In this document: one piece after another, positions 1-64,000 of the stretch
Position numbering within the stretch: the first letter of the stretch is position 1
How the letters are laid out: every line of letters starts with the position of its first letter
From: Paenibacillus sp. FSL H8-0537
Lineage (GTDB): Bacteria; Bacillota; Bacilli; Paenibacillales; Paenibacillaceae
Assembly (NCBI RefSeq): GCF_038051995.1
Contig: NZ_CP150290.1
Coordinates: 731,501-795,500, forward strand
Length of the DNA stretch: 64,000 nt
Reading direction: 5' to 3'
Made by a program: the position numbers and the translations under genes
The notes under the pieces: generated by a model
Databases searched by the model: none
Told to the model about the DNA's origin: nothing
Seen by the model: only the letters and a program-made list of their open reading frames with translations

Positions 1-1258
1 CCTCCTGGGTCATACGAGCATAAGCAACCGTTTCATTATTTGTCAGCAGCTTAAGCTGTTCTCGAACCTCATCGCGCTTGTCATCATACCAGCGAATAAA
101 ACGATGGGCCTGCTTCTTTTTATCCAAAATCTCGCCCACATCTGTCAGCTCATCCCGCCAATCATTATGGCTTGGCAGCAGGAAGGTGGGGGCAATTCGG
201 CTTAGGGCATCATAGTTTTCATAATCCTTCCATTCTGCAGCCAATATGACATCGGGCTTGAACGGTTTGAAATATTCAGGATCGAAGTGATGGCTGTTGT
301 TCAGCTTTGGTACTTGCTTGAATGCCTCTAGCAAATAACTGGGGAATTCCTGATCCGGAGAAAAGGCAGCAATCGGTATGGTTCCCAGCAGGTACATCAA
401 TTCGGGATGAGTGACCGTCGTCCCCAGAATACGCCGATTATGCAAATAAAAACGGGGAGATACACCAACCTTTTGCTTAAACCTTCTACTAAAATAATGC
501 TCATCCTCAAAGCCGACTTTACGGGCGATAGCGTACAGGCTTTCTTTGGACATTGTGAGCAATTCCTTGGCTTTATCGATACGCAGTCTGATTAAATAAT
601 CGCTCGGATTTTCACCGGTTATTTCCTTAAACAACGTTGTATACCAACGTCTGCTGAGCTGCGCGATGCCCGCCAAATCTTCAATTGTAATGGCTTCATC
701 GTAATGAAGCTTTAAATATTCGATCGTGCTCTCGACGGCATGGCGAGGGTCAGCATCGGTTTGCGAAGCATGGGAATCCATCAGCAGATAGATAAGCTTC
801 TGAAATAGAAACTGGTTTTCAAGCAGCTTCTGCATGTCTATGAAAGTGGAAGGCTCTTGAAGCTTCTGCACCATAGCCCGGAGTGAACGAGGAGTATGCG
901 ACACGGTCTCATATTGAAAATAAGCAAATGTTTTGACGGAAGCCGCTGACAGTTTATGATCCGCTCGGCTGAGCTGAACAACTTCACATGCAATGATGCT
1001 GATGTCCAATAAATGACTGCCTTGATTCGTTATCTGCAACGACTGCCCCGGCTTTATTATGAAATGAGTATCGGCTGCCAAAATAGGCTGACTGTGCTTA
1101 TGATCTACTTGGACCTTCGCTGTGCCGCCTAGCACAAATAACAGCTGATGCTCGTTTTTCGGTGGAATAAGGACTAGCCCCCCTATAGGGACGGCATCCT
1201 TTGCTACTTTTGTCATCGTCACGAACAGATCCTGGAACGGAACATTTTTGCCGGACAT
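1..1258 (-). CDS. AraC-family regulator fused to siderophore-binding (FecB/Btr-like) domain, 3'-truncated by window edge
   Basis: Read on the minus strand from ATG at 1258, behind a strong AGGAGG site, the frame stays open for about 419 codons to the window edge. Residues 1-150 form a cupin-like sensor region. Residues about 175-275 hold the paired AraC helix-turn-helix motifs (IEDLAGIAQLSRRWYTTLFK, then IARKVGFEDEHYFSRRFKQ). From about 283 it resembles a FecB/FhuD-type binding domain (KPFKPDVILAAEWKDYENYD, LSRIAPTFLLPSHNDWRDEL). The architecture is that of Bacillus subtilis Btr, a cytoplasmic activator that senses a ferric siderophore through its binding domain. No signal peptide lies between the domains, so it should be soluble. 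The missing C-terminus lies outside the window. The homology calls are from reading motifs; the ligand is unknown. Confidence 0.9.
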   Translation of the reverse strand, partial: MSGKNVPFQDLFVTMTKVAKDAVPIGGLVLIPPKNEHQLLFVLGGTAKVQVDHKHSQPILAADTHFIIKPGQSLQITNQGSHLLDISIIACEVVQLSRADHKLSAASVKTFAYFQYETVSHTPRSLRAMVQKLQEPSTFIDMQKLLENQFLFQKLIYLLMDSHASQTDADPRHAVESTIEYLKLHYDEAITIEDLAGIAQLSRRWYTTLFKEITGENPSDYLIRLRIDKAKELLTMSKESLYAIARKVGFEDEHYFSRRFKQKVGVSPRFYLHNRRILGTTVTHPELMYLLGTIPIAAFSPDQEFPSYLLEAFKQVPKLNNSHHFDPEYFKPFKPDVILAAEWKDYENYDALSRIAPTFLLPSHNDWRDELTDVGEILDKKKQAHRFIRWYDDKRDEVREQLKLLTNNETVAYARMTQE

Positions 1259-1273
1259 GTAGGCGCCTCCTAG

Positions 1274-1360
1274 CTAGTAATAAAAGCTTATGTTCGATTT
1301 CCTGTTAATCATAAAATCGCTGTCGTGGCTGTGATTAAAGCCGATATTTCCAATATTCAT
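1274..1360 (-). pseudogene. 28-codon N-terminal remnant of an AraC-type regulator, or leader ORF
   Basis: A minus-strand ORF of 28 codons starts at ATG 1360 behind a near-perfect GGAGGAG site and ends 15 bases before the start of the AraC-SBP gene. Its product begins MNIGNIGFNHSHDSDF, like the N-termini of AraC-type sugar regulators in this group of bacteria, then stops. I read it as the 5' stub of a deleted regulator gene. Because it ends at the next ribosome binding site it could also act as a translated leader. The family resemblance is from memory. Confidence 0.4.
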
Positions 1361-1589
1361 AAGCTCCTCCATAGGTACGGGTATGCCCATTGTATATTCC
1401 GGCTGCTGCGTTGTAAATATAATTTGCACAATAGGTTAGTAGAAGCTCATGATGTAGAGCATCACTCTTTCCCCTTTCGCTACAAAAAAAGCTTGCAAAA
1501 TATGCACCCTTTTTTCGGACTCCTGATAGCATTCAAAAAAGGATAAAAAAGGAGGTATATTTTCAGGGAATCGGCATATACTAATAAAG
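1361..1589. other. Gap with no recognisable gene
   Basis: Between the AraC stub and the operator of the XRE island I see no convincing ORF, RNA or terminator. Base composition becomes AT-rich toward the island. Confidence 0.4.
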
Positions 1590-1644
1590 TTTTTACATTG
1601 TTGTAAAAAAGAATTTTACAATTACGTATAGGGGAAGATATAAT
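1590..1644 (+). promoter_or_regulatory. Promoter and likely operator of the XRE-ImmA-PIN operon
   Basis: An 8+8 inverted repeat TTTTTACA-TTGT-TGTAAAAA lies at 1590-1609. A third half-site TTTTACA at 1614-1620 overlaps the -35 box TTACAA (1616-1621). With a 17-base spacer the -10 box is a perfect TATAAT at 1639-1644. Half-sites on the -35 box fit autorepression by the XRE-type protein encoded next. This is an inference from position. Confidence 0.6.
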
Positions 1645-1673
1645 ATTGACTATATAGAGAAGAGAGGTGTGAT

Positions 1674-2042
1674 ATGATTATCAATTTTTTTGAACATCAA
1701 AAAAAAATTGCAAAGAACTTAGTTGCTTTCATTCGATTACATGGTTATTCGAAGCGTTCATTATCCATACTAACAGGTATATCTCGACCAACGATTGATC
1801 AAATTATTAAAGGTGAGAGTCCTAATCAAACGACGTTTAACACGCAAATTTCGAAAATTAATGAAACCTTTCAATTACCAGCGGACTATCTGATTACGGT
1901 ACAAGTTATACCCGTTCAGTCACCACCACTTGCTTATGCTTATTCAGACTATGGTGATATCGATAATAATAGGAGTGATAAAGCCATAAATCTATTGGAG
2001 GGTTTAGATAACATACTTGATATTTACTCAATCTATGTTTAA
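1674..2042 (+). CDS. Small XRE/Cro-like helix-turn-helix protein
   Basis: A 122-residue protein starting at ATG behind AGAGAGGTG. Residues about 25-50 (SKRSLSILTGISRPTIDQII) read as a helix-turn-helix of the phage-repressor type; the C-terminal half is acidic and of unknown fold. It is the first gene of an AT-rich three-gene operon and lies 22 bases before an ImmA/IrrE-type peptidase gene. In such pairs (ImmR/ImmA of ICEBs1, or DdrO/IrrE) the peptidase cleaves the repressor to derepress its targets. The inverted repeats at its own promoter fit autoregulation. Cleavage by its neighbour is inferred from the pairing, not visible in sequence. Confidence 0.75.
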   Translation: MIINFFEHQKKIAKNLVAFIRLHGYSKRSLSILTGISRPTIDQIIKGESPNQTTFNTQISKINETFQLPADYLITVQVIPVQSPPLAYAYSDYGDIDNNRSDKAINLLEGLDNILDIYSIYV

Positions 2043-2064
2043 TGAAAGGTGGAAAACAAAATAA

Positions 2065-2886
2065 GTGAGAATAACAAGTGAAAATTTAGATGAAACCATT
2101 AGCCTAAACGAACAAATTGATCGACAAGTACAAGAGCACATTCGTTACATTGAAAGACGGTTAATTAAGTGGAAATCTCTCCCGATTGAGGAACAAGCGT
2201 TAGGGATTTTAAAGGAACACAATTTGGTCGAAATTCCCATTCCTGATGGGAACTGGGGAGGAGCTATTCGGAAATTTCATAGCAACAAAGCCGTGCCTAT
2301 TATTAATACGGCACAACCAAGAATCTACCAGTACTTTATTTATTGGCATGAAATCTATCATTTAACCGAAAATGAAGAAATCAATAGTCACAACGAAGAA
2401 AATTATAATATCATGACAGAGTTTGACCTCAACGAACGTAAAGCAGACTATTTTGCCAGCCAAATGATTTTTGGATATGCGGACCTACTTAATTACTTCT
2501 ACTCTCTGGAGTATGAGGATTTTATCGTGAAAATTGCCCATTGTATGAAATCGTTTAAAGCACCTTACAAGGCTGTTTTAATTCAATTGTATCAGATCGC
2601 AAAAAAGAATAATAATGAACAACTCCAAAATCAAATCAAATTGTATTTTGATAAGAAATGGACACCAGATGATTGGAAAACTATTTTTCAAGAACATGCT
2701 TTGGATGATAACTTAATTAAACCTTCATTTGTAACAAATCTCAATTCAATTATTAATGCGATCAAGAATCAGATTCTGCAACACCCTGATGTAGAGTTAT
2801 TTAAAGATAACTTAAAGGTCGTAAAAGAATGGGAGGAAAAGTATAAAAATGTTCAAAGGGAACTAAAGGAGCGGTCGAATGAGTAG
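2065..2886 (+). CDS. ImmA/IrrE-family metallopeptidase
   Basis: A 273-residue protein starting at GTG 2065 behind AAAGGTGG. The zinc motif HEIYH is at residues 95-99, followed by LNERKADYFASQMI, whose Glu124 is the likely third zinc ligand as in ImmA/IrrE proteins. About 90 residues precede the motif and about 140 helical, charged residues follow the peptidase core, so it is longer than minimal ImmA proteins. It probably cleaves a partner protein, most simply the XRE protein encoded just upstream. Its 3' end overlaps the PIN gene by 8 bases, so the two are likely translationally coupled. The trigger is unknown. Confidence 0.8.
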   Translation: MRITSENLDETISLNEQIDRQVQEHIRYIERRLIKWKSLPIEEQALGILKEHNLVEIPIPDGNWGGAIRKFHSNKAVPIINTAQPRIYQYFIYWHEIYHLTENEEINSHNEENYNIMTEFDLNERKADYFASQMIFGYADLLNYFYSLEYEDFIVKIAHCMKSFKAPYKAVLIQLYQIAKKNNNEQLQNQIKLYFDKKWTPDDWKTIFQEHALDDNLIKPSFVTNLNSIINAIKNQILQHPDVELFKDNLKVVKEWEEKYKNVQRELKERSNE

Positions 2887-3718
2887 CTATCGGGACATCG
2901 AAGGTCAATTACGAGGAAAAACGAATGCTAAAATATTGATATTGGACACAAATAATCTCCAATTTTATTACCAGCATCAAGATACCTTACCTCCAAGCGA
3001 TTTATTTCAGCCTTATGATATGGTTTTTATCCCAGGTTGGGTACACGCCGAGTACGTACACCACACTGGTAAATCGGAGTATGTAACAAGTATCCCAACC
3101 GCTATTCATTATATTGATGAGTTTGAAGATTATTTACCGATGGTTGGCTATCAGGATACAAGATTGATGGAATTGTTTCGACTGGCCTCTCCTTATGGTG
3201 AAGCTCAAAGGTTTTTTGGTCAATACAGACGGATGCCAGCAGATGAGTTGCCTGATGATTGGATTGAGCTGTTTTATGAACAGGGGTTCACAACGAGACA
3301 AACAGGTGCGCTAACGACAAAGAAAAATGCTGGAGAGGTTTCTATCCTTACGTTGGCGTTCCTCTTGTGTTCTCATTATCGAGATGAAGTTTCTAATATA
3401 TCTATTGCAACAAGTGATTTTGGAATCATTGCTTTGAAGAAAAAATTGCTGTGTGAAGCAAACTCTCCATCGTTAAATTTAGATGTGTCTCCAGTTCCAC
3501 CTCTCTCCTATTTGAGTACAGACGTATCTCTTTTTCAAGCTATTAAAACAGGTATTATTCTGCCTGATCATATTCAGCGGATGCGTCCTAATCCCAAGTC
3601 CTCCATTTATGTTGAACATTTTGGGGATGGAAGCTCAGCATTGCATGAAGCTGTGGTGGACACTCCTTCCTTTATAGAGATTTGTAAAAATCCTGATAAA
3701 TACAAAATCATTTTTTGA
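2879..3718 (+). CDS. PIN-like domain protein (putative RNase) of an XRE-ImmA operon
   Basis: A 279-residue protein overlapping the previous gene by 8 bases. The acidic residues expected of a PIN nuclease are in order and spacing: Asp23 in LILDTNN, Glu58 in WVHAEYV, Glu153 in NAGEVSILTLAF and Asp180 in SIATSDFGI. PIN domains are metal-dependent RNases found in VapC toxins and other RNA-processing proteins. At 279 residues it is twice the size of a VapC; residues 195-279 are an extra region I do not recognise. Sitting last in the operon behind a repressor and a peptidase, it may be the effector of a toxin-antitoxin or defence module. That role is an inference. Confidence 0.65.
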   Translation: MSSYRDIEGQLRGKTNAKILILDTNNLQFYYQHQDTLPPSDLFQPYDMVFIPGWVHAEYVHHTGKSEYVTSIPTAIHYIDEFEDYLPMVGYQDTRLMELFRLASPYGEAQRFFGQYRRMPADELPDDWIELFYEQGFTTRQTGALTTKKNAGEVSILTLAFLLCSHYRDEVSNISIATSDFGIIALKKKLLCEANSPSLNLDVSPVPPLSYLSTDVSLFQAIKTGIILPDHIQRMRPNPKSSIYVEHFGDGSSALHEAVVDTPSFIEICKNPDKYKIIF

Positions 3719-3765
3719 TTGAACTTATAATCTAGAACATCACAGAATTACATAATAGTAAAAGT

Positions 3766-3807
3766 AAAGAACCTTTTTCAGAAAAGTTGAGGTTCTTTTT
3801 CTATTTT
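3766..3807 (+). terminator. Rho-independent terminator of the XRE-ImmA-PIN operon
   Basis: The 9-base stem AAAGAACCT (3766-3774) / AGGTTCTTT (3790-3798) is followed by a T-rich tract, 48 bases after the PIN-gene stop codon. It closes the island as an independent transcription unit. Confidence 0.85.
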
Positions 3808-4089
3808 AGTTACTTGTGCGGTATTAATGAAGTGTTCTTCGTGAAATGGTCAATACGCTCGACCGTGCAGTTCGAGTAGAGCTTAAGGGCGAATTTCCGC
3901 TAGCCGAGGATGCGAGTATATATTATGCAAGGCGGTGAGGGGGAAATAGGTTTAACGTCTGTCTTACCTTCAAATCAGCTATACGTAGGTTGAATAGCAT
4001 GCTATAGTCAAATTTAAGCAGCAGCAGGGGGATTATCCCATTTTCAATAGCGGACTTAGCATTCTTTAACTATCGAGGAGATGGATTTC

Positions 4090-4491
4090 ATGGAGCATGA
4101 TGATATCAACATAAGAATGGATAGACAAAGGGACATATTAGCAGAGGAACATAGAGATCCTTTCGTAATAACCTTTTTCACCTTCGCCAATCAGGATATT
4201 TATGGTTTTGTAGCTAAGGGCAGCACGGGATTTTCCAAATATGGCTTAGATATTATTGCCGCAGCCGTGTCCACGCTTACCATTAATGCCGTTAATTCTA
4301 TCAATGAATTTACAGATGACAGTCCTGAGGTAGACATGGGCAGGAACTATATGAAATGCATCATTCATGAAAAAGTCAGTCGAGATTCGCAAATTTTATT
4401 GCGATCACTCCGGCTAGGTATGGAAGACATTCAGCGATCCTATGGCGAACAATACTTAGTAATTGAGGAAATAAGGGTGGGGAAGAGTTGA
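4090..4491 (+). CDS. Prp/YsxB-like protein lacking the catalytic His and Cys
   Basis: I chose ATG 4090 because GAGGAG at 4075-4080 is 9 bases upstream; the ATG at 4081 has no spacing. The 133-residue product matches the Prp cysteine protease that trims ribosomal protein L27 in Firmicutes. The Prp core motif is G-H-(11 residues)-C-A; here it reads GSTGFSKYGLDIIAAAVS, with the His replaced by Ser (residue 45 of this start) and the Cys by Ala (residue 57). The flanking G, YG, DI and AxxS positions are kept, so the fold is probably intact while protease activity is lost. It has about 30 extra N-terminal residues. It sits away from rplU/rpmA, the usual Prp neighbours. The family assignment is from motif memory. 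Confidence 0.65.
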   Translation: MEHDDINIRMDRQRDILAEEHRDPFVITFFTFANQDIYGFVAKGSTGFSKYGLDIIAAAVSTLTINAVNSINEFTDDSPEVDMGRNYMKCIIHEKVSRDSQILLRSLRLGMEDIQRSYGEQYLVIEEIRVGKS

Positions 4492-4982
4492 GTTATGATC
4501 TTCATATTACAAAGGCAGACCATTGGGTAAACAGCGACAGTAACCCGATAACAGAGGAGGATCTAGCCCGAATTGCTCATTTTCTTGATGCTAACGAGCA
4601 AATTCCTTTCTTATTTCAAAGGGGGAGGCTTACCTTGTGTGGTGCAAATGGAAATATAATCAACTTAATGATCGCAATAGCTTCCCCAATAAACGCTATT
4701 GTCCAAGGAGACGATGGTGAAATTTATACAGCATCAGATTCAAATTTGAATTCATCAGCATGCAGAGATATACCACAACATAAACTACCTTCTCCAAAAA
4801 TAGATACGCTAGAAGCTCTGGATCTAGGTGATCAAATCTGGCATCGTAAATTTGGTAGAGGGACAATTCTCAAAATTATTGGTGAAGGTCTGGATACAGA
4901 ATTAACCGTGAAATTTGCGGACTTTGAAATGCCAAAAAGAATTTTGTTATATTATTCACCGATCATAGCATCTAAGCCTTAA
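4488..4982 (+). CDS. Unknown protein with a C-terminal PcrA-type Tudor-like domain
   Basis: A 164-residue protein from TTG 4488, overlapping the Prp-like stop codon by 4 bases (TTGA), with GGGTGGGGAAG as ribosome binding site. The N-terminal 100 residues (MSYDLHITKADHWVNS..., ending in VQGDDGEIYTASD) belong to a family of unknown function. Residues about 113-160 (LGDQIWHRKFGRGTILKIIG, then LTVKFADF and LLYYSPI) resemble the C-terminal Tudor-like domain of PcrA/UvrD helicases, which contacts RNA polymerase. That domain without a helicase is unusual. Translational coupling suggests it works with the Prp-like protein. Confidence 0.6.
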   Translation: MSYDLHITKADHWVNSDSNPITEEDLARIAHFLDANEQIPFLFQRGRLTLCGANGNIINLMIAIASPINAIVQGDDGEIYTASDSNLNSSACRDIPQHKLPSPKIDTLEALDLGDQIWHRKFGRGTILKIIGEGLDTELTVKFADFEMPKRILLYYSPIIASKP

Positions 4983-5025
4983 AAAATATTCGTGACTACT
5001 AAATTATAAAATGGAGGGAAAACGG

Positions 5026-5559
5026 ATGAAACAAGCGTTAATCGTTATTGATGTGCAGGAGGTTTTTTTTAACTTGCCAGAAAATTACCTACATCAGAAA
5101 GAGGATTTGGTGCTCCGCATTAACCAATGGATTGCGGCTGCTCGCAGTGCAGATGTTCCAGTGATTTTTATCCAGCATACGGTATATGACAACGTAAATG
5201 GCGCACTTTACGTAGATTCACCGGATTGGCAGCTCTACCACGAGCTGGATATTAAGCCAGGGGATGCCGTCATCCGAAAAACAACATGGGATTCGTTCCA
5301 CAACACCGAATTGCCCGTTTTATTGGAGGGTAAATCAATTGAACAGCTTATTTTTGCTGGAGCACAAACCGAATTTTGTTTGGATACAACGATTCGAGCC
5401 GCGTACAGTCGTGGCTATAAGTCTAATATTTTGGCGAAAAATAGCCACAGCACCCTTGCGAATGCGGTTCTGACTGCACCTCAAATCATTGAGCATCACG
5501 AGCACATTTGGAATGGAAGGTTTGTCACCATTCGTGGATTGAATGAGCATGTATTTTAA
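5026..5559 (+). CDS. Isochorismatase-like cysteine hydrolase
   Basis: ATG 5026 (MKQALIVIDVQ) is preferred to 5011 because the GGAGGG at 5014-5019 then serves as ribosome binding site. The 177-residue protein carries the family triad: Asp9 in VIDVQ, Lys85 in VIRKTTWDSF and Cys118 in GAQTEFCLDTT. Members hydrolyse nicotinamide, N-carbamoyl compounds or isochorismate. The single-domain form and GAQTEFC motif fit the broad amidohydrolase group, and substrate cannot be told from sequence. It is followed directly by repeat and IS sequence with no visible terminator. Confidence 0.9.
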   Translation: MKQALIVIDVQEVFFNLPENYLHQKEDLVLRINQWIAAARSADVPVIFIQHTVYDNVNGALYVDSPDWQLYHELDIKPGDAVIRKTTWDSFHNTELPVLLEGKSIEQLIFAGAQTEFCLDTTIRAAYSRGYKSNILAKNSHSTLANAVLTAPQIIEHHEHIWNGRFVTIRGLNEHVF

Positions 5560-5580
5560 CCCTAGACCTAGACCACGCAG

Positions 5581-5617
5581 CTCTGGAAGCTCGATCCTTT
5601 TTTGGAGGACTGGGCTT
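5581..5617. repeat. Left part of structured dispersed repeat, copy A, cut by the IS
   Basis: The bases GGAAGCTC-GATCC-TTTTTT-GGAGGACTGGG match the left side of copy B at 30492-30521 (GGAAGCTC-ATTCC-TTTTTT-CGCGGACTGAGG). The match breaks where the IS begins, and the repeat resumes beyond the IS at about 6981. Confidence 0.65.
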
Positions 5618-5687
5618 TTTAGCCCCCTAATCCACTTGGACACTTTCAATCCCTTCAGCTAAACTACAAGAAGTGGAGGAAGTATCC

Positions 5688-6011
5688 ATGAAAAGACGAT
5701 TTCGGTGCACAGTGCAAACGAAGAAGGAGTTTGTAGTGGAGGTGCTGTTGGGGTATCGGATAGAGGTGGTAGCCCGTCAGCATGGTCTCTCCCCCAAAAC
5801 ACTCGGAAACTGGGTTCGCCAATATCAAGATGAGGTGGATGACCTTATGGAAAAAAAGCAAAAAGAGGACAAGCAGCTCCAGCAAGATGCTGCACAGTTC
5901 CAAGACCTCCAGAAGAAATACGAGGACGCCGTTAAACTGTTGGGTGAAAAAGAACTGGAGATCCATGTCCTGCGAGACCTGGTTAAAAAAAAGTATCCCG
6001 ACTGGAAGTAG
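5688..6011 (+). CDS. IS3-family transposase OrfA (helix-turn-helix and leucine-zipper subunit)
   Basis: ATG 5688 follows GGAGGAAG. The 107-residue product has an N-terminal helix-turn-helix (VEVLLGYRIEVVARQHGLSP, then KTLGNWVRQY) for binding the IS ends, then a heptad-rich coiled coil (residues about 55-95) typical of OrfA multimerisation. Close to its 3' end lies A_AAA_AAG (5987-5993), a standard -1 frameshift heptamer. Slippage there enters the orfB frame to make the OrfAB transposase; unshifted OrfA usually acts as a regulator of transposition. Confidence 0.88.
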   Translation: MKRRFRCTVQTKKEFVVEVLLGYRIEVVARQHGLSPKTLGNWVRQYQDEVDDLMEKKQKEDKQLQQDAAQFQDLQKKYEDAVKLLGEKELEIHVLRDLVKKKYPDWK

Positions 6012-6928
6012 CGAACCATTGGATTGGACAAGGCTACCCCGTGCGTACCGTGCTGCGAATTTGTGGGGTTCCTCGTTCCACCTACTATTACCGTCTCCTG
6101 CATCCAGAGCCTCAGCGTCCTGCTGGTAAAGGCCGTCCCGTACCGGGATTTTCATACGACCAGACAGGGACGCAGGTGACGGATGGGCGCATTCAGACGT
6201 GGCTGCGGCGCTTGGTACAGGGACCCAATGCGGCTTTTGGTTACCGAAAGCTCACCGTCCTTTTGCGGCGAAAACACGGGCTTCTCATTAACAAAAAGAA
6301 GGTGTATCGGCTCTGTAAATCCCTGAATCTGCTGGCTCCAAAGCGGGAGAAAATGAGCGTGGTCCCTCGAAAGATCGCAAACAACCGCGTGGTCACTGGC
6401 GCCAACCAGCTCTGGCAGATGGATATTAAGTACGGATACGTAACGGGTCAGCGCAGACACTTTTTTTTGGCTAGCATCATCGATGTGTTTGACCGGAATA
6501 TTGTTGCCTACTACCGGGGTTCTACCTGCCGCACGCCAGAGATCCTGAAAACCATACAGAAGGCAATAGAAGCCCGCAAGGTGGGTCAAAGGGAGATCCC
6601 GCTGATTCTTCGCACAGACAATGGCCCCCAATTCATCAGTAAAGCCTTCCATGCGTATTGTGAGCAGGTGGGGGTGGAACACGAGCGAATCCCGCCTCGT
6701 ACCCCGAACAAAAATGCATTTATTGAGTCGTTCCACAGTATTTTGGAACGGGAATGCTACCAGCGCCACTGTTTTGAAAGTAATGAGGAAGCCTTTGCCG
6801 AAGTGGACCGTTTCGTTCACTATTACAATCATGACCGTATTCACGGCAGTCTATATGACTGGCCTCCAACGGAATATCTACGCAGGGTCCAAACGGGAAT
6901 GCTATCTCCTAAGACCCTTGCGCTTTAG
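5993..6928 (+). CDS. IS3-family transposase OrfB (DDE integrase), made by -1 frameshift
   Basis: The frame opens at 5987 and is entered by -1 frameshift at the A-run of orfA; the first shifted codon is 5993. An in-frame ATG lies at 6041 but has no ribosome binding site. The rve-type DDE domain is complete: Asp in WQMDIKYGYV, Asp in LRTDNGPQFIS and Glu in NAFIESFHSILERE, with the catalytic E and H-H-[LIV] spacing of IS3 elements and the closing YNHDRIHGSL...PTEYL. An HTH_21-like region precedes it. No stop or frame break other than the programmed one is seen, so the element may be active. Confidence 0.88.
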   Translation, partial: VSRLEVANHWIGQGYPVRTVLRICGVPRSTYYYRLLHPEPQRPAGKGRPVPGFSYDQTGTQVTDGRIQTWLRRLVQGPNAAFGYRKLTVLLRRKHGLLINKKKVYRLCKSLNLLAPKREKMSVVPRKIANNRVVTGANQLWQMDIKYGYVTGQRRHFFLASIIDVFDRNIVAYYRGSTCRTPEILKTIQKAIEARKVGQREIPLILRTDNGPQFISKAFHAYCEQVGVEHERIPPRTPNKNAFIESFHSILERECYQRHCFESNEEAFAEVDRFVHYYNHDRIHGSLYDWPPTEYLRRVQTGMLSPKTLAL

Positions 6929-6978
6929 TACGATTTTGCGAGAATGAATGGGCTAGTGTCCAATTTTAGGGGGTTAAA

Positions 6979-7160
6979 CCGTGGGTTTCCGCTATTGTGG
7001 ATTTTTCTGCGAATTCAGGCCGCAAGCGGACAGGAAAGCCTTTATCGCCCTCATTATCCTGTAAAAATATCCATTTCTAGGGCATTAGCGGCTCCTGTGT
7101 CCGCAGGTAGTGCCTTAACCCGTGATCCTGTTAAATAGCGGCTTCTGTGTCCGCCAAGTT
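6979..7160. repeat. Right part of structured dispersed repeat, copy A
   Basis: After the IS the repeat continues with TTTCCGCTAT, GCGGACAGGAAAG (from 7026), ATTAGCGGCTCCTG (from 7084) and ATAGCGGCTTCTGTGTCC (7135-7152). The same ordered blocks occur in copy B (30514-30688) and copy C (44890-45065). The inner blocks are inverted complements and could fold into a hairpin. The 64-codon ORF crossing this area is a by-product of the repeat. Confidence 0.75.
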
Positions 7161-7567
7161 TAACTTTGCGCAGACGCACTAGATTGTATTCGCTCTATCT
7201 CATATCCCATCTCCATCATAGCGGCAAGTCCGTCCTCGATGACAACCGTCTTTGATCCGTCCCACCAACCACTGCTTAAACCATATAAGATCCACTCCCG
7301 AACCCGCCTTGGATGATTGAGATTGTAAACCTCATCAGGCATGTTGTTACGATTATTAGCCAATATAAATCCCGAATTCAGTGGACACCCAGCGATAGGA
7401 TCATCCCATGTGCGGATGCGAATGTGCATAGGGTTGATTTTTGATTCCTTTAAAAAAATTTTCAGTTCATGAACACATGTCTGGCCTTCCACGCGCATCA
7501 ACAGCGTATATTTATAGTCTACCCCTTCAATTGCTATACTGCGCAGCTTGTTCGACAACTTGATCAC
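7160..7567 (-). CDS. Hypothetical protein, 135 residues
   Basis: A minus-strand ORF from GTG 7567; the upstream AAGCAG is a poor ribosome binding site, so a later start such as the Met at residue 24 is possible. It shows no signal peptide or membrane segment. It contains a Cys-Pro motif (GCPLNSGFIL) and a Trp-rich stretch (REWILYGLSSGWWDG). I do not recognise the family. It runs convergently toward repeat copy A with no terminator between. Codon use looks normal, so I consider it a real gene with low functional information. Confidence 0.5.
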   Translation of the reverse strand: MIKLSNKLRSIAIEGVDYKYTLLMRVEGQTCVHELKIFLKESKINPMHIRIRTWDDPIAGCPLNSGFILANNRNNMPDEVYNLNHPRRVREWILYGLSSGWWDGSKTVVIEDGLAAMMEMGYEIERIQSSASAQS

Positions 7568-7659
7568 CTGCTTATATGAATTCTACTAACCTTCGTAATC
7601 TTATTCTAATATGCCTCGCAGCCAAAATGAAATATCGCCTTTTTCACATTAACAATTAA

Positions 7660-8481
7660 ATTTCTGATATACGCCATATAAAAATGACCGCTGATGAAGT
7701 AATGGAAGGCCACCGCCTGCCCTCCAGCTGTGTTCTATATAGTACACGCGGTAGTGGTGCAAGTGTGATGCTGGATCGCGGCATCTATCAGGCCGAACCG
7801 TTCTTCCTGCTGCATGGAGCAAAAGAAATGCGGTTGAATATCGGCACAAATGAGCCATTCGAGTATTATTTGCTGTTTTACCGGACAAAGCCCGTATTTT
7901 TGCGCTGGAAGGAAATTGGCAGGCTGCTGGAGCGCAGCAACCCTTTTAATATTCAATACGGTTTCCAGCCCTGTGAGCCGTTGGGCCTATATAACTGTCT
8001 TTGCGAATTGGAGCGTACATGGGTGGCGGGGGAGAAGCTGGGAAGATTGCAGGCGACGGGACTGTTCTATCAGTTCATCCATGAGCTGTTGTGGCAGTTG
8101 AGGTCGGAGGAGAAAAATATCGCAAAAACCGATTTTGTCACGAGTGCCACTCGCTATTTGCATGATTATTACCAAGACAGCATAACACTGCAGTCGCTTG
8201 CGGAGAGGCTGAATTATAGCGTTCGCCATTTGGCAGTCAGCTTCAAGCAGCAAATCGGTGTCAGTCCCATTGAATATTTAATCCGCATTAGAATCAGCCA
8301 CGCCTGCAGACTGCTGGTGGAGACAGATGCTTCACTGCGCGATATTGCCTCACAGGTGGGTTATCCCGATGTGTATTATTTTAGTCGTATTTTCAAAAAA
8401 CAGACCGGCTTGTCGCCTGCACGCTATCAGACTAAAGAACGCCAGCAGCGAGCAGCAAAGGATCGTCCATTTATTTTATAG
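7660..8481 (+). pseudogene. AraC-family regulator, 5'-truncated or with a nonsense codon
   Basis: From ATG 7684 a 265-residue AraC protein can be read: cupin-like domain, then paired helix-turn-helix motifs (LAERLNYSVRHLAVSFKQ and IASQVGYPDVYYFSRIFKK), ending SPARYQ plus a basic tail. It is a close relative of the AraC part of the ORF at 12587. In the same frame, homology continues upstream of 7684: codons 7660-7683 read ISDIRHIK, matching ILDIRHLV of the relative, until a TAA at 7657-7659 where the relatives carry Lys. No ribosome binding site precedes 7684. The gene has therefore lost about 20 N-terminal residues by a nonsense mutation or truncation, and no binding-protein domain follows. 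Residual activity from 7684 cannot be excluded. Confidence 0.65.
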
Positions 8482-8501
8482 AAGGAACAGAGACTGTGAG
8501 G

Positions 8502-8533
8502 CGAATCTGCCTCGGCTAATCGAGGTAGATTCG
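8502..8533. terminator. Hairpin between convergent genes
   Basis: The 13-base inverted repeat CGAATCTGCCTCG (8502-8514) / CGAGGTAGATTCG (8521-8533) has one mismatch and a 6-base loop. It lies between the converging AraC and hypothetical genes. No T-run follows, so terminator function is uncertain. Confidence 0.5.
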
Positions 8534-8559
8534 AATGAATGGGCGTCCATACAGGCAGT

Positions 8560-8952
8560 TTACAAATTGCCGTAAATCACAATTTCATCAGCCTGCTCCA
8601 GCACCTCACGAACCCAGGCGGTGAACGAATGAATGAAGGCAAGCTGGCCAGGGTCTTCTACAGACAGGGCATCGAGCTCCTGTATGACCTGTTCCCAGAC
8701 CGCTTTCGGAATGGGGTTGTCCCAGCAAGGATCGAAAGCAGCATAAATCTCGCCTGTGCGTATATCGGCAAGCGGGTATTTTTTCTGAATAAATGGCAGC
8801 ATATCGCTGAAATCTTCATCATAAATAAAAATTCGATTATTTGCTGCTGCTTCGTCATAACGGATGGGGCTAAAGGAATAGCCGATCCCATTTTTAGGCC
8901 CACTGTAACGATATTTCATGGTGCGGATCGTTTCCGCCTTCTTTTTACCCAT
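8560..8952 (-). CDS. Hypothetical protein, 130 residues
   Basis: Minus-strand ORF with a clear AGGAGG about 9 bases before ATG 8952. It begins with a basic stretch (MGKKKAETIRTMKYRYSGPK) followed by an acidic, aromatic-rich body (YDEDFSDMLPFIQKKYPLAD, FDPCWDNPIPKAVWEQVI). No signal peptide or membrane helix is seen. It is probably a small cytoplasmic protein of a Paenibacillus-type family of unknown function. It is transcribed alone. Confidence 0.7.
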   Translation of the reverse strand: MGKKKAETIRTMKYRYSGPKNGIGYSFSPIRYDEAAANNRIFIYDEDFSDMLPFIQKKYPLADIRTGEIYAAFDPCWDNPIPKAVWEQVIQELDALSVEDPGQLAFIHSFTAWVREVLEQADEIVIYGNL

Positions 8953-9278
8953 GGCTTCTTCGGCCTCCTATTGTTACTTAATTTATGTAAATCGTTGGTA
9001 TTATAGCACAAAGCTCAAGTAGAGAAGAGTTCTAATAGATTTACACGGGCGATGTGATTCACAAGCAAAGACCTATATAAAGGAACAAATGGTTACTTGA
9101 CTTGCCTTATTAACCTTCCTGCCCTGTGAAGGCTGATCGCCACAAATAAAGTAGGAAGCTACTTTCAAAAAAAGAGCCAACGCCGCGATAGATCGCAAGC
9201 ATTGGCTTTTGTTTCGTACCGTATTTGATATGCATTTATTATGCATATAGTCTGCTGTTACAATCTCATATTTAATGT
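8953..9278. other. Intergenic region with a single terminator
   Basis: Apart from the hairpin at 9175-9207 I see no gene in this stretch; it separates two minus-strand genes and holds the promoter region of the 8560-8952 gene. Confidence 0.5.
9165..9207 (-). terminator. Terminator of the PPC-domain protein gene
   Basis: The stem AGCCAACGC (9175-9183) / GCATTGGCT (9199-9207) is followed on the minus strand by CTTTTTTT, about 70 bases beyond the stop codon of the 9279-10625 gene. Confidence 0.8.
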
Positions 9279-10625
9279 TTAATGAGGCTGATAAATCTGA
9301 TAAGCAAAGTGGTAAAGCGTCGTTTCATTTGAACTCAAAACAGCATTATTGGAGCTGAACTGGATCGGAATAATATCAAAGTAATGGTAGGATACCCAGT
9401 TATCATAGCCGTAAAGCCCAACACCAGGCTGAATATTGGATATGGTGGCAGTGAAGCCGCCGCTGGAATTAGTCGTCGTAGTGGCCGTATAAAGCAGATT
9501 GTTAAGGACGGTTCTGATGCTCACGGTAATAGGGACATTAGCAGCTGCATTGCCGCTTGAATCTCTAGCTGATCCCGTCACGGTTATATAGTTTTGAATA
9601 CGATATTTATTCCCATATCCATAAGTCATATAACCTGAAACGTTAGGATCAGAGGTGATGCTTGTTACCGTGACAACCGAAGCGGCATTGCTCACGCTGA
9701 AGGTGTAAGGCTGTGAAGCATTGAACGAAGAAGTGCTTAATACTCTAAAATAATAGGTGCCGGCACTCATGTTATAGGTTCCACTTGAATTTTGGTTAAT
9801 GGTAGCAAGCTGGTTTAAGTTCTGATTATAAATATTAACCTGATAGGTGGTGCCAGCCGCCGGATTGTTGAATGAAATCGTATATTGCTTAGCGGTGCTT
9901 ACGGTAAATTTGATCCAGTCCTCGTCAAAAGCGTTGTCGATCGTCTGGCTGACGGTGAAGGCGCTCGTTTTTGCCTTGGCATACACATAGTTGTCATCAG
10001 GCTCGGCGCTGTCATAGACAGAGGATTGAACGACTGTGAAATAGAATGGATTGCTTGCATCAAAGCCTGATACCGTATTTACAGCCAGATAATAGATGCC
10101 TGCTGGAGCAATCCGGCTTACCTGCTCATCCATTTGCGGCCCATAAACCGAATAATATTCCTCTACCAATTGCAAGGTATCTAAATCTAAGCGGAATAAG
10201 TGCAAATCATAATCGACAGATGCGGATTGCACCGTTTGTAAAAAAGCAGTCAGCTTGCTAGGCGCGGTCGTTTGGAAATTAAACCACTTCTGCCCGCCAG
10301 CTTGGTCAATATAATCAAAGTAGACTTGGCCCGTATTGATCGTATAGGCGTTGCCAGGGTCGGTATTGTATACCGCCTGAGTGACGGAGTCGAGGGAGCG
10401 CTGCTGTAGGCTTTGTGTCGAACTAGAGATGACTGAAGGTGCAGGCAAGGCATCATTAAGGTCAAGCTTGCTGCTTTCAGGAATGTCGAAGGAAGGCAAT
10501 TGTGTGCTGCTGGTTGTCAGACTTACCTCGGGAATGGCCTGGGCATTCGCGCTAGGCATGAAGGGAAACCCGCCAAATACTGACGTGACTAGTAGAGAAA
10601 CCGCCAATAAAATCCGCTTGAGCAT
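9279..10625 (-). CDS. Secreted protein with two PPC-like domains and an Ig-like C-terminal domain
   Basis: A 448-residue protein with AAGGAGAG before ATG 10625. Residues 1-29 are a Sec signal peptide (KRILLAVSLLVTSVFGGFPF, cleavage near SANAQA). Residues about 95-205 and 210-318 resemble pre-peptidase C-terminal (PPC) beta-sandwich domains; the second begins SAEPDDNYVYAKA and has DEDWIKFTV and GTYYFRVL. Residues about 320-448 look like a bacterial Ig-like domain (ITVTGSARDSSGNAAANVPI). PPC domains usually flank secreted peptidases, but no catalytic domain is present, so it may be a stand-alone adhesive or binding protein. It is a single-gene unit with its own terminator. Confidence 0.75.
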   Translation of the reverse strand: MLKRILLAVSLLVTSVFGGFPFMPSANAQAIPEVSLTTSSTQLPSFDIPESSKLDLNDALPAPSVISSSTQSLQQRSLDSVTQAVYNTDPGNAYTINTGQVYFDYIDQAGGQKWFNFQTTAPSKLTAFLQTVQSASVDYDLHLFRLDLDTLQLVEEYYSVYGPQMDEQVSRIAPAGIYYLAVNTVSGFDASNPFYFTVVQSSVYDSAEPDDNYVYAKAKTSAFTVSQTIDNAFDEDWIKFTVSTAKQYTISFNNPAAGTTYQVNIYNQNLNQLATINQNSSGTYNMSAGTYYFRVLSTSSFNASQPYTFSVSNAASVVTVTSITSDPNVSGYMTYGYGNKYRIQNYITVTGSARDSSGNAAANVPITVSIRTVLNNLLYTATTTTNSSGGFTATISNIQPGVGLYGYDNWVSYHYFDIIPIQFSSNNAVLSSNETTLYHFAYQIYQPH

Positions 10626-10754
10626 GGTAAACTCTCCTTTTTATTCTAGTAGACTACAAGAATAATCATTACATATTTATCTATTTTTTACAATTTTATT
10701 TTTGTGAACCTTTTGTTAAAATTTATACAATTAAAGAAGAAAAACGCGAGAAAT

Positions 10755-10790
10755 AGCCCCCGCATCCATGTTGTAGTGGAGGTGGGGGCT
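10755..10790 (-). terminator. Possible terminator hairpin
   Basis: The stem AGCCCCC (10755-10761) / GGGGGCT (10784-10790) lies 40 bases beyond the stop of the minus-strand 10830-11138 gene. The T-tract after it is weak. Confidence 0.5.
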
Positions 10791-10829
10791 GCTTGTGCAT
10801 GAGGTAATCGTTTAGAATGGGCTCGAAAA

Positions 10830-11138
10830 CTACTCGTTCACGACATCAGCGACGAGCTCGCTTGCAACCTCAATGACTTTAGGAATGACCACATCGTTCG
10901 TACCAGAAACGTATATATCCCCTTGATAATGCCGGAAGGGAATCGAAGCATCGCCAATGCTCCACATGAAGAAATCTCCCTCAATGGACATGGTGGTAGC
11001 CCCTGTTACGGTAAATACCGATGTATACGAAAAATCGGGCTTGGACGCAAAATATTGTTTGCATTCTTCCAAAGAAATCGTCAGTGCCGACGAATTGTTA
11101 TTCTGCAAGGCTCTTGTAATGCGATAGCGTTTGCTCAT
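10830..11138 (-). CDS. Hypothetical protein, 102 residues
   Basis: Minus-strand ORF from ATG 11138 with GGAGGG just upstream. Content is mixed beta-prone sequence (SYTSVFTVTGATTMSIEGDF, FRHYQGDIYVSGTNDVVIPK) ending in an acidic helix (VIEVASELVADVVNE). There is no signal peptide or membrane segment. I do not recognise the family. It lies downstream of the MFS gene on the same strand with a gap of only 38 bases, so the two may be co-transcribed. Confidence 0.7.
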   Translation of the reverse strand: MSKRYRITRALQNNNSSALTISLEECKQYFASKPDFSYTSVFTVTGATTMSIEGDFFMWSIGDASIPFRHYQGDIYVSGTNDVVIPKVIEVASELVADVVNE

Positions 11139-11176
11139 TGAAAACCCTCCAATTTAAGATGTGGAATGACTATTTT

Positions 11177-12373
11177 TTAGTTGGCAGCTTTGCGTTCTGT
11201 CATATAGGTTGCCAGCCCCAGCGTTAGTGCTAGCCCGACAAGCACAGCCCCGACCCACGGGAGTGCATTTAAGGACAGATGGGTGATGACCCAGCCCCCG
11301 ATAAAAGCGCCGACAGCATTTCCTAAATTACCTGCGGAATGGCTGGAGGTGGAGGCGAGGGCGGGCGCCGCTTTCGCCAGGCTCATAATCCGGACCTGCA
11401 GCCCGGGCATGACCGCGAAGGAACCGGCTCCCCAAAGGAAAATCGTCACAACAGCCGCTATAGGGCTATGAATCGTAAAAGTTAAGATGGCCAAAATGAC
11501 CGATATGAAAACATAAAGTCCCAATATGGCAGGCATTAGCTTCCAATCGGCAAGCTTGCCGCCGACGATGTTGCCAAGCGTTACACCGCAGCCGAAAAGC
11601 ACTAAAATCCACGTGACGCTGTGCTCTGCAAAGCCTGACACCTGCGTAAGCAGCGGTGTAATATACGTAAAGACGGCGAATAACCCGGAGTTGCCTAGCG
11701 CGCAGATTAGCAGGAAGACAAGAAGCTTGGGTCTGGCAAGAGCGGCAAGCTGCTGAACGATGCTCGCCGTTTGTTCCTGCTTTATTTTTGGAATGAAGAT
11801 CAGTATGCCTGCCAGGGCGATAACGCCCATGATGGCAATGGCTCCGAAAGAGGCGCGCCAGCCCATGTTTTGTCCGATAAAGGTGCCGAGAGGAACGCCT
11901 ATAATATTGGCAATCGTCAGCCCGGCCATCATGATGGATACGGCTCCGGCCCGTTTATTTGGCGGCACGAGATTAGAGGCAATCACTGCTCCGACGCCGA
12001 AAAAGGTTCCATGTGTCAATGCGGTAATGACACGCGCGCCCATCAGGACGGCATAGCTCGGCGCAAAAACCGAGATGACATTGCCGAGAATGAATAAAAT
12101 CATCAGCAGACATAGCAGTTGCTTTTGCGGGATTTGTTGCGTGAGCATGGTTAATATGGGAGCGCCGATTGCTACGCCAAGCGCATACATCGTAATTAGC
12201 TGTCCAGCAGCCGAAATGCTGACATGCAGGTCTGTGGCGACATTAGGCAGCAGCCCCATAATGACAAACTCGGTCATGCCAATGGCAAATGCTCCGACAG
12301 TAAGCGAGAGAATCGAGACGGGGAACGGCTCTTTGGCGGCTTGCTTCTGGGTCAAACGTTGAGAGAACTCCAT
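11177..12373 (-). CDS. MFS transporter, DHA1/AraJ-like drug or sugar efflux family
   Basis: I prefer Met 12373 (MEFSQRLTQKQ) to the upstream Met at 12436, because the first membrane helix begins about residue 20 from it; GAAAGG is the nearest ribosome binding site but somewhat distant. About 398 residues with 12 hydrophobic helices. The first helix motif MTEFVIMGLLPNVATDL and ALTHGTFFGVGAVIASNLVP are typical of the AraJ/YdhP/NepI efflux proteins. It likely exports a small molecule by proton antiport. It is divergent from an iron-responsive AraC gene and shares the intergenic Fur box region, so a link with siderophore export is possible but unproven. Confidence 0.88.
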   Translation of the reverse strand: MEFSQRLTQKQAAKEPFPVSILSLTVGAFAIGMTEFVIMGLLPNVATDLHVSISAAGQLITMYALGVAIGAPILTMLTQQIPQKQLLCLLMILFILGNVISVFAPSYAVLMGARVITALTHGTFFGVGAVIASNLVPPNKRAGAVSIMMAGLTIANIIGVPLGTFIGQNMGWRASFGAIAIMGVIALAGILIFIPKIKQEQTASIVQQLAALARPKLLVFLLICALGNSGLFAVFTYITPLLTQVSGFAEHSVTWILVLFGCGVTLGNIVGGKLADWKLMPAILGLYVFISVILAILTFTIHSPIAAVVTIFLWGAGSFAVMPGLQVRIMSLAKAAPALASTSSHSAGNLGNAVGAFIGGWVITHLSLNALPWVGAVLVGLALTLGLATYMTERKAAN

Positions 12374-12524
12374 GATGTAAATGACAACCTTTCTGCTGTG
12401 CAAACTAAGAGTCCAATCTTTACAATATGTATCCAAGCAATTAGACCTATTTCATCATTATTTAGGTTTTTGAGTGTAATATCAAGCTATTTATAAATGG
12501 CGTTAAACAAATTTAAGTTGTAGC

Positions 12525-12539
12525 TGAGAATTATTCTCG
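12525..12539. promoter_or_regulatory. Fur-box-like site between MFS and AraC-SBP genes
   Basis: TGAGAATTATTCTCG, a near-perfect inverted repeat, matches 11 of 14 fixed positions of the 7-1-7 Fur box TGATAATNATTATCA. It lies 48 bases before ATG 12587 and 152 bases before the divergent MFS start, so either or both genes may be iron-repressed. Confidence 0.65.
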
Positions 12540-12586
12540 ATAAAATAGAGAGGCATACAGATCTGGACTTTGCGGAAGGTGAAACG

Positions 12587-14557
12587 ATGGATGTAGAACA
12601 GCATGTTAAGCTTTGGAATCAGGCTTCTATTAAAATATTAGATATTCGGCATCTGGTTATGCGCGCTGGGGAGCAGGTGAAGGGCTACCGGCTGCCAGCC
12701 AGCGGTTTTATCTACACAACAAGAGGCGGCGCACAGGTTGCTCTGGACGGAAATTCCTATGAGGTGAACAAGCTGCAGGTGCTGCACGGCGGCAAGGGCA
12801 TAGGTCTGGATATTTCCGATGTCGAGGACTGCTTCGAATATTATATGATTTATTATCGGGCCAGCCTTCCGCTGCCCAGCAGCAGAGAGCTTAAAGCGCT
12901 GCTGGAGCAGCAGCTGCCTTTTCACATTCAGTACGCCTTCGTTCCCAATTATCCGATTGCTTTATACAACTATGTTACAAGCCTTGATCAAATATGGAGA
13001 CAAGCGGATGCGCTCTCTAAATTTCAAGTCAAAACCTTATTTTATCAATTTGTCCACGAGCTGTTGCGGCAGCTGGATACACAGGGCATTCCAACGATTA
13101 AGCCTAATATCGTAACGCAAGCTGTCCGTTATCTTAACGAGCGATATGCAGAGCCGATTATGGTGGATGGGTTGGCGGAGCTTTTGGATTGCAGTTCGGG
13201 GCATTTATCAAGAATGTTTAAAAAAGAGACAGGAAGCAGCCTCATTGAATATTTGACCCGCATTCGAATCAATAAAGCGAGAGAGCTCCTTTTGCATACC
13301 GATGCGTCCCTACAGACGATTGCGGAAAGCGTAGGTATCCCAGACGCGATGTACTTCAATCGTATTTTCAAAAAATATGCAGGCATTTCGCCGGGACGCT
13401 TCAAAACGAACTACGTTCATTTGCCATTCGATCAGTATAATGCTACGGGTAAGTCAGAATCCTCCATTGTCAGGCGTACCTTTCGCCGTTATATTCATAA
13501 TGGTGATAATCATTATCAATATAAACAAAAAGGGGATTCACGCATACCAATGAAACCGAAACAGTCGATTACGCTACTTCTTATGCTTAGCCTTACTCTA
13601 TTACTGTCAGCATGCTCTGGCACAACAAACACAACTGCTGCGAGTGGCAATAGTCAAAGCAGCAGTGCAGCGCAGCAAACAAATAGCGAGCAAGCCACTC
13701 AGCCGCCATCTACGCAGGAAAAAGTCATTAAGCATGCATGGGGAGAAACGGTTATTAAAGGGGAGCCAAAAAATATTATCTCTTTATTTCCCGCCGCTAC
13801 CGATTATTTGCTGGCGCTTGGCATCGTGCCGCAGGCGGCATCAAGCAATGAAGAAGGCAGCGATCAATTTCCGACCTATCTTGCCGATCGCCTGCAAGGG
13901 CAGAAAAATTTAGGCTGGCAGGTGGAGCCGAATTTTGAGAGTATTTTAGCTTTGGAGCCAGACCTGATTATTGGTCAAGATTTTATGGGCGAAGCTTTCG
14001 CTAACTTAAATAAAATTGCCCCTACGTTGTTCGCGGAAAAAGTGAAGGATGAGCAGGGCATCATTCGAATGAAAACGAGTCTCCTTAAAATCGGTGACAT
14101 GCTCGGAAGAACGGAGCAGGCGAATCAGGTCATTGCGGAATACGAGAAGCTGGCTGCAGAGGGCAAAGAGAAAATTAAGCAAGCGATCGGTGATGAAACA
14201 GTTATGTTTTTGCGCCTGTCCGATAAGGAAGTGCGCTATTATAGCAAACGGAACTATGAAGTTCTTTATGACGATTTAGGCTTGCAAGCGCCAGCGTCTA
14301 TACCGGACCCAGCCGAATCGATGCAGGTGATCTCGCTAGAGAAGCTGCCGTCTATTAACCCAGATCACATCTTTTTATTATCCTCCGATCCTACAGAAAC
14401 GACTGAAATGCAAAAGACTGAAGTGTGGAAAAGCTTGAAGGCCGTTCAAAATAACCATGTTCACTTGGTGGATTATGGCCTATGGTTTCAAGGTCCCGGC
14501 GGCCCCATCGGCCAAACGAAAATTATCGAAGAAACGGTTCAGTTTCTTACCCAATAA
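12587..14557 (+). CDS. AraC regulator reading in frame into a siderophore-binding lipoprotein (656-codon ORF)
   Basis: The frame starts at ATG 12587 and has no stop until 14557. Residues 1-150 are the cupin-like sensor half of this AraC subfamily. Residues about 185-285 are the DNA-binding half (LAELLDCSSGHLSRMFKK; IAESVGIPDAMYFNRIFKK; SPGRFK). Residues 286-321 are a basic linker encoded over a perfect Fur box. Residues 322-343 are a complete lipoprotein signal peptide with lipobox LSAC (Cys343). Residues about 385-656 are a FecB/FhuD-type binding domain. A true fusion would span the membrane with the AraC part inside and the binding domain outside. More simply, the SBP is also translated from its own start at 13550 (separate entry). 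A nitroreductase-like gene follows after 30 bases. Confidence 0.8.
   Translation: MDVEQHVKLWNQASIKILDIRHLVMRAGEQVKGYRLPASGFIYTTRGGAQVALDGNSYEVNKLQVLHGGKGIGLDISDVEDCFEYYMIYYRASLPLPSSRELKALLEQQLPFHIQYAFVPNYPIALYNYVTSLDQIWRQADALSKFQVKTLFYQFVHELLRQLDTQGIPTIKPNIVTQAVRYLNERYAEPIMVDGLAELLDCSSGHLSRMFKKETGSSLIEYLTRIRINKARELLLHTDASLQTIAESVGIPDAMYFNRIFKKYAGISPGRFKTNYVHLPFDQYNATGKSESSIVRRTFRRYIHNGDNHYQYKQKGDSRIPMKPKQSITLLLMLSLTLLLSACSGTTNTTAASGNSQSSSAAQQTNSEQATQPPSTQEKVIKHAWGETVIKGEPKNIISLFPAATDYLLALGIVPQAASSNEEGSDQFPTYLADRLQGQKNLGWQVEPNFESILALEPDLIIGQDFMGEAFANLNKIAPTLFAEKVKDEQGIIRMKTSLLKIGDMLGRTEQANQVIAEYEKLAAEGKEKIKQAIGDETVMFLRLSDKEVRYYSKRNYEVLYDDLGLQAPASIPDPAESMQVISLEKLPSINPDHIFLLSSDPTETTEMQKTEVWKSLKAVQNNHVHLVDYGLWFQGPGGPIGQTKIIEETVQFLTQ
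13504..13518 (+). promoter_or_regulatory. Perfect Fur box inside the AraC/lipoprotein ORF
   Basis: TGATAATCATTATCA matches all fixed positions of the 7-1-7 Fur consensus. It lies within the linker of the read-through ORF, 31 bases before the internal ATG of the lipoprotein. This is where a promoter for a separately transcribed SBP would be. Confidence 0.85.
13550..14557 (+). CDS. Siderophore-binding lipoprotein from internal start
   Basis: ATG 13550, in frame with the larger ORF, begins MKPKQSITLLLMLSLTLLLS followed by A-C, a complete Sec/lipoprotein signal with the lipidated Cys at residue 22. AAAAAGGGG lies about 14 bases upstream, a slightly long spacing. The mature protein carries the class III binding-protein features ILALEPDLIIGQDFMG, NLNKIAPTLF and INPDHIFLLSS. 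It should bind a ferric siderophore outside the membrane and hand it to a FecCD-type permease encoded elsewhere. The perfect Fur box just upstream implies induction by iron starvation. It is listed separately because a lipoprotein signal can only work at an N-terminus. Confidence 0.7.
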   Translation: MKPKQSITLLLMLSLTLLLSACSGTTNTTAASGNSQSSSAAQQTNSEQATQPPSTQEKVIKHAWGETVIKGEPKNIISLFPAATDYLLALGIVPQAASSNEEGSDQFPTYLADRLQGQKNLGWQVEPNFESILALEPDLIIGQDFMGEAFANLNKIAPTLFAEKVKDEQGIIRMKTSLLKIGDMLGRTEQANQVIAEYEKLAAEGKEKIKQAIGDETVMFLRLSDKEVRYYSKRNYEVLYDDLGLQAPASIPDPAESMQVISLEKLPSINPDHIFLLSSDPTETTEMQKTEVWKSLKAVQNNHVHLVDYGLWFQGPGGPIGQTKIIEETVQFLTQ

Positions 14558-14587
14558 GGGAAGGCGAGAAGAGGAGGGTGGTGCGAA

Positions 14588-15157
14588 ATGGCCATATCGG
14601 CAATTGAGCAGCTAATTCGCGAAAGAAGAACGATACGTCAATTTAACGGGCAGACATTGGCGAAAGAAACCGTCATCAACCTGTTGGATGCGGCAGTATG
14701 GGCTCCGGTTCATTCGCGCAAGGAGCCTTGGCGATTCATTTTGTTCATGGGCGCAGGAAGGCAGCAGTTTTCAGATGCGGTGCTGCATACGTTTTCGGAG
14801 GACGAGCGGGAAAAATGGGGACAGAAGCTGCAGCTTGATTATTGCGAACGCATGCAAGCCCATTTGCTCATCGTCATAGAGGCCGACGCTAGGCAGCGCG
14901 TGTGGGAGGATGCTGTTGGGGCAGGCTCCGCGCTGATTCAAAATATCCAACTGCTGGCGTGGGAGCAGGGAATCGGCGTCGTATGGAAGACGAATGAATA
15001 CAATTTTGACCCGGATTTTTGCAGGCTTACGGGCGTGAAGCCAGGCGAACGCATTATTGGCACGCTGCATCTTGGTTATTTTGATCCCGATAAGACACCT
15101 AAGCCTAGACCTCGCACACCGGTGGGGAAACTGTTAACCTGTGTTACGGGGGAATAA
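14588..15157 (+). CDS. Nitroreductase-family flavoprotein
   Basis: ATG 14588 follows GAGGAGGGTGG. The 189-residue protein has the family signatures: IEQLIRERRTIRQFNGQ (FMN binding), WAPVHSRKEPWRFI and GVVWKTNEYN, ending with GTLHLGYFD. These FMN enzymes reduce nitro compounds, quinones or ferric chelates with NAD(P)H. Only 30 bases separate it from the SBP gene, and no terminator lies between, so it is likely co-transcribed with an iron-regulated operon; a ferric-siderophore or flavin reductase role would fit but is inference. Confidence 0.88.
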   Translation: MAISAIEQLIRERRTIRQFNGQTLAKETVINLLDAAVWAPVHSRKEPWRFILFMGAGRQQFSDAVLHTFSEDEREKWGQKLQLDYCERMQAHLLIVIEADARQRVWEDAVGAGSALIQNIQLLAWEQGIGVVWKTNEYNFDPDFCRLTGVKPGERIIGTLHLGYFDPDKTPKPRPRTPVGKLLTCVTGE

Positions 15158-15186
15158 AAGATATTTCGTTCCGTTTATGAAAAAAT

Positions 15187-15216
15187 AAGGGATCCCGACT
15201 TCTTCCGGGATCCCTT
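15187..15216. terminator. Bidirectional terminator between convergent genes
   Basis: The perfect 11-base stem AAGGGATCCCG (15187-15197) / CGGGATCCCTT (15206-15216) has T-runs on both strands. It ends the iron operon on the plus strand and the papain-like gene on the minus strand. Confidence 0.9.
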
Positions 15217-15786
15217 TTATGCCGTGCGAAACGAGCTTGCCGCGGCTATGCTGGTCTGACAGCCCACATAGGAATTCAAATATCCATGATACACCAATTC
15301 CAGCGTGGGCGTATGCTGCAGATCGCCAGGCGTTACGAGCAGTGGCGACTTGTCGATCAGGATCATTCCGCTTCGCTGGAACATCGTCGCCACGAATTGC
15401 GAGCAGAAGTACGAATGCTTGCGCTCCCATTCAATATTGAATACGACACCTAACATCCCGACCAAATTATAGCTGTACAGATCTTGATTTTGCTCAAAAT
15501 GCTGTACTTGATTTCTTAGATTGTCATAAACCACGGGGCTTACCGTGCAGCGATAAAGGGCGCACATCGACTCACCGAAAAACGTGCTCGTTACATCCTC
15601 CCGCACGAATCCTCCGAAGAACGGATTATTCGGATTTTTCCTGCCGAAGCTGTACACTTCGCGCAGGTCCGAATCGAAAGCAAGCGAAGCGTGATTCAGC
15701 GGATCCTTCGTGAACGATCGGATAATCTTGGTTAAGACGGTTCCCGTGTCCGTTAGAAGTACGTAAATTTCTTTTTCTATACTCAT
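15217..15786 (-). CDS. Permuted papain-like (NlpC/P60 superfamily, YiiX-type) hydrolase candidate
   Basis: ATG 15786 is chosen because GGAGG lies 9 bases before it; the longer version from 15804 would start before that site. The 189-residue protein has His32 in NHASLAFD and Cys128 in YFCSQFVATM. His before Cys in this order and these motifs are typical of circularly permuted papain-like enzymes that act on lipids or peptides. No signal peptide is present, so it should be cytoplasmic. Its substrate is unknown. It is transcribed alone toward the shared terminator. Confidence 0.75.
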   Translation of the reverse strand: MSIEKEIYVLLTDTGTVLTKIIRSFTKDPLNHASLAFDSDLREVYSFGRKNPNNPFFGGFVREDVTSTFFGESMCALYRCTVSPVVYDNLRNQVQHFEQNQDLYSYNLVGMLGVVFNIEWERKHSYFCSQFVATMFQRSGMILIDKSPLLVTPGDLQHTPTLELVYHGYLNSYVGCQTSIAAASSFRTA

Positions 15787-15895
15787 TCCATATGACCTCC
15801 ACATTCAAGAACGTACGTCTACTCTTAACTTTAATACAGGACAGAATGCTGTGGAACCTTCTAAGGTAATAGATGTTCCCCGACCATGGTCTAGT

Positions 15896-16018
15896 TTCAT
15901 TGGTGACATCATTCCACACTTCATTGTATTCAGGCAAAGGAATATGGAAAAAGGCGAGTGACGGGAGTGGAAGCCCATTATTTTCCAAGTTATTCGATCG
16001 GATTGTTTTTGATACCAA
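15896..16018 (-). pseudogene. Remnant of a metallophosphoesterase gene
   Basis: Upstream of the papain-like gene the minus strand encodes GLPLPSLAFFHIPLPEYNEV, then W-N. That is like the conserved end of calcineurin-type metallophosphoesterases (x-LAFFHIPLPEY-x). Only about 40 codons remain, the frame then continues in unrelated sequence, and no N-terminal catalytic motifs are found beyond 16018. It looks like a decayed fragment. The assignment rests on one motif from memory. Confidence 0.45.
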
Positions 16019-16195
16019 CTAATTCGAAATGCTTCATATTTTGTTAAAGGTTATATCTTCGCGATATCCCTTGATTTTCCTGCTATAACCCATAAAGAGA
16101 ATAGACTTTAGGGTGAGAATCGTTGTATTTCTTATCGTGGCTTATTCCTATAAAATGATAAGCATAAAGCGGATGAGAAGAAGGTGGCGAGCAAA

Positions 16196-17842
16196 ATGTC
16201 TGATCATGAATACGGCTTGCAAGCGGGCAAATATGAGCTGCTGGACAACATGTGGTTCAAGCTTAGAGGAGTCGAGAAAAATAATAGCGACTCGGGGAGC
16301 TGGTCGTTTCGGCTGCAGTTCATTGAATCGCATATGCTGCTGCTAATAGCATCCGGCAAGGGCTGGATTACCGTGGACGGCCGGTATTTGGAGCTAAGGG
16401 CAGGCAGTGCTTTTGTTTGTACGCCTGGTCAATTAATCGAGGCCTTTCTTGAGGCTCCGGGCGAGCGCGGACTATACGTTGTGCGCTTTGATGTATTTGC
16501 ACAGCCTGAAACTTCGGAGCGGCAAACGCAGAACGAACCGCAGCTCCCAAATCTGCGGTTTCCCATCGAAGGAGAAATCGTGGCATCCTCCATGATTGAA
16601 TGGTGTGCACTTTGCGAGGCAATAGGCAATTCTATGAAAAGCGAGGATCATTTACAGCGACTGCGCGGCCAAATTCAGTTTTATGAGCTGCTGTACAGCC
16701 TGCTGCGAGATGGCCAGCGCGTATGGGACACGGATTCCGAGGCTGCCATGGAACGTGCCAAGCTATATATGGAACAGCATTACCGCGAGGAGCTGACAAT
16801 TGAGCTATTGGCGCGGGAGGCTGGAATTAGCTCGCGGCATTTTATCCGGCTGTTTAAGCAAACCTATGGCTGGAGTGCCATTGAATATTTGGCGAGATAT
16901 CGCATTAGGCAAGCCCAGGAGCTGATGAAGCCCGATTCGGAATACCAGCTTAAGGATATCGCGAGCTACGTCGGTTATCCGGATGAGCTGTATTTTCGGC
17001 GCAAATTTAAAAAAATAACGGGCACGCCGCCGGCTGCATATATGAAAAATGCTAAAAAAAGGATCGTGGCTTATCATGCCAATATGATCGGACATTTGCT
17101 GGCGCTGCATATTACGCCTCATGCGGCTCCAGCCGACCATCCATGGACCGAATATTACCGCCGAAAATACGACATCGATTCGGTTCTGCCCCTGGCGCAG
17201 GAGGATGATGTGAAAATAGAGCAGATCCGCAAGTCGAATCCGGACTACATCGTCGGGCTTAAAGAATTCACGAGCGCGGAAGCGAAGAAAAAGCTGGAAG
17301 AGCTGGCGTCAACTTATTTAATACCGCGGCTGGAGCATAATTGGCGAATGCAGCTAAGATTGCTTGCGGAGTGGCTGGACAAATCCTCAGAAGCGGAAGC
17401 CTGGCTCGATCAGTACGAACGAAAAACACGTGCTGTGCGGGAGCAGGTGAAAAAAATATGGGGTAAGGATCGTCTGCTCATTGCCCGATTATCAGGGCAG
17501 GCGATTCACATTTTGGGCAGCAGAAGCTTGGGCGAGGTGTTTTATGACGATCTCAAAATTACGCCAGCGGCGGGCATTGTTCCAGATCAGCCCGAGCAGC
17601 AATGGACACGGGATGAGCTGATGCATACGGATGCAGATAGGCTGCTGCTCATTGTAGATGACGATGCATTGGCACAAGCGGCCTGGCAGGAGCTGCGGCA
17701 GGCAGAGGCATGGGGGCAATTGAAGGCAGTTAGAAACAAGCGAATCGACTATCTTCCTTCTTACCCATGGACCGAATATACAGCGTTCACGCAAGATTTG
17801 GTTTTGGACGAGGTGTTAAAGCTTTGGCGTAATCGTGCATAA
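16196..17842 (+). CDS. AraC-family regulator fused to a cytoplasmic siderophore-binding domain (Btr-like)
   Basis: ATG 16196 is preferred over GTG 16184 because AAGGTGG then lies 8 bases upstream. The 548-residue protein has a cupin-like sensor (residues about 30-110), AraC helix-turn-helix pair (LAREAGISSRHFIRLFKQ; IASYVGYPDELYFRRKFKK) at about 195-280, and a binding-protein domain from about 290 (IRKSNPDYIVGLKEF; LEELASTYLIP). There is no signal peptide or hydrophobic linker, so unlike the 12587 and 59438 ORFs this is a soluble one-piece sensor-activator. It probably activates the lipoprotein SBP encoded 124 bases downstream when the ferric siderophore is bound. Confidence 0.88.
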   Translation: MSDHEYGLQAGKYELLDNMWFKLRGVEKNNSDSGSWSFRLQFIESHMLLLIASGKGWITVDGRYLELRAGSAFVCTPGQLIEAFLEAPGERGLYVVRFDVFAQPETSERQTQNEPQLPNLRFPIEGEIVASSMIEWCALCEAIGNSMKSEDHLQRLRGQIQFYELLYSLLRDGQRVWDTDSEAAMERAKLYMEQHYREELTIELLAREAGISSRHFIRLFKQTYGWSAIEYLARYRIRQAQELMKPDSEYQLKDIASYVGYPDELYFRRKFKKITGTPPAAYMKNAKKRIVAYHANMIGHLLALHITPHAAPADHPWTEYYRRKYDIDSVLPLAQEDDVKIEQIRKSNPDYIVGLKEFTSAEAKKKLEELASTYLIPRLEHNWRMQLRLLAEWLDKSSEAEAWLDQYERKTRAVREQVKKIWGKDRLLIARLSGQAIHILGSRSLGEVFYDDLKITPAAGIVPDQPEQQWTRDELMHTDADRLLLIVDDDALAQAAWQELRQAEAWGQLKAVRNKRIDYLPSYPWTEYTAFTQDLVLDEVLKLWRNRA

Positions 17843-17905
17843 AATGTTGGCGAGATCGTCGATAGGCGAAGAGGAACGTATCCGTTATACTCCTAACAGT
17901 GATGT

Positions 17906-17920
17906 TGATTCTCATTTTCA
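17906..17920 (+). promoter_or_regulatory. Fur-box-like site upstream of lipoprotein SBP
   Basis: TGATTCTCATTTTCA matches 11 of 14 fixed positions of the Fur consensus and lies 46 bases before ATG 17967. Confidence 0.5.
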
Positions 17921-17966
17921 AAAGAGAAATTAGACATATCGATCGCTCAGGAGGGTACAGAAAAAA

Positions 17967-18986
17967 ATGAAACAATCGAAGACAGGATTACTGCTAGTCA
18001 TGATCGCGCTGCTGACGCTAGTGATGGCTGCTTGCTCAGGCAGCAATGGACAAGGAAATACGACCGCAACAGCATCGCCATCCGCATCGCCAGAGGCGGC
18101 CCAATCATCCAGCCAGCCAAGTGCGACGGCAGAGGATGGCGTTCGTACTGTAGCAAGCGAGAAAGGCGAAATCACGATTCCGGCAAATCCTAGCAAGGTG
18201 ATTGGGCTTTCCGTTGTGTATCCGGAATTTCTGCAAGCCTTGGGCGTTACGCCAATTGCCGTGCAAAATTTTCATCCGGAGTTCCCGGTTTATTTGGAGG
18301 AGCCATTCAAAAATACAACTAAAATGGGCATCGCCACGACGCCTGATTTTGAAAAAATATTAGCCGCTGAGCCTGATCTGATTATTGCTCCGATATGGTG
18401 GTCAGACAAAGACTACGATCAGCTTACGAAGATTGCACCAACTGTATTGCTGCCGCAACGCGATGACTGGCGTGATGAGCTGAAGGACATTGCCGGCGTA
18501 TTAGGCAAGCCAGAGGCTGCGGATAAGGTCATTCAAGATTTAGTTGATCAGGAACTGGCAGCCAAAGAGAAGCTCGATACAATCGTTGGCGACGAAACGG
18601 TCATGTATATGATGATTATGCCGGATGGCATTGTTCTTTATGGCGAAAATATTGATCGCGGCAGCTTTGTTCATAAGACGCTGGGGCTTAAAGCGGTTGA
18701 GAATTTCCCTCAGAATGAGCTTTCCATTACGATATCGCTCGAGAAACTGCCGGAATACAACCCGGATCATATTATCTTGCAGATGAATGATGATAGCAAT
18801 GAAACCATCCAGCAATATTACAAGGAAATCCAAAGCAGCTCCTTATGGAAAAACATGACGGCCGTGAAGAAAAATCAGGTTTATCTGGTAGGCGGAGAGG
18901 AATGGTTTAATCTGGGCATGTCCCCTCTGGCGAACAGCTATGCGATAGATGCCATTCTTCAGATTTTTGAAAATAAAGGCCAATAG
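17967..18986 (+). CDS. Siderophore-binding lipoprotein (FecB/FhuD type)
   Basis: ATG 17967 follows AGGAGGG. The 339-residue protein begins with a lipoprotein signal (MKQSKTGLLLVMIALLTLVM, lipobox MAAC), then a Ser/Ala/Thr linker, then a class III binding fold: GEITIPANPSKVIGLSVVYP, ILAAEPDLIIAPIWWS, LTKIAPTVLLP and YNPDHIILQMND. It is tethered to the outer face of the membrane and should deliver a ferric siderophore to a permease not found in this window. Encoded between a Btr-like activator and an FhuF-like reductase, it completes a sense-bind-reduce set. Confidence 0.92.
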   Translation: MKQSKTGLLLVMIALLTLVMAACSGSNGQGNTTATASPSASPEAAQSSSQPSATAEDGVRTVASEKGEITIPANPSKVIGLSVVYPEFLQALGVTPIAVQNFHPEFPVYLEEPFKNTTKMGIATTPDFEKILAAEPDLIIAPIWWSDKDYDQLTKIAPTVLLPQRDDWRDELKDIAGVLGKPEAADKVIQDLVDQELAAKEKLDTIVGDETVMYMMIMPDGIVLYGENIDRGSFVHKTLGLKAVENFPQNELSITISLEKLPEYNPDHIILQMNDDSNETIQQYYKEIQSSSLWKNMTAVKKNQVYLVGGEEWFNLGMSPLANSYAIDAILQIFENKGQ

Positions 18987-18990
18987 AGGA

Positions 18991-19737
18991 ATGTCTTTAT
19001 CGGAGAAATTTTTTGTTACTTCGGTGGCAGCAGAAAACACGGTATTGAGCTATACGCTGGTGGAGCTGAGCGAGCCGCAAAATGCTGAGCTGCTGCTCCG
19101 AGAGTATGCACCGATGCTTGGGACCGAGGACATGCGCGCAGCAGCAGCTTTTTTTTGCAGCTGGTATGCGGGCGTTTGTGGAGCCATGCACAGCATGCTC
19201 GCCGCCGCAGTTAGTAAAGCAGCAGCTTTACAGAATACGAATATGTCGGTTCAGCTCAGCCGAATGGATGGTATGCCGCTGTTTTCCTTTCGTATTCATG
19301 AGGGCTGGAGTGAGGATATTCCCGCCGCGATTTCTGCCGAGGCACCTGCTGGAAATGCTCAAGCCGCGTTAGCTATTTTTTACCGGGATGAAGTGAGGCC
19401 GATTGTTGCTGCGCTTTCGCAGGCCTCAAAAACCCCTGCTGCTTTGCTGTGGAAGCAGATTTATAATTCGCTCTATGACTATATGGAGGATGAAGCTATG
19501 GAGGCAGCCAATGAGGAGAGCCAGGCAGCAGTCCGCGAGCGTTTCAGGCGTTGGACTTGGGACATGGAGCCGGAAATTTTCGGGCTGCGCCGCAATCCTT
19601 TTCGCATGACGCCCAAATTTATGGCACATCCGTCTGCTCCCGATCAGATGATATTTGTGAAGGCGACCTGCTGCCTCGCCTATCGGCTCGCAGCGTTTCG
19701 TGGCTATTGCGGCAACTGCCCAATTGTGCAGAGATAG
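18991..19737 (+). CDS. FhuF-like ferric-siderophore reductase
   Basis: ATG 18991, just after the SBP stop codon, is preferred; AAAGG lies about 11 bases upstream. An ATG at 18949 would overlap the SBP gene. The 248-residue protein ends ATCCLAYRLAAFRGYCGNCP. This C-C-x11-C-x2-C pattern is the 2Fe-2S ligand motif of FhuF, which reduces ferric siderophores in the cytoplasm to release iron. The body is otherwise divergent, as is usual in this family. It is likely co-transcribed with the SBP and ends at the terminator at 19777. Confidence 0.8.
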   Translation: MSLSEKFFVTSVAAENTVLSYTLVELSEPQNAELLLREYAPMLGTEDMRAAAAFFCSWYAGVCGAMHSMLAAAVSKAAALQNTNMSVQLSRMDGMPLFSFRIHEGWSEDIPAAISAEAPAGNAQAALAIFYRDEVRPIVAALSQASKTPAALLWKQIYNSLYDYMEDEAMEAANEESQAAVRERFRRWTWDMEPEIFGLRRNPFRMTPKFMAHPSAPDQMIFVKATCCLAYRLAAFRGYCGNCPIVQR

Positions 19738-19776
19738 AGTGTCTGACTATATGGCTTAACTAAAATTGCATGATAC

Positions 19777-19823
19777 AAAGAAGAAGGTCTGCTTGCTCAT
19801 ATAGAGGGCGCAGGCTTTCTTTT
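19777..19823 (+). terminator. Terminator after the FhuF-like gene
   Basis: Imperfect stem AAGAAGGTCTGC / GCAGGCTTTCTT followed by TTG and T-rich sequence, 40 bases after the stop codon. Confidence 0.7.
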
Positions 19824-19933
19824 GTTATTGAGTCAATTGCTTTGTTAGCTTGCCTAGCAGTTAAGCGAAGGATGCTACTGTCAGAAGAAAATAAATTTCT
19901 AGACTGAAAAATAAAGAATTTGACTAACGATGT

Positions 19934-19957
19934 TTCATTAAGCTAACAGGCAGATTA
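19934..19957. repeat. Short dispersed repeat, copy 1
   Basis: TTCATTAAGCTAACAGGCAG plus ATTA. Related copies lie at 21079-21099 (TTCATTACGCTAACGGG), 21150-21173 (TTCATTGAGCTAACAGGCAG) and 21884-21900 (CATTGAGCTAACGG), all between genes in the MazG-LOG-GNAT area. The 344-base gap holding copy 1 has no other gene. Confidence 0.6.
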
Positions 19958-20081
19958 GTTCCAATGATTAATTCACATAAAGCAACCGATGAAATTGGCT
20001 TAATAGATTATTAAACTTCAATATGCTATTATTATTTTCGAGTTTTTGAGATCGAGCAATCTTGTTATGTTGGAGGGAAAC

Positions 20082-20402
20082 ATGGATATCATTGAATTTC
20101 AACAATGGGTTAAGGAATATTACAAGAATCGTAACTGGTCAGACTTAGATATATTTGTCCGAATTGGATTTCTTGCTGAGGAAACTGGGGAAGTAGCTCG
20201 TGCAATTCGTGCATTAGAGATTGGTAGGGATCGTCCAGATGAGGTTGCAGGCACATTTCAAGAGAATAAGTCTGAATTAACAGAAGAACTTGGAGATGTT
20301 TTGGGCAATCTCATTGTGATCGCCAATAAATATGATATTTCGCTTGAAGATATCCTGATATCGCATAAACAAAAGCTTCAGGCACGTTATTCAGAAAATT
20401 AA
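20082..20402 (+). CDS. MazG-like nucleotide pyrophosphohydrolase
   Basis: ATG 20082 is chosen because GGAGGG lies just upstream; the ORF could otherwise open at 20046. The 106-residue protein has the all-alpha NTP-PPase signature EETGEVARAIR followed by ELTEELGDVLGNL, which supplies the acidic Mg2+ ligands. These enzymes hydrolyse non-canonical or surplus NTPs to NMP and pyrophosphate. The LOG-family gene follows after 19 bases, so the two probably form a housekeeping operon acting on nucleotides. Confidence 0.85.
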   Translation: MDIIEFQQWVKEYYKNRNWSDLDIFVRIGFLAEETGEVARAIRALEIGRDRPDEVAGTFQENKSELTEELGDVLGNLIVIANKYDISLEDILISHKQKLQARYSEN

Positions 20403-20421
20403 AATAAATGGGAGATGGGTT

Positions 20422-21003
20422 ATGAAATCAATCGCTGTATTTTGTGGTTCTAGTGAAGGAGCTTCTTCAATTTATAAAGAAAACGCACTTAAATTAGGAC
20501 AAGAGCTTGCCAAACAACAAGTCACTCTAATTTACGGTGGAGCTAATGTCGGACTTATGGGTATTGTTGCTGATGCTGTGCTGGAGCATGGAGGTTCTGT
20601 TATTGGAGTACTCCCTCAATTTCTCCAAAACCGTGAGATAGCGCATACGGGCTTAACAGAGCTTATAATGGTGGATTCGATGCATGAGCGTAAAGCAAAG
20701 ATGGCGGAATTGGCAGATGGGTTTATTGCTCTTCCTGGTGGACCTGGAACATTAGAAGAGTATTTTGAAATCTTCACATGGGGTCAGTTAGGATTGCATC
20801 AAAAGCCATGTGGATTGCTGAACATCAATCAATATTTTGATCCACTTGTATCCATGTTTGATACTATGGAACGCGACCATTTCATGCAATCGAAGTATCG
20901 TGCTATGGTCATTACAGATAATACTCCAGAAGGGATTCTGAAGCAGTTCTCGATTTATAAGGCTCCTTCAGTCAAAACGTATCTCACCGAACCGCGCACT
21001 TAA
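20422..21003 (+). CDS. LOG-family nucleoside 5'-monophosphate phosphoribohydrolase (YvdD-like)
   Basis: A 193-residue protein with GGGAGATGG before ATG 20422. It has the LOG signature: FCGSSEG near the N-terminus, YGGANVGLMG, the SMHERKAKMAELAD helix and the PGGPGTLEE motif, where Arg and Glu are catalytic. The family cleaves cytokinin ribotides and other nucleoside monophosphates into base and ribose 5-phosphate. Pairing with a MazG-like enzyme supports a role in nucleotide clean-up. It ends at the terminator 21057-21080. Confidence 0.92.
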   Translation: MKSIAVFCGSSEGASSIYKENALKLGQELAKQQVTLIYGGANVGLMGIVADAVLEHGGSVIGVLPQFLQNREIAHTGLTELIMVDSMHERKAKMAELADGFIALPGGPGTLEEYFEIFTWGQLGLHQKPCGLLNINQYFDPLVSMFDTMERDHFMQSKYRAMVITDNTPEGILKQFSIYKAPSVKTYLTEPRT

Positions 21004-21056
21004 TTTTTGAACTTTATTTACCTGAAATTATATTGTAATAGCCCATTTGAGCAGAG

Positions 21057-21080
21057 GCAGCCAAACTACGGCTGCTTTTT
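21057..21080 (+). terminator. Terminator of the MazG-LOG operon
   Basis: Stem GCAGCC (21057-21062) / GGCTGC (21070-21075) followed by TTTTT, 54 bases after the stop codon. Confidence 0.85.
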
Positions 21081-21260
21081 CATTACGCTAACGGGAAAAT
21101 ATAGTTGAATGATATACATTGATGAGTAGGCGCTACGGAAGCCCGTTTTTTCATTGAGCTAACAGGCAGTTTAATGGGGAAAACAATGAGAATATTGACA
21201 CTAATTTTTTCGCAAGTTTTGGGTTATTTGTGCCACCAAAAAGAAATGAGTGGTGTCGAT

Positions 21261-21683
21261 CTAAATTTCTTTATCGAGCACAAGCTGCGATTTTTTTATT
21301 GTAAAACCAATTCGATTATAGAATTGGACGGCATCTGATCTAGTCTGATTGGTACGCACTCTAATTTTTGTGAATCCGGATTCTGCTGCCCATTGCTCAC
21401 ATGCTTGTACTAATTGTTTGCCAATCCCATTTCCTCGATAGGCACTGTCGACGACAAGTCCAGCTATTTCAACAAATGGTGGCGATTCGATTAAAAAACG
21501 TACATGTGCATGAATCCAACCGAACAAAACGTGGTTTGATTTCATCACATAAACAATATGGTCGTTGTGGTTAGAGATATATTTGAGTCTCTCTTCAAGT
21601 TGGGAGACATCCACTGGATAGCCCAATTGGCTTGAAAGCCTAGCGATCTCTTGGGAATCTCTTAGAAACGCTTTTCTAATCAA
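21261..21683 (-). CDS. GNAT-family N-acetyltransferase
   Basis: I chose TTG 21683 (MIRKAFLRDSQEIARL), preceded by AAAGGATG, since GNAT proteins commonly start this way; the ORF could open at 21764. The 140-residue protein has the acetyl-CoA loop in VVDSAYRGNGIGKQLVQACE and the motif B end GFTKIRVRTNQTRSDAVQFYNRIGF. The acceptor is unknown. It is a single gene on the minus strand. Confidence 0.88.
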   Translation of the reverse strand: MIRKAFLRDSQEIARLSSQLGYPVDVSQLEERLKYISNHNDHIVYVMKSNHVLFGWIHAHVRFLIESPPFVEIAGLVVDSAYRGNGIGKQLVQACEQWAAESGFTKIRVRTNQTRSDAVQFYNRIGFTIKKSQLVLDKEI

Positions 21684-21918
21684 AATAACAACATCCTTTC
21701 GATGCAAGATATCAAATTGAATTCTAGCATAGATGTCTAATAAGTGTATAGAACATTTGACCATGCTATCGTTAAAATGAACGAGACATGTGTCCCTTCA
21801 ATATCCCTCATTGTTACATTAGAGTAAGCGTTGAAGATGAAGGGAGCTAAAGTTATACTTGTGGCTGCGAAGAACTGAGCCACCATTGAGCTAACGGCGA
21901 ACGATAGCACAATAAAAT

Positions 21919-21961
21919 AGCGACAGTCTAGGACTATATTTTCTCGTCCTTGGCTGTCGCT
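21919..21961 (-). terminator. Terminator of the APH-like gene
   Basis: Stem AGCGACAG (21919-21926) / CTGTCGCT (21954-21961), followed on the minus strand by ATTTTATT. It lies 52 bases beyond the stop of the 22013-22933 gene. The rest of the 329-base gap 21684-22012 holds only a copy of the short dispersed repeat. Confidence 0.8.
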
Positions 21962-22012
21962 GTTTCAATTTGTAGGGTCAGTCTAACGTATCCGTTAGCG
22001 GAATGACATTTC

Positions 22013-22933
22013 TTAATCAGCGAGAGCACGTTTTATGATCGTTTTTGCTTCAGCAACCAACTTTTCATCTTTATAATCAATTGCCTGCATCATGATCAAA
22101 ATGGGAATGTATATGGCTATTAATCGGGCTAATATCTTCGTTTCTTCATCGACATCCCCATATTCTTTGAAAAAGTCTGAACGTGCATCCGGAGGCAAAA
22201 AGCTATACGCGACATTCAAGTCGCAAGCAGGATGTCCGATATTGATATCGCCCCAGTCGATAATCCCTGAAACTATTCCATTCTCGTCTACCAGCATATT
22301 TTTAAAATGAAGGTCTCCATGGAGGAATACGTTTTTGGGGTTCACTTTTTTAGTCCCAAGCTGTTCCAAATAGTTCGATAATTCACGATACTCTTCTTCA
22401 CTAAAATGAAGGGCAAGGTTGGAAATGAAGCTATGCAACTTTTCTTTACGCATTGCAATATCAATCAAATTTCTGTGGTCATGTTGAACTCCATTTTCTT
22501 GGGCAATTTGCACAGGGAATGCATGTAAGCTTTTTAAAAATTGCGCGAGCGTTGTTGCTGATAACGCACGTTGCTTGTCAGTTAATCCGATTGGAAACTT
22601 TCCTGATAAATAGGGGTAGCCTAGGAAAGGCGCAGGATAATTATAATCCCCTTCCCCAAAAAATAGCGGTATCGAATATGCAATGGAACAATAATCTTTA
22701 AGCTTAGGTAGTACCTTTCCTTCCATCCTTAAACTATTCATTGCAACTTCTCTTCTTGGAAAGCGAAATACATATTCGGCCCCAACAAGAAAAACAGTAT
22801 TATCCCAGCCGTATCCTAGTTTTTGTACGCTTTGTGAAGCTAACTGTGGAAACTGACTGCTTATTAATTTATGAGCTAATTCTTCTGATACTTCCCATTC
22901 CGCATCCCATTGATTCGTACTTCCCATACCCAT
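22013..22933 (-). CDS. Aminoglycoside/macrolide phosphotransferase-like kinase (APH family)
   Basis: Minus-strand ORF of 306 residues with GAGGGAG before ATG 22933 (a second ATG follows at 22927). It has the APH kinase core: a Lys/ATP region (NTVFLVGAEYVFRFPRRE), catalytic loop FLHGDLHFKNMLV and the DFG-equivalent IIDWGDINIGHPACDL. The N-terminal pattern resembles macrolide 2'-phosphotransferases and uncharacterised small-molecule kinases. Resistance cannot be claimed from sequence; many such chromosomal genes have unknown substrates. Confidence 0.85.
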   Translation of the reverse strand: MGMGSTNQWDAEWEVSEELAHKLISSQFPQLASQSVQKLGYGWDNTVFLVGAEYVFRFPRREVAMNSLRMEGKVLPKLKDYCSIAYSIPLFFGEGDYNYPAPFLGYPYLSGKFPIGLTDKQRALSATTLAQFLKSLHAFPVQIAQENGVQHDHRNLIDIAMRKEKLHSFISNLALHFSEEEYRELSNYLEQLGTKKVNPKNVFLHGDLHFKNMLVDENGIVSGIIDWGDINIGHPACDLNVAYSFLPPDARSDFFKEYGDVDEETKILARLIAIYIPILIMMQAIDYKDEKLVAEAKTIIKRALAD

Positions 22934-23363
22934 TTATCGACTCCCTCACGAAAATAGAAAATAGGCTCGACTAGCCTGTTCCATTTACAACATCATATCA
23001 TTAATTTGTTCTTCTGTTCGAGAACAACCTTACCGTCTGTTCCTCTATCCTTCCCGTTAGTTCAATAAAAAGGACGCTCCCGCGCATTCGCTTGGGCTAC
23101 GTCCTCCTCATTATATCCATTTCCAATTACTAATTAAAGAACGTACGCGGGTAGCATGTAGTGCTTAAACAGGGGACTTATCTTAACCTAAGCACTAAGA
23201 AAATACTTTATTTTCTGCTGGCAGCTGCTGCATCTTCATGGACAAGAAGTGTGGTGATTCGTTTAGCTTTTGAATGTTGATGAGTTAGGTCTTTGAGACT
23301 ATTCAAATTTTACTATTAATTACTATAATTAGAATGTAAACCACTAGAATATGGAAGGGGAAA
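22934..23363. other. Intergenic region with an orphan minus-strand terminator and coding remnant
   Basis: A hairpin AGGACG (23071-23076) / CGTCCT (23100-23105) is followed on the minus strand by TTTTTATT, as if ending a leftward gene. About 100 bases to its right the minus strand encodes a short open tail (HSKAKRITTLLVHEDAAAAS, then R-K and stop, at about 23210-23300) with a stop codon before it. I read this as the 3' end of a deleted gene. The plus strand holds the pectate-lyase promoter. Confidence 0.35.
23302..23329 (+). promoter_or_regulatory. Likely promoter of the pectate lyase gene
   Basis: TTCAAA (23302-23307), 16-base spacer, perfect TATAAT (23324-23329), 34 bases before ATG 23364. 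Confidence 0.5.
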
Positions 23364-25448
23364 ATGGAAATGGAATATTTTATAAAGAGAAATGTGATTT
23401 TTGTATTGTGCTTAGCGCTTGTCCTGTCAGCGGGGTCAGTCGGCTTTGTTTATCAGGCCAGCGCCGCTGCACTATTGGAGGATGGTTTTGATAGCGGGGT
23501 GGGCAACTGGACGGCCACTAGCGGAAGCTGGTCTGTTGTTCAAGACAATGGAAATGCGGTGTATTCCCAGTCGAGTACAAGCGAGGGCCGCACTTCTGCT
23601 GGCAGCCTGTCTTGGACGGATTATACGGTGGAAGCTGATGTGAAGATCGTTGACTTTAATGGGTCGACTAGAACGTATGTTACGGGCAGATACTTGAATG
23701 GAAATAACTTTTATGCAGCGTCCTTATATAATAGCAGTGGAGGCACGCTTGAAATAAGGAAAAAAGTAAGTGGTTCCACGACGACCTTAGCCAGCAAAAC
23801 GAATTTTGGCCTAGCAACAGGTGTATGGTATAAGGTGAAGCTCGAAATGAGTGGAGCCTCGATTAAAATGTATGTGAACGGCCAACTGGAGCTTTCGGCA
23901 ACTGATTCGAGCTTGACTGCGGGTGCGGCAGGCTTGGTTACGTTAAAGTCTATTGCTAAGTACGATAATGTAAGCGTTAACAATCTAAATGTGGTCCCAA
24001 CGACACCAACACCTACGCCAAGCGCGACGCCAACGCCAACTCCGACGGTGCAGCCAACTACTACTCCCTCACCTAGCCCAACTGTAATGCCAACACCGAC
24101 GCCTTCGCCAACGGCTGGGCAGACGGGCGAGTATAATTTGGCTGGCTTTGCCGAAGGGAACACAGGAGGAGGGGCCCTTCCAGAAACGGACGCCGCTTAT
24201 ATTAAAGTTTATAATGCGACAGATCTTGCCGTTGCGCTGAAGAAAGGCTCAGGCTACAAGGTTGTGGAAATTATGAATGACCTCGATTTGGGCTGGAATG
24301 AGATCCCGGCAGCAGCGAAAGTCTCACCGTTCGCCTCTCACAACAGCGCATTAACGCACCCGGTTCTTCTCCATACAGGCGTCAGCAAAATTACAGTGGA
24401 TGGCTTCACAGGCCTGACCATTTTCTCCGCCAACGGTGCGACGATCAAGCATGCTGCTTTTACCTTCAAAAGAAGCTCGAATGTCATCATTCGCAATCTT
24501 GCATTTGATGAGCTATGGGAGTGGGATGAAGCGACCAAGGGCGATTACGACAAAAATGACTGGGACTATATCACAATCGAAGAAAGCAGCAAGTTTTGGA
24601 TCGATCACTGCACATTCCACAAAGCGTATGACGGATTGGTCGATGTGAAAAAAGGAAGCAATGGCGTCACCATTTCATGGTCCTCCTTCCTAAGTGATGA
24701 CCGCAGCGCAGGCAGCTGGGTTACCCAGCAAATCAATGCGATGGAAGCGAACCCGTCCGCCTATCCGATGTATGCTTTTTTAAGAAGCAGTGCAGTGGGC
24801 CTGAGCAAGGATGATATTATCGCGGTGGCTGCCAGCCAAAAGAAAGGACATCTGGTTGGATCAACGGAGCTGGCCAGCGATAATGCTGCGCTTGAAGTAA
24901 CGCTTCATCACAACTATTATCAGGATCAGCAGGACCGGATGCCTCGCCTGAGAGCTGGAAACGTCCACGCCTACAACATCGTCATAGACAGCGCAGGCGC
25001 TTGGAGCGCCAGATCACGGATTACTTCGGCGATGGAGACAGCCATTTCTGGCAATGGCTATCATTTTGGCATAACGAGCAACGGAGCGATTTCCACAGAG
25101 AATGGAGCTGTGCTGGTCGAAAAATCAGTCATTATCGACGTTTATTACCCGCTTCGCAATAATCAGAAGGATGCAAGCAATGCTGTCTATACGGGGAAAA
25201 TAGCAGCCACAGATACGATCTATTCGCTGAATGGCACCACGTTTAGAGGAAATAGCGATACGGCGGGGAGCCCGCTATCTCCTGTGCCAGCAGCCATTAT
25301 CCCTTTCTCCTGGAACGGCTTCACAACGCTTCCTTATAGCTATGCCGCAGATGATCCAGCGACGTTAAAAGCAAGGCTTGTTGCAGCAAATGGATCAGGA
25401 TCAGGCAAGCTTTCGTGGGCTAAAGTGAATTGGCTGCAAACGAGTTAA
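23364..25448 (+). CDS. Secreted pectate lyase (polysaccharide lyase family 1) with N-terminal concanavalin-like domain
   Basis: GGAAGGGG precedes ATG 23364 (the ATG at 23370 is equally possible). The 694-residue protein has a Sec signal peptide (residues 1-35, ending QASAA), a concanavalin-like domain (about 38-212: WSVVQDNGNAVYSQ, WYKVKLEMSGASIKMYVNG), a Pro/Thr linker of TPTP repeats (about 213-252), and a PL1 beta-helix. The lyase signatures are WIDHCTFHKAYDGLVDV, GVTISWSSF, LHHNYYQDQQDRMPRLRAG and VHAYN. It should cleave polygalacturonate by beta-elimination outside the cell, with calcium. The N-terminal domain probably binds carbohydrate. It is monocistronic. Confidence 0.92.
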   Translation: MEMEYFIKRNVIFVLCLALVLSAGSVGFVYQASAAALLEDGFDSGVGNWTATSGSWSVVQDNGNAVYSQSSTSEGRTSAGSLSWTDYTVEADVKIVDFNGSTRTYVTGRYLNGNNFYAASLYNSSGGTLEIRKKVSGSTTTLASKTNFGLATGVWYKVKLEMSGASIKMYVNGQLELSATDSSLTAGAAGLVTLKSIAKYDNVSVNNLNVVPTTPTPTPSATPTPTPTVQPTTTPSPSPTVMPTPTPSPTAGQTGEYNLAGFAEGNTGGGALPETDAAYIKVYNATDLAVALKKGSGYKVVEIMNDLDLGWNEIPAAAKVSPFASHNSALTHPVLLHTGVSKITVDGFTGLTIFSANGATIKHAAFTFKRSSNVIIRNLAFDELWEWDEATKGDYDKNDWDYITIEESSKFWIDHCTFHKAYDGLVDVKKGSNGVTISWSSFLSDDRSAGSWVTQQINAMEANPSAYPMYAFLRSSAVGLSKDDIIAVAASQKKGHLVGSTELASDNAALEVTLHHNYYQDQQDRMPRLRAGNVHAYNIVIDSAGAWSARSRITSAMETAISGNGYHFGITSNGAISTENGAVLVEKSVIIDVYYPLRNNQKDASNAVYTGKIAATDTIYSLNGTTFRGNSDTAGSPLSPVPAAIIPFSWNGFTTLPYSYAADDPATLKARLVAANGSGSGKLSWAKVNWLQTS

Positions 25449-25499
25449 GCGATGAGCTAAGCGTCCAAATTTTGCAGCAACCGATACAGTAGGCTTGTA

Positions 25500-25545
25500 G
25501 GAAAGAGCAAAGGTGATTAGAATCTCCTTTGCTCTTTCCTCTGTT
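25500..25545 (+). terminator. Strong terminator after pectate lyase
   Basis: Perfect 14-base stem GGAAAGAGCAAAGG (25500-25513) / CCTTTGCTCTTTCC (25526-25539), then T-rich sequence. Confidence 0.9.
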
Positions 25546-25603
25546 TATTTGCAGTTTGCCAATCGTTCACTTAAATGTATAATGATTATTCGAGGTGATG
25601 ACG

Positions 25604-26176
25604 ATGGCAAGATCGAAGGAATTTGAAATTAATGAAGTATTAGATAAGGCCATACAACTATTTTGGGCACAAGGGTACGAGAAAACCTCAATGAATGAAT
25701 TGGTCAACTTTATGGGCATCCATCGTAGAAGTATTTATGATACGTTTGGGGATAAGCATGCCTTGTTTATAAAAGCACTTGAACGATATGAAGCTAAGCA
25801 AGCCAATAAAATGAAATTTTTGGTTGAAAAGCGTTTGTCGGTCAAGGAAATCATTCGGAAGCTGTTTGAAGCGACAATAAAAAATGAAGGAGAGCCGCTA
25901 GGGTGTTTTCTCGTGAATTCAGGTGTGGAATTGGGTGTGCTGGATCCAGAAGTTGCATCCCTGGTTGAGGATAGTTATTCACGAACAGAGGAATTGTTGA
26001 CTACCCTTGTACTGGAGGGTCAGCAATCGGGTGAAATCAAGACTGACTTTGAACCTAAAATGGTTTCCCATTATTTAATGAATGCGTGGTTGGGGCTGCG
26101 TACGCTGGTTAAGACAACAAAGGATCAACAAAAATTAAAAAATATTATTGATATGACACTGTCCATTTTAGACTAA
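25604..26176 (+). CDS. TetR-family repressor 1 of a duplicated TetR-SDR module
   Basis: ATG 25604 (MARSKEFEINEVLDKAIQLF) is used because GAGGTGAT ends just before it; GTG/ATG codons 9 and 6 bases upstream lack spacing. The 190-residue protein has an N-terminal TetR helix-turn-helix (YEKTSMNELVNFMGIHRRSI, then YDTF) and a YxAF-like C-terminal ligand domain. It is a paralogue of the protein at 29527, with the same first six residues and near-identical recognition helix, so both should bind the palindrome GAACGATCGTTC found at 26446 and, slightly changed, at 30121. It probably represses the SDR and old yellow enzyme genes downstream. Confidence 0.9.
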   Translation: MARSKEFEINEVLDKAIQLFWAQGYEKTSMNELVNFMGIHRRSIYDTFGDKHALFIKALERYEAKQANKMKFLVEKRLSVKEIIRKLFEATIKNEGEPLGCFLVNSGVELGVLDPEVASLVEDSYSRTEELLTTLVLEGQQSGEIKTDFEPKMVSHYLMNAWLGLRTLVKTTKDQQKLKNIIDMTLSILD

Positions 26177-26411
26177 AAGTGGTATTCCAGCATGGCTGGC
26201 AAAAGGAGTCCGCTAAATGGAAGCTTGTTTGTTGCTGGTGTGCAAGTTCCCTCTTGTCCCTCTAGTGCAAGTAGGAGCTTGTATCCCATGCTTGGAACAA
26301 ACCAAGGCGTGCCGCTCCCAAAGGGATCATTTTAGCCATAAGTTTTAGCCATAAGTTTCAATTATAAAAAAATTCTTTACTGTTCGTTCTAGAAATGATA
26401 TGCTAACAGCA
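26177..26411. other. Intergenic stretch without a gene
   Basis: No ORF is convincing. A tandem direct repeat (AGCCATAAGTTTT, twice) lies at about 26333-26359. GTTCGTTCTAGAAATGAT at about 26387-26404 resembles a second, degenerate TetR half-site pair. Confidence 0.35.
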
Positions 26412-26425
26412 AGTTAGATCTAACT
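26412..26425. promoter_or_regulatory. Perfect 14-base palindrome upstream of the SDR promoter
   Basis: AGTTAGATCTAACT reads the same on both strands and lies 9 bases before the -35 box of the SDR-OYE promoter. It is a candidate site for a second regulator. Confidence 0.4.
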
Positions 26426-26434
26426 CCTTTTTTT

Positions 26435-26464
26435 TTGCCCTATTAAGAACGATCGTTCTATAAT
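26435..26464 (+). promoter_or_regulatory. Promoter with TetR operator nested in the spacer
   Basis: TTGCCC (26435-26440), 18-base spacer, perfect TATAAT (26459-26464). The spacer contains the perfect palindrome AGAACGATCGTTCT (26446-26459). A repressor bound here would directly block RNA polymerase. It drives the gene at 26516. Confidence 0.8.
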
Positions 26465-26515
26465 TAGCTTTCAACTCATTTACACGAATCTGCATGTTAT
26501 GAAGGAGAGAATAAG

Positions 26516-27268
26516 ATGAAATACACAGTTATTACAGGAGCGAGCTCAGGGATCGGATATGAGACGGCATTGGCGTTTGCTGCACGTGGCAAAAACTTAA
26601 TTTTGGTAGCAAGAAGATTGGATAAATTAGAGGAGCTTAAATCAACCATTCAGGAAATGGACCCTAATGTAAAGGTCATTGTTCGTACAAGCGACCTGTC
26701 TGTTACAGATCAGGCCTACACCCTATATAGCGAGCTAAAGGAATACCAAATTGAGACTTGGATTAACAATGCGGGGCTCGGCGAAGCTGCTTTTGTAGCA
26801 GACCAGAATTTGGACAAAGTCCAAACGATGCTGCGTGTTAACATCGAATCCTTGACGATCCTCTCTACCCTATATGTGCGAGATTATGCAGAGGTCGAAG
26901 GAACTCAGTTAATTAATGTCTCATCCGCACTTGGATATGCCATTGCTGTTGGGAGTGTTTCTTATTCTGCATCTAAATATTACGTTAGTGCCTTCACAGA
27001 AGGGCTTGCAAAAGAATTAGAACTGAAAGGTGCAAAACTAAAGGCAAAGGTGTTAGCACCAGCAATAACGGAAACGGAATTCGTGAAGAAATCATTAGGA
27101 GCAGAAGAATTTGATTACAAAGCGAACATGCCTAAGTACCATACTGCCAACGAAATGGCGGGCTTCATGGTGAAGCTTTATGATAGCAACGAAGTGGTAG
27201 GAATTGTAGACCAGAACTATGAATTCAATCTGCGAGGCCAAATCTATCCGGTTATTTCAGAATTATAA
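26516..27268 (+). CDS. Short-chain dehydrogenase/reductase 1
   Basis: ATG 26516 follows AAGGAGAG. The 250-residue protein is a classical SDR: TGASSGIG (NAD(P)-binding, residues about 7-14), NNAG (about 90), catalytic Ser in VSSALG, and YSASK with the catalytic Tyr and Lys. An Arg after the first strand (VARRLDK) favours NADPH. It is followed after 48 bases by an old yellow enzyme gene, so the pair probably reduces a shared carbonyl or electrophile under TetR control. It is a distant paralogue of the SDR at 30908. Confidence 0.9.
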   Translation: MKYTVITGASSGIGYETALAFAARGKNLILVARRLDKLEELKSTIQEMDPNVKVIVRTSDLSVTDQAYTLYSELKEYQIETWINNAGLGEAAFVADQNLDKVQTMLRVNIESLTILSTLYVRDYAEVEGTQLINVSSALGYAIAVGSVSYSASKYYVSAFTEGLAKELELKGAKLKAKVLAPAITETEFVKKSLGAEEFDYKANMPKYHTANEMAGFMVKLYDSNEVVGIVDQNYEFNLRGQIYPVISEL

Positions 27269-27316
27269 ATTCACTTCTTATATTTATTGACTACATTGAA
27301 GAAGGAGAGTGCCCGT

Positions 27317-28402
27317 TTGAAAAAATTGTGGAGCAAAACGAAAATTGGAGCTTTGGAATTACCTCATCGTTTAGCAATGGCACCAATGACTCGCAGTAGA
27401 TCGCAAGAAGATGGTACACCAGGAGAGCTAACTTCCCTTTATTATGCTCAGCGAGCGTCAATGGGACTCCTTATTACGGAAGGCGCACAGCCTTCTGATG
27501 ATGGGCAAGGTTACTTATGGTCTCCTGGGATCTATAGGGATGAACATATAGAAGGGTGGAAAAAGGTTACAGATGCCGTGCATGATGCAGGCGGGTATTT
27601 GTATATCCAATTGATGCATGCCGGTCGCATGGCGCACCCTGACAATACCCCACATCATCGCCAGACTGTTGCGCCATCTGCTATCGCACCGGGTGTGGAA
27701 ATGTTCACCGCTAAAGGTATGCAGGACATTCCCGTTCCTCGTGAGTTAAGTGAAGCGGATATTCAAACGACCATTGCAGATTTTCGGAAAGCGGCAGCAG
27801 CTGCTATTAAAGCAGGTGCGGATGGCGTTGAAATTCACGGAGCCAATGGTTATCTGATTAATCAATTTATCGGAGAAAATTCGAATACACGGACGGATGG
27901 ATACGGGGGATCTATAGAAAATCGTGCTCGCTTTGCGATCGAAGTAACGAAAGCCATCGTCGAAGAAATTGGAGCAGACAGAACAGGCTTCCGTATCTCC
28001 CCCGGGACTCCTCTAGGTGGGATTCAAGATGGTGAACAAGGTCCTGAACTTTATCGGTACCTTGTAAAGGAATTAGCCCAATTGGATTTAGCTTACCTTC
28101 ATGTTATGCATCTTGGAAATGAAAAGCTGCTCCAAGACATTCGCTCAATCTGGACGAAGCCATTGCTAATCAATCGGGCTGGAAGAGCTCTGGAGAATCT
28201 CAGTGTGGATATAGATAGTGGTCTCGCTGATTTGGTTCCTGTAGGTGTATGGTCATTAGCCAATCCCGATTTAGTGGAACGACTGCAAAAAGGTGCGCCG
28301 CTAAATGAAGCCGATCCGACAACCTTTTTTGGTCTGGGCAGTAAAGGGTACACGGATTATCCTACGTTGGAAGAATTAGAAGCGCAAGCGGGGTTACAAT
28401 AG
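27317..28402 (+). CDS. Old yellow enzyme family NADH:flavin oxidoreductase
   Basis: TTG 27317 (MKKLWSKTKIGALELPHRLA) is chosen because AAGGAGAG lies about 6 bases before it; the ORF opens at 27287. The 361-residue TIM barrel has the FMN and substrate motifs AMAPMTRSRS, ITEGAQPSDDGQGY, YIQLMHAGRMAHP, GVEIHGANGYLINQFIG and RTDGYGGSIENRARF. It resembles NemA/2,4-dienoyl or N-ethylmaleimide reductases, which reduce activated C=C bonds with NAD(P)H. Its place between two TetR-controlled dehydrogenases suggests detoxification of electrophilic compounds. Confidence 0.93.
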   Translation: MKKLWSKTKIGALELPHRLAMAPMTRSRSQEDGTPGELTSLYYAQRASMGLLITEGAQPSDDGQGYLWSPGIYRDEHIEGWKKVTDAVHDAGGYLYIQLMHAGRMAHPDNTPHHRQTVAPSAIAPGVEMFTAKGMQDIPVPRELSEADIQTTIADFRKAAAAAIKAGADGVEIHGANGYLINQFIGENSNTRTDGYGGSIENRARFAIEVTKAIVEEIGADRTGFRISPGTPLGGIQDGEQGPELYRYLVKELAQLDLAYLHVMHLGNEKLLQDIRSIWTKPLLINRAGRALENLSVDIDSGLADLVPVGVWSLANPDLVERLQKGAPLNEADPTTFFGLGSKGYTDYPTLEELEAQAGLQ

Positions 28403-28413
28403 CATAAAGAGTG

Positions 28414-28452
28414 AAATATGGCGTACAACTGAAAATTGTGCGCCATATTTTA
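28414..28452 (+). terminator. Terminator after the old yellow enzyme gene
   Basis: Stem AAATATGGCG (28414-28423) / CGCCATATTT (28441-28450) followed by TAAT. Confidence 0.8.
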
Positions 28453-28474
28453 ATCTAAAGGAAGAGGATGAAAG

Positions 28475-29473
28475 ATGAAAGCAGCACAAATACAGAACTA
28501 TTCAAAAAAAATCCAAGTTGAATGGAATGAGATTAACATTCCACAAATCAATAGCCATGAGGTGCTTGTCAAAGTAAAAGCTGCAGGCGTAAATCCGCTG
28601 GACATTCTTAATCTGAATGGCAGCGTTCGGATGATTGCCGACTATAAGCTCCCATTAACGTTAGGGAATGAACTATCGGGCGTTATTGAAGCCGTTGGTG
28701 ATGCTGTGTTGAATTTTAAGGTTGGGGACGCTGTTTATACGAGGCTGCCGCTTCATAAAATCGGTGCTTTTGCTGAATATGCGGCCGTGCATGAAGATGC
28801 TTTATCCATTATGCCTGGCAATTTATCTTTTATGGAAGCTGCTGCGGTACCTCTTACTGCCTTGACCGCTTATCAAGCCTTGCACGATGTGCTCCTCGCC
28901 CAGCCGAATAAAAAGCTATTCATTCCTGGAGGAACCGGAGGCTTTGGCGCCATGGCAATCCCCATTGCCAAATCAATGGGATTATATGTGATTACAAGTG
29001 GCAGTGAAAGAGGCAAATCACGCACACTGTCGCTCGGGGCCGATCAATTCATCAATTATAAGACGGAAAATTATGCGGACATGCTGTCCGATATCGATTA
29101 TGTGATCGACACCTTGGGCAGCAAAGAGATCAAGGCTGAGCTGAGCATTTTAAAGCCGCAAGGGAAATTGGTATCCTTAAAGGCCGGACCTAATTATCGC
29201 TTTGCGGTTGACCATCATTTTCCGATGTGGAAAAAAGCGTTGTTTGCTCTAGCGGGTGCCCGCTTTGACTCTTTAGCACGTAAGAACCAAAATGAATATC
29301 GTTTTTTATTTGTGCAAGCTAATGGCAGTCAATTGCAAGAAATCACTAAGCTTATTGAAAAAGAAAATATTAAGCCCTCTATAGATGCAGCTTATACGTT
29401 TAATGACCTTAATAAGGCGTTGTTAAAAGTGTCGACGGGTCACTCCCAGGGTAAAGTGATTGTGACCTTCTAA
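28475..29473 (+). CDS. Zinc-independent MDR/quinone-type NADPH oxidoreductase
   Basis: ATG 28475 follows GGAAGAGGATGAAAG. The 332-residue protein has the GroES-like N-terminal half (VKVKAAGVNPLDIL, LPLTLGNELSGVIEAVGDAV, FKVGDAVYTRLP) and a nucleotide-binding half with FIPGGTGGFGAMAIPIAKSM. It lacks the zinc-binding cysteines of alcohol dehydrogenases, so it belongs with quinone or enone reductases. It lies after a terminator and directly before the second TetR gene, and may be co-transcribed with it. Confidence 0.9.
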   Translation: MKAAQIQNYSKKIQVEWNEINIPQINSHEVLVKVKAAGVNPLDILNLNGSVRMIADYKLPLTLGNELSGVIEAVGDAVLNFKVGDAVYTRLPLHKIGAFAEYAAVHEDALSIMPGNLSFMEAAAVPLTALTAYQALHDVLLAQPNKKLFIPGGTGGFGAMAIPIAKSMGLYVITSGSERGKSRTLSLGADQFINYKTENYADMLSDIDYVIDTLGSKEIKAELSILKPQGKLVSLKAGPNYRFAVDHHFPMWKKALFALAGARFDSLARKNQNEYRFLFVQANGSQLQEITKLIEKENIKPSIDAAYTFNDLNKALLKVSTGHSQGKVIVTF

Positions 29474-29526
29474 ATACTAAACAATTTCAGTGAAGCGGCT
29501 CGCGTTTCTTGACAGGGGGAATCCAA

Positions 29527-30105
29527 ATGGCCAGAAGCAAAGAGTTCGAAGAGTCCGTTGTATTAGATAAAGCGATGAGACTTTTTTGGGAACAGGGCTA
29601 CGAGAAGACTTCCATGGCCGATCTGGTCAATCAAATGGGAATCCACCGTAGAAGCTTATATGACACATTTGTTGACAAACATACGCTGTTTCTAAAGGCA
29701 GTAGAGCTATATGATCATAAAACCAGCACCGCACTTGCAGCAAGGGTAAAGCGCTCCAAAACGGCAACGGAAGCCCTTCAGTCTATTGTTGCGTTCTTGA
29801 TCTGCGGAGAAGAGAAGCCGGCTTCTGGATGCTTAATCGTGAATTCGACGGTGGAATTGGCGGCTCGCGATGCAGATATGAATAACAGATCGATAGAGAT
29901 GTTTTCGAATGCAGAGCAGCTATGCAAGGACATTATTCGATGGGGGCAGCAAGAGGGCGAGTTCACATCAGAGTACGATGCTGGGGAATTGGCCGAATAT
30001 ATGCATAATGTATGGGTTGGGTTAAGAGTGATGGCCAGAACTTCGCTTGGAAAAGAAAAACTTCTCCGAATAGCTTATCTATCTATGCAGCTTATCGTAA
30101 AATGA
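29527..30105 (+). CDS. TetR-family repressor 2 of the duplicated module
   Basis: ATG 29527 is preferred because AGGGGGA lies 6 bases upstream; TTG 29509 opens the frame. The 192-residue protein shares MARSKEFE, the helix-turn-helix (YEKTSMADLVNQMGIHRRSL, YDTF) and the DKH-LF-KA-E continuation with TetR 1. The C-terminal halves differ more, so inducers may differ. The likely operator at 30121 lies just after its own stop codon, pointing at the downstream SDR gene, now separated by a 0.7 kb element. Confidence 0.9.
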   Translation: MARSKEFEESVVLDKAMRLFWEQGYEKTSMADLVNQMGIHRRSLYDTFVDKHTLFLKAVELYDHKTSTALAARVKRSKTATEALQSIVAFLICGEEKPASGCLIVNSTVELAARDADMNNRSIEMFSNAEQLCKDIIRWGQQEGEFTSEYDAGELAEYMHNVWVGLRVMARTSLGKEKLLRIAYLSMQLIVK

Positions 30106-30113
30106 CAGTTTTT

Positions 30114-30142
30114 TTGCATAATTAGAATGATCGTTCTAATTA
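30114..30142 (+). promoter_or_regulatory. Promoter with near-palindromic TetR operator
   Basis: TTGCAT (30114-30119), 17-base spacer, TAATTA (30137-30142). The 20-base ATTAGAATGATCGTTCTAAT (30121-30140) is 18/20 self-complementary and shares its core with the operator at 26446. No gene follows directly; the nearest target, the SDR at 30908, is 768 bases away across an inserted element. Confidence 0.65.
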
Positions 30143-30308
30143 TTTAATGCAGTGCTGTGAATTCTAGCGATCTGAAAAATGCTATTAATATGACTTAAAC
30201 TCTAGGATGTGTATGCAAATGGAAGTCTTCTTGCTGCTCCTTGCTCAGTACGTATTCGAGGCCAATCTCCTCTGACCATTCAAGGCTTAAGGAGCCACAG
30301 CATGCGAT

Positions 30309-30480
30309 TGTTGCAGAGAGTACAGTCGCTGTGAACACAGTTGCAGAAAGCACAGTCGCAGAAAGCACAGTTGTAGAGAGCACAGTTGCAGAGAGTGCAG
30401 TCGCAGAAAGCACAGTCGCTGTGAACACAGTTGCAGAAGAAAGTAATGTTGCAGAGAGCAATGTTGCTGAGAATACGTCG
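30309..30480 (+). repeat. Tandem array of a 15-base unit (GTTGCAGAAAGCACA-like)
   Basis: About eleven degenerate copies of GTTGCAGAAAGCACA. On the plus strand they keep an ORF open (repeating V-A-E-S-T), with no ribosome binding site at its start. The unit length suggests copy number may vary by slippage. Whether it is ever translated is doubtful. Confidence 0.7.
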
Positions 30481-30513
30481 TTGCTCGTTTTGGAAGCTCA
30501 TTCCTTTTTTCGC

Positions 30514-30688
30514 GGACTGAGGTTCCGCTATACTGGCTCTTAATCCTATTTCAGGCCTTATGCGGACAGGAGATCCGCTATTGCCTCCATAATCCTCTGA
30601 AACTGACGATGAGCAGCGCATTAGCGGCTCCTGAGTCCGCAGCCGGTGCTAAAACAGTGATTCGGTTGAAATAGCGGCTGCTGTGTCC
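30514..30688. repeat. Structured dispersed repeat, copy B (nested inverted repeats)
   Basis: Four ordered blocks: GGACTGAGGTTCCGCTAT (30514-30531), GCGGACAGGAGATCCGCTAT (30562-30581), ATTAGCGGCTCCTGAGTCCG (from 30620) and ATAGCGGCTGCTGTGTCC (30671-30688). The inner two are near-perfect reverse complements; the outer two pair more loosely. A transcript could fold into a stem with an inner hairpin. Confidence 0.75.
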
Positions 30689-30907
30689 TCCAAGTCTATC
30701 TTTGTGTCTTCGTGCAGGGAGCAAAGCTCAGAAAAGAGCAGCATGAAGCTGCCTTTTAGTAAGTAGGCTCATATTTATGAGTTGTGTCATTCTCGGTAGT
30801 AGAGGGAAGACGTTTGAACGCTGGCTTCTTATAGGATCGCTTCTTTCGGGATCTAGCTCGCTTGCGTTTGCATACATGTCCTAAAATAAAAATAAGGTGG
30901 GCTCAAA

Positions 30908-31690
30908 ATGAGAAAGACCGTTTTAATCACAGGAGTATCCGGTGGGATCGGCAAAGAGTTAGCAGATCGTTTTGCCAAGGATGGACATAACATCGTGCTG
31001 GTGGCTCGCAGCGAGGGTAAAATATTGGAGCTTGCGCAGGAGTATCAGAATAAATATGGCATTCAAACGACGGTCATTGCCAAGGATGTTGCGGCAACTG
31101 GGGTTCCAGTGGAGATTTTCAACGAGCTTAAGGAGAAGGAAATCGTCGTTGACTATCTTGTCAACAATGCCGGCTTCGGTCTGTTTGGGACTTTTATGGA
31201 GACGGATATGGAGCAGGAAATAAATATGATTGACGTTAATATCAAGGCTCTGACGGTTATGACGAAGCTTTTCTTGCCGGAGATGATTAAACGTGGACAT
31301 GGCGGAGTGTTGAATGTGGCTTCATTGGTGGGCTTCTTCCCTGGACCGATGATGTCGGTTTATTACGCGACGAAGGCATACGTGTTATCGTTTACCGAGG
31401 CTTTGGAGAACGAAATAAGCGGAACAGGAGTTACGGTGACGGCACTGTGCCCAGGGCTGACATCAACTGGTTTTGTTGATCGTTCAGGCATGGGGGCATC
31501 GAAGATGGTGAAAGGCGTGATCATGGAAGCCAGTCAGGTGGCTGAAGAAGGATATCGAGGTTTTTTGCGTGGCCAGACGTTAATTATGCCAGGTGCTCGA
31601 AACCGGCTCATCGCCTTTATACCGCGGTTGTTGCCTCGAAAGTTGATGACCCGCATCATTAGATTTTCACAGGATAGAACAGGGCATTGA
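30908..31690 (+). CDS. Short-chain dehydrogenase/reductase 2
   Basis: ATG 30908 follows AAGGTGGG. The 260-residue protein has TGVSGGIG, NNAG, the Ser in NVASLVG and YYATK with catalytic Tyr and Lys, so it is a complete classical SDR. VARSEGK after the second strand favours NADPH. The C-terminal tail (LPRKLMTRIIRFSQDR) is basic. It is the probable former target of the operator at 30121; if the intervening element blocks transcription, it needs a promoter within the element. Confidence 0.9.
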   Translation: MRKTVLITGVSGGIGKELADRFAKDGHNIVLVARSEGKILELAQEYQNKYGIQTTVIAKDVAATGVPVEIFNELKEKEIVVDYLVNNAGFGLFGTFMETDMEQEINMIDVNIKALTVMTKLFLPEMIKRGHGGVLNVASLVGFFPGPMMSVYYATKAYVLSFTEALENEISGTGVTVTALCPGLTSTGFVDRSGMGASKMVKGVIMEASQVAEEGYRGFLRGQTLIMPGARNRLIAFIPRLLPRKLMTRIIRFSQDRTGH

Positions 31691-31826
31691 TGGCTCAATC
31701 TAAAAATTGGCGGTTGAAAAAATAATTATAGCCCCTCTAAAAAAACACTTCGAAAATCCACCAATTATGCCGATAGATTACTTGATAGCTAAAATACAGA
31801 GATACTCGAAGGGAGAGCGTTTACTC

Positions 31827-32912
31827 ATGAAATTAGTAAAGTTAAGTGTAATGATTTGCTTGCTTTTAAGTCTAGCGAGTACGACTTTATTCGCCGCGAC
31901 TACGAAATCAACAGCTGATTTCACGGATTTGAAGGATTTGGATGCTGCTACGAAAGCCAAGTTCGATGCACTGATTAGTAAGGGGATTTTCGAGGGTGTT
32001 TCGGAAGGCACATTTGGGCTGAAGGAAGAGATGAATCGCGCTCAATTTGCAAAGGTAGCTGCTTTGATTTTTGGTTTGAAAGTGGATTCTGAGCTTAAAA
32101 CATCAAGCTTTAAAGATGTAGGTGCTGATAGTGAATCCTACGGTTATGCCTTGCCTTATATCGAAGCTCTTAAAACAGCAGGAATTACAGATGGATACGG
32201 GGAAGGCATTTACAACCCGGCGGGTAAAGTTACGAAAGAGCAGCTGGCAACCTTCTTGATCAAAGGATTGGGCAAACAAGCAGATGCGAAGCAAACACCG
32301 GGTGTTACCGACAATTCGGTATCCGAATGGGCTAAGGGTTATGTCGCTTATGCGCTTGACAAAAAGCTTGTGAGCAATAACCCTGATGGAACGTTCGGGG
32401 GGAAAAGCAATGCCACAAGAGAAATGCTTACTGTCACTTCCTATGAAGTAGCTGTACAGACAGGTGTTGTAGACGATGTTGTTCCTTCGCCAACACCAAC
32501 ACCAACACCAACACCAACACCAACACCAACACCTACTCCATCGCCAACATCGACATCGGCTTCATCATCAACCAATAGTCCGGCAGCAACGCCAACACCG
32601 GAGCCAACGGCGACGCCGACACCGGAGCAATCGGCAACGCCGACGCCAGAACCAACGGCAACGCCAACACCAGAGCCGACGGCAACACCAACACCGGAGC
32701 CAACGGCAACGCCGACGCCAGAACCAACGGCAACGCCAACACCAGAGCCAACGGCAACGCCGACGCCAGAACCGACGGCAACGCCGACGCTTCCACCAAT
32801 CCCTACACCATACATCCCGATGCCAACACCATACATCCCGATGCCAACGCCATACATCCCGATGCCGACACCATACATCCCGACACCACCAATCCCAACG
32901 GAAATACCGTAA
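31827..32912 (+). CDS. SLH-domain surface protein with long Pro/Thr repeat tail and no effector domain
   Basis: ATG 31827 is chosen because GAAGGGAGAG precedes it and a signal peptide ([20 protein letters not shown], cleavage after LFAA) starts there. Three SLH domains follow (about residues 33-85, 90-145, 150-205; e.g. [20 protein letters not shown]), which bind pyruvylated wall polymer. From about residue 220 the rest is low-complexity: (PT)n, then about eight [12 protein letters not shown] units, then four YIPMPTP units, ending PTEIP. No catalytic domain follows. It may be a wall-anchored stalk, or truncated by a frameshift: in another frame the DNA after the repeats continues [20 protein letters not shown] and on to a stop at 32974. 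Confidence 0.85.
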
Positions 32913-32976
32913 CGGGAGTCAGGGAAGGCATTAATATCGACAACATTCATGATATTATTATTTATGAACAATAAAG

Positions 32977-33010
32977 AGCAAGGGCAGTTAAAGCTGCCTT
33001 TGCTTTTTTT
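32977..33010 (+). terminator. Terminator after the SLH protein gene
   Basis: Stem AGCAAGGGCAG (32977-32987) / CTGCCTTTGCT (32994-33004) followed by TTTTTT. Confidence 0.88.
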
Positions 33011-33152
33011 GCTATTACTGTTAATTGTACTTCTCTAATGGTGCTTCTCTTTGCACAAATCCCTTTCATTGCTTGGTTTGTCATAGCAAGGTAAAATCTA
33101 GTATAGTGGGAGTTGCTTTTATCAGGCTGGCAACAGGGCAGGGGGAGTAGCG

Positions 33153-34700
33153 GTGTACAAGGTTCTCTTGGTTGATGATGAATGGCTCATTCTTGACGGT
33201 ATTTCTTCCGTGATGGATTGGGCGAGGCTAGGTACACAATTAATAGGAACAGCGCAAAATGGTTTGGAAGCGCTAACAATAGTGAGGGAAAGTCCGCCCG
33301 ACATCGTCATTACCGACATTCGCATGCCGGGAATGGATGGCTTGCAGCTCGTAGCAGCTGTTGCGGCGCAGTATCCCTGGATTTCTTTTATTATGCTGAC
33401 GGGTTTCTCGGAATTCGATTATGCGAAAACCGCTATGCAGCATGGGGTGAAGCACTATTTACTGAAGCCGTGCAGCGAGGAAAGCTTGGTGGAGGCCATC
33501 ACGGAGATCGTGCAGGAGAAGCAGGAACGGGCCAGCCAGGAGAGCTTCGTACAATCGATCAAGTATGATTTAGAGCGCGTGCTGCCGCATGCCAAGGAGC
33601 ATTTTCTAAAGGAGTTCGTAACGAATAAAACCTATGGGGTAAGAGAATGGCAGTATTTTGGCGACCTGTTCGGGCTGCATTTCCAAACGCAAAGCGTACG
33701 CCTGCTGCTGGTGGAAATCGAGGGCGAGCATGAGTATGAGCATCTGTTTGCTGTCAAAAATATTGCCGAGGATATCTTTCCCAATCCCATACTCTGCTCT
33801 ACCGTAGGCCAGCATGTCCTGCTGCTCATGGAGGACGAGCTGTCAGAGGCGCAATTTTTCGAGAAAATCGACAGCATCCGCGCCACCTTCATGAAATATT
33901 ATCATTTTGACCTGACCGCCGCCCTCAGCGAGCCGGGAGAGCTGGCACAGGCGCGGCGTTTATATGCGCAGACACTCGTCTGCTTGAACCACCGCTTCTA
34001 TCTCGGTGAAGGCAGTCTTATTATGGAGCGCGACATTTCCTTATCTGGCGAAAGGGACAGCTCTGAATGGGAGTATGACCAAGGGCGTTTAGTGACAGCG
34101 ATTAAAGCAGGGCATTGGGAGGAGGCGGAAAAAGAGCTGCGGCAAATGTTTCAGCTGCTTTCTGATCTGCGCTATGACATATCCAAAACGAAATCATATC
34201 TGATTCAGATGTTTATGGAATTAATCCGGCTTTGTGGGCCTTCCGAAATGAAAACGTATATGGATAAGCTCCCAGATTTAATCGAAACGAGCACCTTGCA
34301 GTCCTTTCAGCAATATGTAATGGGCATTGCCCAAGAGATTGCTCTCCACAACTATGAGCGGAATCGGTGCAGACAATCGCAGATGGTGCTTCACATGAAA
34401 AATATTGTCCAAAGCCGCTTCAAGGATGAATCGCTGACTTTGCAATCCATTGCCGGGGAGATTTATATGAATCCGGATTACATAAGCAAAATGTTCAAGA
34501 AGGAGACAGGGGAAAAGTTTACGAACTACATGATGAGCTTTCGGATTCAAAAGGCGTTGGAGATTATCAGCCAAAGCGGGGAATTTACGATAGCGGCGCT
34601 GGCCGAGGAAACGGGCTTCGGCGGCAATTCATCTTATTTTAGCAAAATGTTTAAGAAGTATACGGGATTTTCTCCTTCGGAATATAAAAAAACGCCATAG
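33153..34700 (+). CDS. YesN-type response regulator (receiver plus AraC helix-turn-helix)
   Basis: GTG 33153 follows GGGGGAG. The 515-residue protein has a receiver domain with acidic pocket Asp8-Asp9, phosphoacceptor Asp55 (DIVITDIRMPGMDG) and Lys in YLLKPCSEESL. The C-terminal AraC pair lies at about residues 415-510 (IAGEIYMNPDYISKMFKK; LAEETGFGGNSSYFSKMFKK). It should activate the importer genes downstream. Its kinase is encoded five genes on, at 38637, on the far side of the importer genes. Confidence 0.92.
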   Translation: MYKVLLVDDEWLILDGISSVMDWARLGTQLIGTAQNGLEALTIVRESPPDIVITDIRMPGMDGLQLVAAVAAQYPWISFIMLTGFSEFDYAKTAMQHGVKHYLLKPCSEESLVEAITEIVQEKQERASQESFVQSIKYDLERVLPHAKEHFLKEFVTNKTYGVREWQYFGDLFGLHFQTQSVRLLLVEIEGEHEYEHLFAVKNIAEDIFPNPILCSTVGQHVLLLMEDELSEAQFFEKIDSIRATFMKYYHFDLTAALSEPGELAQARRLYAQTLVCLNHRFYLGEGSLIMERDISLSGERDSSEWEYDQGRLVTAIKAGHWEEAEKELRQMFQLLSDLRYDISKTKSYLIQMFMELIRLCGPSEMKTYMDKLPDLIETSTLQSFQQYVMGIAQEIALHNYERNRCRQSQMVLHMKNIVQSRFKDESLTLQSIAGEIYMNPDYISKMFKKETGEKFTNYMMSFRIQKALEIISQSGEFTIAALAEETGFGGNSSYFSKMFKKYTGFSPSEYKKTP

Positions 34701-34730
34701 GCTTGTCATTTATATTATGGATATCACTTT

Positions 34731-34771
34731 ACACCCTGAAGTCGTCGAAATACGACCGCAGGGTGTTTTTT
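34731..34771 (+). terminator. Terminator between yesN-like and importer genes
   Basis: Stem ACACCCTG (34731-34738) / CAGGGTGT (34759-34766), inner stem GTCG/CGAC, then TTTTTT. The importer genes therefore need their own promoter. Confidence 0.88.
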
Positions 34772-34900
34772 GCGAATATAAGCAATTATACGGTTTTGAA
34801 CATAAAACCATCGGAAATGAACATGTGAAAACCGGAGCCGTACTTGTATATTTATAAACATCAATATTAACCGATTAACATTTAGGGCGGAGGCAGAAGG

Positions 34901-35875
34901 ATGGAGTTGAAGCTGGAGGAAGAGCAGCAACAGCTGCTCAAGGGCAGCGGAGCTGAAAAAAGCAAACTCGTTTTCCTCAAAAAGGAATGGATGCGGAATA
35001 AATATGTTTACCTCATGTTGATTCCGGTCCTAGCGTATTATTTCATTTTTCACTATGGACCGATGTACGGCCTGCTCATGGCTTTTCAAAAATCCTATAG
35101 TCCGATCAAAGGCATTTTGGAAGGGAAATGGATCGGCTTTGACAATTTTACGATGTTTTTTAACAGCTACTATTTTTGGCGAATTATTAAAAATACGTTG
35201 ATCCTCAGCTTTTATAGCATTTTGTTTGGCTTTCCGGCACCGATTGTTTTGGCTTTGCTGCTTAATGAGGTCCGCAAAAAGTGGTTCAAGAGCACGGTAC
35301 AGACAATCAGCTACATGCCCCACTTCATATCGGTCGTCGTTGTTGTCGGGATGCTGAAAACCTTCTCCTCGCTGGATGGCGGCCTGTTTAATGTGATTCG
35401 CAGCTTTTTTGACCTGCAGCCGATTATGTTTCTAGCGGAAAAGGATATGTTTCGGCCGATGTACATTCTTTCGAACATCTGGCAGGGGGCGGGCTGGGCA
35501 TCGATTATTTTTCTGGCGGCGCTCAGCAATATTGATCCCCAGCTCTATGAAGCGGCCAAGATGGATGGTGCAGGCAGATGGAAGCAGCTGCTGCATATTA
35601 CGCTCCCGGGCATTATGCCGACGGTTGTCATTATGTTGATTTTGCGTCTTGGTGCGGTTATGAACGCCGACTTCCAGAAAATTTTGCTCATGCAGACGGC
35701 ACCGACCTATGAAACGTCAGACGTTATTTCCACCTTCATCTACCGTTCCGGCATTTTAGAAGGGAACTATACGTATTCGACCGCAATCGGATTAATTAAC
35801 GGCATTATTAATTTCTCGCTGCTGTTAATGGCCAATGCGATTAGTAAAAAAGTGAATTCAACCAGTCTTTGGTAA
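34901..35875 (+). CDS. ABC sugar-importer permease, LplB/YtcP type (module 1, first subunit)
   Basis: ATG 34901 follows GGGCGGAGG. The 324-residue protein has a charged N-terminus, six membrane helices (LMLIPVLAYYFIFHYGPMYG first) and the EAA loop YEAAKMDGAGRWKQLLHITLPGI that contacts the ATPase. It belongs to the LplB family, which imports oligosaccharides in Firmicutes. The second permease follows after 17 bases and the binding protein next. No ATPase is encoded; a shared MsmX-like ATPase is usual for this family. Confidence 0.93.
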   Translation: MELKLEEEQQQLLKGSGAEKSKLVFLKKEWMRNKYVYLMLIPVLAYYFIFHYGPMYGLLMAFQKSYSPIKGILEGKWIGFDNFTMFFNSYYFWRIIKNTLILSFYSILFGFPAPIVLALLLNEVRKKWFKSTVQTISYMPHFISVVVVVGMLKTFSSLDGGLFNVIRSFFDLQPIMFLAEKDMFRPMYILSNIWQGAGWASIIFLAALSNIDPQLYEAAKMDGAGRWKQLLHITLPGIMPTVVIMLILRLGAVMNADFQKILLMQTAPTYETSDVISTFIYRSGILEGNYTYSTAIGLINGIINFSLLLMANAISKKVNSTSLW

Positions 35876-35892
35876 ACAGGAGGTGACCTACT

Positions 35893-36762
35893 ATGAAACG
35901 CTCGTCAGGGGAACATATTTTTGACTTTTTCAATGTGATCATGCTGTGCTGCATCATAGCCGTATCCTTTTATCCCATGCTGTATGTATTGAATTCTTCG
36001 ATTAGCGATCCGGATCAATTGCTGCGGTCGAGGTCGCTTATGCTGCTGCCCGAAGGCTTCCAGCTTGAGGCTTATAAATATGTGTTTCAAAATCCGAAAA
36101 TTTATAACGGATACTTGAACACGCTATTTTATGTCGTAGCTGGAACGCTGGTCAATTTGCTGATGACGGCTTTAGCTGCCTATGCGCTGTCCAGAATGGA
36201 TTTATTCGGCAGAAAAACGTTGATGCAGCTCATTACCTTTACGATGTTTTTTGGCGGCGGCATGATTCCGAGCTTCCTGCTTATTCAGAATTTGGGGCTG
36301 GTGGATACTCGCCTGGCAATGATCATCCCGGGTGCCATCAGCACCTTCTACTTCCTGATTATGAAAACGAGCTTTGAGAGCATTCCAATCAGCTTGATCG
36401 AGTCCGCCAAGCTGGATGGAGCGAATGATTTTCTAATCTTGTTTCGCATCGTCCTGCCCTTATCCAAATCCATTCTGGCGGTCATGTCGCTGTACTATGC
36501 TGTAGACCATTGGAATGATTATGTGGGCCCGATGCTTTATTTGCGAAGCCAGGAGCTGTATCCGATTCAGATTGTCATGCGGGATATTTTGATTAGCAGC
36601 AGTACGGAATCGATGGGGGCAGGCGTGGACACGGGTTTTGCAATTGGAGAAAACATTAAATACGCCACGATTATTATTTCTACACTGCCGATTATGCTGG
36701 TGTATCCGTTTATTCAAAGGTTTTTTGTTCAAGGCGCTTTAATTGGTGCCGTGAAACAATAA
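35893..36762 (+). CDS. ABC sugar-importer permease, LplC type (module 1, second subunit)
   Basis: ATG 35893 follows AGGAGGTGA. 289 residues with six membrane helices; the EAA loop is IESAKLDGANDFLILFRIVLPLS and the last helix ends IQRFFVQGALIGAVKQ, the typical C-terminus of LplC/YtcP permeases. It forms the channel with the preceding subunit. Confidence 0.93.
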   Translation: MKRSSGEHIFDFFNVIMLCCIIAVSFYPMLYVLNSSISDPDQLLRSRSLMLLPEGFQLEAYKYVFQNPKIYNGYLNTLFYVVAGTLVNLLMTALAAYALSRMDLFGRKTLMQLITFTMFFGGGMIPSFLLIQNLGLVDTRLAMIIPGAISTFYFLIMKTSFESIPISLIESAKLDGANDFLILFRIVLPLSKSILAVMSLYYAVDHWNDYVGPMLYLRSQELYPIQIVMRDILISSSTESMGAGVDTGFAIGENIKYATIIISTLPIMLVYPFIQRFFVQGALIGAVKQ

Positions 36763-36791
36763 AAATCAATTACTTTGTGGAGGCGATTTTG

Positions 36792-38465
36792 ATGAAAAGA
36801 AAAATGGGGTTGGTCCTTTTATCCTCGGCGCTGCTAGTCGGCCTGATGTCGGCATGCTCGCAAAACAATACAGCCAATGAAGGAGCCGCAGCAGGCAGTC
36901 CGGCTAATACGCAGTCGTCAGAATCGCCAGCCGGTGGAGAGAAGCTGACGGAAATTCCGCTGCCGATTACGAATGAAGCATTCACGATTAATTATTGGCG
37001 TGCGAATGATGCGAAGCTGACCGCCTCGATGGATAACTTTGGCGAAATGGCTTCCTATAAGAAAAAGGAAGAGCTGACGGGCATCAAGGTGAAATTTACC
37101 CACCCGCCGCTGGGACAGCAAAAGGATCAGTTCAATTTGCTCATTGCCACGAAGGAGCTTCCAGACGTCATCTACTACAACTGGGCGGATGCAGTAGGCG
37201 GCCCTGAGAAAATGATTGAGGATGGCCGAATTATCCGCTTGAACGAGCTGATCGACCAATACGCGCCAAATCTGAAGAACATCATTGAATCCGACCCGGA
37301 TGTGAAGAAGCAAATTGCGCTCGATGACGGCACGATCTATATGTTCCCGCTCCTGAAGCTGGATGCGCTCAAGCTGAATGCGACATCGGGCCCCATTGTG
37401 CGCAAGGATTGGCTTGATAAGCTTGGATTGAAAGCGCCTACAACGATTGATGAGTGGCATACGGTGCTTAAGGCTTTCAAGGAACAGGACCCGAACGGCA
37501 ATGGCAAGGCGGATGAGCTCCCGTTTACCGGCAATTGGGGACCGGGCAATTTGACGAAGCTGCATGACTTTTCTCCAGCCTTCGGAGTCATTGGCGGCTT
37601 TGAAATGAAGGGAGGAAAGGTGGCTTTCGGTCCAATTGAGCCCGAATATAAGAATTTCCTGGAAACGATGGCCGTGTGGTATAAAGAAGGGCTGATCGAT
37701 CCGGAAATTATGACGAACGACGGCAAATCTTTTGACTATAAAATAACGAATAATTTAGCCGGTTCCTACTTGGGCGGTGTGTTCAGCGGCATGGGCAAAT
37801 ATTTTAATCTGATGAGAGATACCGACCCAAGCTTTAATTTGACAGGTGTTCCATGGCCAGTATCGCCGGATGGCAATGCTTATGCGACCTTCAACATGAA
37901 CAATAAAGTGCTGAGCTATGGCGAAGCGATCACATCAAGCGCGGATGAAGACCAGCTGAAATATATGGTGCAATGGATGGATTTTAATTACAGTCCGCAA
38001 GGCAGCGACTTGTTTAACTTCGGCATCGAGGGCGAGAGCTACGAGAAAGACGGCGACGCCATTACGTTTACGGATATCATCACGGATAATCCGAGCGGTT
38101 TGACCTATGATCAGGCGCTGGCTTCCTATGCGCTTTCGATTATGGATGGCCCAATCAATCAGGACAGCAAATATTTGGACGCCCTCCTGTTCGATCAAGG
38201 GCAGCGGGATGCCAACACCGAGTGGATGAAAGCGAGCTCCGAGCTGACGCTTCCTCCTATCCGCCTGACGATGGACGAAGCGAGCACGGTTACTTCCATT
38301 ATGAGCCAAGTCAATACGTACTTGAATGAGACGATGACAGCGATCATTAACGGGCAGAAGCCGATTTCCGAGTTTGACAAAATGGTAGAGACGATTAAGA
38401 GCATGGGCATTAAGCAAGCTGTCGAAATGCACCAAGCGGCTTACGAGAGATACCAAGCGAAATAA
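36792..38465 (+). CDS. Extracellular sugar-binding lipoprotein, LplA type (module 1)
   Basis: ATG 36792 is chosen because GGAGGCG lies just upstream (frame opens at 36777). The 557-residue protein begins with a lipoprotein signal (MKRKMGLVLLSSALLVGLMS, A-C lipobox), then a large type I-like binding protein with the LplA hallmarks ELPDVIYYNWADAV, IVRKDWLDKLGLKAPTTIDE and the C-terminal YERYQAK. Its size (over 500 residues) is typical of oligosaccharide-binding LplA proteins. It feeds the two permeases encoded just upstream. Confidence 0.93.
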   Translation: MKRKMGLVLLSSALLVGLMSACSQNNTANEGAAAGSPANTQSSESPAGGEKLTEIPLPITNEAFTINYWRANDAKLTASMDNFGEMASYKKKEELTGIKVKFTHPPLGQQKDQFNLLIATKELPDVIYYNWADAVGGPEKMIEDGRIIRLNELIDQYAPNLKNIIESDPDVKKQIALDDGTIYMFPLLKLDALKLNATSGPIVRKDWLDKLGLKAPTTIDEWHTVLKAFKEQDPNGNGKADELPFTGNWGPGNLTKLHDFSPAFGVIGGFEMKGGKVAFGPIEPEYKNFLETMAVWYKEGLIDPEIMTNDGKSFDYKITNNLAGSYLGGVFSGMGKYFNLMRDTDPSFNLTGVPWPVSPDGNAYATFNMNNKVLSYGEAITSSADEDQLKYMVQWMDFNYSPQGSDLFNFGIEGESYEKDGDAITFTDIITDNPSGLTYDQALASYALSIMDGPINQDSKYLDALLFDQGQRDANTEWMKASSELTLPPIRLTMDEASTVTSIMSQVNTYLNETMTAIINGQKPISEFDKMVETIKSMGIKQAVEMHQAAYERYQAK

Positions 38466-38506
38466 GCGGCAGCGTAAAAAATGCATAGACGGATGAAGGC
38501 TGCTGA

Positions 38507-38536
38507 TTGGGGCGCAAAACGCCCCAAAGTAGTCTT
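38507..38536 (+). terminator. Terminator after module 1 binding-protein gene
   Basis: Stem TTGGGGCG (38507-38514) / CGCCCCAA (38520-38527) then AGTAGTCTTTTCTTT. It separates importer genes from the kinase gene. Confidence 0.75.
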
Positions 38537-38636
38537 TTCTTTGTGAAAATAGAGCTCCGGGTTCCCCTAGTGTATCTGGTTGTTACCGATTGTGTTATAT
38601 CTAGTGTATGACCTGTGCAAAGGAGCGCTCTGTTTA

Positions 38637-40409
38637 ATGGCGATATATCGAAATCTGAGCATCAAGCGAAAAATGTTTCTCATGGTCTTTCTGATCATGA
38701 CCCTTATCATTACGATTGCTTACAGCTCCTTATATTACGCCTATTCGATTTATGACAAACAGCTGTATGACAAATCCTATCGGCTGTTGAATTTATCGTC
38801 TACAACGGTAGATATGGAGCTGAAGAAGCTGGAGTCGATGTCGCTTACCATTATTGCAGATTCTCAAATTCAGCAGGGATTAAAGGATTTGCTTCAGGAC
38901 GATGCGGAATATACTGGCTATATGACTCGCAAGAAGATAACCGATCAATTGTGGACGCATATTAGCACCGCTGAACGTTATGTGCAATCTGTTCATCTTA
39001 TCGATTCCAGGCAGATGGTCAGCAAGTATGGGGAATCCCCCTCTTTCTCGGAGGAGAAATATGCCCACATGATGAAAGAAGCTGTAGCAGGAAAAGGAGA
39101 AGTCCGCTGGCTTTACCCGGATGATTCCGACCCTATGCTAATTATGGTCAGGGAAGTGCGGGCGTATGAGCCCTTGACGCTTGCGCCCATTGGCATTTTA
39201 TTTTTGCGGATTAATATGGAGAGACTGGTTGAGGACTATGCGGGCACTGCAAGTCACAGTAGTGATATTCTGCTTAAAGCAGGGGAGGAGGTCGTCTATC
39301 CGTACGGGCAAATGCCCGAAGGTGTTGCTGAAGCACTTCAGCCGCTACAGGCGGGAGACGGCTACGAGATTAAGAAGGTGAACAGCGAGACGACCTTCCT
39401 GTCGCAGAGAAAATCCTCCTATACGGGCTGGATGTATTACAATATCGTCCCTTACAATCATATTTTCGAAACGGTCGTGTGGCTGAAAAATTTGCTGGTT
39501 ATCGTCTATGGCTTGACCTTTGTTGTCGTTGTTGCTATTGGGATGGCCTTCGCCAGAAGCTTGACGAGACCCATTCGCCAGTTAATCGGCCAGATGAAAG
39601 AGGTGCAGTATGGCGATCTGGACAGCATGGATGCAAGCATGACCGCGCCATCGTTTCAGCAAATGGATGAAGTAGGGCTGCTGCAGCGAACGTATCGAAT
39701 GATGATTACACGCATTAATACGCTGATTAAAGAAAATTACGCCAGCCAGCTGATCATTAAGGAAACGGAGTTCAAGGCGCTGCAGGCGCAAATTAATCCT
39801 CATTTTTTGTATAATGCGCTTGATTCCATCCATTGGCTGGCCAAGAAAAATGCGCAGCAGCAAATATCCAGCATGGTCGTCTCGCTTGGTTATTTGCTGC
39901 GCTCCTCGATCAGCCTAAAGCAAAATGTCATTACGGTTGCGGAGGAGCTTGAAACGGTGAAGCATTATATTACGATTCAAAAATACCGATTTCAAAATCG
40001 GTTGGATTTTCATATGGATGTGCCTGCTTCCTGTCATGCAGCTGCAATTCCTAAGCTTACCCTGCAGCCTTTATTGGAAAATGCCGTTCAATACGGTTTG
40101 GAGCCTATGATCGAGCCCTGCACGATCCGGCTTTATGCGGAATGGGCCGAAGGAAAGCTTGCGCTCATTGTCGAGGACTGCGGGCCGGGCATGGAGGAAG
40201 CGTACGCGCAGCGTGTACTGAGTGGAGAGGCGGAAGCGCGAGGGAACGGGATAGGCATTTTGAATATCAAAAATCGAATCAAGCTCGCTTTCGGCGAAAG
40301 CTATGGGCTGCGAATTGACAGTCGAGCGGGGGGCGGTACGAAGGTCAGCGTCCTTATTCCGCTTTTGCAGGGGGATGAAGCAGAAGATGCGAACGACGAT
40401 CCGAATTAG
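38637..40409 (+). CDS. YesM-type sensor histidine kinase (module 1)
   Basis: ATG 38637 is used because AAGGAGCG lies 9 bases upstream; the frame opens at 38580. The 590-residue protein has two membrane helices (about 12-35 and 285-308) bracketing an extracellular sensor of about 250 residues, a HAMP segment, the His_kinase box ALQAQINPHFLYNALDSIHW with phospho-His, and an HATPase with LQPLLENAVQYGLE, VEDCGPGM and GNGIGILNIKNRIKLAFGE. It likely phosphorylates the YesN-type regulator at 33153. An extra lipoprotein binding protein is encoded overlapping its 3' end. Confidence 0.92.
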   Translation: MAIYRNLSIKRKMFLMVFLIMTLIITIAYSSLYYAYSIYDKQLYDKSYRLLNLSSTTVDMELKKLESMSLTIIADSQIQQGLKDLLQDDAEYTGYMTRKKITDQLWTHISTAERYVQSVHLIDSRQMVSKYGESPSFSEEKYAHMMKEAVAGKGEVRWLYPDDSDPMLIMVREVRAYEPLTLAPIGILFLRINMERLVEDYAGTASHSSDILLKAGEEVVYPYGQMPEGVAEALQPLQAGDGYEIKKVNSETTFLSQRKSSYTGWMYYNIVPYNHIFETVVWLKNLLVIVYGLTFVVVVAIGMAFARSLTRPIRQLIGQMKEVQYGDLDSMDASMTAPSFQQMDEVGLLQRTYRMMITRINTLIKENYASQLIIKETEFKALQAQINPHFLYNALDSIHWLAKKNAQQQISSMVVSLGYLLRSSISLKQNVITVAEELETVKHYITIQKYRFQNRLDFHMDVPASCHAAAIPKLTLQPLLENAVQYGLEPMIEPCTIRLYAEWAEGKLALIVEDCGPGMEEAYAQRVLSGEAEARGNGIGILNIKNRIKLAFGESYGLRIDSRAGGGTKVSVLIPLLQGDEAEDANDDPN

Positions 40410-41679
40410 CGTAATGCTGTGCTTGTTAGCCGCTCTCTGGGGCTGTGTTCCTGGGCAGTCCGACCCGCTGAACAAGCTGAAGGAGGAGCCGATTACGCTT
40501 CGCATCGCTTGGTGGGGCAATGAATTTCGCAACCATGCAACCATTGAGGTTATTCATATGTATGAGGAGCTGAATCCCCATATTAACATTGAGTTTGAAT
40601 ACAGCGCTTTCAATGAGTATTGGAGGAAGCTTGCACCATACGCGGCGGGCAATGCGCTGCCGGATATCATTCAGATGGATATTTCGTATTTGTCCCAGTA
40701 CAGCTCGCTTGAGTTGCTGGAGGATTTGGAGCCGTATATTCAAAGCGGCTTGCTGGACGCCTCCAGCATCAATGAAAGCAATCTTTCCAACGGGAAATGG
40801 GGAGGGAAATTATATGGCATGAATTTGGGCGTTAACGCTCTTTTTGCCGTATATGACCCCGAGGTATTCAAGGCTAACGGCATAGTGCCGCCAACGGCCT
40901 CGTGGACTTGGGCGGATTTTGACCAAATGGGGGAGCAGTTGAAGGGCAAAGGCATTTATTTAGGAACGGTGCTAACGCCGGAGCAATTTTTTGCCTATTT
41001 TCTTAGACAGCATGGCTTCACCTTGTTTGCAGAAGATGGCACTAGTCTAGGTTACGAGGATGACAAGCTGTTTATCGACTATTTTGGACGGATGCAGAGG
41101 CTGGCGTTGGATAAGCTGATCTTTTTGCCAGATATTTGGACGACCGAAACTAATAAATCCGACGCAGACCCCTTTTATAGAGGAGAGGCTTTATTAGGCT
41201 GGGGCTACTCCAATCAGTACATCAACATCGTTGAGCGTTACAGCAAACAGCTGGCTATTGTGCCGCTGCCTGGGCCAAACAGCAAGCAAGGGCTATTTTT
41301 GAAGCCGGGCATGTTTTTCTCGATTACAAAAAATTCGAAAAATAAAGAGGAGGCGGCTAAATTTATTAGCTTCTTCGTCAACGATCTGGAGGCAAACAAG
41401 CTATTGAAGGGAGAGAGAGGCGTGCCCGTATCCTCCAGATTAAAGGAGGAGCTGAAGCCGTTTGTTGAGCCTGAGCTTGCTCAGATTTTTGAATATCTCG
41501 ATTGGGTGGAGAAAAATAGCAGTCCCATGGACCCGCCAGACCCGGTCGGAACGGCAGAAGTGACCGTAGTGCTGCGTGATCTTCATGATCTGCTGCTATT
41601 TGGCAAAATAACGCCCGAGGAAGCGGCCGCCGAGTTTCGGATGAAGGCAAGCGAAATTTTGGCGCGCAACAAAAAATAA
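40375..41679 (+). CDS. Family 1 extracellular solute-binding lipoprotein overlapping the kinase gene
   Basis: The start is uncertain: ATG 40375 (MKQKMRTTIRISVMLCLLAA) lies against AGGGGG; ATG 40387 has it 12 bases upstream. A lipobox WGC follows the hydrophobic stretch. The mature part is a MalE/UgpB-like protein (LRIAWWGNEFRNHATIEVIH, PDIIQMDISYLSQYS, WTWADFDQMGEQLKGKGIY). It is shorter than the LplA protein and of a different family. Overlapping the kinase gene by about 35 bases, it may be a sensor protein for the kinase rather than a transport protein. Confidence 0.88.
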   Translation: MKQKMRTTIRISVMLCLLAALWGCVPGQSDPLNKLKEEPITLRIAWWGNEFRNHATIEVIHMYEELNPHINIEFEYSAFNEYWRKLAPYAAGNALPDIIQMDISYLSQYSSLELLEDLEPYIQSGLLDASSINESNLSNGKWGGKLYGMNLGVNALFAVYDPEVFKANGIVPPTASWTWADFDQMGEQLKGKGIYLGTVLTPEQFFAYFLRQHGFTLFAEDGTSLGYEDDKLFIDYFGRMQRLALDKLIFLPDIWTTETNKSDADPFYRGEALLGWGYSNQYINIVERYSKQLAIVPLPGPNSKQGLFLKPGMFFSITKNSKNKEEAAKFISFFVNDLEANKLLKGERGVPVSSRLKEELKPFVEPELAQIFEYLDWVEKNSSPMDPPDPVGTAEVTVVLRDLHDLLLFGKITPEEAAAEFRMKASEILARNKK

Positions 41680-41734
41680 AGAACGTCTAATGTTATAATG
41701 GCTAGTAGACTGACGGAGCTAGAAGGGTGATGGC

Positions 41735-43306
41735 ATGAGTGTAATTCGGTTGGAAAATGTGACAAAGAAATATGAAGAGGCTATGATTTTTCGCGATATT
41801 TATTTTCGCGTGAGCCAGGGGGAAAGAATTGGTCTCATTGGGCGAAATGGGGCCGGCAAGTCGACGGTGTTCAAGCTCATTATGGGGAAAGAAGAGCCAA
41901 CAAGCGGCAAAGTGGAAATAGATCCGAAGGTGAAAATCGGGTATTTCTCGCAATTTTCAGAAATGCGCGGAAGCCTGTCTGTCCAGCAGGAGCTGGAAAT
42001 GTGCTTCGAGCAGGTTGCTCTGATTGAACGGGAGCTGCAAGCGGTTGGGGAAAAGCTGGGCTTGGTTTCGGATGATGACGAAATGAATGACCTGCTGGCG
42101 AGGCAGGCGGAGCTTTTCGAGCAAATGGACCATTTGGATGGCTGGAACGTTTCCGTCGAGATCAACACGGTTCTGACGAAGCTGGGCTTCAACGATCGTT
42201 CACGCCATCAGCCCATCGATGAGTTGTCTGGCGGCTGGAGAAACCGTGCGGCTTTAGCGAAAATGCTAATTGAGCTGCCCGATGTTGTATTGCTTGATGA
42301 GCCGACAAACTACTTGGATATGGAAGGCATCGCGTGGCTGGAGCAGTGGCTTTACCGGTTTAATGGCGCCATGATCTTGATCTCACATGATCGGCAGTTT
42401 ATCGACAAGGTCGTCACGCAAATCATCGAGATTGAAAATTATCATTTTCAGCCATACGATGGCAATTATACGGACTATATTCGCAAGAAGAAGCTGCGCA
42501 AGAAGGAGCTTGACCGCCAGTTCGAGTGGGAGGAAGAGCTGCTGCTGATGGAGTCGGAAGCCATCGACAGCCGCGCCAGCAAAAAATCGTCCAAAGATCG
42601 GTTATCCCGCAAATTGGCGGATAATAAGAAGCGAGCCCAGCCCAATCCGGTGAACGTGCTGATTACGGATATTTACGAGAAGCTGCGTTTCCCGGACAAG
42701 CTGTGCGAGGTCAAGCAAATCGGACAAACCTATGAGGAGCGCTCTATTTTTCAGAACATCAGCTTTGACATTCAGAAGGAGGATCGCCTCGTCATCGTTG
42801 GCCCGAACGGGAGCGGAAAGTCCACGCTGATCAAGGTGCTGACGGGGCAGGAGAAGCCTGAATCCGGCGAGGTTACTTGGGAAAAAGGAGTCAGCTACGC
42901 GTATTTCAACCGGATGTGGGAGGAGCTTGATCCTAAGGATACGGTGAGCCATGCCGTCAATACGTACGGTCTAGGACTCGATGCTCCGCGGAAAAAGGTA
43001 AATAAATTTCTGTCGATGCTGCAATTTTCCGAGATGGATTTAAGCAAAGTCATTGGTAGTCTTTCCGGTGGGCAAATGGCCCGAGTTGCCTTGGCTAAAT
43101 GCCTGCTTTCAGGTGCAGCGGTTATCATATTGGATGAGCCGACGAATCATCTGGATTTAACGAGCATTCAGGTGATGGAGCAGGCGCTGATTCATTTTCC
43201 TGGCGCTGTCGTTACCGTAAGCCATGACCGGTTTTTCATTGATAAAATTGGCACAAAGATGCTGGTGTTCGACCCGGAATTAGGTATTACGCAGCAAAAT
43301 CTATAA
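41735..43306 (+). CDS. ABC-F family ATPase
   Basis: ATG 41735 follows AGAAGGGTGATGG. The 523-residue protein has two ABC domains without membrane segments: Walker A GRNGAGKST (36-44) and GPNGSGKST (about 350), signatures LSGGWRNRAALAK and LSGGQMARVALAK, Walker B VVLLDEPTNYLD and VIILDEPTNHLD. The linker (IRKKKLRKKELDRQFEWEEE) is charged and helical as in ABC-F proteins, which act on the ribosome in translation or antibiotic protection. Which ABC-F subgroup it belongs to cannot be decided here. Confidence 0.92.
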   Translation: MSVIRLENVTKKYEEAMIFRDIYFRVSQGERIGLIGRNGAGKSTVFKLIMGKEEPTSGKVEIDPKVKIGYFSQFSEMRGSLSVQQELEMCFEQVALIERELQAVGEKLGLVSDDDEMNDLLARQAELFEQMDHLDGWNVSVEINTVLTKLGFNDRSRHQPIDELSGGWRNRAALAKMLIELPDVVLLDEPTNYLDMEGIAWLEQWLYRFNGAMILISHDRQFIDKVVTQIIEIENYHFQPYDGNYTDYIRKKKLRKKELDRQFEWEEELLLMESEAIDSRASKKSSKDRLSRKLADNKKRAQPNPVNVLITDIYEKLRFPDKLCEVKQIGQTYEERSIFQNISFDIQKEDRLVIVGPNGSGKSTLIKVLTGQEKPESGEVTWEKGVSYAYFNRMWEELDPKDTVSHAVNTYGLGLDAPRKKVNKFLSMLQFSEMDLSKVIGSLSGGQMARVALAKCLLSGAAVIILDEPTNHLDLTSIQVMEQALIHFPGAVVTVSHDRFFIDKIGTKMLVFDPELGITQQNL

Positions 43307-43321
43307 TAGGGGATGATGCCG

Positions 43322-43813
43322 ATGAACTATACTTTTCCGAAAATCGTAAGGGAGCAGAAGTGCAGACTGGAAAATCTCATGGCTCTTTTTCTGCATGATC
43401 TTTCTGAATATGCAGACGATATTAAAATAGATGATACCGGCATGCATCGTTTTGATGTGTTGGACTTGTTTTTTGAAAAGGATGGGCTGACGCCCTTTTT
43501 CATCCAAGCGGATGGTGAGCTTATTGGATTTATCCTGATTCAGAGCGGCGCGTATACTAATCCAGAGCATGCTGATTATGTATTAAATTCTTTTTTTATG
43601 TTAAAAAGATATCGGGGTAAAGGGATGGGAACGGCTGCAGCATTAGCCTTTTTCGAAGGTTACCCGGGAAGGTATTGCTGCGGGCAATTAAAACGAAACG
43701 TTCCGGCGATAAAGTTTTGGAAGAAGGTTTATGCAGCGAGAAAAGTGGAATATTATGAACTGGAAAGAGAAGAGGACGGCCAACCAGTTGTCGAGCAATA
43801 TTTTAAAGTGTAA
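43322..43813 (+). CDS. GNAT-family N-acetyltransferase
   Basis: ATG 43322 has AGGGGATGAT 9 bases upstream and is preferred over 43313. The 163-residue protein has the acetyl-CoA motif FFMLKRYRGKGMGTAAALAF and NVPAIKFWKKVYA. The start immediately follows the ABC-F stop, so both are probably co-transcribed. The substrate is unknown. Confidence 0.88.
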   Translation: MNYTFPKIVREQKCRLENLMALFLHDLSEYADDIKIDDTGMHRFDVLDLFFEKDGLTPFFIQADGELIGFILIQSGAYTNPEHADYVLNSFFMLKRYRGKGMGTAAALAFFEGYPGRYCCGQLKRNVPAIKFWKKVYAARKVEYYELEREEDGQPVVEQYFKV

Positions 43814-43837
43814 ATGTACTAATTTGCTGAAAAGCTC

Positions 43838-43880
43838 AAAAAAACGGTACTTCATCAAAAAAGATGGAGTTCCGTTTTTT
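43838..43880. terminator. Bidirectional terminator
   Basis: Stem AAAAAACGG-ACT-CATC / GATG-AGT-CCGTTTTTT with small mismatches, between the GNAT gene (plus) and the HD-domain gene (minus). Both strands have T-runs. Confidence 0.85.
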
Positions 43881-43914
43881 TTATTGAAATATAGGAATGA
43901 AACGCGCCGCGCTG

Positions 43915-44580
43915 CTAAAGGACAGCGACGACCGTTTCACCTTGCGCCAGCGCTTCTTCTGTTATTTTGCGAATATCGATGGGGGAGAGGGTGCCTTCAT
44001 GAATAATATCCGGCAGAATATGCTCGAGGAAATACTTTACGCAGTGGAGATTAATGTTTTTGATTTTAATGATGGCGTAGCGGTACATGACGATAAATTC
44101 TTTCTCGGTATTGCCGCGCTGCAGCTCAGCGAAAGCCTCGTATACCTGATCCATTTTATCAGCGACTTCCAAAATCAGGCCCTCTACCGAATGGTCCTTG
44201 CCCTCGCGCAGCTGCCTGCGAAAAATAGCCTGAAATTCCTCGGGAATATTGTCCTGAATAAAATGCTCGACCATGCCATCCTCAACCTGCTGCAGCATCG
44301 AGCGCAGTTCAAGGGAATAATGCTTGACGGGCGTCTTAATGTCTCCGATAAAAATTTCCCCATAATCATGACTGCTTGTAATTTCATAAAGCTTCTTCCA
44401 GTCAATCGCGACGCCGTGCTGCTCCTCGATATCGGCTAGCGTCTTGGCGTACTGGACGACTTTCCAGGAGTGAGCCGACACGCTGTGCTCTTCGAACTTG
44501 AATTTGCCAGGAGTACGGATAATGCGTTCTAAATCGTTAAGCGATCTAAAGTACGTATGAATGCCCATAAGTGCCATCAT
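43915..44580 (-). CDS. HD-domain hydrolase, YfbR-like 5'-nucleotidase family
   Basis: 221 residues from ATG 44580 (Met at 44577 and 44568 are alternatives; AAAGGAT lies just upstream). The HD motif is present: His in SVSAHSWKVVQYA, HD in ITSSHDYGEIFIGDIKTPVK, and a later Asp in EVADKMDQVYEAF. The pattern is that of YfbR-type HD phosphohydrolases that dephosphorylate deoxynucleoside monophosphates. It is a single-gene unit. The substrate is inferred from family only. Confidence 0.85.
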   Translation of the reverse strand: MMALMGIHTYFRSLNDLERIIRTPGKFKFEEHSVSAHSWKVVQYAKTLADIEEQHGVAIDWKKLYEITSSHDYGEIFIGDIKTPVKHYSLELRSMLQQVEDGMVEHFIQDNIPEEFQAIFRRQLREGKDHSVEGLILEVADKMDQVYEAFAELQRGNTEKEFIVMYRYAIIKIKNINLHCVKYFLEHILPDIIHEGTLSPIDIRKITEEALAQGETVVAVL

Positions 44581-44724
44581 CCTTTATTTAGTTGAGTATG
44601 ATTCGACTATACGCCAGGTATGTCAACTCAGGATTAACGCCATGTGTCGCTCAGGTCAATTTTCAAATTCATTGATAGCGATAACAGGAATGGCATAGAT
44701 CCAAGCAAGGGACAGGGAGGCGTC

Positions 44725-44883
44725 ATGTATCGTAATCAGCACCCAAAGTCGGATTTATTAAGTATTCGCCGCTTTATGGAGCAGCATTTTGATGAGCCTG
44801 CATTTGCAGCATGGCTTCGTCAGGAAGAGCCTCCGCCGAAGCTGTTGATTACCATCGGCGCGGAAGAACAACCGGTTCCTTGA
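44725..44883 (+). CDS. Small hypothetical protein, 52 residues
   Basis: ATG 44725 has GGGAGGCG just upstream; the frame opens at 44644. The product MYRNQHPKSDLLSIRRFMEQ...WLRQEEPPPKLLITIGAEEQ is soluble, with a helix-rich middle. The good ribosome binding site suggests it is real; I do not recognise it. It stops 7 bases before structured repeat copy C. Confidence 0.45.
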   Translation: MYRNQHPKSDLLSIRRFMEQHFDEPAFAAWLRQEEPPPKLLITIGAEEQPVP

Positions 44884-44889
44884 TTTGAA

Positions 44890-45177
44890 GGACTGAGGTT
44901 CCGCTATTCTAGCTTTTGCTGCGATATCAGGCCGTAAGCGGACAGAAAATCCGCTATGGCTCTCATCAGCCCATCAAAATCGCCATTTGCAGCGTATTAG
45001 CTGCTCCTGAGTCCGCAGCTTGTGCCATAACACGTAATCCTGTTGAAATAGCGGCAGCTGTGTCCACCAAGTCTAGCTTCAAACAGAGAGCCCTCCTGAA
45101 ACGAAGAGCATGAAGCTGCCTTTCGGCACGTATTTCACATTCATGAGGTGTGAACTTCCATTTGCATACACGCCCTA
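44890..45177. repeat. Structured dispersed repeat, copy C, with one terminal inverted repeat
   Basis: The four blocks of copy B recur in order (GGACTGAGGTTCCGCTAT at 44890-44907; GCGGACAGAAAATCCGCTAT at 44938-44957; ATTAGCTGCTCCTGAGTCCG from 44996; ATAGCGGCAGCTGTGTCC at 45048-45065). It continues with GAGCATGAAGCTGCCTTT and ends with CTTCCATTTGCATACACG plus CCCTA (45155-45177), a 21/23 match to the left end of element B in inverse orientation. No matching opposite end is found, so this copy looks incomplete. Confidence 0.7.
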
Positions 45178-45207
45178 GTTAATTGAAAATAGATCTTTGC
45201 ATTTAGG

Positions 45208-45243
45208 CAGGTCCATGCGCATAAGCATGGGCCTGTTTATTTT
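45208..45243 (+). terminator. Terminator-like hairpin after repeat copy C
   Basis: Eleven-base stem CAGGTCCATGC (45208-45218) / GCATGGGCCTG (45225-45235), one G-T pair, then TTTATTTT. The only plus-strand gene upstream is the 52-residue ORF, so the repeat itself is probably transcribed. Confidence 0.75.
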
Positions 45244-45378
45244 GCAGCGAATCCGAAAAATGAGCCCTAAATACGAAATTTGAAGCCTTACTGGAACGGA
45301 GGCTGCCGTCTACAATGGATAAAGAAGGCATTTCAGTCTGAAGAGCACGATTCCAATGTAGTATGGGGGATTTAGACG

Positions 45379-46350
45379 GTGAAAATACGGCACGAAGCAC
45401 AGTCGGCGGCAGCGCTTGCGGCAAGCACGAGAGCGGCCAAGCGCAGCAGATGGTTCAGGAAGCTGTACGGCCAGAGGCATGTGCAGGTGATGGCATTGTT
45501 TGGCATATTATGGATGATTATTTTTAATTATGTTCCCATGTACGGCATTATCATAGCGTTCAAAGAATTTAATATCGTTAAGCCCATCAGCGCGGCTCCT
45601 TGGGTAGGCTGGTCGCATTTTCAAGAGTTTTTCCAAGATGAGAGCTTTGTCAATGTGATGCGCAATACGCTGGGCATCAGCTTGATTAAGCTGGCAATCG
45701 GCTTTCCGCTGCCGATTATATTCGCTTTATTTTTGAACGAGGTAAGGTCGGTGCTGTTCAAAAGGTCGGTGCAGACGATATCCTATTTGCCGCATTTTCT
45801 ATCGTGGGTTATCCTTGGCGGCATCCTGACGACTTGGCTGTCGGATGTCGGTATCGTTAACCATGTGCTGTTAGCGCTTAACGTCATTAAGGAACCGATC
45901 TCGTATCTGGCAGAGCCCGATTATTTCTGGGGCATTATTATTACCTCGGATATTTGGAAGGAGCTCGGCTGGTCCGCCATTATTTATTTGGCCGCGATTT
46001 CGAGCGTATCGCCCGAAATGTATGAGGCCGCTACGATTGACGGGGCGGGCCGCTTTCAAAAAATGTGGTACGTTACACTGCCGAGCATCAAAGCAACGAT
46101 TTCGATTTTGTTCATTCTGGCAGTCAGTGGCGTCTTGAACTCCAACTTTGATCAAATTTTGGTGCTGAGAAACGCTTTAAATGAAAGCGCAAGCAATGTG
46201 ATTGATATGTTCGTCTACCAGACAGGCATGCAGCAGGGACGGTATTCCTATGCAACCGCAGTCGGCTTGTTCAAATCCGTTATCGCCCTTATTTTGCTGC
46301 TCATCGCCAATCGTGTAACGAAAAAAATCAATAACACATCGTTGTTTTAG
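45379..46350 (+). CDS. ABC sugar-importer permease, LplB type (module 2, first subunit)
   Basis: GTG 45379 follows GGGGGAT. 323 residues: basic N-terminus, six membrane helices (LFGILWMIIFNYVPMYGIII first), and EAA loop YEAATIDGAGRFQKMWYVTL. It is a paralogue of the 34901 protein but not close. It heads an operon with a second permease, a binding protein, a kinase and a regulator. Confidence 0.93.
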   Translation: MKIRHEAQSAAALAASTRAAKRSRWFRKLYGQRHVQVMALFGILWMIIFNYVPMYGIIIAFKEFNIVKPISAAPWVGWSHFQEFFQDESFVNVMRNTLGISLIKLAIGFPLPIIFALFLNEVRSVLFKRSVQTISYLPHFLSWVILGGILTTWLSDVGIVNHVLLALNVIKEPISYLAEPDYFWGIIITSDIWKELGWSAIIYLAAISSVSPEMYEAATIDGAGRFQKMWYVTLPSIKATISILFILAVSGVLNSNFDQILVLRNALNESASNVIDMFVYQTGMQQGRYSYATAVGLFKSVIALILLLIANRVTKKINNTSLF

Positions 46351-46367
46351 GAAGGAGGCGGCTGGCT

Positions 46368-47255
46368 TTGCTCAGTTTGAAACGAAAAACAAAGGGAGAA
46401 GCGGCATTCGACTTCTTCAACGGCTTTGGCATGCTGCTCGTGTGCTTTGCGACCCTGTATCCCATCTGGTACGTTCTCGTGAATGCATTCAATGAAGGGC
46501 AGGACGGCATGCGCGGCGGCATTTACTGGTGGCCACGGGTGTTCAGCATAGAAAGCTTCGAGGCGGTATTCCAGAGCGCGGGCATTATGACGGCAATGGG
46601 CATTACGGTAGCGAAAACGCTGCTTGGCGTACTGCTGCATGTTTTTTTCACCGCGATGGTAGCCTATGCATTTTCTCGCAGAGGGCTGATCGGCGGCAAG
46701 ATTTACATTTTATTGGGCACGGTCACCTTGTTTTTCGGCGGCGGCCTGATCCCTACCTATTTGCTGATTAGAGATTTGCATCTGCTGGACAATTTTCTCG
46801 TGTACATTATTCCAGCGATGTTCAGCTTCTTCGATCTTATTATTTTCATGACCTTCTTCCGGGAAATTCCGGATGGGCTGGAGGAAGCGGCGAAAATCGA
46901 CGGAGCGAATGACTGGGGCATTTTCCTCAAGGTGGTGCTGCCCGTATCGCTGCCGGTCATTGCGACGATTGCGCTGTTCCATGGGGTCTATCAGTGGAAT
47001 GACTATTTTGCCGGCGTCATCTATATGAACAACATGGATTTGCAGCCGATCCAAACGTATTTGTACCGGGTAGTAGCACAGTCCAGTTCGAATCAGATGG
47101 TTGCCGCCATTCCGGGAGGCGTCGGCAAAACGGTTACGTCGCAGTCGATCAAGCTGGCAACGATGGTCGTCACGACGCTTCCGATTGTGCTGGTCTATCC
47201 TTTCCTGCAAAAGTATTTTGTCAAAGGCATGATGATTGGCTCTATTAAGGGCTAG
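46368..47255 (+). CDS. ABC sugar-importer permease, YtcP/LplC type (module 2, second subunit)
   Basis: TTG 46368 follows GAAGGAGGCGG. 295 residues, six membrane helices, EAA loop LEEAAKIDGANDWGIFLKVV and the closing FVKGMMIGSIKG typical of the family. Confidence 0.93.
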   Translation: MLSLKRKTKGEAAFDFFNGFGMLLVCFATLYPIWYVLVNAFNEGQDGMRGGIYWWPRVFSIESFEAVFQSAGIMTAMGITVAKTLLGVLLHVFFTAMVAYAFSRRGLIGGKIYILLGTVTLFFGGGLIPTYLLIRDLHLLDNFLVYIIPAMFSFFDLIIFMTFFREIPDGLEEAAKIDGANDWGIFLKVVLPVSLPVIATIALFHGVYQWNDYFAGVIYMNNMDLQPIQTYLYRVVAQSSSNQMVAAIPGGVGKTVTSQSIKLATMVVTTLPIVLVYPFLQKYFVKGMMIGSIKG

Positions 47256-47292
47256 TCTACAGTCTACTCAAATAGAAAAGGGGAAAATAAAC

Positions 47293-48963
47293 ATGGTTAA
47301 ACAACCCGCATTAAAACGTTTGCTGGTGCTGCCGCTTGCCGCTGCTCTCGTATTTACGGCAGCCTGCTCATCAAACAGCAATACGAACGAGGGGGCAACG
47401 AATGGGAGCACACCTTCTGCTTCTGCTGAGGTGAAGCTGACGCAGGAGGATAAAGGCTGGGAAGTGGATAAAAGCCCGATTACGTTCGATTGGTATATTA
47501 ATTTCTCGTGGTTTCCTAATAAGTGGGGCCTAGATGACACATCCAAGTATATTACGGAGAAAACAGGCGTAGACATTAACTTCATCGTCCCTGCTGGAAA
47601 TGAGGCGGAGAAGATGAATACGATGATTGCCTCTGGCAGCCTGCCTGATTTCATTACGCTCGGCTGGTACGAGGATGCCGTCAAGAAGATGATAGAAGGC
47701 GACATGGTGCTTCCACTTAATGAGCTGGCTGACCAGTATGATCCTTATTTCTACAAGGTGACAGACCCGGCGAAGCTCGCCTGGTACAAGCAAGAGGACG
47801 GCCATATCTATGGGTATCCGAACGCCTCCTCCTCGCCGAAGGATTACGAGAAGTTTGGCGACAGCATCACCTCTACACAGACGTTCCTCGTACGCAAGGA
47901 CATGTATGAGGCCATCGGCAGCCCGGATATGCGGACAACGGAAGGTTTCCTTCAAGCATTGGCTGCTGCAAAAGCGAAATTTCCCGACATTAACGGCCAG
48001 CCGTTAATTCCGCTGGGGATGTATGATTTTAATGAAAAGGGAAACAGCTCGCTGCAAGCTTATATTCAAAACTTCTTGGCTATTCCATATGAAAAGGATG
48101 GACAGCTGTATGATCGCGACACAGACGCTGAATATGTAAAATGGCTCAAGACGATGCGCCAAGCGAATGAAAACGGCCTGCTCTCGAAAGACATATTCAT
48201 CGATAAGCGCCCGCAAATGGAGGAGAAAATCGCCCAAGGCCGTTACTTTGCGATGCTGTATTCGAGGTCTGATCTGGCTAACCAGCAAAATGCGCTATTT
48301 GCAAACGATCCTAACTCCATTTATATTGCGGTGGATGGGCCAGCTAATGCTGCGCAGGCTCAGGCAACGCTTGCAGGGCCATCCATTTCCGGCTGGACCG
48401 TTACCCTCATCTCCAAAAATGTGAAGGATAAAGCGCGGGCTATCCGTTTCCTGGACTACCTCATTTCCGAAGAGGGCCAGCGGGATATGTTTTTCGGCAA
48501 GCAGGGCGTAACCTGGGATACAATAGACGGGAAAGCCCAATTTCTTCCTAATGTATTGGAGCTGCTTAATTCCGACCGTGGGGCCTTTGATAAAAAATAT
48601 GGCGCCTCCCATACCTTCTGGATGCTGATGGATACGAATTTGACGCCGGAATGGTCGCCGCCAGCCGTTGAGCCATTCAAGCAGATGGAGGACTGGACGC
48701 GCGGGAAGGCGCTCAGCCTGTCGCAATTTGATCAGCTTGATCCGACGGGGGCTTCGGAGGAAGGCATTATGAAGACGAAGCTGGATCATGAATTTGGCAA
48801 GGCGCTTCCGAGGCTGCTGCTTGCGAAGTCAGATGCCGAGTTCGATAGCTTATGGCAGGAGTATTTGAGTAAGCGCGATGCTCTTGGCTTTGGCACCGTT
48901 CAGGCCTATAAGCAGAAAAAATATGAAGAGAACGTAGCGAAGCTGGCAGCATTCATTAACTAA
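47293..48963 (+). CDS. Extracellular sugar-binding lipoprotein, LplA type (module 2)
   Basis: ATG 47293 has AAAGGGG upstream (frame opens at 47236). The 556-residue protein starts with a lipoprotein signal (MVKQPALKRLLVLPLAAALV, lipobox TAAC). LplA-like motifs are ASGSLPDFITLGWYEDAVKK, LVRKDMYEAIGSPDMRTTEG and KARAIRFLDYLISEEGQRDM. It supplies the two permeases upstream. Confidence 0.93.
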   Translation: MVKQPALKRLLVLPLAAALVFTAACSSNSNTNEGATNGSTPSASAEVKLTQEDKGWEVDKSPITFDWYINFSWFPNKWGLDDTSKYITEKTGVDINFIVPAGNEAEKMNTMIASGSLPDFITLGWYEDAVKKMIEGDMVLPLNELADQYDPYFYKVTDPAKLAWYKQEDGHIYGYPNASSSPKDYEKFGDSITSTQTFLVRKDMYEAIGSPDMRTTEGFLQALAAAKAKFPDINGQPLIPLGMYDFNEKGNSSLQAYIQNFLAIPYEKDGQLYDRDTDAEYVKWLKTMRQANENGLLSKDIFIDKRPQMEEKIAQGRYFAMLYSRSDLANQQNALFANDPNSIYIAVDGPANAAQAQATLAGPSISGWTVTLISKNVKDKARAIRFLDYLISEEGQRDMFFGKQGVTWDTIDGKAQFLPNVLELLNSDRGAFDKKYGASHTFWMLMDTNLTPEWSPPAVEPFKQMEDWTRGKALSLSQFDQLDPTGASEEGIMKTKLDHEFGKALPRLLLAKSDAEFDSLWQEYLSKRDALGFGTVQAYKQKKYEENVAKLAAFIN

Positions 48964-49014
48964 TACAGGCCAGACCCGGGCATACATTCCGGCATCAGGT
49001 GCGCCAAATCCATT

Positions 49015-50985
49015 ATGGACTGGCGCGCTTTTTGCCGCCTGCAAGCAAGTCAGGGGCTGGGCCGCGAAGATGGAAGTGAGCCTAACGTGGGAAGGCAAAT
49101 TCAGAGCTATTTTCAAACGACGGCTTATTGGCTGGGCAGAAGATCGATGCAAAGCCGTCTGGTCGCCGCGTATATTTTTATATTGCTGTTTCCTAGCATG
49201 GTGGTGTCGAATTATTTGTTTGGTGAAATTAGAGACAGCCATATTAATGATACGCTTAGGCAGGGGCAGTATTTGGTGGAGCTGGAGAAGGTAAATATAC
49301 TTAACCAAATCGAAGCGATGGAGCTGGCAGCCCAGCTTACGCTTCTAAGCGCGGATATTACCGGCTATGTGTCTGCACATAAGGAGTTTACGACGGAGGA
49401 GCTGCTCGATTTGTACCGGGGGCCGCTAACCGATGTTATCAATATTCAAACGAACAATCCGAACATCGCCCATTTGCGCCTGTTTGCAGACAATGACTAT
49501 ATATCGGAAATGTGGCCGATCGTGTTTCATGAGCGGCGTATTCAGAAGGAGCCTTGGTATTCAGAGCTAGCGGAGCTCGGCGGCAAGGAGCTGTGGGTGT
49601 TTAAGGAGGAGGATGCCGATATTTTGCACCGCAATGTGACGGATGTCCATAACCAACTGCCGAAGGTTTCCCTGATGCGGGTCGTCCGGGCAGGCAACGA
49701 GCGGATTGGCGTCATTCAGGTGGAAATGCTGCTGAAGCATTTTGCGCCAAAGGCATTTGCCAGCTTGCAGGATGAGGGCTCGCAGATGATGCTGGCCGAC
49801 AGCAAGGGAAGCATTGTGCTTGATGAGCTCCAAGCTTTCGCGGGTACAGGCAGCAATCCGAGGCTGCGAACAGCCATTAAGGAGAATTTCGCTGCAATGA
49901 AGGTGCTTGGGCAGCAGGAAATACGTTTTGCGGTGGATGATCATCCTTATTTGCTCATTCGTACGCCCGTGGAGCAAGCGGAAGCAGATTTACTCCATAT
50001 TATTTCCTTGGAGCTCGTGTATGAACGCGTATCACATGCGCAATTTCGAATTATGGCGGTTAATGTAGGGCTGATTGGCTTGCTGTCTATCATTACGTAT
50101 ATGATGAATGCCATTATTCTCAAAAATTTGCGGCGCTTGACCGAAGCGATGAAGAAGGTTCGGCGGGGCGAGACGCCGGCGGGGCTGCCCCTGAGCGGGG
50201 GCGGGGAAATCGGCGAGCTGGCATTCCATTTTAACAAAATGATGCAAACGATTAATGAACTAATTGCCCAAGGCGTAAGAAAGAAGGCACTGACGAAGGA
50301 AGCGGAGCTGCGGACGCTGCACAGCCAGATCGACTCCCACTTCTTGTACAATACGCTGGAAAATATTAAAATGCTGGCCGAAATTGAAAACCAGCGCACC
50401 ATCTCTGACTCACTTACGTCGCTAGGCGGCATGATGCGCTACAACTTCAAGTGGTCAGGCGAATATGTGCGCTTGCAGGATGAAATTCGCCATATTCAAA
50501 ACTATATTGCTGTCATGAATATTCGCTTTGACGAGCCAATCGTTCTTGAGCCGAGCATCGAGCCGGACTTGCTGGAGGTGGAGATGCTTAAAATGTCCTT
50601 GCAGCCAATCGTTGAAAATGCGCTTAAGCACGCCTGGCCAGAGCTGGGGGAGCAGCAGCGCCTTATCCAGATTGCTGCTTTTGAGCAATCGGATAGCGTA
50701 ATTGTCATTACACTGCGCGATAATGGCGCAGGAATCGCTTCTGGGCCGCTTGCGCTGCTCAATGAACGCATCCAGCTGGAACGGGCGGGCGAGCGCCTGA
50801 TGGATGAATATGAACGAAGCGCAAAGCCGTTGTACGGCATAGGGCTGCGCAATGTGCATCAGCGCATTCGCATCTATTACGGCAAGCCCTATGGCTTGCA
50901 GGTACGCAGCGAGGAAGGCCATTTTACTGAAGTCATCATAACGCTGCCCAAGGTGTTGATTGCAGGAGGAGGGAATGACGATTAA
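49015..50985 (+). CDS. YesM-type sensor histidine kinase (module 2)
   Basis: The start is uncertain: the frame opens at ATG 49015 with a poor site; Met at 49147 (MQSRLVAAYIFILLFPSMVV) would place the first membrane helix at the N-terminus, as in most YesM proteins. The ORF to 50985 (656 codons) has two membrane helices around a large extracellular sensor, a HAMP segment (MKKVRRGETP, GEIGELAFHFNKMM), the phospho-His box LHSQIDSHFLYNTLENIKML, and an HATPase (LQPIVENALKHAW, LRDNGAGI, GIGLRNVHQRIRIYYG). The box has D-S-H where most YesM proteins have N-P-H. The partner regulator overlaps by 11 bases. Confidence 0.9.
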   Translation: MDWRAFCRLQASQGLGREDGSEPNVGRQIQSYFQTTAYWLGRRSMQSRLVAAYIFILLFPSMVVSNYLFGEIRDSHINDTLRQGQYLVELEKVNILNQIEAMELAAQLTLLSADITGYVSAHKEFTTEELLDLYRGPLTDVINIQTNNPNIAHLRLFADNDYISEMWPIVFHERRIQKEPWYSELAELGGKELWVFKEEDADILHRNVTDVHNQLPKVSLMRVVRAGNERIGVIQVEMLLKHFAPKAFASLQDEGSQMMLADSKGSIVLDELQAFAGTGSNPRLRTAIKENFAAMKVLGQQEIRFAVDDHPYLLIRTPVEQAEADLLHIISLELVYERVSHAQFRIMAVNVGLIGLLSIITYMMNAIILKNLRRLTEAMKKVRRGETPAGLPLSGGGEIGELAFHFNKMMQTINELIAQGVRKKALTKEAELRTLHSQIDSHFLYNTLENIKMLAEIENQRTISDSLTSLGGMMRYNFKWSGEYVRLQDEIRHIQNYIAVMNIRFDEPIVLEPSIEPDLLEVEMLKMSLQPIVENALKHAWPELGEQQRLIQIAAFEQSDSVIVITLRDNGAGIASGPLALLNERIQLERAGERLMDEYERSAKPLYGIGLRNVHQRIRIYYGKPYGLQVRSEEGHFTEVIITLPKVLIAGGGNDD

Positions 50986-52567
50986 AAAGCTGCTGATCGT
51001 AGACGACGAGAAAAATATAAGAATTGGCCTGAAAACGATGATTGAGCGAGAATTTCCAGATCACTACCATATTCGGCTAGCCATTCATGGAGAGGATGCG
51101 CTGGCGCAATATGAGAGCGAGCAGGCCGATATCGTCATTACGGACATTCGCATGCCGGTGATGGATGGCATTGAGCTGATCAAGCAAGTGATGAAGCAGC
51201 CGGAGGAGAAGCGAAAGCCTGTTTTTATTATTTTGAGCGGCTATGATGAATTTACTTATGCGAAGGCAGCGATTGAATATCAAGTCAGAGATTATATTTT
51301 GAAGCCGATTCGCCGGGATGAGCTGTTTGAATCGCTGCGCAAGAGCGAAAATATTTTGCAGGCTCAGGCTGAGCTTGCACGTAAAACAGCGGAGGGCGAC
51401 AAGTACCGCGAGCAGGTCCGAATGAGTCGCCTGAAGGAATGGCTCATTCAAGGCGAGCTAATGCAGGAGCAGGGGCAGGAGCTGCGCCGTGACCTAGATA
51501 TACCATTCGAAGCGATCACCTTGCCATGCCATGTAGCTGTTCTCAGCTATAAATCCGAGAACGGGGAAGCGTTGAACCGCGATGAGCTGGCGCCGCTCGC
51601 CCGGAGTCTGCTCGGGCAGTTGGGCGGAACGGTCGCTGCATCCTTTGTGGATAGCGCGGGCAGGCTTGTGCTGATAGGGGACCGGGCAGCGCAGTTTCAC
51701 GAGCTGCTGAGGCTGACTGGGGGCAAGGAGCTGGAAGGGCTGCGCTTGGGACTAAGCACAGAGGCAGCTAGGTATGAGGATTTGCGCAGCTGCTATAAGC
51801 AGGCAGAGGAAGCGCTGCACTATTCCTTTCTATATCCGGGGAGCCGCCTGCTCCAGTATCAGGATATTCGCGCGCCGCAGCGCCGCATGCATCCGATGCC
51901 GGATGAAGACATTCGCAAGCTTGGCAATATGCTGGGTACCGAGCGGGAGAAGGAAATTCAAGCACTGCTTAAAGCTATTTTTCGGATCGAACAATTGGCT
52001 GATGTAGATATCGGTTATTTGCGCCAGGTGGGCAAGCGAATGAATGAGCAGGTGCTCGATGAGGTGTTTCGCCTATACGGAGAAGCTTCTATTGACGTGC
52101 TGAAGCTGTACCGCAGGGTCGGCAGCATGGACAATTTTCGCAGCTTTCATGACTATTACCGCAGTCTGGAGCATTTGCTGTACAGTGTAAATGAGTATGT
52201 GAAAGGCATTCGTTCTGCCTATAACGAGCACGCAGAAATCAATGCGGCTATCGCTTATATGGAGACGAACTATGCCCGTCCGCTTAATATGGCGGTTGTC
52301 AGCAATTATGTCGGCCTCAATTACTCCTATTTCAGCGAAGCGTTTAAGGCGCATACAGGAGAGAGCTTCGTCTTGTATTTGAAAAAGCTTCGTATCCGCA
52401 GAGGCAAGGGACTGCTGGAAAGCACGAATGATAAAATGCAGGATATCGGAAGCACGTTAGGCTTCGAGAGCAGCAAGCAATTTACTCGTGTATTCAAGGA
52501 GCTGGAAGGGATTTCTCCACAGGAATACAGGCTTAAGGTTAGAGCCGCTGCCGGCTTGGGGGAATGA
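50975..52567 (+). CDS. YesN-type response regulator (module 2)
   Basis: ATG 50975 follows GGAGGAGGGA; the frame opens at 50960. The 530-residue protein has a receiver domain with Asp10-Asp11, phosphoacceptor Asp57 (DIVITDIRMPVMDG) and Lys in YILKPIRRDE, a helical middle, and an AraC pair at the end (YVGLNYSYFSEAFKAHTGES; GSTLGFESSKQFTRVFKELE). The overlap with the kinase implies coupled translation and a matched pair controlling the importer. Confidence 0.93.
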   Translation: MTIKKLLIVDDEKNIRIGLKTMIEREFPDHYHIRLAIHGEDALAQYESEQADIVITDIRMPVMDGIELIKQVMKQPEEKRKPVFIILSGYDEFTYAKAAIEYQVRDYILKPIRRDELFESLRKSENILQAQAELARKTAEGDKYREQVRMSRLKEWLIQGELMQEQGQELRRDLDIPFEAITLPCHVAVLSYKSENGEALNRDELAPLARSLLGQLGGTVAASFVDSAGRLVLIGDRAAQFHELLRLTGGKELEGLRLGLSTEAARYEDLRSCYKQAEEALHYSFLYPGSRLLQYQDIRAPQRRMHPMPDEDIRKLGNMLGTEREKEIQALLKAIFRIEQLADVDIGYLRQVGKRMNEQVLDEVFRLYGEASIDVLKLYRRVGSMDNFRSFHDYYRSLEHLLYSVNEYVKGIRSAYNEHAEINAAIAYMETNYARPLNMAVVSNYVGLNYSYFSEAFKAHTGESFVLYLKKLRIRRGKGLLESTNDKMQDIGSTLGFESSKQFTRVFKELEGISPQEYRLKVRAAAGLGE

Positions 52568-52689
52568 ACGACCAAAGCAAATACATGCAGCTGCATTGAC
52601 AGCAGCCCGTCAATTGGCGATGATGAAGGTATTCGTTCTTGGATTATTTTGCTCAAGAGGCGAATAGGGAATGGAAGGGGCTGACACAT

Positions 52690-52977
52690 ATGCAATTAAT
52701 CGTTGAGCAGCCAGCGGCGAGCTGGTATAAGCAGCAGTTGGAGCTGGAAAATGGAGAGTCGGTCAGAATATTTGTAAAGCTTGGCGGCTGCAGCACTGTC
52801 GTACCCGGCTTGTCTCTAGGCGTTAATAAGGAACTGCCAATAAATCCGGGGCTCAGCACTACCGTTGAAGGGATCACCTTCTTTATAGAGGAAGCCAATT
52901 TGTGGTATCTCGACAATAAAGGGCTGCGTATTACGTTCGACGAGCGGCATGAGGAAATTGACATGATCGTGGAATAA
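52690..52977 (+). CDS. HesB/YneR-like small protein
   Basis: ATG 52690 has GGAAGGGG upstream; the frame opens at 52639. The 95-residue protein matches the HesB-like YneR family by length and pattern (GESVRIFVKLGGCSTVVPGL, LSTTVEGITFFIEE, WYLDNKGLRITFDE). It has only one Cys and lacks the C-terminal Cys-x-Cys used by true A-type iron-sulfur carriers, so cluster binding is doubtful. It ends at a strong terminator. Confidence 0.75.
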   Translation: MQLIVEQPAASWYKQQLELENGESVRIFVKLGGCSTVVPGLSLGVNKELPINPGLSTTVEGITFFIEEANLWYLDNKGLRITFDERHEEIDMIVE

Positions 52978-52987
52978 AAAAAGATAG

Positions 52988-53020
52988 AGGCAGGGGCCGT
53001 TCAAGGCTCCTGCCTTTCTC
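52988..53020. terminator. Terminator between convergent genes
   Basis: Stem AGGCAGGGGCC (52988-52998) / GGCTCCTGCCT (53005-53015), one mismatch, then TTCTCTTTC. Confidence 0.85.
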
Positions 53021-53026
53021 TTTCAC

Positions 53027-53929
53027 TTAGAGAAGCTTGCTGGGATTGATGCCATATTTCTCGCGAAAGGCAGCGGAGAAGTGGCTAACATTTGTATAGC
53101 CGACGGCGAATGCGGCCTCACTTACGTTGGCTTGTCTGCCTTCCAGCAGCCTCAGTGCCTGCTCCATTCGTCTGTCGCGTAAATAACCATATACCGTCGT
53201 ATCGTGCAATTGGCGGAAGCCTTTTTTTAGCTTGAAATCGTTCATGCCCACGAGCTTGGCTAATTCCAGCAGCGATGGAGGATTATCAAGACGCTGGATA
53301 AGCAAGGTTGCGGCCAGATGGATTTTATCCTTGTCATCCATACGCATAGTGGAGGTGGCTTCACCATCTCCACGCTGGTCAACCAGCCTGTCTAAGTAGA
53401 GCGCCAGCAGCTCTAGCAGCTTGCATTCCAAATAGAGCCGATTCACGGCGGTTCCTTCGCGGAGCGAATCTTTAATCTGATTCAACACCAGTGCGGTGGA
53501 GGGCTCAATCGTGCCCAGCATAAATCGATAGTGATTATTTCCTAGCAAATAGTTAAAATCAACGTGGCTGGCACAGCCGATATCCTGCAAGCACTCGTTC
53601 ATGCCAACCGGGGTCATGAAGAGCTGGATATAAGATAGCTGTCCGCTGCTAGGATAAGACACGTTCGCCCGCAATGGATGCATCAATCCAAGATGACTTT
53701 GTCCTGGCTCGAACCGATGCACATCGCTTTGAATATCGTTTTCTGCGATACCACTGGAACAAAAGCTCAGCTCAAATGACGGTACCGAAAGCTCAAATGA
53801 ACGAAAATAGTTATCAGGGATGTTGATATCCGTTTTAATCAGCTTAATGCCGCGGCGAAAGGAGTAGCTGGTAATGCCACTGCCTGAGGGTGTATCTACT
53901 TCTGATGATATAGAGTGAAATGTGCTCAA
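53027..53929 (-). CDS. PchR-like AraC-family regulator of siderophore genes
   Basis: I place the start at TTG 53929 because AGAGGTGG lies 8 bases before it; the frame opens at 54001, but that would run through the Fur-like site 53974-53988. About 300 residues: N-terminal part with PchR-type pattern, and C-terminal AraC motifs LLELAKLVGMNDFKLKKGFR and VSEAAFAVGYTNVSHFSAAF. PchR-type proteins are activated by cytoplasmic ferric siderophore. The two lipoprotein SBP genes beyond it are likely targets. Confidence 0.85.
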   Translation of the reverse strand: MSTFHSISSEVDTPSGSGITSYSFRRGIKLIKTDINIPDNYFRSFELSVPSFELSFCSSGIAENDIQSDVHRFEPGQSHLGLMHPLRANVSYPSSGQLSYIQLFMTPVGMNECLQDIGCASHVDFNYLLGNNHYRFMLGTIEPSTALVLNQIKDSLREGTAVNRLYLECKLLELLALYLDRLVDQRGDGEATSTMRMDDKDKIHLAATLLIQRLDNPPSLLELAKLVGMNDFKLKKGFRQLHDTTVYGYLRDRRMEQALRLLEGRQANVSEAAFAVGYTNVSHFSAAFREKYGINPSKLL

Positions 53930-53973
53930 TGGGTTAACCACCTCTGACGGGTACGAACAGATGAATGGGTAAA

Positions 53974-53988
53974 TGATAACAATTTTCA
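53974..53988 (-). promoter_or_regulatory. Fur-box-like site before the PchR-like gene
   Basis: TGATAACAATTTTCA matches 12 of 14 fixed Fur positions and lies 44 bases before TTG 53929 on the minus strand. Confidence 0.65.
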
Positions 53989-54037
53989 TTTGGGATGTCA
54001 AACCTTCAAGCTTTCATACACCTCGCAATGGAAAAAA

Positions 54038-54082
54038 GGAACTGGACCCAAGTCATTGTGCAATGACTTGTAGGCCAGTTCC
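54038..54082 (-). terminator. Terminator of the minus-strand SBP gene
   Basis: Stem GGAACTGG (54038-54045) / CCAGTTCC (54075-54082) with an inner stem AGTCATT/AATGACT; minus strand continues TTTTTTCC. Confidence 0.88.
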
Positions 54083-54106
54083 TTGAGCAGTCCGAGATGT
54101 GGCCTG

Positions 54107-55096
54107 CTATTTTTTGTTCAAAATCATTTCCGCGATCTGATCTAGAAGCATATCCTTGCCAAGCGGGGTGAAGGATAAATTCCACTGATCGTTATTGCTG
54201 CCGCGATACACGTTTCCGTTCTTCACCGCGTCCTTCGATTTCCAAATCGCGCTATTGACCAAGTCGGTTTCACTGCCATCCGTATACATGAAGAAAATAT
54301 GGTCGGGATTAATGGTGGACAGCCCTTCTATATCGATTTCCAAGCCCCAATCTTTGATCGGTGTACCTTCAGCGTAAGGCAGTTTCAAATCATTGAAAAG
54401 CAGAGAGCCATAGCCGGACGTACCATAAATGCGAATTGTTTTTTGATTGGCTTCAATGACCGCAAATGTCTCAGCGCCCGTCTTTGCAACGATTTCATCG
54501 TGGAGTTTGGCTGCTTTGGCATCATAGGCTGCCAGCCAGTCTGCGACCTGCTGCTTCTGGTCCAAAATATCGCCGATTTGCGTAAAACGGCCGCGCCAGT
54601 CGATATAGGTCATGTCGTCGGTCAGCATAATCGTTGGTGCGATTTTGGAAAGCTGCTCATACACTTTCTCATGACGGATATTGGTAATAATTAGATCGGG
54701 CTCTGATTGTACAATGGCCTCCAGATTTAATTCCCCACTGCCATAATAGCCAGCTGTAGGTACACCAGCAAGGGATTCGCGCAAATGCTCTGGGATGACA
54801 GTAGGCGCGTCGAATTCCGTATTGGCGGTAATGACGGGCTTATGCCCCAATATCACCAGCTCCTCCGAAGAGCCGGATATGTCGGCGATACGCTGTGGAT
54901 GAGCGGGAATAACCGTCTCACCCTTCATATGCTTAAAGGTTTTTGTAGTTGACTGTTCAGATGACGAGGCGGAAGGAGCACTGGCTTCGGTACTTGCTGG
55001 GTTCGCGGCATTATTGCTTGCCGACGAGCAGGCAGTAACAACAATCAATAGAGCAATAAATACAATAGTTGAAAATGGTTTAGTCAATTTTTTCAT
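54107..55096 (-). CDS. Siderophore-binding lipoprotein (FecB/FhuD type)
   Basis: Minus-strand ORF of 329 residues with AAAGGGG before ATG 55096. Lipoprotein signal MKKLTKPFSTIVFIALLIVV with T-A-C lipobox, Ala/Ser linker, then KGETVIPAHPQRIADISGSS, IVQSEPDLIITNIRHE, LSKIAPTIMLTDD and INPDHIFFMYTD. It faces the medium and delivers a ferric siderophore to an unlinked permease. A near-perfect Fur box precedes it. Confidence 0.92.
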   Translation of the reverse strand: MKKLTKPFSTIVFIALLIVVTACSSASNNAANPASTEASAPSASSSEQSTTKTFKHMKGETVIPAHPQRIADISGSSEELVILGHKPVITANTEFDAPTVIPEHLRESLAGVPTAGYYGSGELNLEAIVQSEPDLIITNIRHEKVYEQLSKIAPTIMLTDDMTYIDWRGRFTQIGDILDQKQQVADWLAAYDAKAAKLHDEIVAKTGAETFAVIEANQKTIRIYGTSGYGSLLFNDLKLPYAEGTPIKDWGLEIDIEGLSTINPDHIFFMYTDGSETDLVNSAIWKSKDAVKNGNVYRGSNNDQWNLSFTPLGKDMLLDQIAEMILNKK

Positions 55097-55133
55097 TAGA
55101 ATTCCCCTTTGCTTGCAAGCAGTATTTACTTAT

Positions 55134-55148
55134 TGATAAAGATTATCA
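55134..55148 (-). promoter_or_regulatory. Fur box upstream of SBP gene 54107-55096
   Basis: TGATAAAGATTATCA matches 13 of 14 fixed positions, 38 bases before ATG 55096. Confidence 0.8.
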
Positions 55149-55280
55149 CTGAGTCAAAGCGTTTGCTACTCGCAGAAGGAGGATTGCTGCCCGCATACGG
55201 ATAATTTGCTACTTGATGAACGCGTAATGCAGCAGAAAGCCTGTTTTGTCCATTGTGCTAGATGGCAGTATCCAGTATAT

Positions 55281-55295
55281 TGATAATTATTATCA
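55281..55295 (+). promoter_or_regulatory. Perfect Fur box upstream of SBP gene 55319-56311
   Basis: TGATAATTATTATCA matches all fixed Fur positions, 23 bases before ATG 55319. Confidence 0.85.
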
Positions 55296-55318
55296 TTAAA
55301 TATATGAGGGGTTTTCAC

Positions 55319-56311
55319 ATGTCTACGAAACAAGTCAGAATGTTCATTGCCGCCATACTGTTATTAACCTTCGGTTTATTAGCAGCTTGCGGCTCCACTG
55401 GTGGTGTAGAAGCAACGGAGTCGGCACCAGCTGCAACAGCAACCGAGTCTGATCCGGCTGCGACAACTGCGACAGAGGCAGCAACACGCATCTACAAGGA
55501 TTTTAGCGGGCATGAAGTTACAATTCCAACACATCCGCAGAAAATCGTATTGCTCGGCGACATTCCAGGGGATTTGCTGGCACTGGGCATTACACCTGTG
55601 GGGAACGATTGGGTAAACGAGCCCTACATTTATAAAGACGATTTAGTCGGGGTTGTCGATATTGGCTACCCGCATAATATGGAGAAGGTGCTGGAGCTTG
55701 CGCCGGATCTGATTTTGCAGGCTGGATATGGCGGGCCGGATGATAACGGAATTTTCGAGAAAATGTCCAAAATCGCGCCGACGGTCATTTTCAATAGAGA
55801 TGCGGCAACGTTTGATCGCTTGCGAGAGGTTGCTGACATCGTCAATAAGAAGCAGGAGGCGGAGGCTTGGATTGCCAGCTATGAGATTAAGGCGAAGGCG
55901 ATGTGGGATAAAATCGGCTTGAAGCCAGGCGAGTCGGCAACGGTCTACCTAAGCCTAGCCGGCGACTTCTATGTTATGGGCAATTTCAGCTTAACGATGT
56001 CTCTGTACCAGCAAGGCGGCTTTAGCCCAAGCGCCAAGGTGCAGGAGCTCATCGACAAGAAGGAGGTGTTCTCGCTCATTTCAATGGAGGTGCTGCCTGA
56101 TTATGCGGGGGACCACGTGTTTTTACTCAGCTCGCCCGGCACAGATGATGAAGCAGAGGCGAAAAAGCTGATGGAGGGTCCGCTTTGGAAGTCGATCCCT
56201 GCTGTTAAAAACAATCATGCTTATACGGCTGATATTAGCTGGAACGCAAGTGATCCCATTACAATGGAACGTTTCTTGGACGAACTCCCGAAAATTATGG
56301 GCATAGAGTAG
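55319..56311 (+). CDS. Siderophore-binding lipoprotein (FecB/FhuD type)
   Basis: ATG 55319 follows GAGGGG; the frame opens at 55262 but would include the Fur box. The 330-residue protein has a lipoprotein signal (MSTKQVRMFIAAILLLTFGL, lipobox LAAC), an Ala/Thr/Ser linker, and FSGHEVTIPTHPQKIVLLGD, VLELAPDLILQAGYG, MSKIAPTVIFN and LPDYAGDHVFLLSS. It is divergent from the minus-strand SBP gene; the two share a 222-base region with two Fur boxes. It is similar in pattern to ferrichrome/hydroxamate-type binding proteins, but the ligand cannot be inferred. Confidence 0.92.
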   Translation: MSTKQVRMFIAAILLLTFGLLAACGSTGGVEATESAPAATATESDPAATTATEAATRIYKDFSGHEVTIPTHPQKIVLLGDIPGDLLALGITPVGNDWVNEPYIYKDDLVGVVDIGYPHNMEKVLELAPDLILQAGYGGPDDNGIFEKMSKIAPTVIFNRDAATFDRLREVADIVNKKQEAEAWIASYEIKAKAMWDKIGLKPGESATVYLSLAGDFYVMGNFSLTMSLYQQGGFSPSAKVQELIDKKEVFSLISMEVLPDYAGDHVFLLSSPGTDDEAEAKKLMEGPLWKSIPAVKNNHAYTADISWNASDPITMERFLDELPKIMGIE

Positions 56312-56368
56312 GCAATCGTTTACAATAAACGAAGGGTCTACTATATTTTTCAAGAGGAGTTTGATTTC

Positions 56369-57259
56369 ATGCCATTAACGAAACCCAATCAGGAGAAATT
56401 GGAACACTTCCTGCAAGAACAGGAGTATACCCATGCCTTGGACTACTTAATGTCACATGCCCGTGAAGGTGTGCGTTTAGCCAAGCGGAACCTAGCAGAT
56501 TATGCTAAAACCTGCGTATCGCGTATTGGCGGAGATCCCGATCTTCCGGATGACATAGAATGGCCGCTTGATCAAGACGGCACACCGATGACTTTTTTGG
56601 CGCAGCTGCGTTTGGAGGATTTGGCACCGCAGGATGCGGCTTCGCGGTTATCGCATGGCGGCATGCTTTATTTTTTCCTCGGAATGGATGAGCCTGCGTA
56701 TCATATTGACCATTTCGTCCTGCATTTGAAGGATGAGCAGCTTGCAGGCGCCAAGCGCCGTTTTGCTCCTGAGGAAACGTCGCTGGAGGATGCAGATTTC
56801 ACAGGCTATGAGGTGGTGGGCCGAGCTTCGATAGAGCTTCCAGGCTATGGCTATGTTGATGAAGAGCAAATTGAAGATGATGAGCATGATTATGAGGAAT
56901 ACGATGATTTGGTGCATGAATTGAGCGGCAGCGAGGCTGGCGATCTGGCTGTCATGTTCGGTTATCCGGCAACGCAGCATGGCGACTGCGAGATAGAGGC
57001 GGCGCTGATGCTAATGACGGGCAAGCGCTATGAATACAGCCCAGACAAAGCGATGAAGCAGCTGGCGGACCACTTCGGAGGCGATGCTGGACAAGCGGAG
57101 CAGGAGGTTGCGGATACGCTCGTGCTGCTGACTCTTGATTCGGATAATGACGTAGGCTTCTGCTGGTGGGATGCCGGGGAATTGCAATTTTATATTCGCA
57201 AAGAGGATTTGCTGGCAGGGAATTTCACGCGTACTTATTGTTCGCTGTATTCCAGCTAA
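56369..57259 (+). CDS. DUF1963 (YwqG-like) protein
   Basis: ATG 56369 follows AAGAGGAG. The 296-residue protein matches the DUF1963 pattern: SRIGGDPDLPDDIEWPLDQD, PMTFLAQLRLEDLAP, GGMLYFFLGMDEPAY, and the closing LLTLDSDNDVGFCWWDAGEL plus QFYI. It has a highly acidic middle (DEEQIEDDEHDYEEYDDLVH). The function of the family is unknown. The strand and spacing suggest possible read-through from the SBP gene upstream. Confidence 0.88.
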   Translation: MPLTKPNQEKLEHFLQEQEYTHALDYLMSHAREGVRLAKRNLADYAKTCVSRIGGDPDLPDDIEWPLDQDGTPMTFLAQLRLEDLAPQDAASRLSHGGMLYFFLGMDEPAYHIDHFVLHLKDEQLAGAKRRFAPEETSLEDADFTGYEVVGRASIELPGYGYVDEEQIEDDEHDYEEYDDLVHELSGSEAGDLAVMFGYPATQHGDCEIEAALMLMTGKRYEYSPDKAMKQLADHFGGDAGQAEQEVADTLVLLTLDSDNDVGFCWWDAGELQFYIRKEDLLAGNFTRTYCSLYSS

Positions 57260-57292
57260 AGGAAGCTAACGGCGATTGCGAAGCCAAATGAG

Positions 57293-57340
57293 AAAAAGCA
57301 TGTTCACTGGCATCAAGCTGCTGGTGAACATGCTTTTTTT
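57293..57340. terminator. Strong bidirectional terminator
   Basis: Perfect 15-base stem AAAAAGCATGTTCAC (57293-57307) / GTGAACATGCTTTTT (57324-57338), T-runs on both strands. Confidence 0.92.
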
Positions 57341-57452
57341 AAAATATAGGAAAGGATATAATTTTCCCACCCTTTCTCTATATTTCTACGCGAATCGCTA
57401 GCTTTGCCGCCAGAGGACGGTGACAGCCGTTTCACCTTGTGTTAAGCAGGCG

Positions 57453-58481
57453 TTAAGCCTTTTTGCCTAAAAAGCTCTCTACAATAAATTGCAATTGAGC
57501 CTCGAGGGAGATGGGATCATTAAAATAAGAGCCCTCAGCGTTTATAAAATAAACCTGATTTTGCTTCACGGCAGGAAGCCCTTTCCATAGGCTGCTCCCG
57601 TAAACGATGTCCGGGTCTCCATCATCCCAGCCCCAATTGCTTGTGAAAATATAGTCCCCAGCATATTCCGGCAGCTGTTCAAGAGACAGGCTTGAGCCGA
57701 ACTCGGCGCCATCAATAAGAGCCTTTTGAATAATTGCAGGAGCCTTCAGGCCTAGATCACCGTAGATGATCTCTCCGCCTCTGCCGCCTTTATTGCCCCA
57801 AGCATAAATACCTTTCGCATAAGGCTGTAAAATCGAGACGGTTTTATCTCCGACGACCTCGGCGATTTTAGGCTTAACCTCGGCAATTTTTGCATGCCAT
57901 TCTTTGATCCAGGCCTCGGCGATTTGTTCCTTGCCTGTTATTTTCCCGAACTCGGTTAACAGCTCCGCAGGAGTGCCTGCTCCGTATTTAAGCCTTACAA
58001 CCGGAGCAATTTGACCCAGCTTCTCATATTCGCTTTCTTCCAAAAAATCATAGACGATAATCAAATCCGGGTCGATATTCAGTATAGCCTCCAAATTAGT
58101 GCCATCCCCCAGATCTGCGATGCCATCCAATTTGCCTTCGTGATAAGGGTTAACCAATGATTCTGCCAAAGCTGCGACCGGCTTCAAATCCAGCTTAAGC
58201 AAATTTCCGATTGCGCTCCCTGTCAAATCAACGATCCTTTCCGGGTTTGCGGGTATGGTTACCGTTCCTGTGCTATCCGTATAGGTTTTCGTTGCTGCTG
58301 CAGAGCTGCTCGTTGGTGATGCTTCAGCCGAAGGCTGGCTTGAGCTTTGCACGGCAGGACTGCTGCTTGTCCCAGACTGACTTGCGCCTGTGTTAGCTGC
58401 GCCAGAGCAGGCGCTTAACAGTAAGGTCATACATAGCAGGAGGGTTGCCGCCATGGAATAGGGCTTGTTTATTTTTGACAC
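57453..58481 (-). CDS. Siderophore-binding lipoprotein from internal GTG start
   Basis: GTG 58481 (MSKINKPYSMAATLLLCMTL...) has GGAGGA at 58488-58493, 6 bases away, an ideal site. The 342-residue product has a Sec/lipoprotein signal with lipobox LSAC (Cys25) and a class III binding fold. A Fur-like site lies 27 bases upstream. It should be secreted and lipid-anchored, unlike the AraC half encoded upstream in the same frame. Confidence 0.85.
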   Translation of the reverse strand: MSKINKPYSMAATLLLCMTLLLSACSGAANTGASQSGTSSSPAVQSSSQPSAEASPTSSSAAATKTYTDSTGTVTIPANPERIVDLTGSAIGNLLKLDLKPVAALAESLVNPYHEGKLDGIADLGDGTNLEAILNIDPDLIIVYDFLEESEYEKLGQIAPVVRLKYGAGTPAELLTEFGKITGKEQIAEAWIKEWHAKIAEVKPKIAEVVGDKTVSILQPYAKGIYAWGNKGGRGGEIIYGDLGLKAPAIIQKALIDGAEFGSSLSLEQLPEYAGDYIFTSNWGWDDGDPDIVYGSSLWKGLPAVKQNQVYFINAEGSYFNDPISLEAQLQFIVESFLGKKA

Positions 58482-59438
58482 AGAAAATCCTCCACTTCTC
58501 GTTGAATGATAATGATACTCGTAATCATTCACACTATAGCACTGCGTATAGGGAGGGACAATGGCAAATTTAGTACGAAAGGCGGGCGATTTTGGTATAA
58601 GGCTGTTTTGACGGTATTTTGTTCTAAATTCCGATGGCGGCAGTCCATAATATTTTTTGAAGCTGCGGCCAAGTGTATGGGCGTCGGGATACCCGACAAG
58701 CTCCGCTGTTTCTTGCAGGGAGGTTTCGGTTTGCGCCAGCAATTCAGCAGCTCTTCTCACGCGAATTTGAGTTAGCAGGCGGATGGGGCTCTCATTCATT
58801 TGCTTTTTGAACAGCTTGGTCAAGTAGCTTACACTGCAATCGAACAGCTCCGACATCGTTTCCAGCGTAATGGGGTTCCTGTAGCATTCCTGCATATATC
58901 GCAGCATTTGTGCCAATAAATCTGGGCGAGCTGGTTCAATTCCTTGTCGCTGCATTTGCCAAAGAAGCTCATGCACAAATTGATAAAATAAAGTCCGTGC
59001 GTGCAAAAGATGAAGGGGATCAAGCTTCATCCAAGCCGTATACATTTTTCCCATCGTCTCGAGCAAAGGCAAAGGATATAAGGGGACAAAGCGATATTCA
59101 TATTGGAAAGGGCGGTCCGAATCATTAGGCTGCACCAGCTTTTGCGAAGGGGCCAGCATAACAACGGCCTTGTACAGAATAAGGTAATAGGCAAAGGGCT
59201 GCTCAGCCGTAATCGAGAGCTGCGCACTGCGTCCGCCGTGCAGGACATGGAATCGCTCCATAGGATGCTGCGAGTGATCCAGCTGTACTTGCGCGCTGCC
59301 TTCAATGACATAGAGAAAAGCATTAGCCGGCAGACGATAGGGGGCCAGCCTTTCTCCGGCTTCCAGCCGTGCATAGCGAAAATCCATTATTTTCACAGAA
59401 GCATGATTCCAGAGCATGATATGATCGTCTAGTTTCAT
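57453..59438 (-). CDS. AraC regulator reading in frame into a siderophore-binding lipoprotein (661-codon ORF)
   Basis: The same arrangement as at 12587, on the minus strand. Residues 1-150: cupin-like sensor half. About 185-285: AraC pair (MSELFDCSVSYLTKLFKK; TAELVGYPDAHTLGRSFKK). Residues 286-319: linker encoded over a Fur-like site, with no stop codon. From residue 320: lipoprotein signal ending LLLSAC (Cys344), then a FecB-type binding domain (VTIPANPERIVDLTGSAIGN, ILNIDPDLIIVYDFLE). An excellent ribosome binding site and GTG at 58481 show that the SBP can be made alone. Whether the full-length product exists is open. Confidence 0.8.
   Translation of the reverse strand: MKLDDHIMLWNHASVKIMDFRYARLEAGERLAPYRLPANAFLYVIEGSAQVQLDHSQHPMERFHVLHGGRSAQLSITAEQPFAYYLILYKAVVMLAPSQKLVQPNDSDRPFQYEYRFVPLYPLPLLETMGKMYTAWMKLDPLHLLHARTLFYQFVHELLWQMQRQGIEPARPDLLAQMLRYMQECYRNPITLETMSELFDCSVSYLTKLFKKQMNESPIRLLTQIRVRRAAELLAQTETSLQETAELVGYPDAHTLGRSFKKYYGLPPSEFRTKYRQNSLIPKSPAFRTKFAIVPPYTQCYSVNDYEYHYHSTRSGGFSVSKINKPYSMAATLLLCMTLLLSACSGAANTGASQSGTSSSPAVQSSSQPSAEASPTSSSAAATKTYTDSTGTVTIPANPERIVDLTGSAIGNLLKLDLKPVAALAESLVNPYHEGKLDGIADLGDGTNLEAILNIDPDLIIVYDFLEESEYEKLGQIAPVVRLKYGAGTPAELLTEFGKITGKEQIAEAWIKEWHAKIAEVKPKIAEVVGDKTVSILQPYAKGIYAWGNKGGRGGEIIYGDLGLKAPAIIQKALIDGAEFGSSLSLEQLPEYAGDYIFTSNWGWDDGDPDIVYGSSLWKGLPAVKQNQVYFINAEGSYFNDPISLEAQLQFIVESFLGKKA
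58508..58526 (-). promoter_or_regulatory. Fur-box-like site inside the AraC/lipoprotein ORF
   Basis: GATAATGATACTCGTAATC matches 16 of 19 positions of the classical Fur box. It lies within the AraC ORF and just before the internal GTG of the lipoprotein. Confidence 0.7.
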
Positions 59439-59611
59439 TACAGTCTTTTAATCCTCCTAAATGGGGCCACTTTCTTCTTCCTTCATTATAGGGTTACACC
59501 ATTTAAGCGTAAATACGCAGGGGGTGAGAATAAGGGGGAAATTTGAAATGGTGTTGCGGCCGGTTTTGTGGTAGTATTTACTCTTATATTGAATGAGGAC
59601 GTGAGCAGCGC

Positions 59612-59968
59612 GTGATTAATATTACGATACCAACACCGGATGTAACAATCGAGAAGCAAATTTCTCCAGAGCTTAGCAATATTTATGGCTTTACTGATTT
59701 TCACTTGATCCCTCGCGACAAGGGCGGCATCTTCATGTTCTACAATAAGAGCAAGGAGCTGCTGTTTGTCGGCAAAGCAAGAAAGCTCAGACCAAGAATT
59801 AAGAAGCACTTTGAAGATGCGGTATCCCCAATGAAACCGCATCGCGACGAAGTGACGACGATCGAGGTTTGCATCATTGAAGAGCCGGTGGATAGAGAAA
59901 TCTACGAAACGTATGTCGTGAATAAGCTAAGAGCGAAATACAATGTGGACAAGGTGTTCTTTAAGTAA
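59612..59968 (+). CDS. GIY-YIG nuclease-family small protein
   Basis: GTG 59612 has AGGACGTGAG upstream. The 118-residue protein shows the GIY-YIG pattern in variant form: GGIFMFYNKSKELLFVGKAR, then KLRPRIKKHF, and IYETYVVNKLRAKYN with the catalytic-type Glu. The GIY and YIG signatures are replaced by GIF and FVG, so activity is uncertain. It is a single gene closed by a terminator. Confidence 0.75.
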   Translation: MINITIPTPDVTIEKQISPELSNIYGFTDFHLIPRDKGGIFMFYNKSKELLFVGKARKLRPRIKKHFEDAVSPMKPHRDEVTTIEVCIIEEPVDREIYETYVVNKLRAKYNVDKVFFK

Positions 59969-59997
59969 GTTGTAAGTTTTAGAGTTAGGATTGCAAA

Positions 59998-60047
59998 GAG
60001 GCTATGTATACCGTCTGTTGAGACGGTGTTCATGGCCTCTTTTTTTA
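59998..60047 (+). terminator. Terminator after the GIY-YIG gene
   Basis: Outer stem AGAGGC/GCCTCT, inner stem ACCGTC/GACGGT, then TTTTTTTA. Confidence 0.88.
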
Positions 60048-60101
60048 TATGCTTTTCGGAAATTTGAGGGGTAAAATGCTTCTTTGATACAGCCATTAAT
60101 G

Positions 60102-60325
60102 TATAATAAAAGGATAGCGATTACAGCTAATGATTCCATTTTGGAGGTTATATGAAAACAATTCTGCTTACTTTAGCTTTGCATCATTGTTTATAAGACG
60201 AGAAAACAGAGCAAGACGCCGTCGCAATAGCCTAGAGCTATACATATAAATTTGCAGACCTATGAAAAAATAAAGGGTTGCCCTGCTTACGCCTATTATC
60301 GGGCATGAGCAGGGCAACCTTTTTT
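60102..60325 (+). other. Possible small transcription unit (short ORF 60152-60196 with terminator)
   Basis: A TATAAT at 60102-60107 precedes TTGGAGG and ATG 60152, which encodes 14 residues (MKTILLTLALHHCL). A one-base frame change would continue it as an Arg-rich tail (SLFIRRENRARRRRNSLELY) to a stop near 60246. A strong terminator follows at 60272-60322. It is a tiny protein gene, a frameshifted remnant or a small RNA; I cannot choose. Confidence 0.35.
60272..60325 (+). terminator. Terminator with 12-14-base stem
   Basis: AAAGGGTTGCCCTGC (60272-60286) pairs with GCAGGGCAACCTTT (60309-60322), then TTT. It ends whatever is transcribed from about 60.1 kb and insulates the TetR promoter downstream. 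Confidence 0.88.
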
Positions 60326-60341
60326 AAAATTATAAATATTT

Positions 60342-60394
60342 TTTAACTATCGGTAGTTAAATTATTGACGAACCGTCTTCCTATCGCCTATAAT
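60342..60394 (+). promoter_or_regulatory. TetR operator and promoter of the 60430 gene
   Basis: Near-palindrome TTTAACTATCGGTAGTTAAA (60342-60361, 18/20) directly precedes TTGACG (60365-60370), an 18-base spacer and TATAAT (60389-60394). The operator abuts the -35 box, as expected for autoregulation by the TetR protein encoded next. Confidence 0.75.
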
Positions 60395-60429
60395 CAATTC
60401 CAGCAGAGCGAAATAAGGAGTTGAGCAGG

Positions 60430-61029
60430 TTGAAGAAAAAAGAGCTTACAACGAAGCAAATTATTGAGGCGGCATTTGAGCTTTTTGCCGAGCATGGGAT
60501 CGAACGAACGAGCTTAAGCATGATTGCAGGCAAAGTCGGCATTACGAAGCCGTCGATTTATTATCATTTTTCGACGAAGGAAGAGCTGGTCAGCCGGACG
60601 TATGAATATATTTTTCAAAATCATCATTTCGGTAAATATTTTCAAGAGGAGCCCGTTACGAGCGCGAGCTTTCGGGAAACGTTGTATCAGGGCGGACTAC
60701 ATATGCTTCCGGATGGCAGCAAGGAGCATTTAGCCTCGCTCAGGGTGTTGAGCGAATTTATGATGCTTGCCGAGAGAGATGAGCTGTACCGAGCGCGCCT
60801 GACCGATATGCAGCAGGAGTTTTTGAACGGATTTCATGATCTGCTATTGAAAGGCGTGGAATTAGGGGCGGTAGCTTCGCGGAATGTAGCGTACAAAGCC
60901 CATATGCTCGCCTTGGTCATCGATAATTTATCCCGCTGCATGATGATGAAGGTGATCATGGACTATCAGGGAGTCTGGGGCGAAACGGTCGATAGCATCT
61001 TGCTGGAAGCGGCGAAAGAGGAGCATTAG
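60430..61029 (+). CDS. TetR-family regulator of a TetR-SDR pair
   Basis: TTG 60430 (MKKKELTTKQIIEAAFELFA) has AAGGAG 9 bases upstream; TTG 60421 has no spacing. The 199-residue protein has a typical TetR helix-turn-helix (LSMIAGKVGITKPSIYYHFS) and a ligand domain of average length. It lies 27 bases before an SDR gene, the probable target with itself. It is not close to the TetR pair at 25-30 kb. Confidence 0.9.
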   Translation: MKKKELTTKQIIEAAFELFAEHGIERTSLSMIAGKVGITKPSIYYHFSTKEELVSRTYEYIFQNHHFGKYFQEEPVTSASFRETLYQGGLHMLPDGSKEHLASLRVLSEFMMLAERDELYRARLTDMQQEFLNGFHDLLLKGVELGAVASRNVAYKAHMLALVIDNLSRCMMMKVIMDYQGVWGETVDSILLEAAKEEH

Positions 61030-61056
61030 AAAAGCGGAATAGGGAGGAAATGCTAA

Positions 61057-61806
61057 ATGAAAATCTTTTTTATTACAGGCACGTCTAGAGGGATTGGGGA
61101 AGCATTGGCGGAGCAATTGATGGCAGAGGATCATCATTTATTTTGCCTATCGCGGGCGGAGAATGGACAGCTGATTGAGCAGGCGGTTCGCAGCAAGACG
61201 AGTATGACTTATTATCCTTTTGATTTGAATCAGCTGCTGCAAATTGAGCCTATGTTCACGGCGTTATTCAGCATGATTCCGCAGGACAAAGAAATAACAG
61301 GCTTCTATTTAATTAATAATGCGGGGATGCTGGCTCCAGTGGCACCAATCGAACAGAACCCAGCTCAAAGCATGATTGAAAATGTGAACATTAATTTGCT
61401 CGCTCCGATGATTATTACTGCGAATTTCCTCAAGCTTACAAAGGACTATGAAGGGGATAAGCGGATTATGAATATTTCCTCCGGTTCTGCCCGCTATTTG
61501 CTGCCTTCGCAAAGCTGTTACAGCACATCGAAAGCGGGTTTGGACTCCTTTTCCAAAAGCGTGAGCTTGGAGCAGCTGAACCAGCCGTATCCGGCAAAGG
61601 TGGTTTCCGTCTATCCGGGGATGATTGATACCCAAATGCAAGCTGAGATGCGTTCGGTACCCAAGGCGGATTTCCCCTACGTTGATCAATTCATTCAAAT
61701 CGCGGAAGAGGGCAAGCTGCAGACCCCAGAATATACGGCGGCAAAATTAATTGAGCTGCTGTTTAGCGAAGATTTTGGCAGCAACGTCGTGGTTGAAAAC
61801 TTATAA
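61057..61806 (+). CDS. Short-chain dehydrogenase, YueD (benzil/sepiapterin reductase)-like
   Basis: ATG 61057 follows GGGAGG. The 249-residue protein has TGTSRGIG, NNAG, catalytic Ser in NISSGSARY and YSTSK. The overall pattern (FFITGTSRGIGEALAEQLMA, VYPGMIDTQMQAEMRS) is like Bacillus YueD, a benzil reductase related to sepiapterin reductases. Regulation by the linked TetR protein is likely. Confidence 0.9.
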   Translation: MKIFFITGTSRGIGEALAEQLMAEDHHLFCLSRAENGQLIEQAVRSKTSMTYYPFDLNQLLQIEPMFTALFSMIPQDKEITGFYLINNAGMLAPVAPIEQNPAQSMIENVNINLLAPMIITANFLKLTKDYEGDKRIMNISSGSARYLLPSQSCYSTSKAGLDSFSKSVSLEQLNQPYPAKVVSVYPGMIDTQMQAEMRSVPKADFPYVDQFIQIAEEGKLQTPEYTAAKLIELLFSEDFGSNVVVENL

Positions 61807-61871
61807 TCTATGAGAGAGAATCATTAACATTTATAAAAAAGGGAAAGTGCTCGGTTGAGTACAGTGGGCAG

Positions 61872-61897
61872 AAGCCGATGCCGAAGCATCGGCTTTG
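61872..61897. terminator. Hairpin between convergent genes
   Basis: Stem AAGCCGATG (61872-61880) / CATCGGCTT (61887-61895). The T-run is short; a weak terminator at best. Confidence 0.5.
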
Positions 61898-61916
61898 CCT
61901 ACACAAATGGCCGAGG

Positions 61917-63398
61917 CTACTGCTTTGCTACCATCGCCTTGAGCTCTGACAACAACTGGTCCAACTGACCGTATTCCTGTACCATCGTATGTATCTTCAC
62001 ATCCTGCGTCTCCATACTAGCATGAACCTCTTCAACGGAAGCCATGTTCTGTTCAGTCGTAGCAGCAATATTGACCATCTCATCGGCCATGCTTGCATAA
62101 CGCTCATGCAGATCACCCGCAGAACTGCCTACTGTATCAGAGTGCTGCCTCACGAGCTCCATATTTTCGCTGATGCGATCAATAAGCTGCTGTAACTGAA
62201 GTGAAACATCCCTGCTGGTTGTCACTGCTGCTTGTCCACTTGTTACCTGCACGTGAACAGCACTGATTTGCGAACGAATACCAGCTAAAATCGTAGTAAT
62301 TTCGTGTGCCGCAGCTCTTGAGTTATCGGCAAGCTTACGTACCTCGTCGGATACGACTGCAAAGCCTTTGCCATGCTCGCCTGCTCGTGCTGCTTCAATA
62401 GCGGCATTAAGCGACAGCAGATTCGTTTGCTCTGCAATCTCGCTAATCGTTCCGACAATCGAGCTTACGCGATCATTTTGCTCATTAAGCTGGTTCATCA
62501 TTTCGACTGTATGCATGATGATTGCTCTAACATGCTCAATCTCGCCTGATAATGCAGCCATTTGATCCCGATTCTCCACGGTCAATGCGGCATTGTCCGC
62601 TGAATATTGTCGCAGCAGTTCCGTTCCATTAAGCAAGCGCTTGACAGCTGTGTCTATTATCTGGGTCGTATCGCTAATATTCATAATGGTTCCCGTCTGT
62701 GTCTCAATGGCAGCCGACATGGCCGAGAAGGTCACCGTCACCTCTTTGGAGATTTCACCGGTTGAACGAACCGTCGCTTGCTGGCTGCTGCTGAACTCGG
62801 TAAGCACAAGAATCGAGGATTTCAGCTTGGTAAGCAGCTCCTCCGCCATATCCTTGGAGGCTTCTGCCTCGCGATGCTTGTCTGTAACCTGCTTCTGCAG
62901 CCGCTGGGTGAAGCTGGCCGAGAATGCCAGCGTCCCTGTTGCAAACATTAAATACAAATACAAATAGACGAGTGATTCTCCTGGGAATAGCTTAGGCTGA
63001 AGCACGGGGTTCATAAATAAATAAGTGCTCAGCGCTGCTCCCAGTATGCCTGTGAAAATAATAGGCCGATAATCGGCGTACAAGGTGATGATTGCGAGAT
63101 TAACATAAACAATAAAATAAGTGCTTACGACTGGATTTGGATCGGAAATGATAAGAAAGGAGACAATTATCGTTAAAATGCACGGAACCATATACTTAAT
63201 ATAGTCTGTAAGGATACCCCTATAAGTCATAAAAGTGACGACAGCACTCGTTCCGCCTCCAACGGAGGCAAGAAAAAGAATCATATTTTTATCCAGACCG
63301 ATAACAATATCTGTGGTAACTCCTAGAACGAGCACACTCCAAAGAATTTTTATTAACAATCGGTTCCGCTTATCAAGCTCCGTTAGTACTCTCTTCAT
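61917..63398 (-). CDS. Methyl-accepting chemotaxis protein with multi-pass membrane sensor
   Basis: ATG 63398 ([20 protein letters not shown]) has AAAGGTGG about 10 bases upstream; the frame opens at 63410. The 493-residue protein has about six membrane helices in residues 15-185 with no extracellular domain of note, then a cytoplasmic signalling coiled coil. The hairpin tip is [20 protein letters not shown], then [18 protein letters not shown]. No HAMP is obvious. It would sense a membrane or intracellular cue and pass it to CheW/CheA. It is close in form to other Paenibacillus multi-TM receptors. Confidence 0.92.
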
Positions 63399-63439
63399 CC
63401 TCAAATCCACCTTTTTATAATTTGTACAGCTAAGCCGAT

Positions 63440-64000
63440 TCAGTTCTGGATTCCTGCGTTGCTAGCGTGTGCAGTGAAAACGGTCTGCTGCGAATAGGAA
63501 AGCCAAGCATATTTTTGTTTGTTTGAATACATTTGCTCTACATTAATTACCATTGGAACGACATAATCGCCTTTGTAAAATACCTTCTCGCCAAGCTTCT
63601 CCAATGGCACCTTGAAGGTAACCCGCAATGCCCTAAAAAATACAGGCTCCAGCAACGAAACAAAATATTTGATCTGCCGTTCCTCCGCACTGTAGATAAG
63701 GGAGGAAAGCAGCTCAGTTATGTATTGCTGCCCTCGATACGGCTTTAATAAGGCTATTTTGTCAATTTCCGCAATTTCTCCCTGTGCGCGCATCAGCTCC
63801 GGGTGCTCCTGAAACAATCCGGCTTCGTTAATCGTGCTTGCAGCACTATACGGCTTGATCTCAGCCGTGCCTACATAATGGCCCTCCGCCGTGATAATCA
63901 TAAGTCGCTCCAGTGCTTGAGCGGAAAACTCAAGATCAAATCCTTTTTCCCTCCAGACGGTTGTCCAAACACCATTAAACATCGCTAGCTCCAGCTCATT
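63440..64000 (-). CDS. GNAT-like acyltransferase, possibly 5'-truncated by window edge
   Basis: A Met at 63982 gives 180 residues, but the frame stays open to the window edge (codons reading NELELA before the Met), so the true start may lie beyond 64000. Patterns [20 protein letters not shown] and [16 protein letters not shown] resemble the acyl-CoA binding core of GNAT or autoinducer-synthase-like proteins. It lies upstream of the chemotaxis gene on the same strand with a 41-base gap. The family is only moderately certain. Confidence 0.6.

Follow-up and report, generated by a model that had tools for sequence, protein, structure and literature searches.

Btr (YbbB), the AraC-type bacillibactin regulator of Bacillus subtilis, consists of AraC domains followed by a FeuA-like siderophore-binding domain. 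It is not known to contain a signal segment, lipobox or internal promoter, its substrate-binding protein (SBP) domain is cytoplasmic, and binding of the ferri-siderophore leads it to activate a siderophore transporter. The protein analysed here, from Paenibacillus sp. FSL H8-0537, likewise combines an AraC helix-turn-helix and a Peripla_BP_2 domain, in this order, in one chain. Unlike Btr, however, it has a signal/transmembrane (TM) segment between the two domains, and it reaches 138.8 bits with the NCBIfam Btr model NF049932, for which the cut-off is 900.

The predicted nested product of the same gene shares its signal peptide, lipobox, fold and docking glutamates with FeuA/FhuD-type lipoprotein SBPs, but is encoded within the reading frame of a regulator. 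ToxR/CadC-type regulators combine an N-terminal DNA-binding part, a single TM helix and an external sensor in one chain, an arrangement that is predicted for the fused protein too. The fused protein differs from these in its AraC-type DNA-binding domain, its SBP sensor, its lipobox and a predicted second product from an internal promoter. Genes in which an in-frame internal start gives rise to two products are a known general class, and here, too, one frame would have two start points. Whereas this holds for the class in general, the inner product of our locus would additionally have its own Fur-type promoter and, judging by its signal peptide, a different location in the cell.

In B. subtilis, ybbB/btr is described in passages of PMC3896406 as lying upstream of the lipoprotein gene feuA. 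According to passages of a study of siderophore clusters (PMC13293324), HTH_18 is the principal domain co-occurring with Peripla_BP_2 genes in these clusters, and Paenibacillus has 29.43 receptor genes per siderophore cluster, the highest ratio that the study reports. The words "AraC" and "fusion" are absent from the main text of that study, and these passages mention no internal promoter or lipobox. Similarly, a word search for AraC, lipoprotein and substrate-binding in the main text of a survey of membrane-bound one-component regulators (PMC10269533) gave no hit. In a literature search by titles and abstract openings, which covered few subscription papers, we recognised no description of a nested AraC/lipoprotein arrangement. 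From comparative sequence evidence, we consider it likely that the locus is a two-in-one gene, which encodes a full-length and probably membrane-spanning regulator as well as a transport lipoprotein that is expressed from an internal, Fur-controlled promoter.

Architecture of the fused reading frame

The window, that is, the whole 64-kb stretch of DNA analysed, comprises positions 731501–795500 of a 7.0-Mb single-contig genome. Its reading frame at 12587–14557 (+) is 656 codons long and open throughout: no stop codon separates the complete AraC regulator from the Peripla_BP_2 domain, which is complete as well. The 656 aa product is composed of the AraC regulator, a linker, a signal/TM segment with a lipobox and the siderophore-binding domain. 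The HTH_18 (AraC DNA-binding) domain spans residues 196–273 (13172–13405, +), and the hydrophobic core (residues 328–342) together with the lipobox cysteine Cys343 (LSAC; codon 13613–13615) occupies 13568–13615 (+). The Peripla_BP_2 domain, which includes the docking-type residues Glu451 and Glu585, covers residues 397–626 (13775–14464, +). Nested in the same frame is a putative lipoprotein SBP gene of 335 codons (13550–14557, +), whose product, starting from the ATG at 13550, begins MKPKQSITLLLMLSLTLLLSAC. A Fur box, an internal ATG and a lipobox had all been noted in the original prediction, and each lies where it was placed. The same prediction included a free cytoplasmic AraC regulator; this product finds no support, since without a stop codon between the domains AraC alone could arise only by proteolysis.

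Both the AraC and the SBP part were well folded in an AlphaFold2 model (mean pLDDT 81.8, pTM 0.47), in which the relative placement of the domains is unreliable. The SBP part matches the structures of SirA (3mwf), YfiY (3tny) and FeuA (2why), and also HtsA. A helix at residues 327–341 is flanked by disordered stretches on either side (279–327 and 344–375). The predicted disorder flanking the TM helix argues against a stiff transmembrane signal and in favour of dimerisation, tethering or cutting. Around this helix, the charge on the N-terminal side exceeds that on the C-terminal side in 94/116 proteins; the more positive charge on the AraC side favours AraC being inside, while the incomplete spread of this bias speaks against it. 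The hydrophobic helix and the charge bias thus make the proposed membrane-spanning fusion, in which AraC would face the cytoplasm and the SBP the exterior, plausible, as a topology that we infer rather than observe.

Conservation of the fusion

A search of ~5.8 billion proteins, in which the 7994 candidates sharing most words were scored, yielded 394 homologues. The best 120 of these, which are 573–684 aa long and contain the same three Pfam domains, all lack the stop codon, so that its absence is conserved. A sequencing error hiding a stop codon or frameshift is excluded, as the 120 listed homologues share the open frame, including a Paenibacillus algorifonticola protein that is 95% identical over its whole length and is the closest named relative among the matches listed. 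The suggestion that relatives might all have separate ORFs proved false, with fused relatives at more than 100 loci. AraC, a hydrophobic segment with the lipobox cysteine and a siderophore-binding domain are found in all 121 proteins (the 120 listed and the query). Five fused proteins carry the lipobox LNAC, and an alignment of 44 proteins shows no variation at Cys343, Glu451 or Glu585.

The source genome contains 14 fused copies, and 33 of 299 genomes drawn from the class, belonging to five families, have a match at E ≤ 1e-70. Twenty loci were fetched after this 299-genome search, and 14 of them hold fused genes, with 16 ORFs that all have an in-frame Fur box with 0–3 mismatches and a promoter of 8–10/12. 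The other six comprise two in-clade-like genes without the segment (L195, L201), two Btr-type pairs (L191, L192), a lone SBP (L190) and a broken orthologue (L189), which has a disrupted frame and lacks the promoter, Fur box and signal region. Because the fused protein was the query for most of the loci, the sample favours fused genes; the AraC-part-only search and the survey of all Peripla_BP_2 matches of the genome are less prone to this bias. Locus totals vary (112 unique loci for the Fur box, start codon and docking residues, 114 for the promoter, 116 for charge and 121 fused genes in the tree), as the analyses differ in which loci were added, filtered out or merged as duplicates.

A search of 37 genomes with only the AraC part as query placed 93 of the 95 listed matches of at least 150 bits in ORFs of 636–746 aa (manual count). 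Orthologues apart, the matches are only 31–54% identical to the AraC part of the query. The two exceptions are a decayed copy at 7684–8481 of this window and a 596-codon no-TM derivative. Split araC/SBP neighbours do occur: there are eight in the first locus set, with a Fur box near the junction (≤1 mismatch in five, 2–3 in three), and one more pair in the source genome (711317/712307). Seven of the eight pairs are in the same frame, which is probably an artefact of the read-through search. In a quick AraC tree with many open forks, seven split pairs fall outside the group holding all 121 fused genes, and one (L019) sits at the base of this group. Of the 35 no-TM proteins, 28 are placed opposite all fused ones and seven within the fused group.

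Four of these in-clade no-TM genes (L179, L180, L181 and L018/L182) encode proteins of ~590 aa that have lost the signal segment, and in every case a lipoprotein SBP is encoded separately downstream. Their loci contain no Fur box with ≤2 mismatches, and both docking glutamates are present, indicating that these residues do not always track export. Judged by their gene layout, the four are a natural split of the regulator and lipoprotein functions. A divergent lipoprotein SBP adjoins the in-clade no-TM genes L160 and L187, another is located 872 bp upstream of L186, and L201 has a separate lipoprotein SBP downstream. The lipoprotein ORF of L179 still opens with a stretch resembling the linker motif, which would fit a duplication of the SBP part. 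L195 (1556–3554) is an in-clade no-TM AraC-SBP gene that seems to retain decayed traces of linker motif and signal segment; no neighbouring lipoprotein SBP was seen in the 5.5 kb fetched, an exception that counts against the two-in-one reading.

A predicted promoter, Fur box and start codon within the frame

The linker-coding DNA contains a sigma-A-like promoter sequence, TTGTCA-N17-TATATT (13467–13495, +), with TTGTCA at 13467 and TATATT at 13490, which lies in frame within the ORF and has 10/12 consensus bases. It is the sole + strand promoter-like match in 12200–14900. A scan of the window stretch alone found two promoter-like matches where 3.8 were expected, a number not above chance, and the case for the promoter thus rests on its conservation. 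At least 9/12 consensus bases are present in 55% of 114 loci, compared with 16% after recoding and 3% elsewhere in genes, and the spacer measures 17 nt in 103/114. Nine nucleotides past the –10 element starts the perfect 7-1-7 Fur box TGATAATCATTATCA (13504–13518, +; in-frame reading (.)DNHYQ), which covers the expected transcription start. Transcription would begin at ~13502, just before or under the box. We dropped a TATAAA –10 candidate at 13520–13525, directly 3' of the Fur box, in favour of the conserved TTG-N17-TATAAT-type pair 5' of it, as the former would start transcription inside the ribosome site.

The 64-kb window has four Fur sites with ≤2 mismatches against 0.38 expected. Across the family, 111 of 112 unique fused loci have an in-frame linker Fur box with ≤3 mismatches, and in 50 it is perfect. 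The mean number of mismatches is 0.96, as opposed to 2.53 after synonymous recoding; perfect boxes make up 45% of those observed versus 5.5% of trials in which the same amino acids were recoded with the gene's own codon usage. In 112 of 113 rows (before de-duplication), the best Fur match falls in the same phase, T-GAT-AAT-CAT-TAT-CA. Codon choice within the box is accordingly narrow, with GAT in 75/75, AAT in 97/107, CAT in 75/75 and TAT in 91/92 cases, and TCT in 10/10 against a background of 0.12.

Downstream of the box, a Shine-Dalgarno-like AAGGGG (13530–13535, +) is spaced 14 nt from the ATG, a longer distance than in most family members. A start codon 21–26 codons 5' of the cysteine with a ribosome-binding energy ≤ –6.9 exists at 111/112 loci (91 ATG, 12 TTG and 8 GTG), so that by these signals the nested SBP has its own start codon and ribosome site. 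The observed energy of –9.6 kcal/mol is close to the recoded median of –8.5 kcal/mol, and this particular test therefore adds little beyond the protein motif. Internal initiation at 13550, as originally predicted, is strongly supported by the comparison of more than 100 loci. In this family-wide comparison, the fusion, the predicted promoter, the Fur box, the ribosome site, the start codon and the lipobox are all conserved.

Substitutions were analysed in eight-codon bins over 31 independent sister pairs (another run used 86 overlapping pairs). Synonymous differences amount to 0.40–0.51 across the second half of AraC, drop to 0.14–0.18 from 24 codons (72 nt) 5' of the Fur box through the box itself, rise to about 0.27 over the ribosome site and start codon and return to 0.31–0.45 in the SBP (reference values: AraC 0.44, SBP 0.43). 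This dip and recovery at the promoter/Fur region indicates selection acting on the DNA as such. Differences are fewest in the bin at –72 to –48 nt, which is 5' of the –35 element, at a site expected for activator binding; this activator may be the locus's own AraC domain. The linker is probably also kept as protein. Its pN/pS of 0.56 (95% 0.44–0.69) is below 1, and differences at its three codon positions are uneven (111/97/142, p = 0.011). At the same time, this pN/pS lies far above the values of AraC (0.18) and SBP (0.12), so the protein-level constraint would be modest.

A further Fur-like box, TGAGAATTATTCTCG, with three mismatches precedes the whole ORF (12525–12539, +). Boxes of this kind with ≤3 mismatches near the ORF start are found at 72/111 loci, compared with about 3.7 in shuffles. 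We also sought an operator common to the upstream and internal regions, which showed no excess over mismatched pairs, leaving autoregulation without sequence support.

Partner SBPs in the source genome

The 65 Peripla_BP_2 matches of the genome (64 over the cut-off) divide into 14 fused proteins, 21 no-TM proteins of the Btr type, defined as an AraC regulator plus SBP domain without signal peptide or TM segment, and 30 lone lipoproteins. A lone lipoprotein SBP is directly adjacent (directly neighbouring and within 400 bp) to 18/21 Btr-type genes versus 0/14 fused ones (Fisher p 3e-7, in a manual count of paralogues that are not fully independent). Counting clusters across FecCD genes, a lipoprotein SBP accompanies 20/21 Btr-type and 1/14 fused genes (1454641). 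All ten Btr-type genes with a same-strand lipoprotein SBP directly downstream form separate ORFs with it (manual count). FecCD permease genes directly follow the fused gene 1304302, which suggests that there the fused ORF itself should supply the SBP.

Glutamates of the E451/E585 type dock SBPs to FecCD-type permeases, a role known from work on BtuF and FeuA. Both positions are Glu in 109/112 family members, with a gap in the remaining three. Within the genome, the pair is present in 14/14 fused, 29/30 lone (one gap) and 6/21 Btr-type proteins; over all loci, the counts are 118/120, 49/51 and 11/36, respectively (two gapped rows each). These comparisons and the substitution analysis demonstrate, for the sequences covered, DNA-level constraint, transport-type docking residues and the lack of a directly adjacent partner SBP.

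One gene, two predicted products

We propose that an upstream promoter would drive a full-length AraC-linker-signal segment-SBP protein, whose sensor would be the siderophore-binding domain and which would probably be membrane-anchored, its AraC part facing inwards and its SBP part outwards. From a second promoter and start codon, internal, in frame and repressed by Fur, the lipoprotein SBP alone would arise and feed siderophore permeases. Both products would be under Fur. During iron starvation, Fur would leave the box and the lipoprotein would be made in bulk, while a full-length regulator that meets its ferri-siderophore would activate the internal promoter and perhaps further ones. The production of both proteins, their topology, the SBP domain as sensor and the regulatory targets are what we infer.

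Such an arrangement could also be the by-product of a tandem araC-SBP pair, in which only the inner-start lipoprotein and the AraC half matter and the open frame is a harmless run-on. The eight split pairs with a junction Fur box, the position of L019 at the base of the fused group and a disordered linker with fairly high pN/pS would fit this scenario. It is nevertheless quite improbable, given that 93/95 listed AraC matches stay fused despite their divergence (orthologues apart), that the linker pN/pS is below 1, that in-clade members without the signal keep AraC joined to the SBP domain and that all ten Btr-type genes of the same genome with a downstream lipoprotein SBP are separate ORFs. 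Conversely, the locus might produce nothing but the full-length protein, a membrane-tethered one-component sensor whose signal segment serves as TM helix and whose internal promoter is unused. The conserved open frame and the resemblance to ToxR/CadC-type regulators are in line with this. However, the lipobox cysteine of all 121 proteins, the constraint on synonymous sites throughout the promoter, Fur box and ribosome site, the non-ATG start codons at the right place and the absence of an adjacent partner lipoprotein would then go unexplained, which makes this reading very improbable.

A different origin of two products is conceivable in a polyprotein that, after membrane insertion and lipid modification, is cleaved at Cys343 by signal peptidase II, yielding an AraC half with a hydrophobic tail and a lipoprotein. 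The canonical mid-protein lipobox with its invariant cysteine and the disordered, protease-accessible flanks agree with such processing, which the ligand or permease state could control and which may act together with the internal start. Yet cleavage alone does not require an internal promoter, Fur box or ribosome site, and signal peptidase II would have to cut far from the N terminus; we regard the polyprotein as doubtful. Taken one step further, the SBP sequence would be both the outside half of the receptor and a free transport lipoprotein, and a signal peptidase II cut at the shared lipobox would release or inactivate AraC according to the siderophore or permease state. This is unlikely but, if true, would turn a site of lipoprotein maturation into a proteolytic switch.

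Should the two-in-one gene hold, it would represent a widespread and overlooked means of encoding a sensor and its transport protein in a single frame whose codons also spell out a whole Fur-controlled promoter, and would partly account for the great number of siderophore receptors in Paenibacillus. Annotation would be corrected as well: source names, where given, label the proteins AraC regulators, SBPs or hypothetical, but not both regulator and SBP.

Neighbouring genes in the window

A nitroreductase-family gene (14588–15157, +) begins 30 nt 3' of the fused ORF and is kept at 8/8 orthologous loci examined. It is possibly on the same transcript, and its product may, as a guess, be a ferric-siderophore reductase partner. 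A second fused AraC-TM-SBP ORF at 57453–59438 (–) has a weaker in-frame Fur box (three mismatches). The AraC-only remnant at 7684–8481 (+) is followed by no SBP match; in another genome, the gene most closely related to it (FUS_L078) is fused and complete. At 16184–18986 (+), the window's own Btr-like AraC-SBP gene without a TM segment (16184–17842), which has D instead of E at the second docking position, is followed by a separate lipoprotein SBP. Finally, divergent lipoprotein SBP genes at 54107–56311 flank a perfect Fur box (55281–55295).
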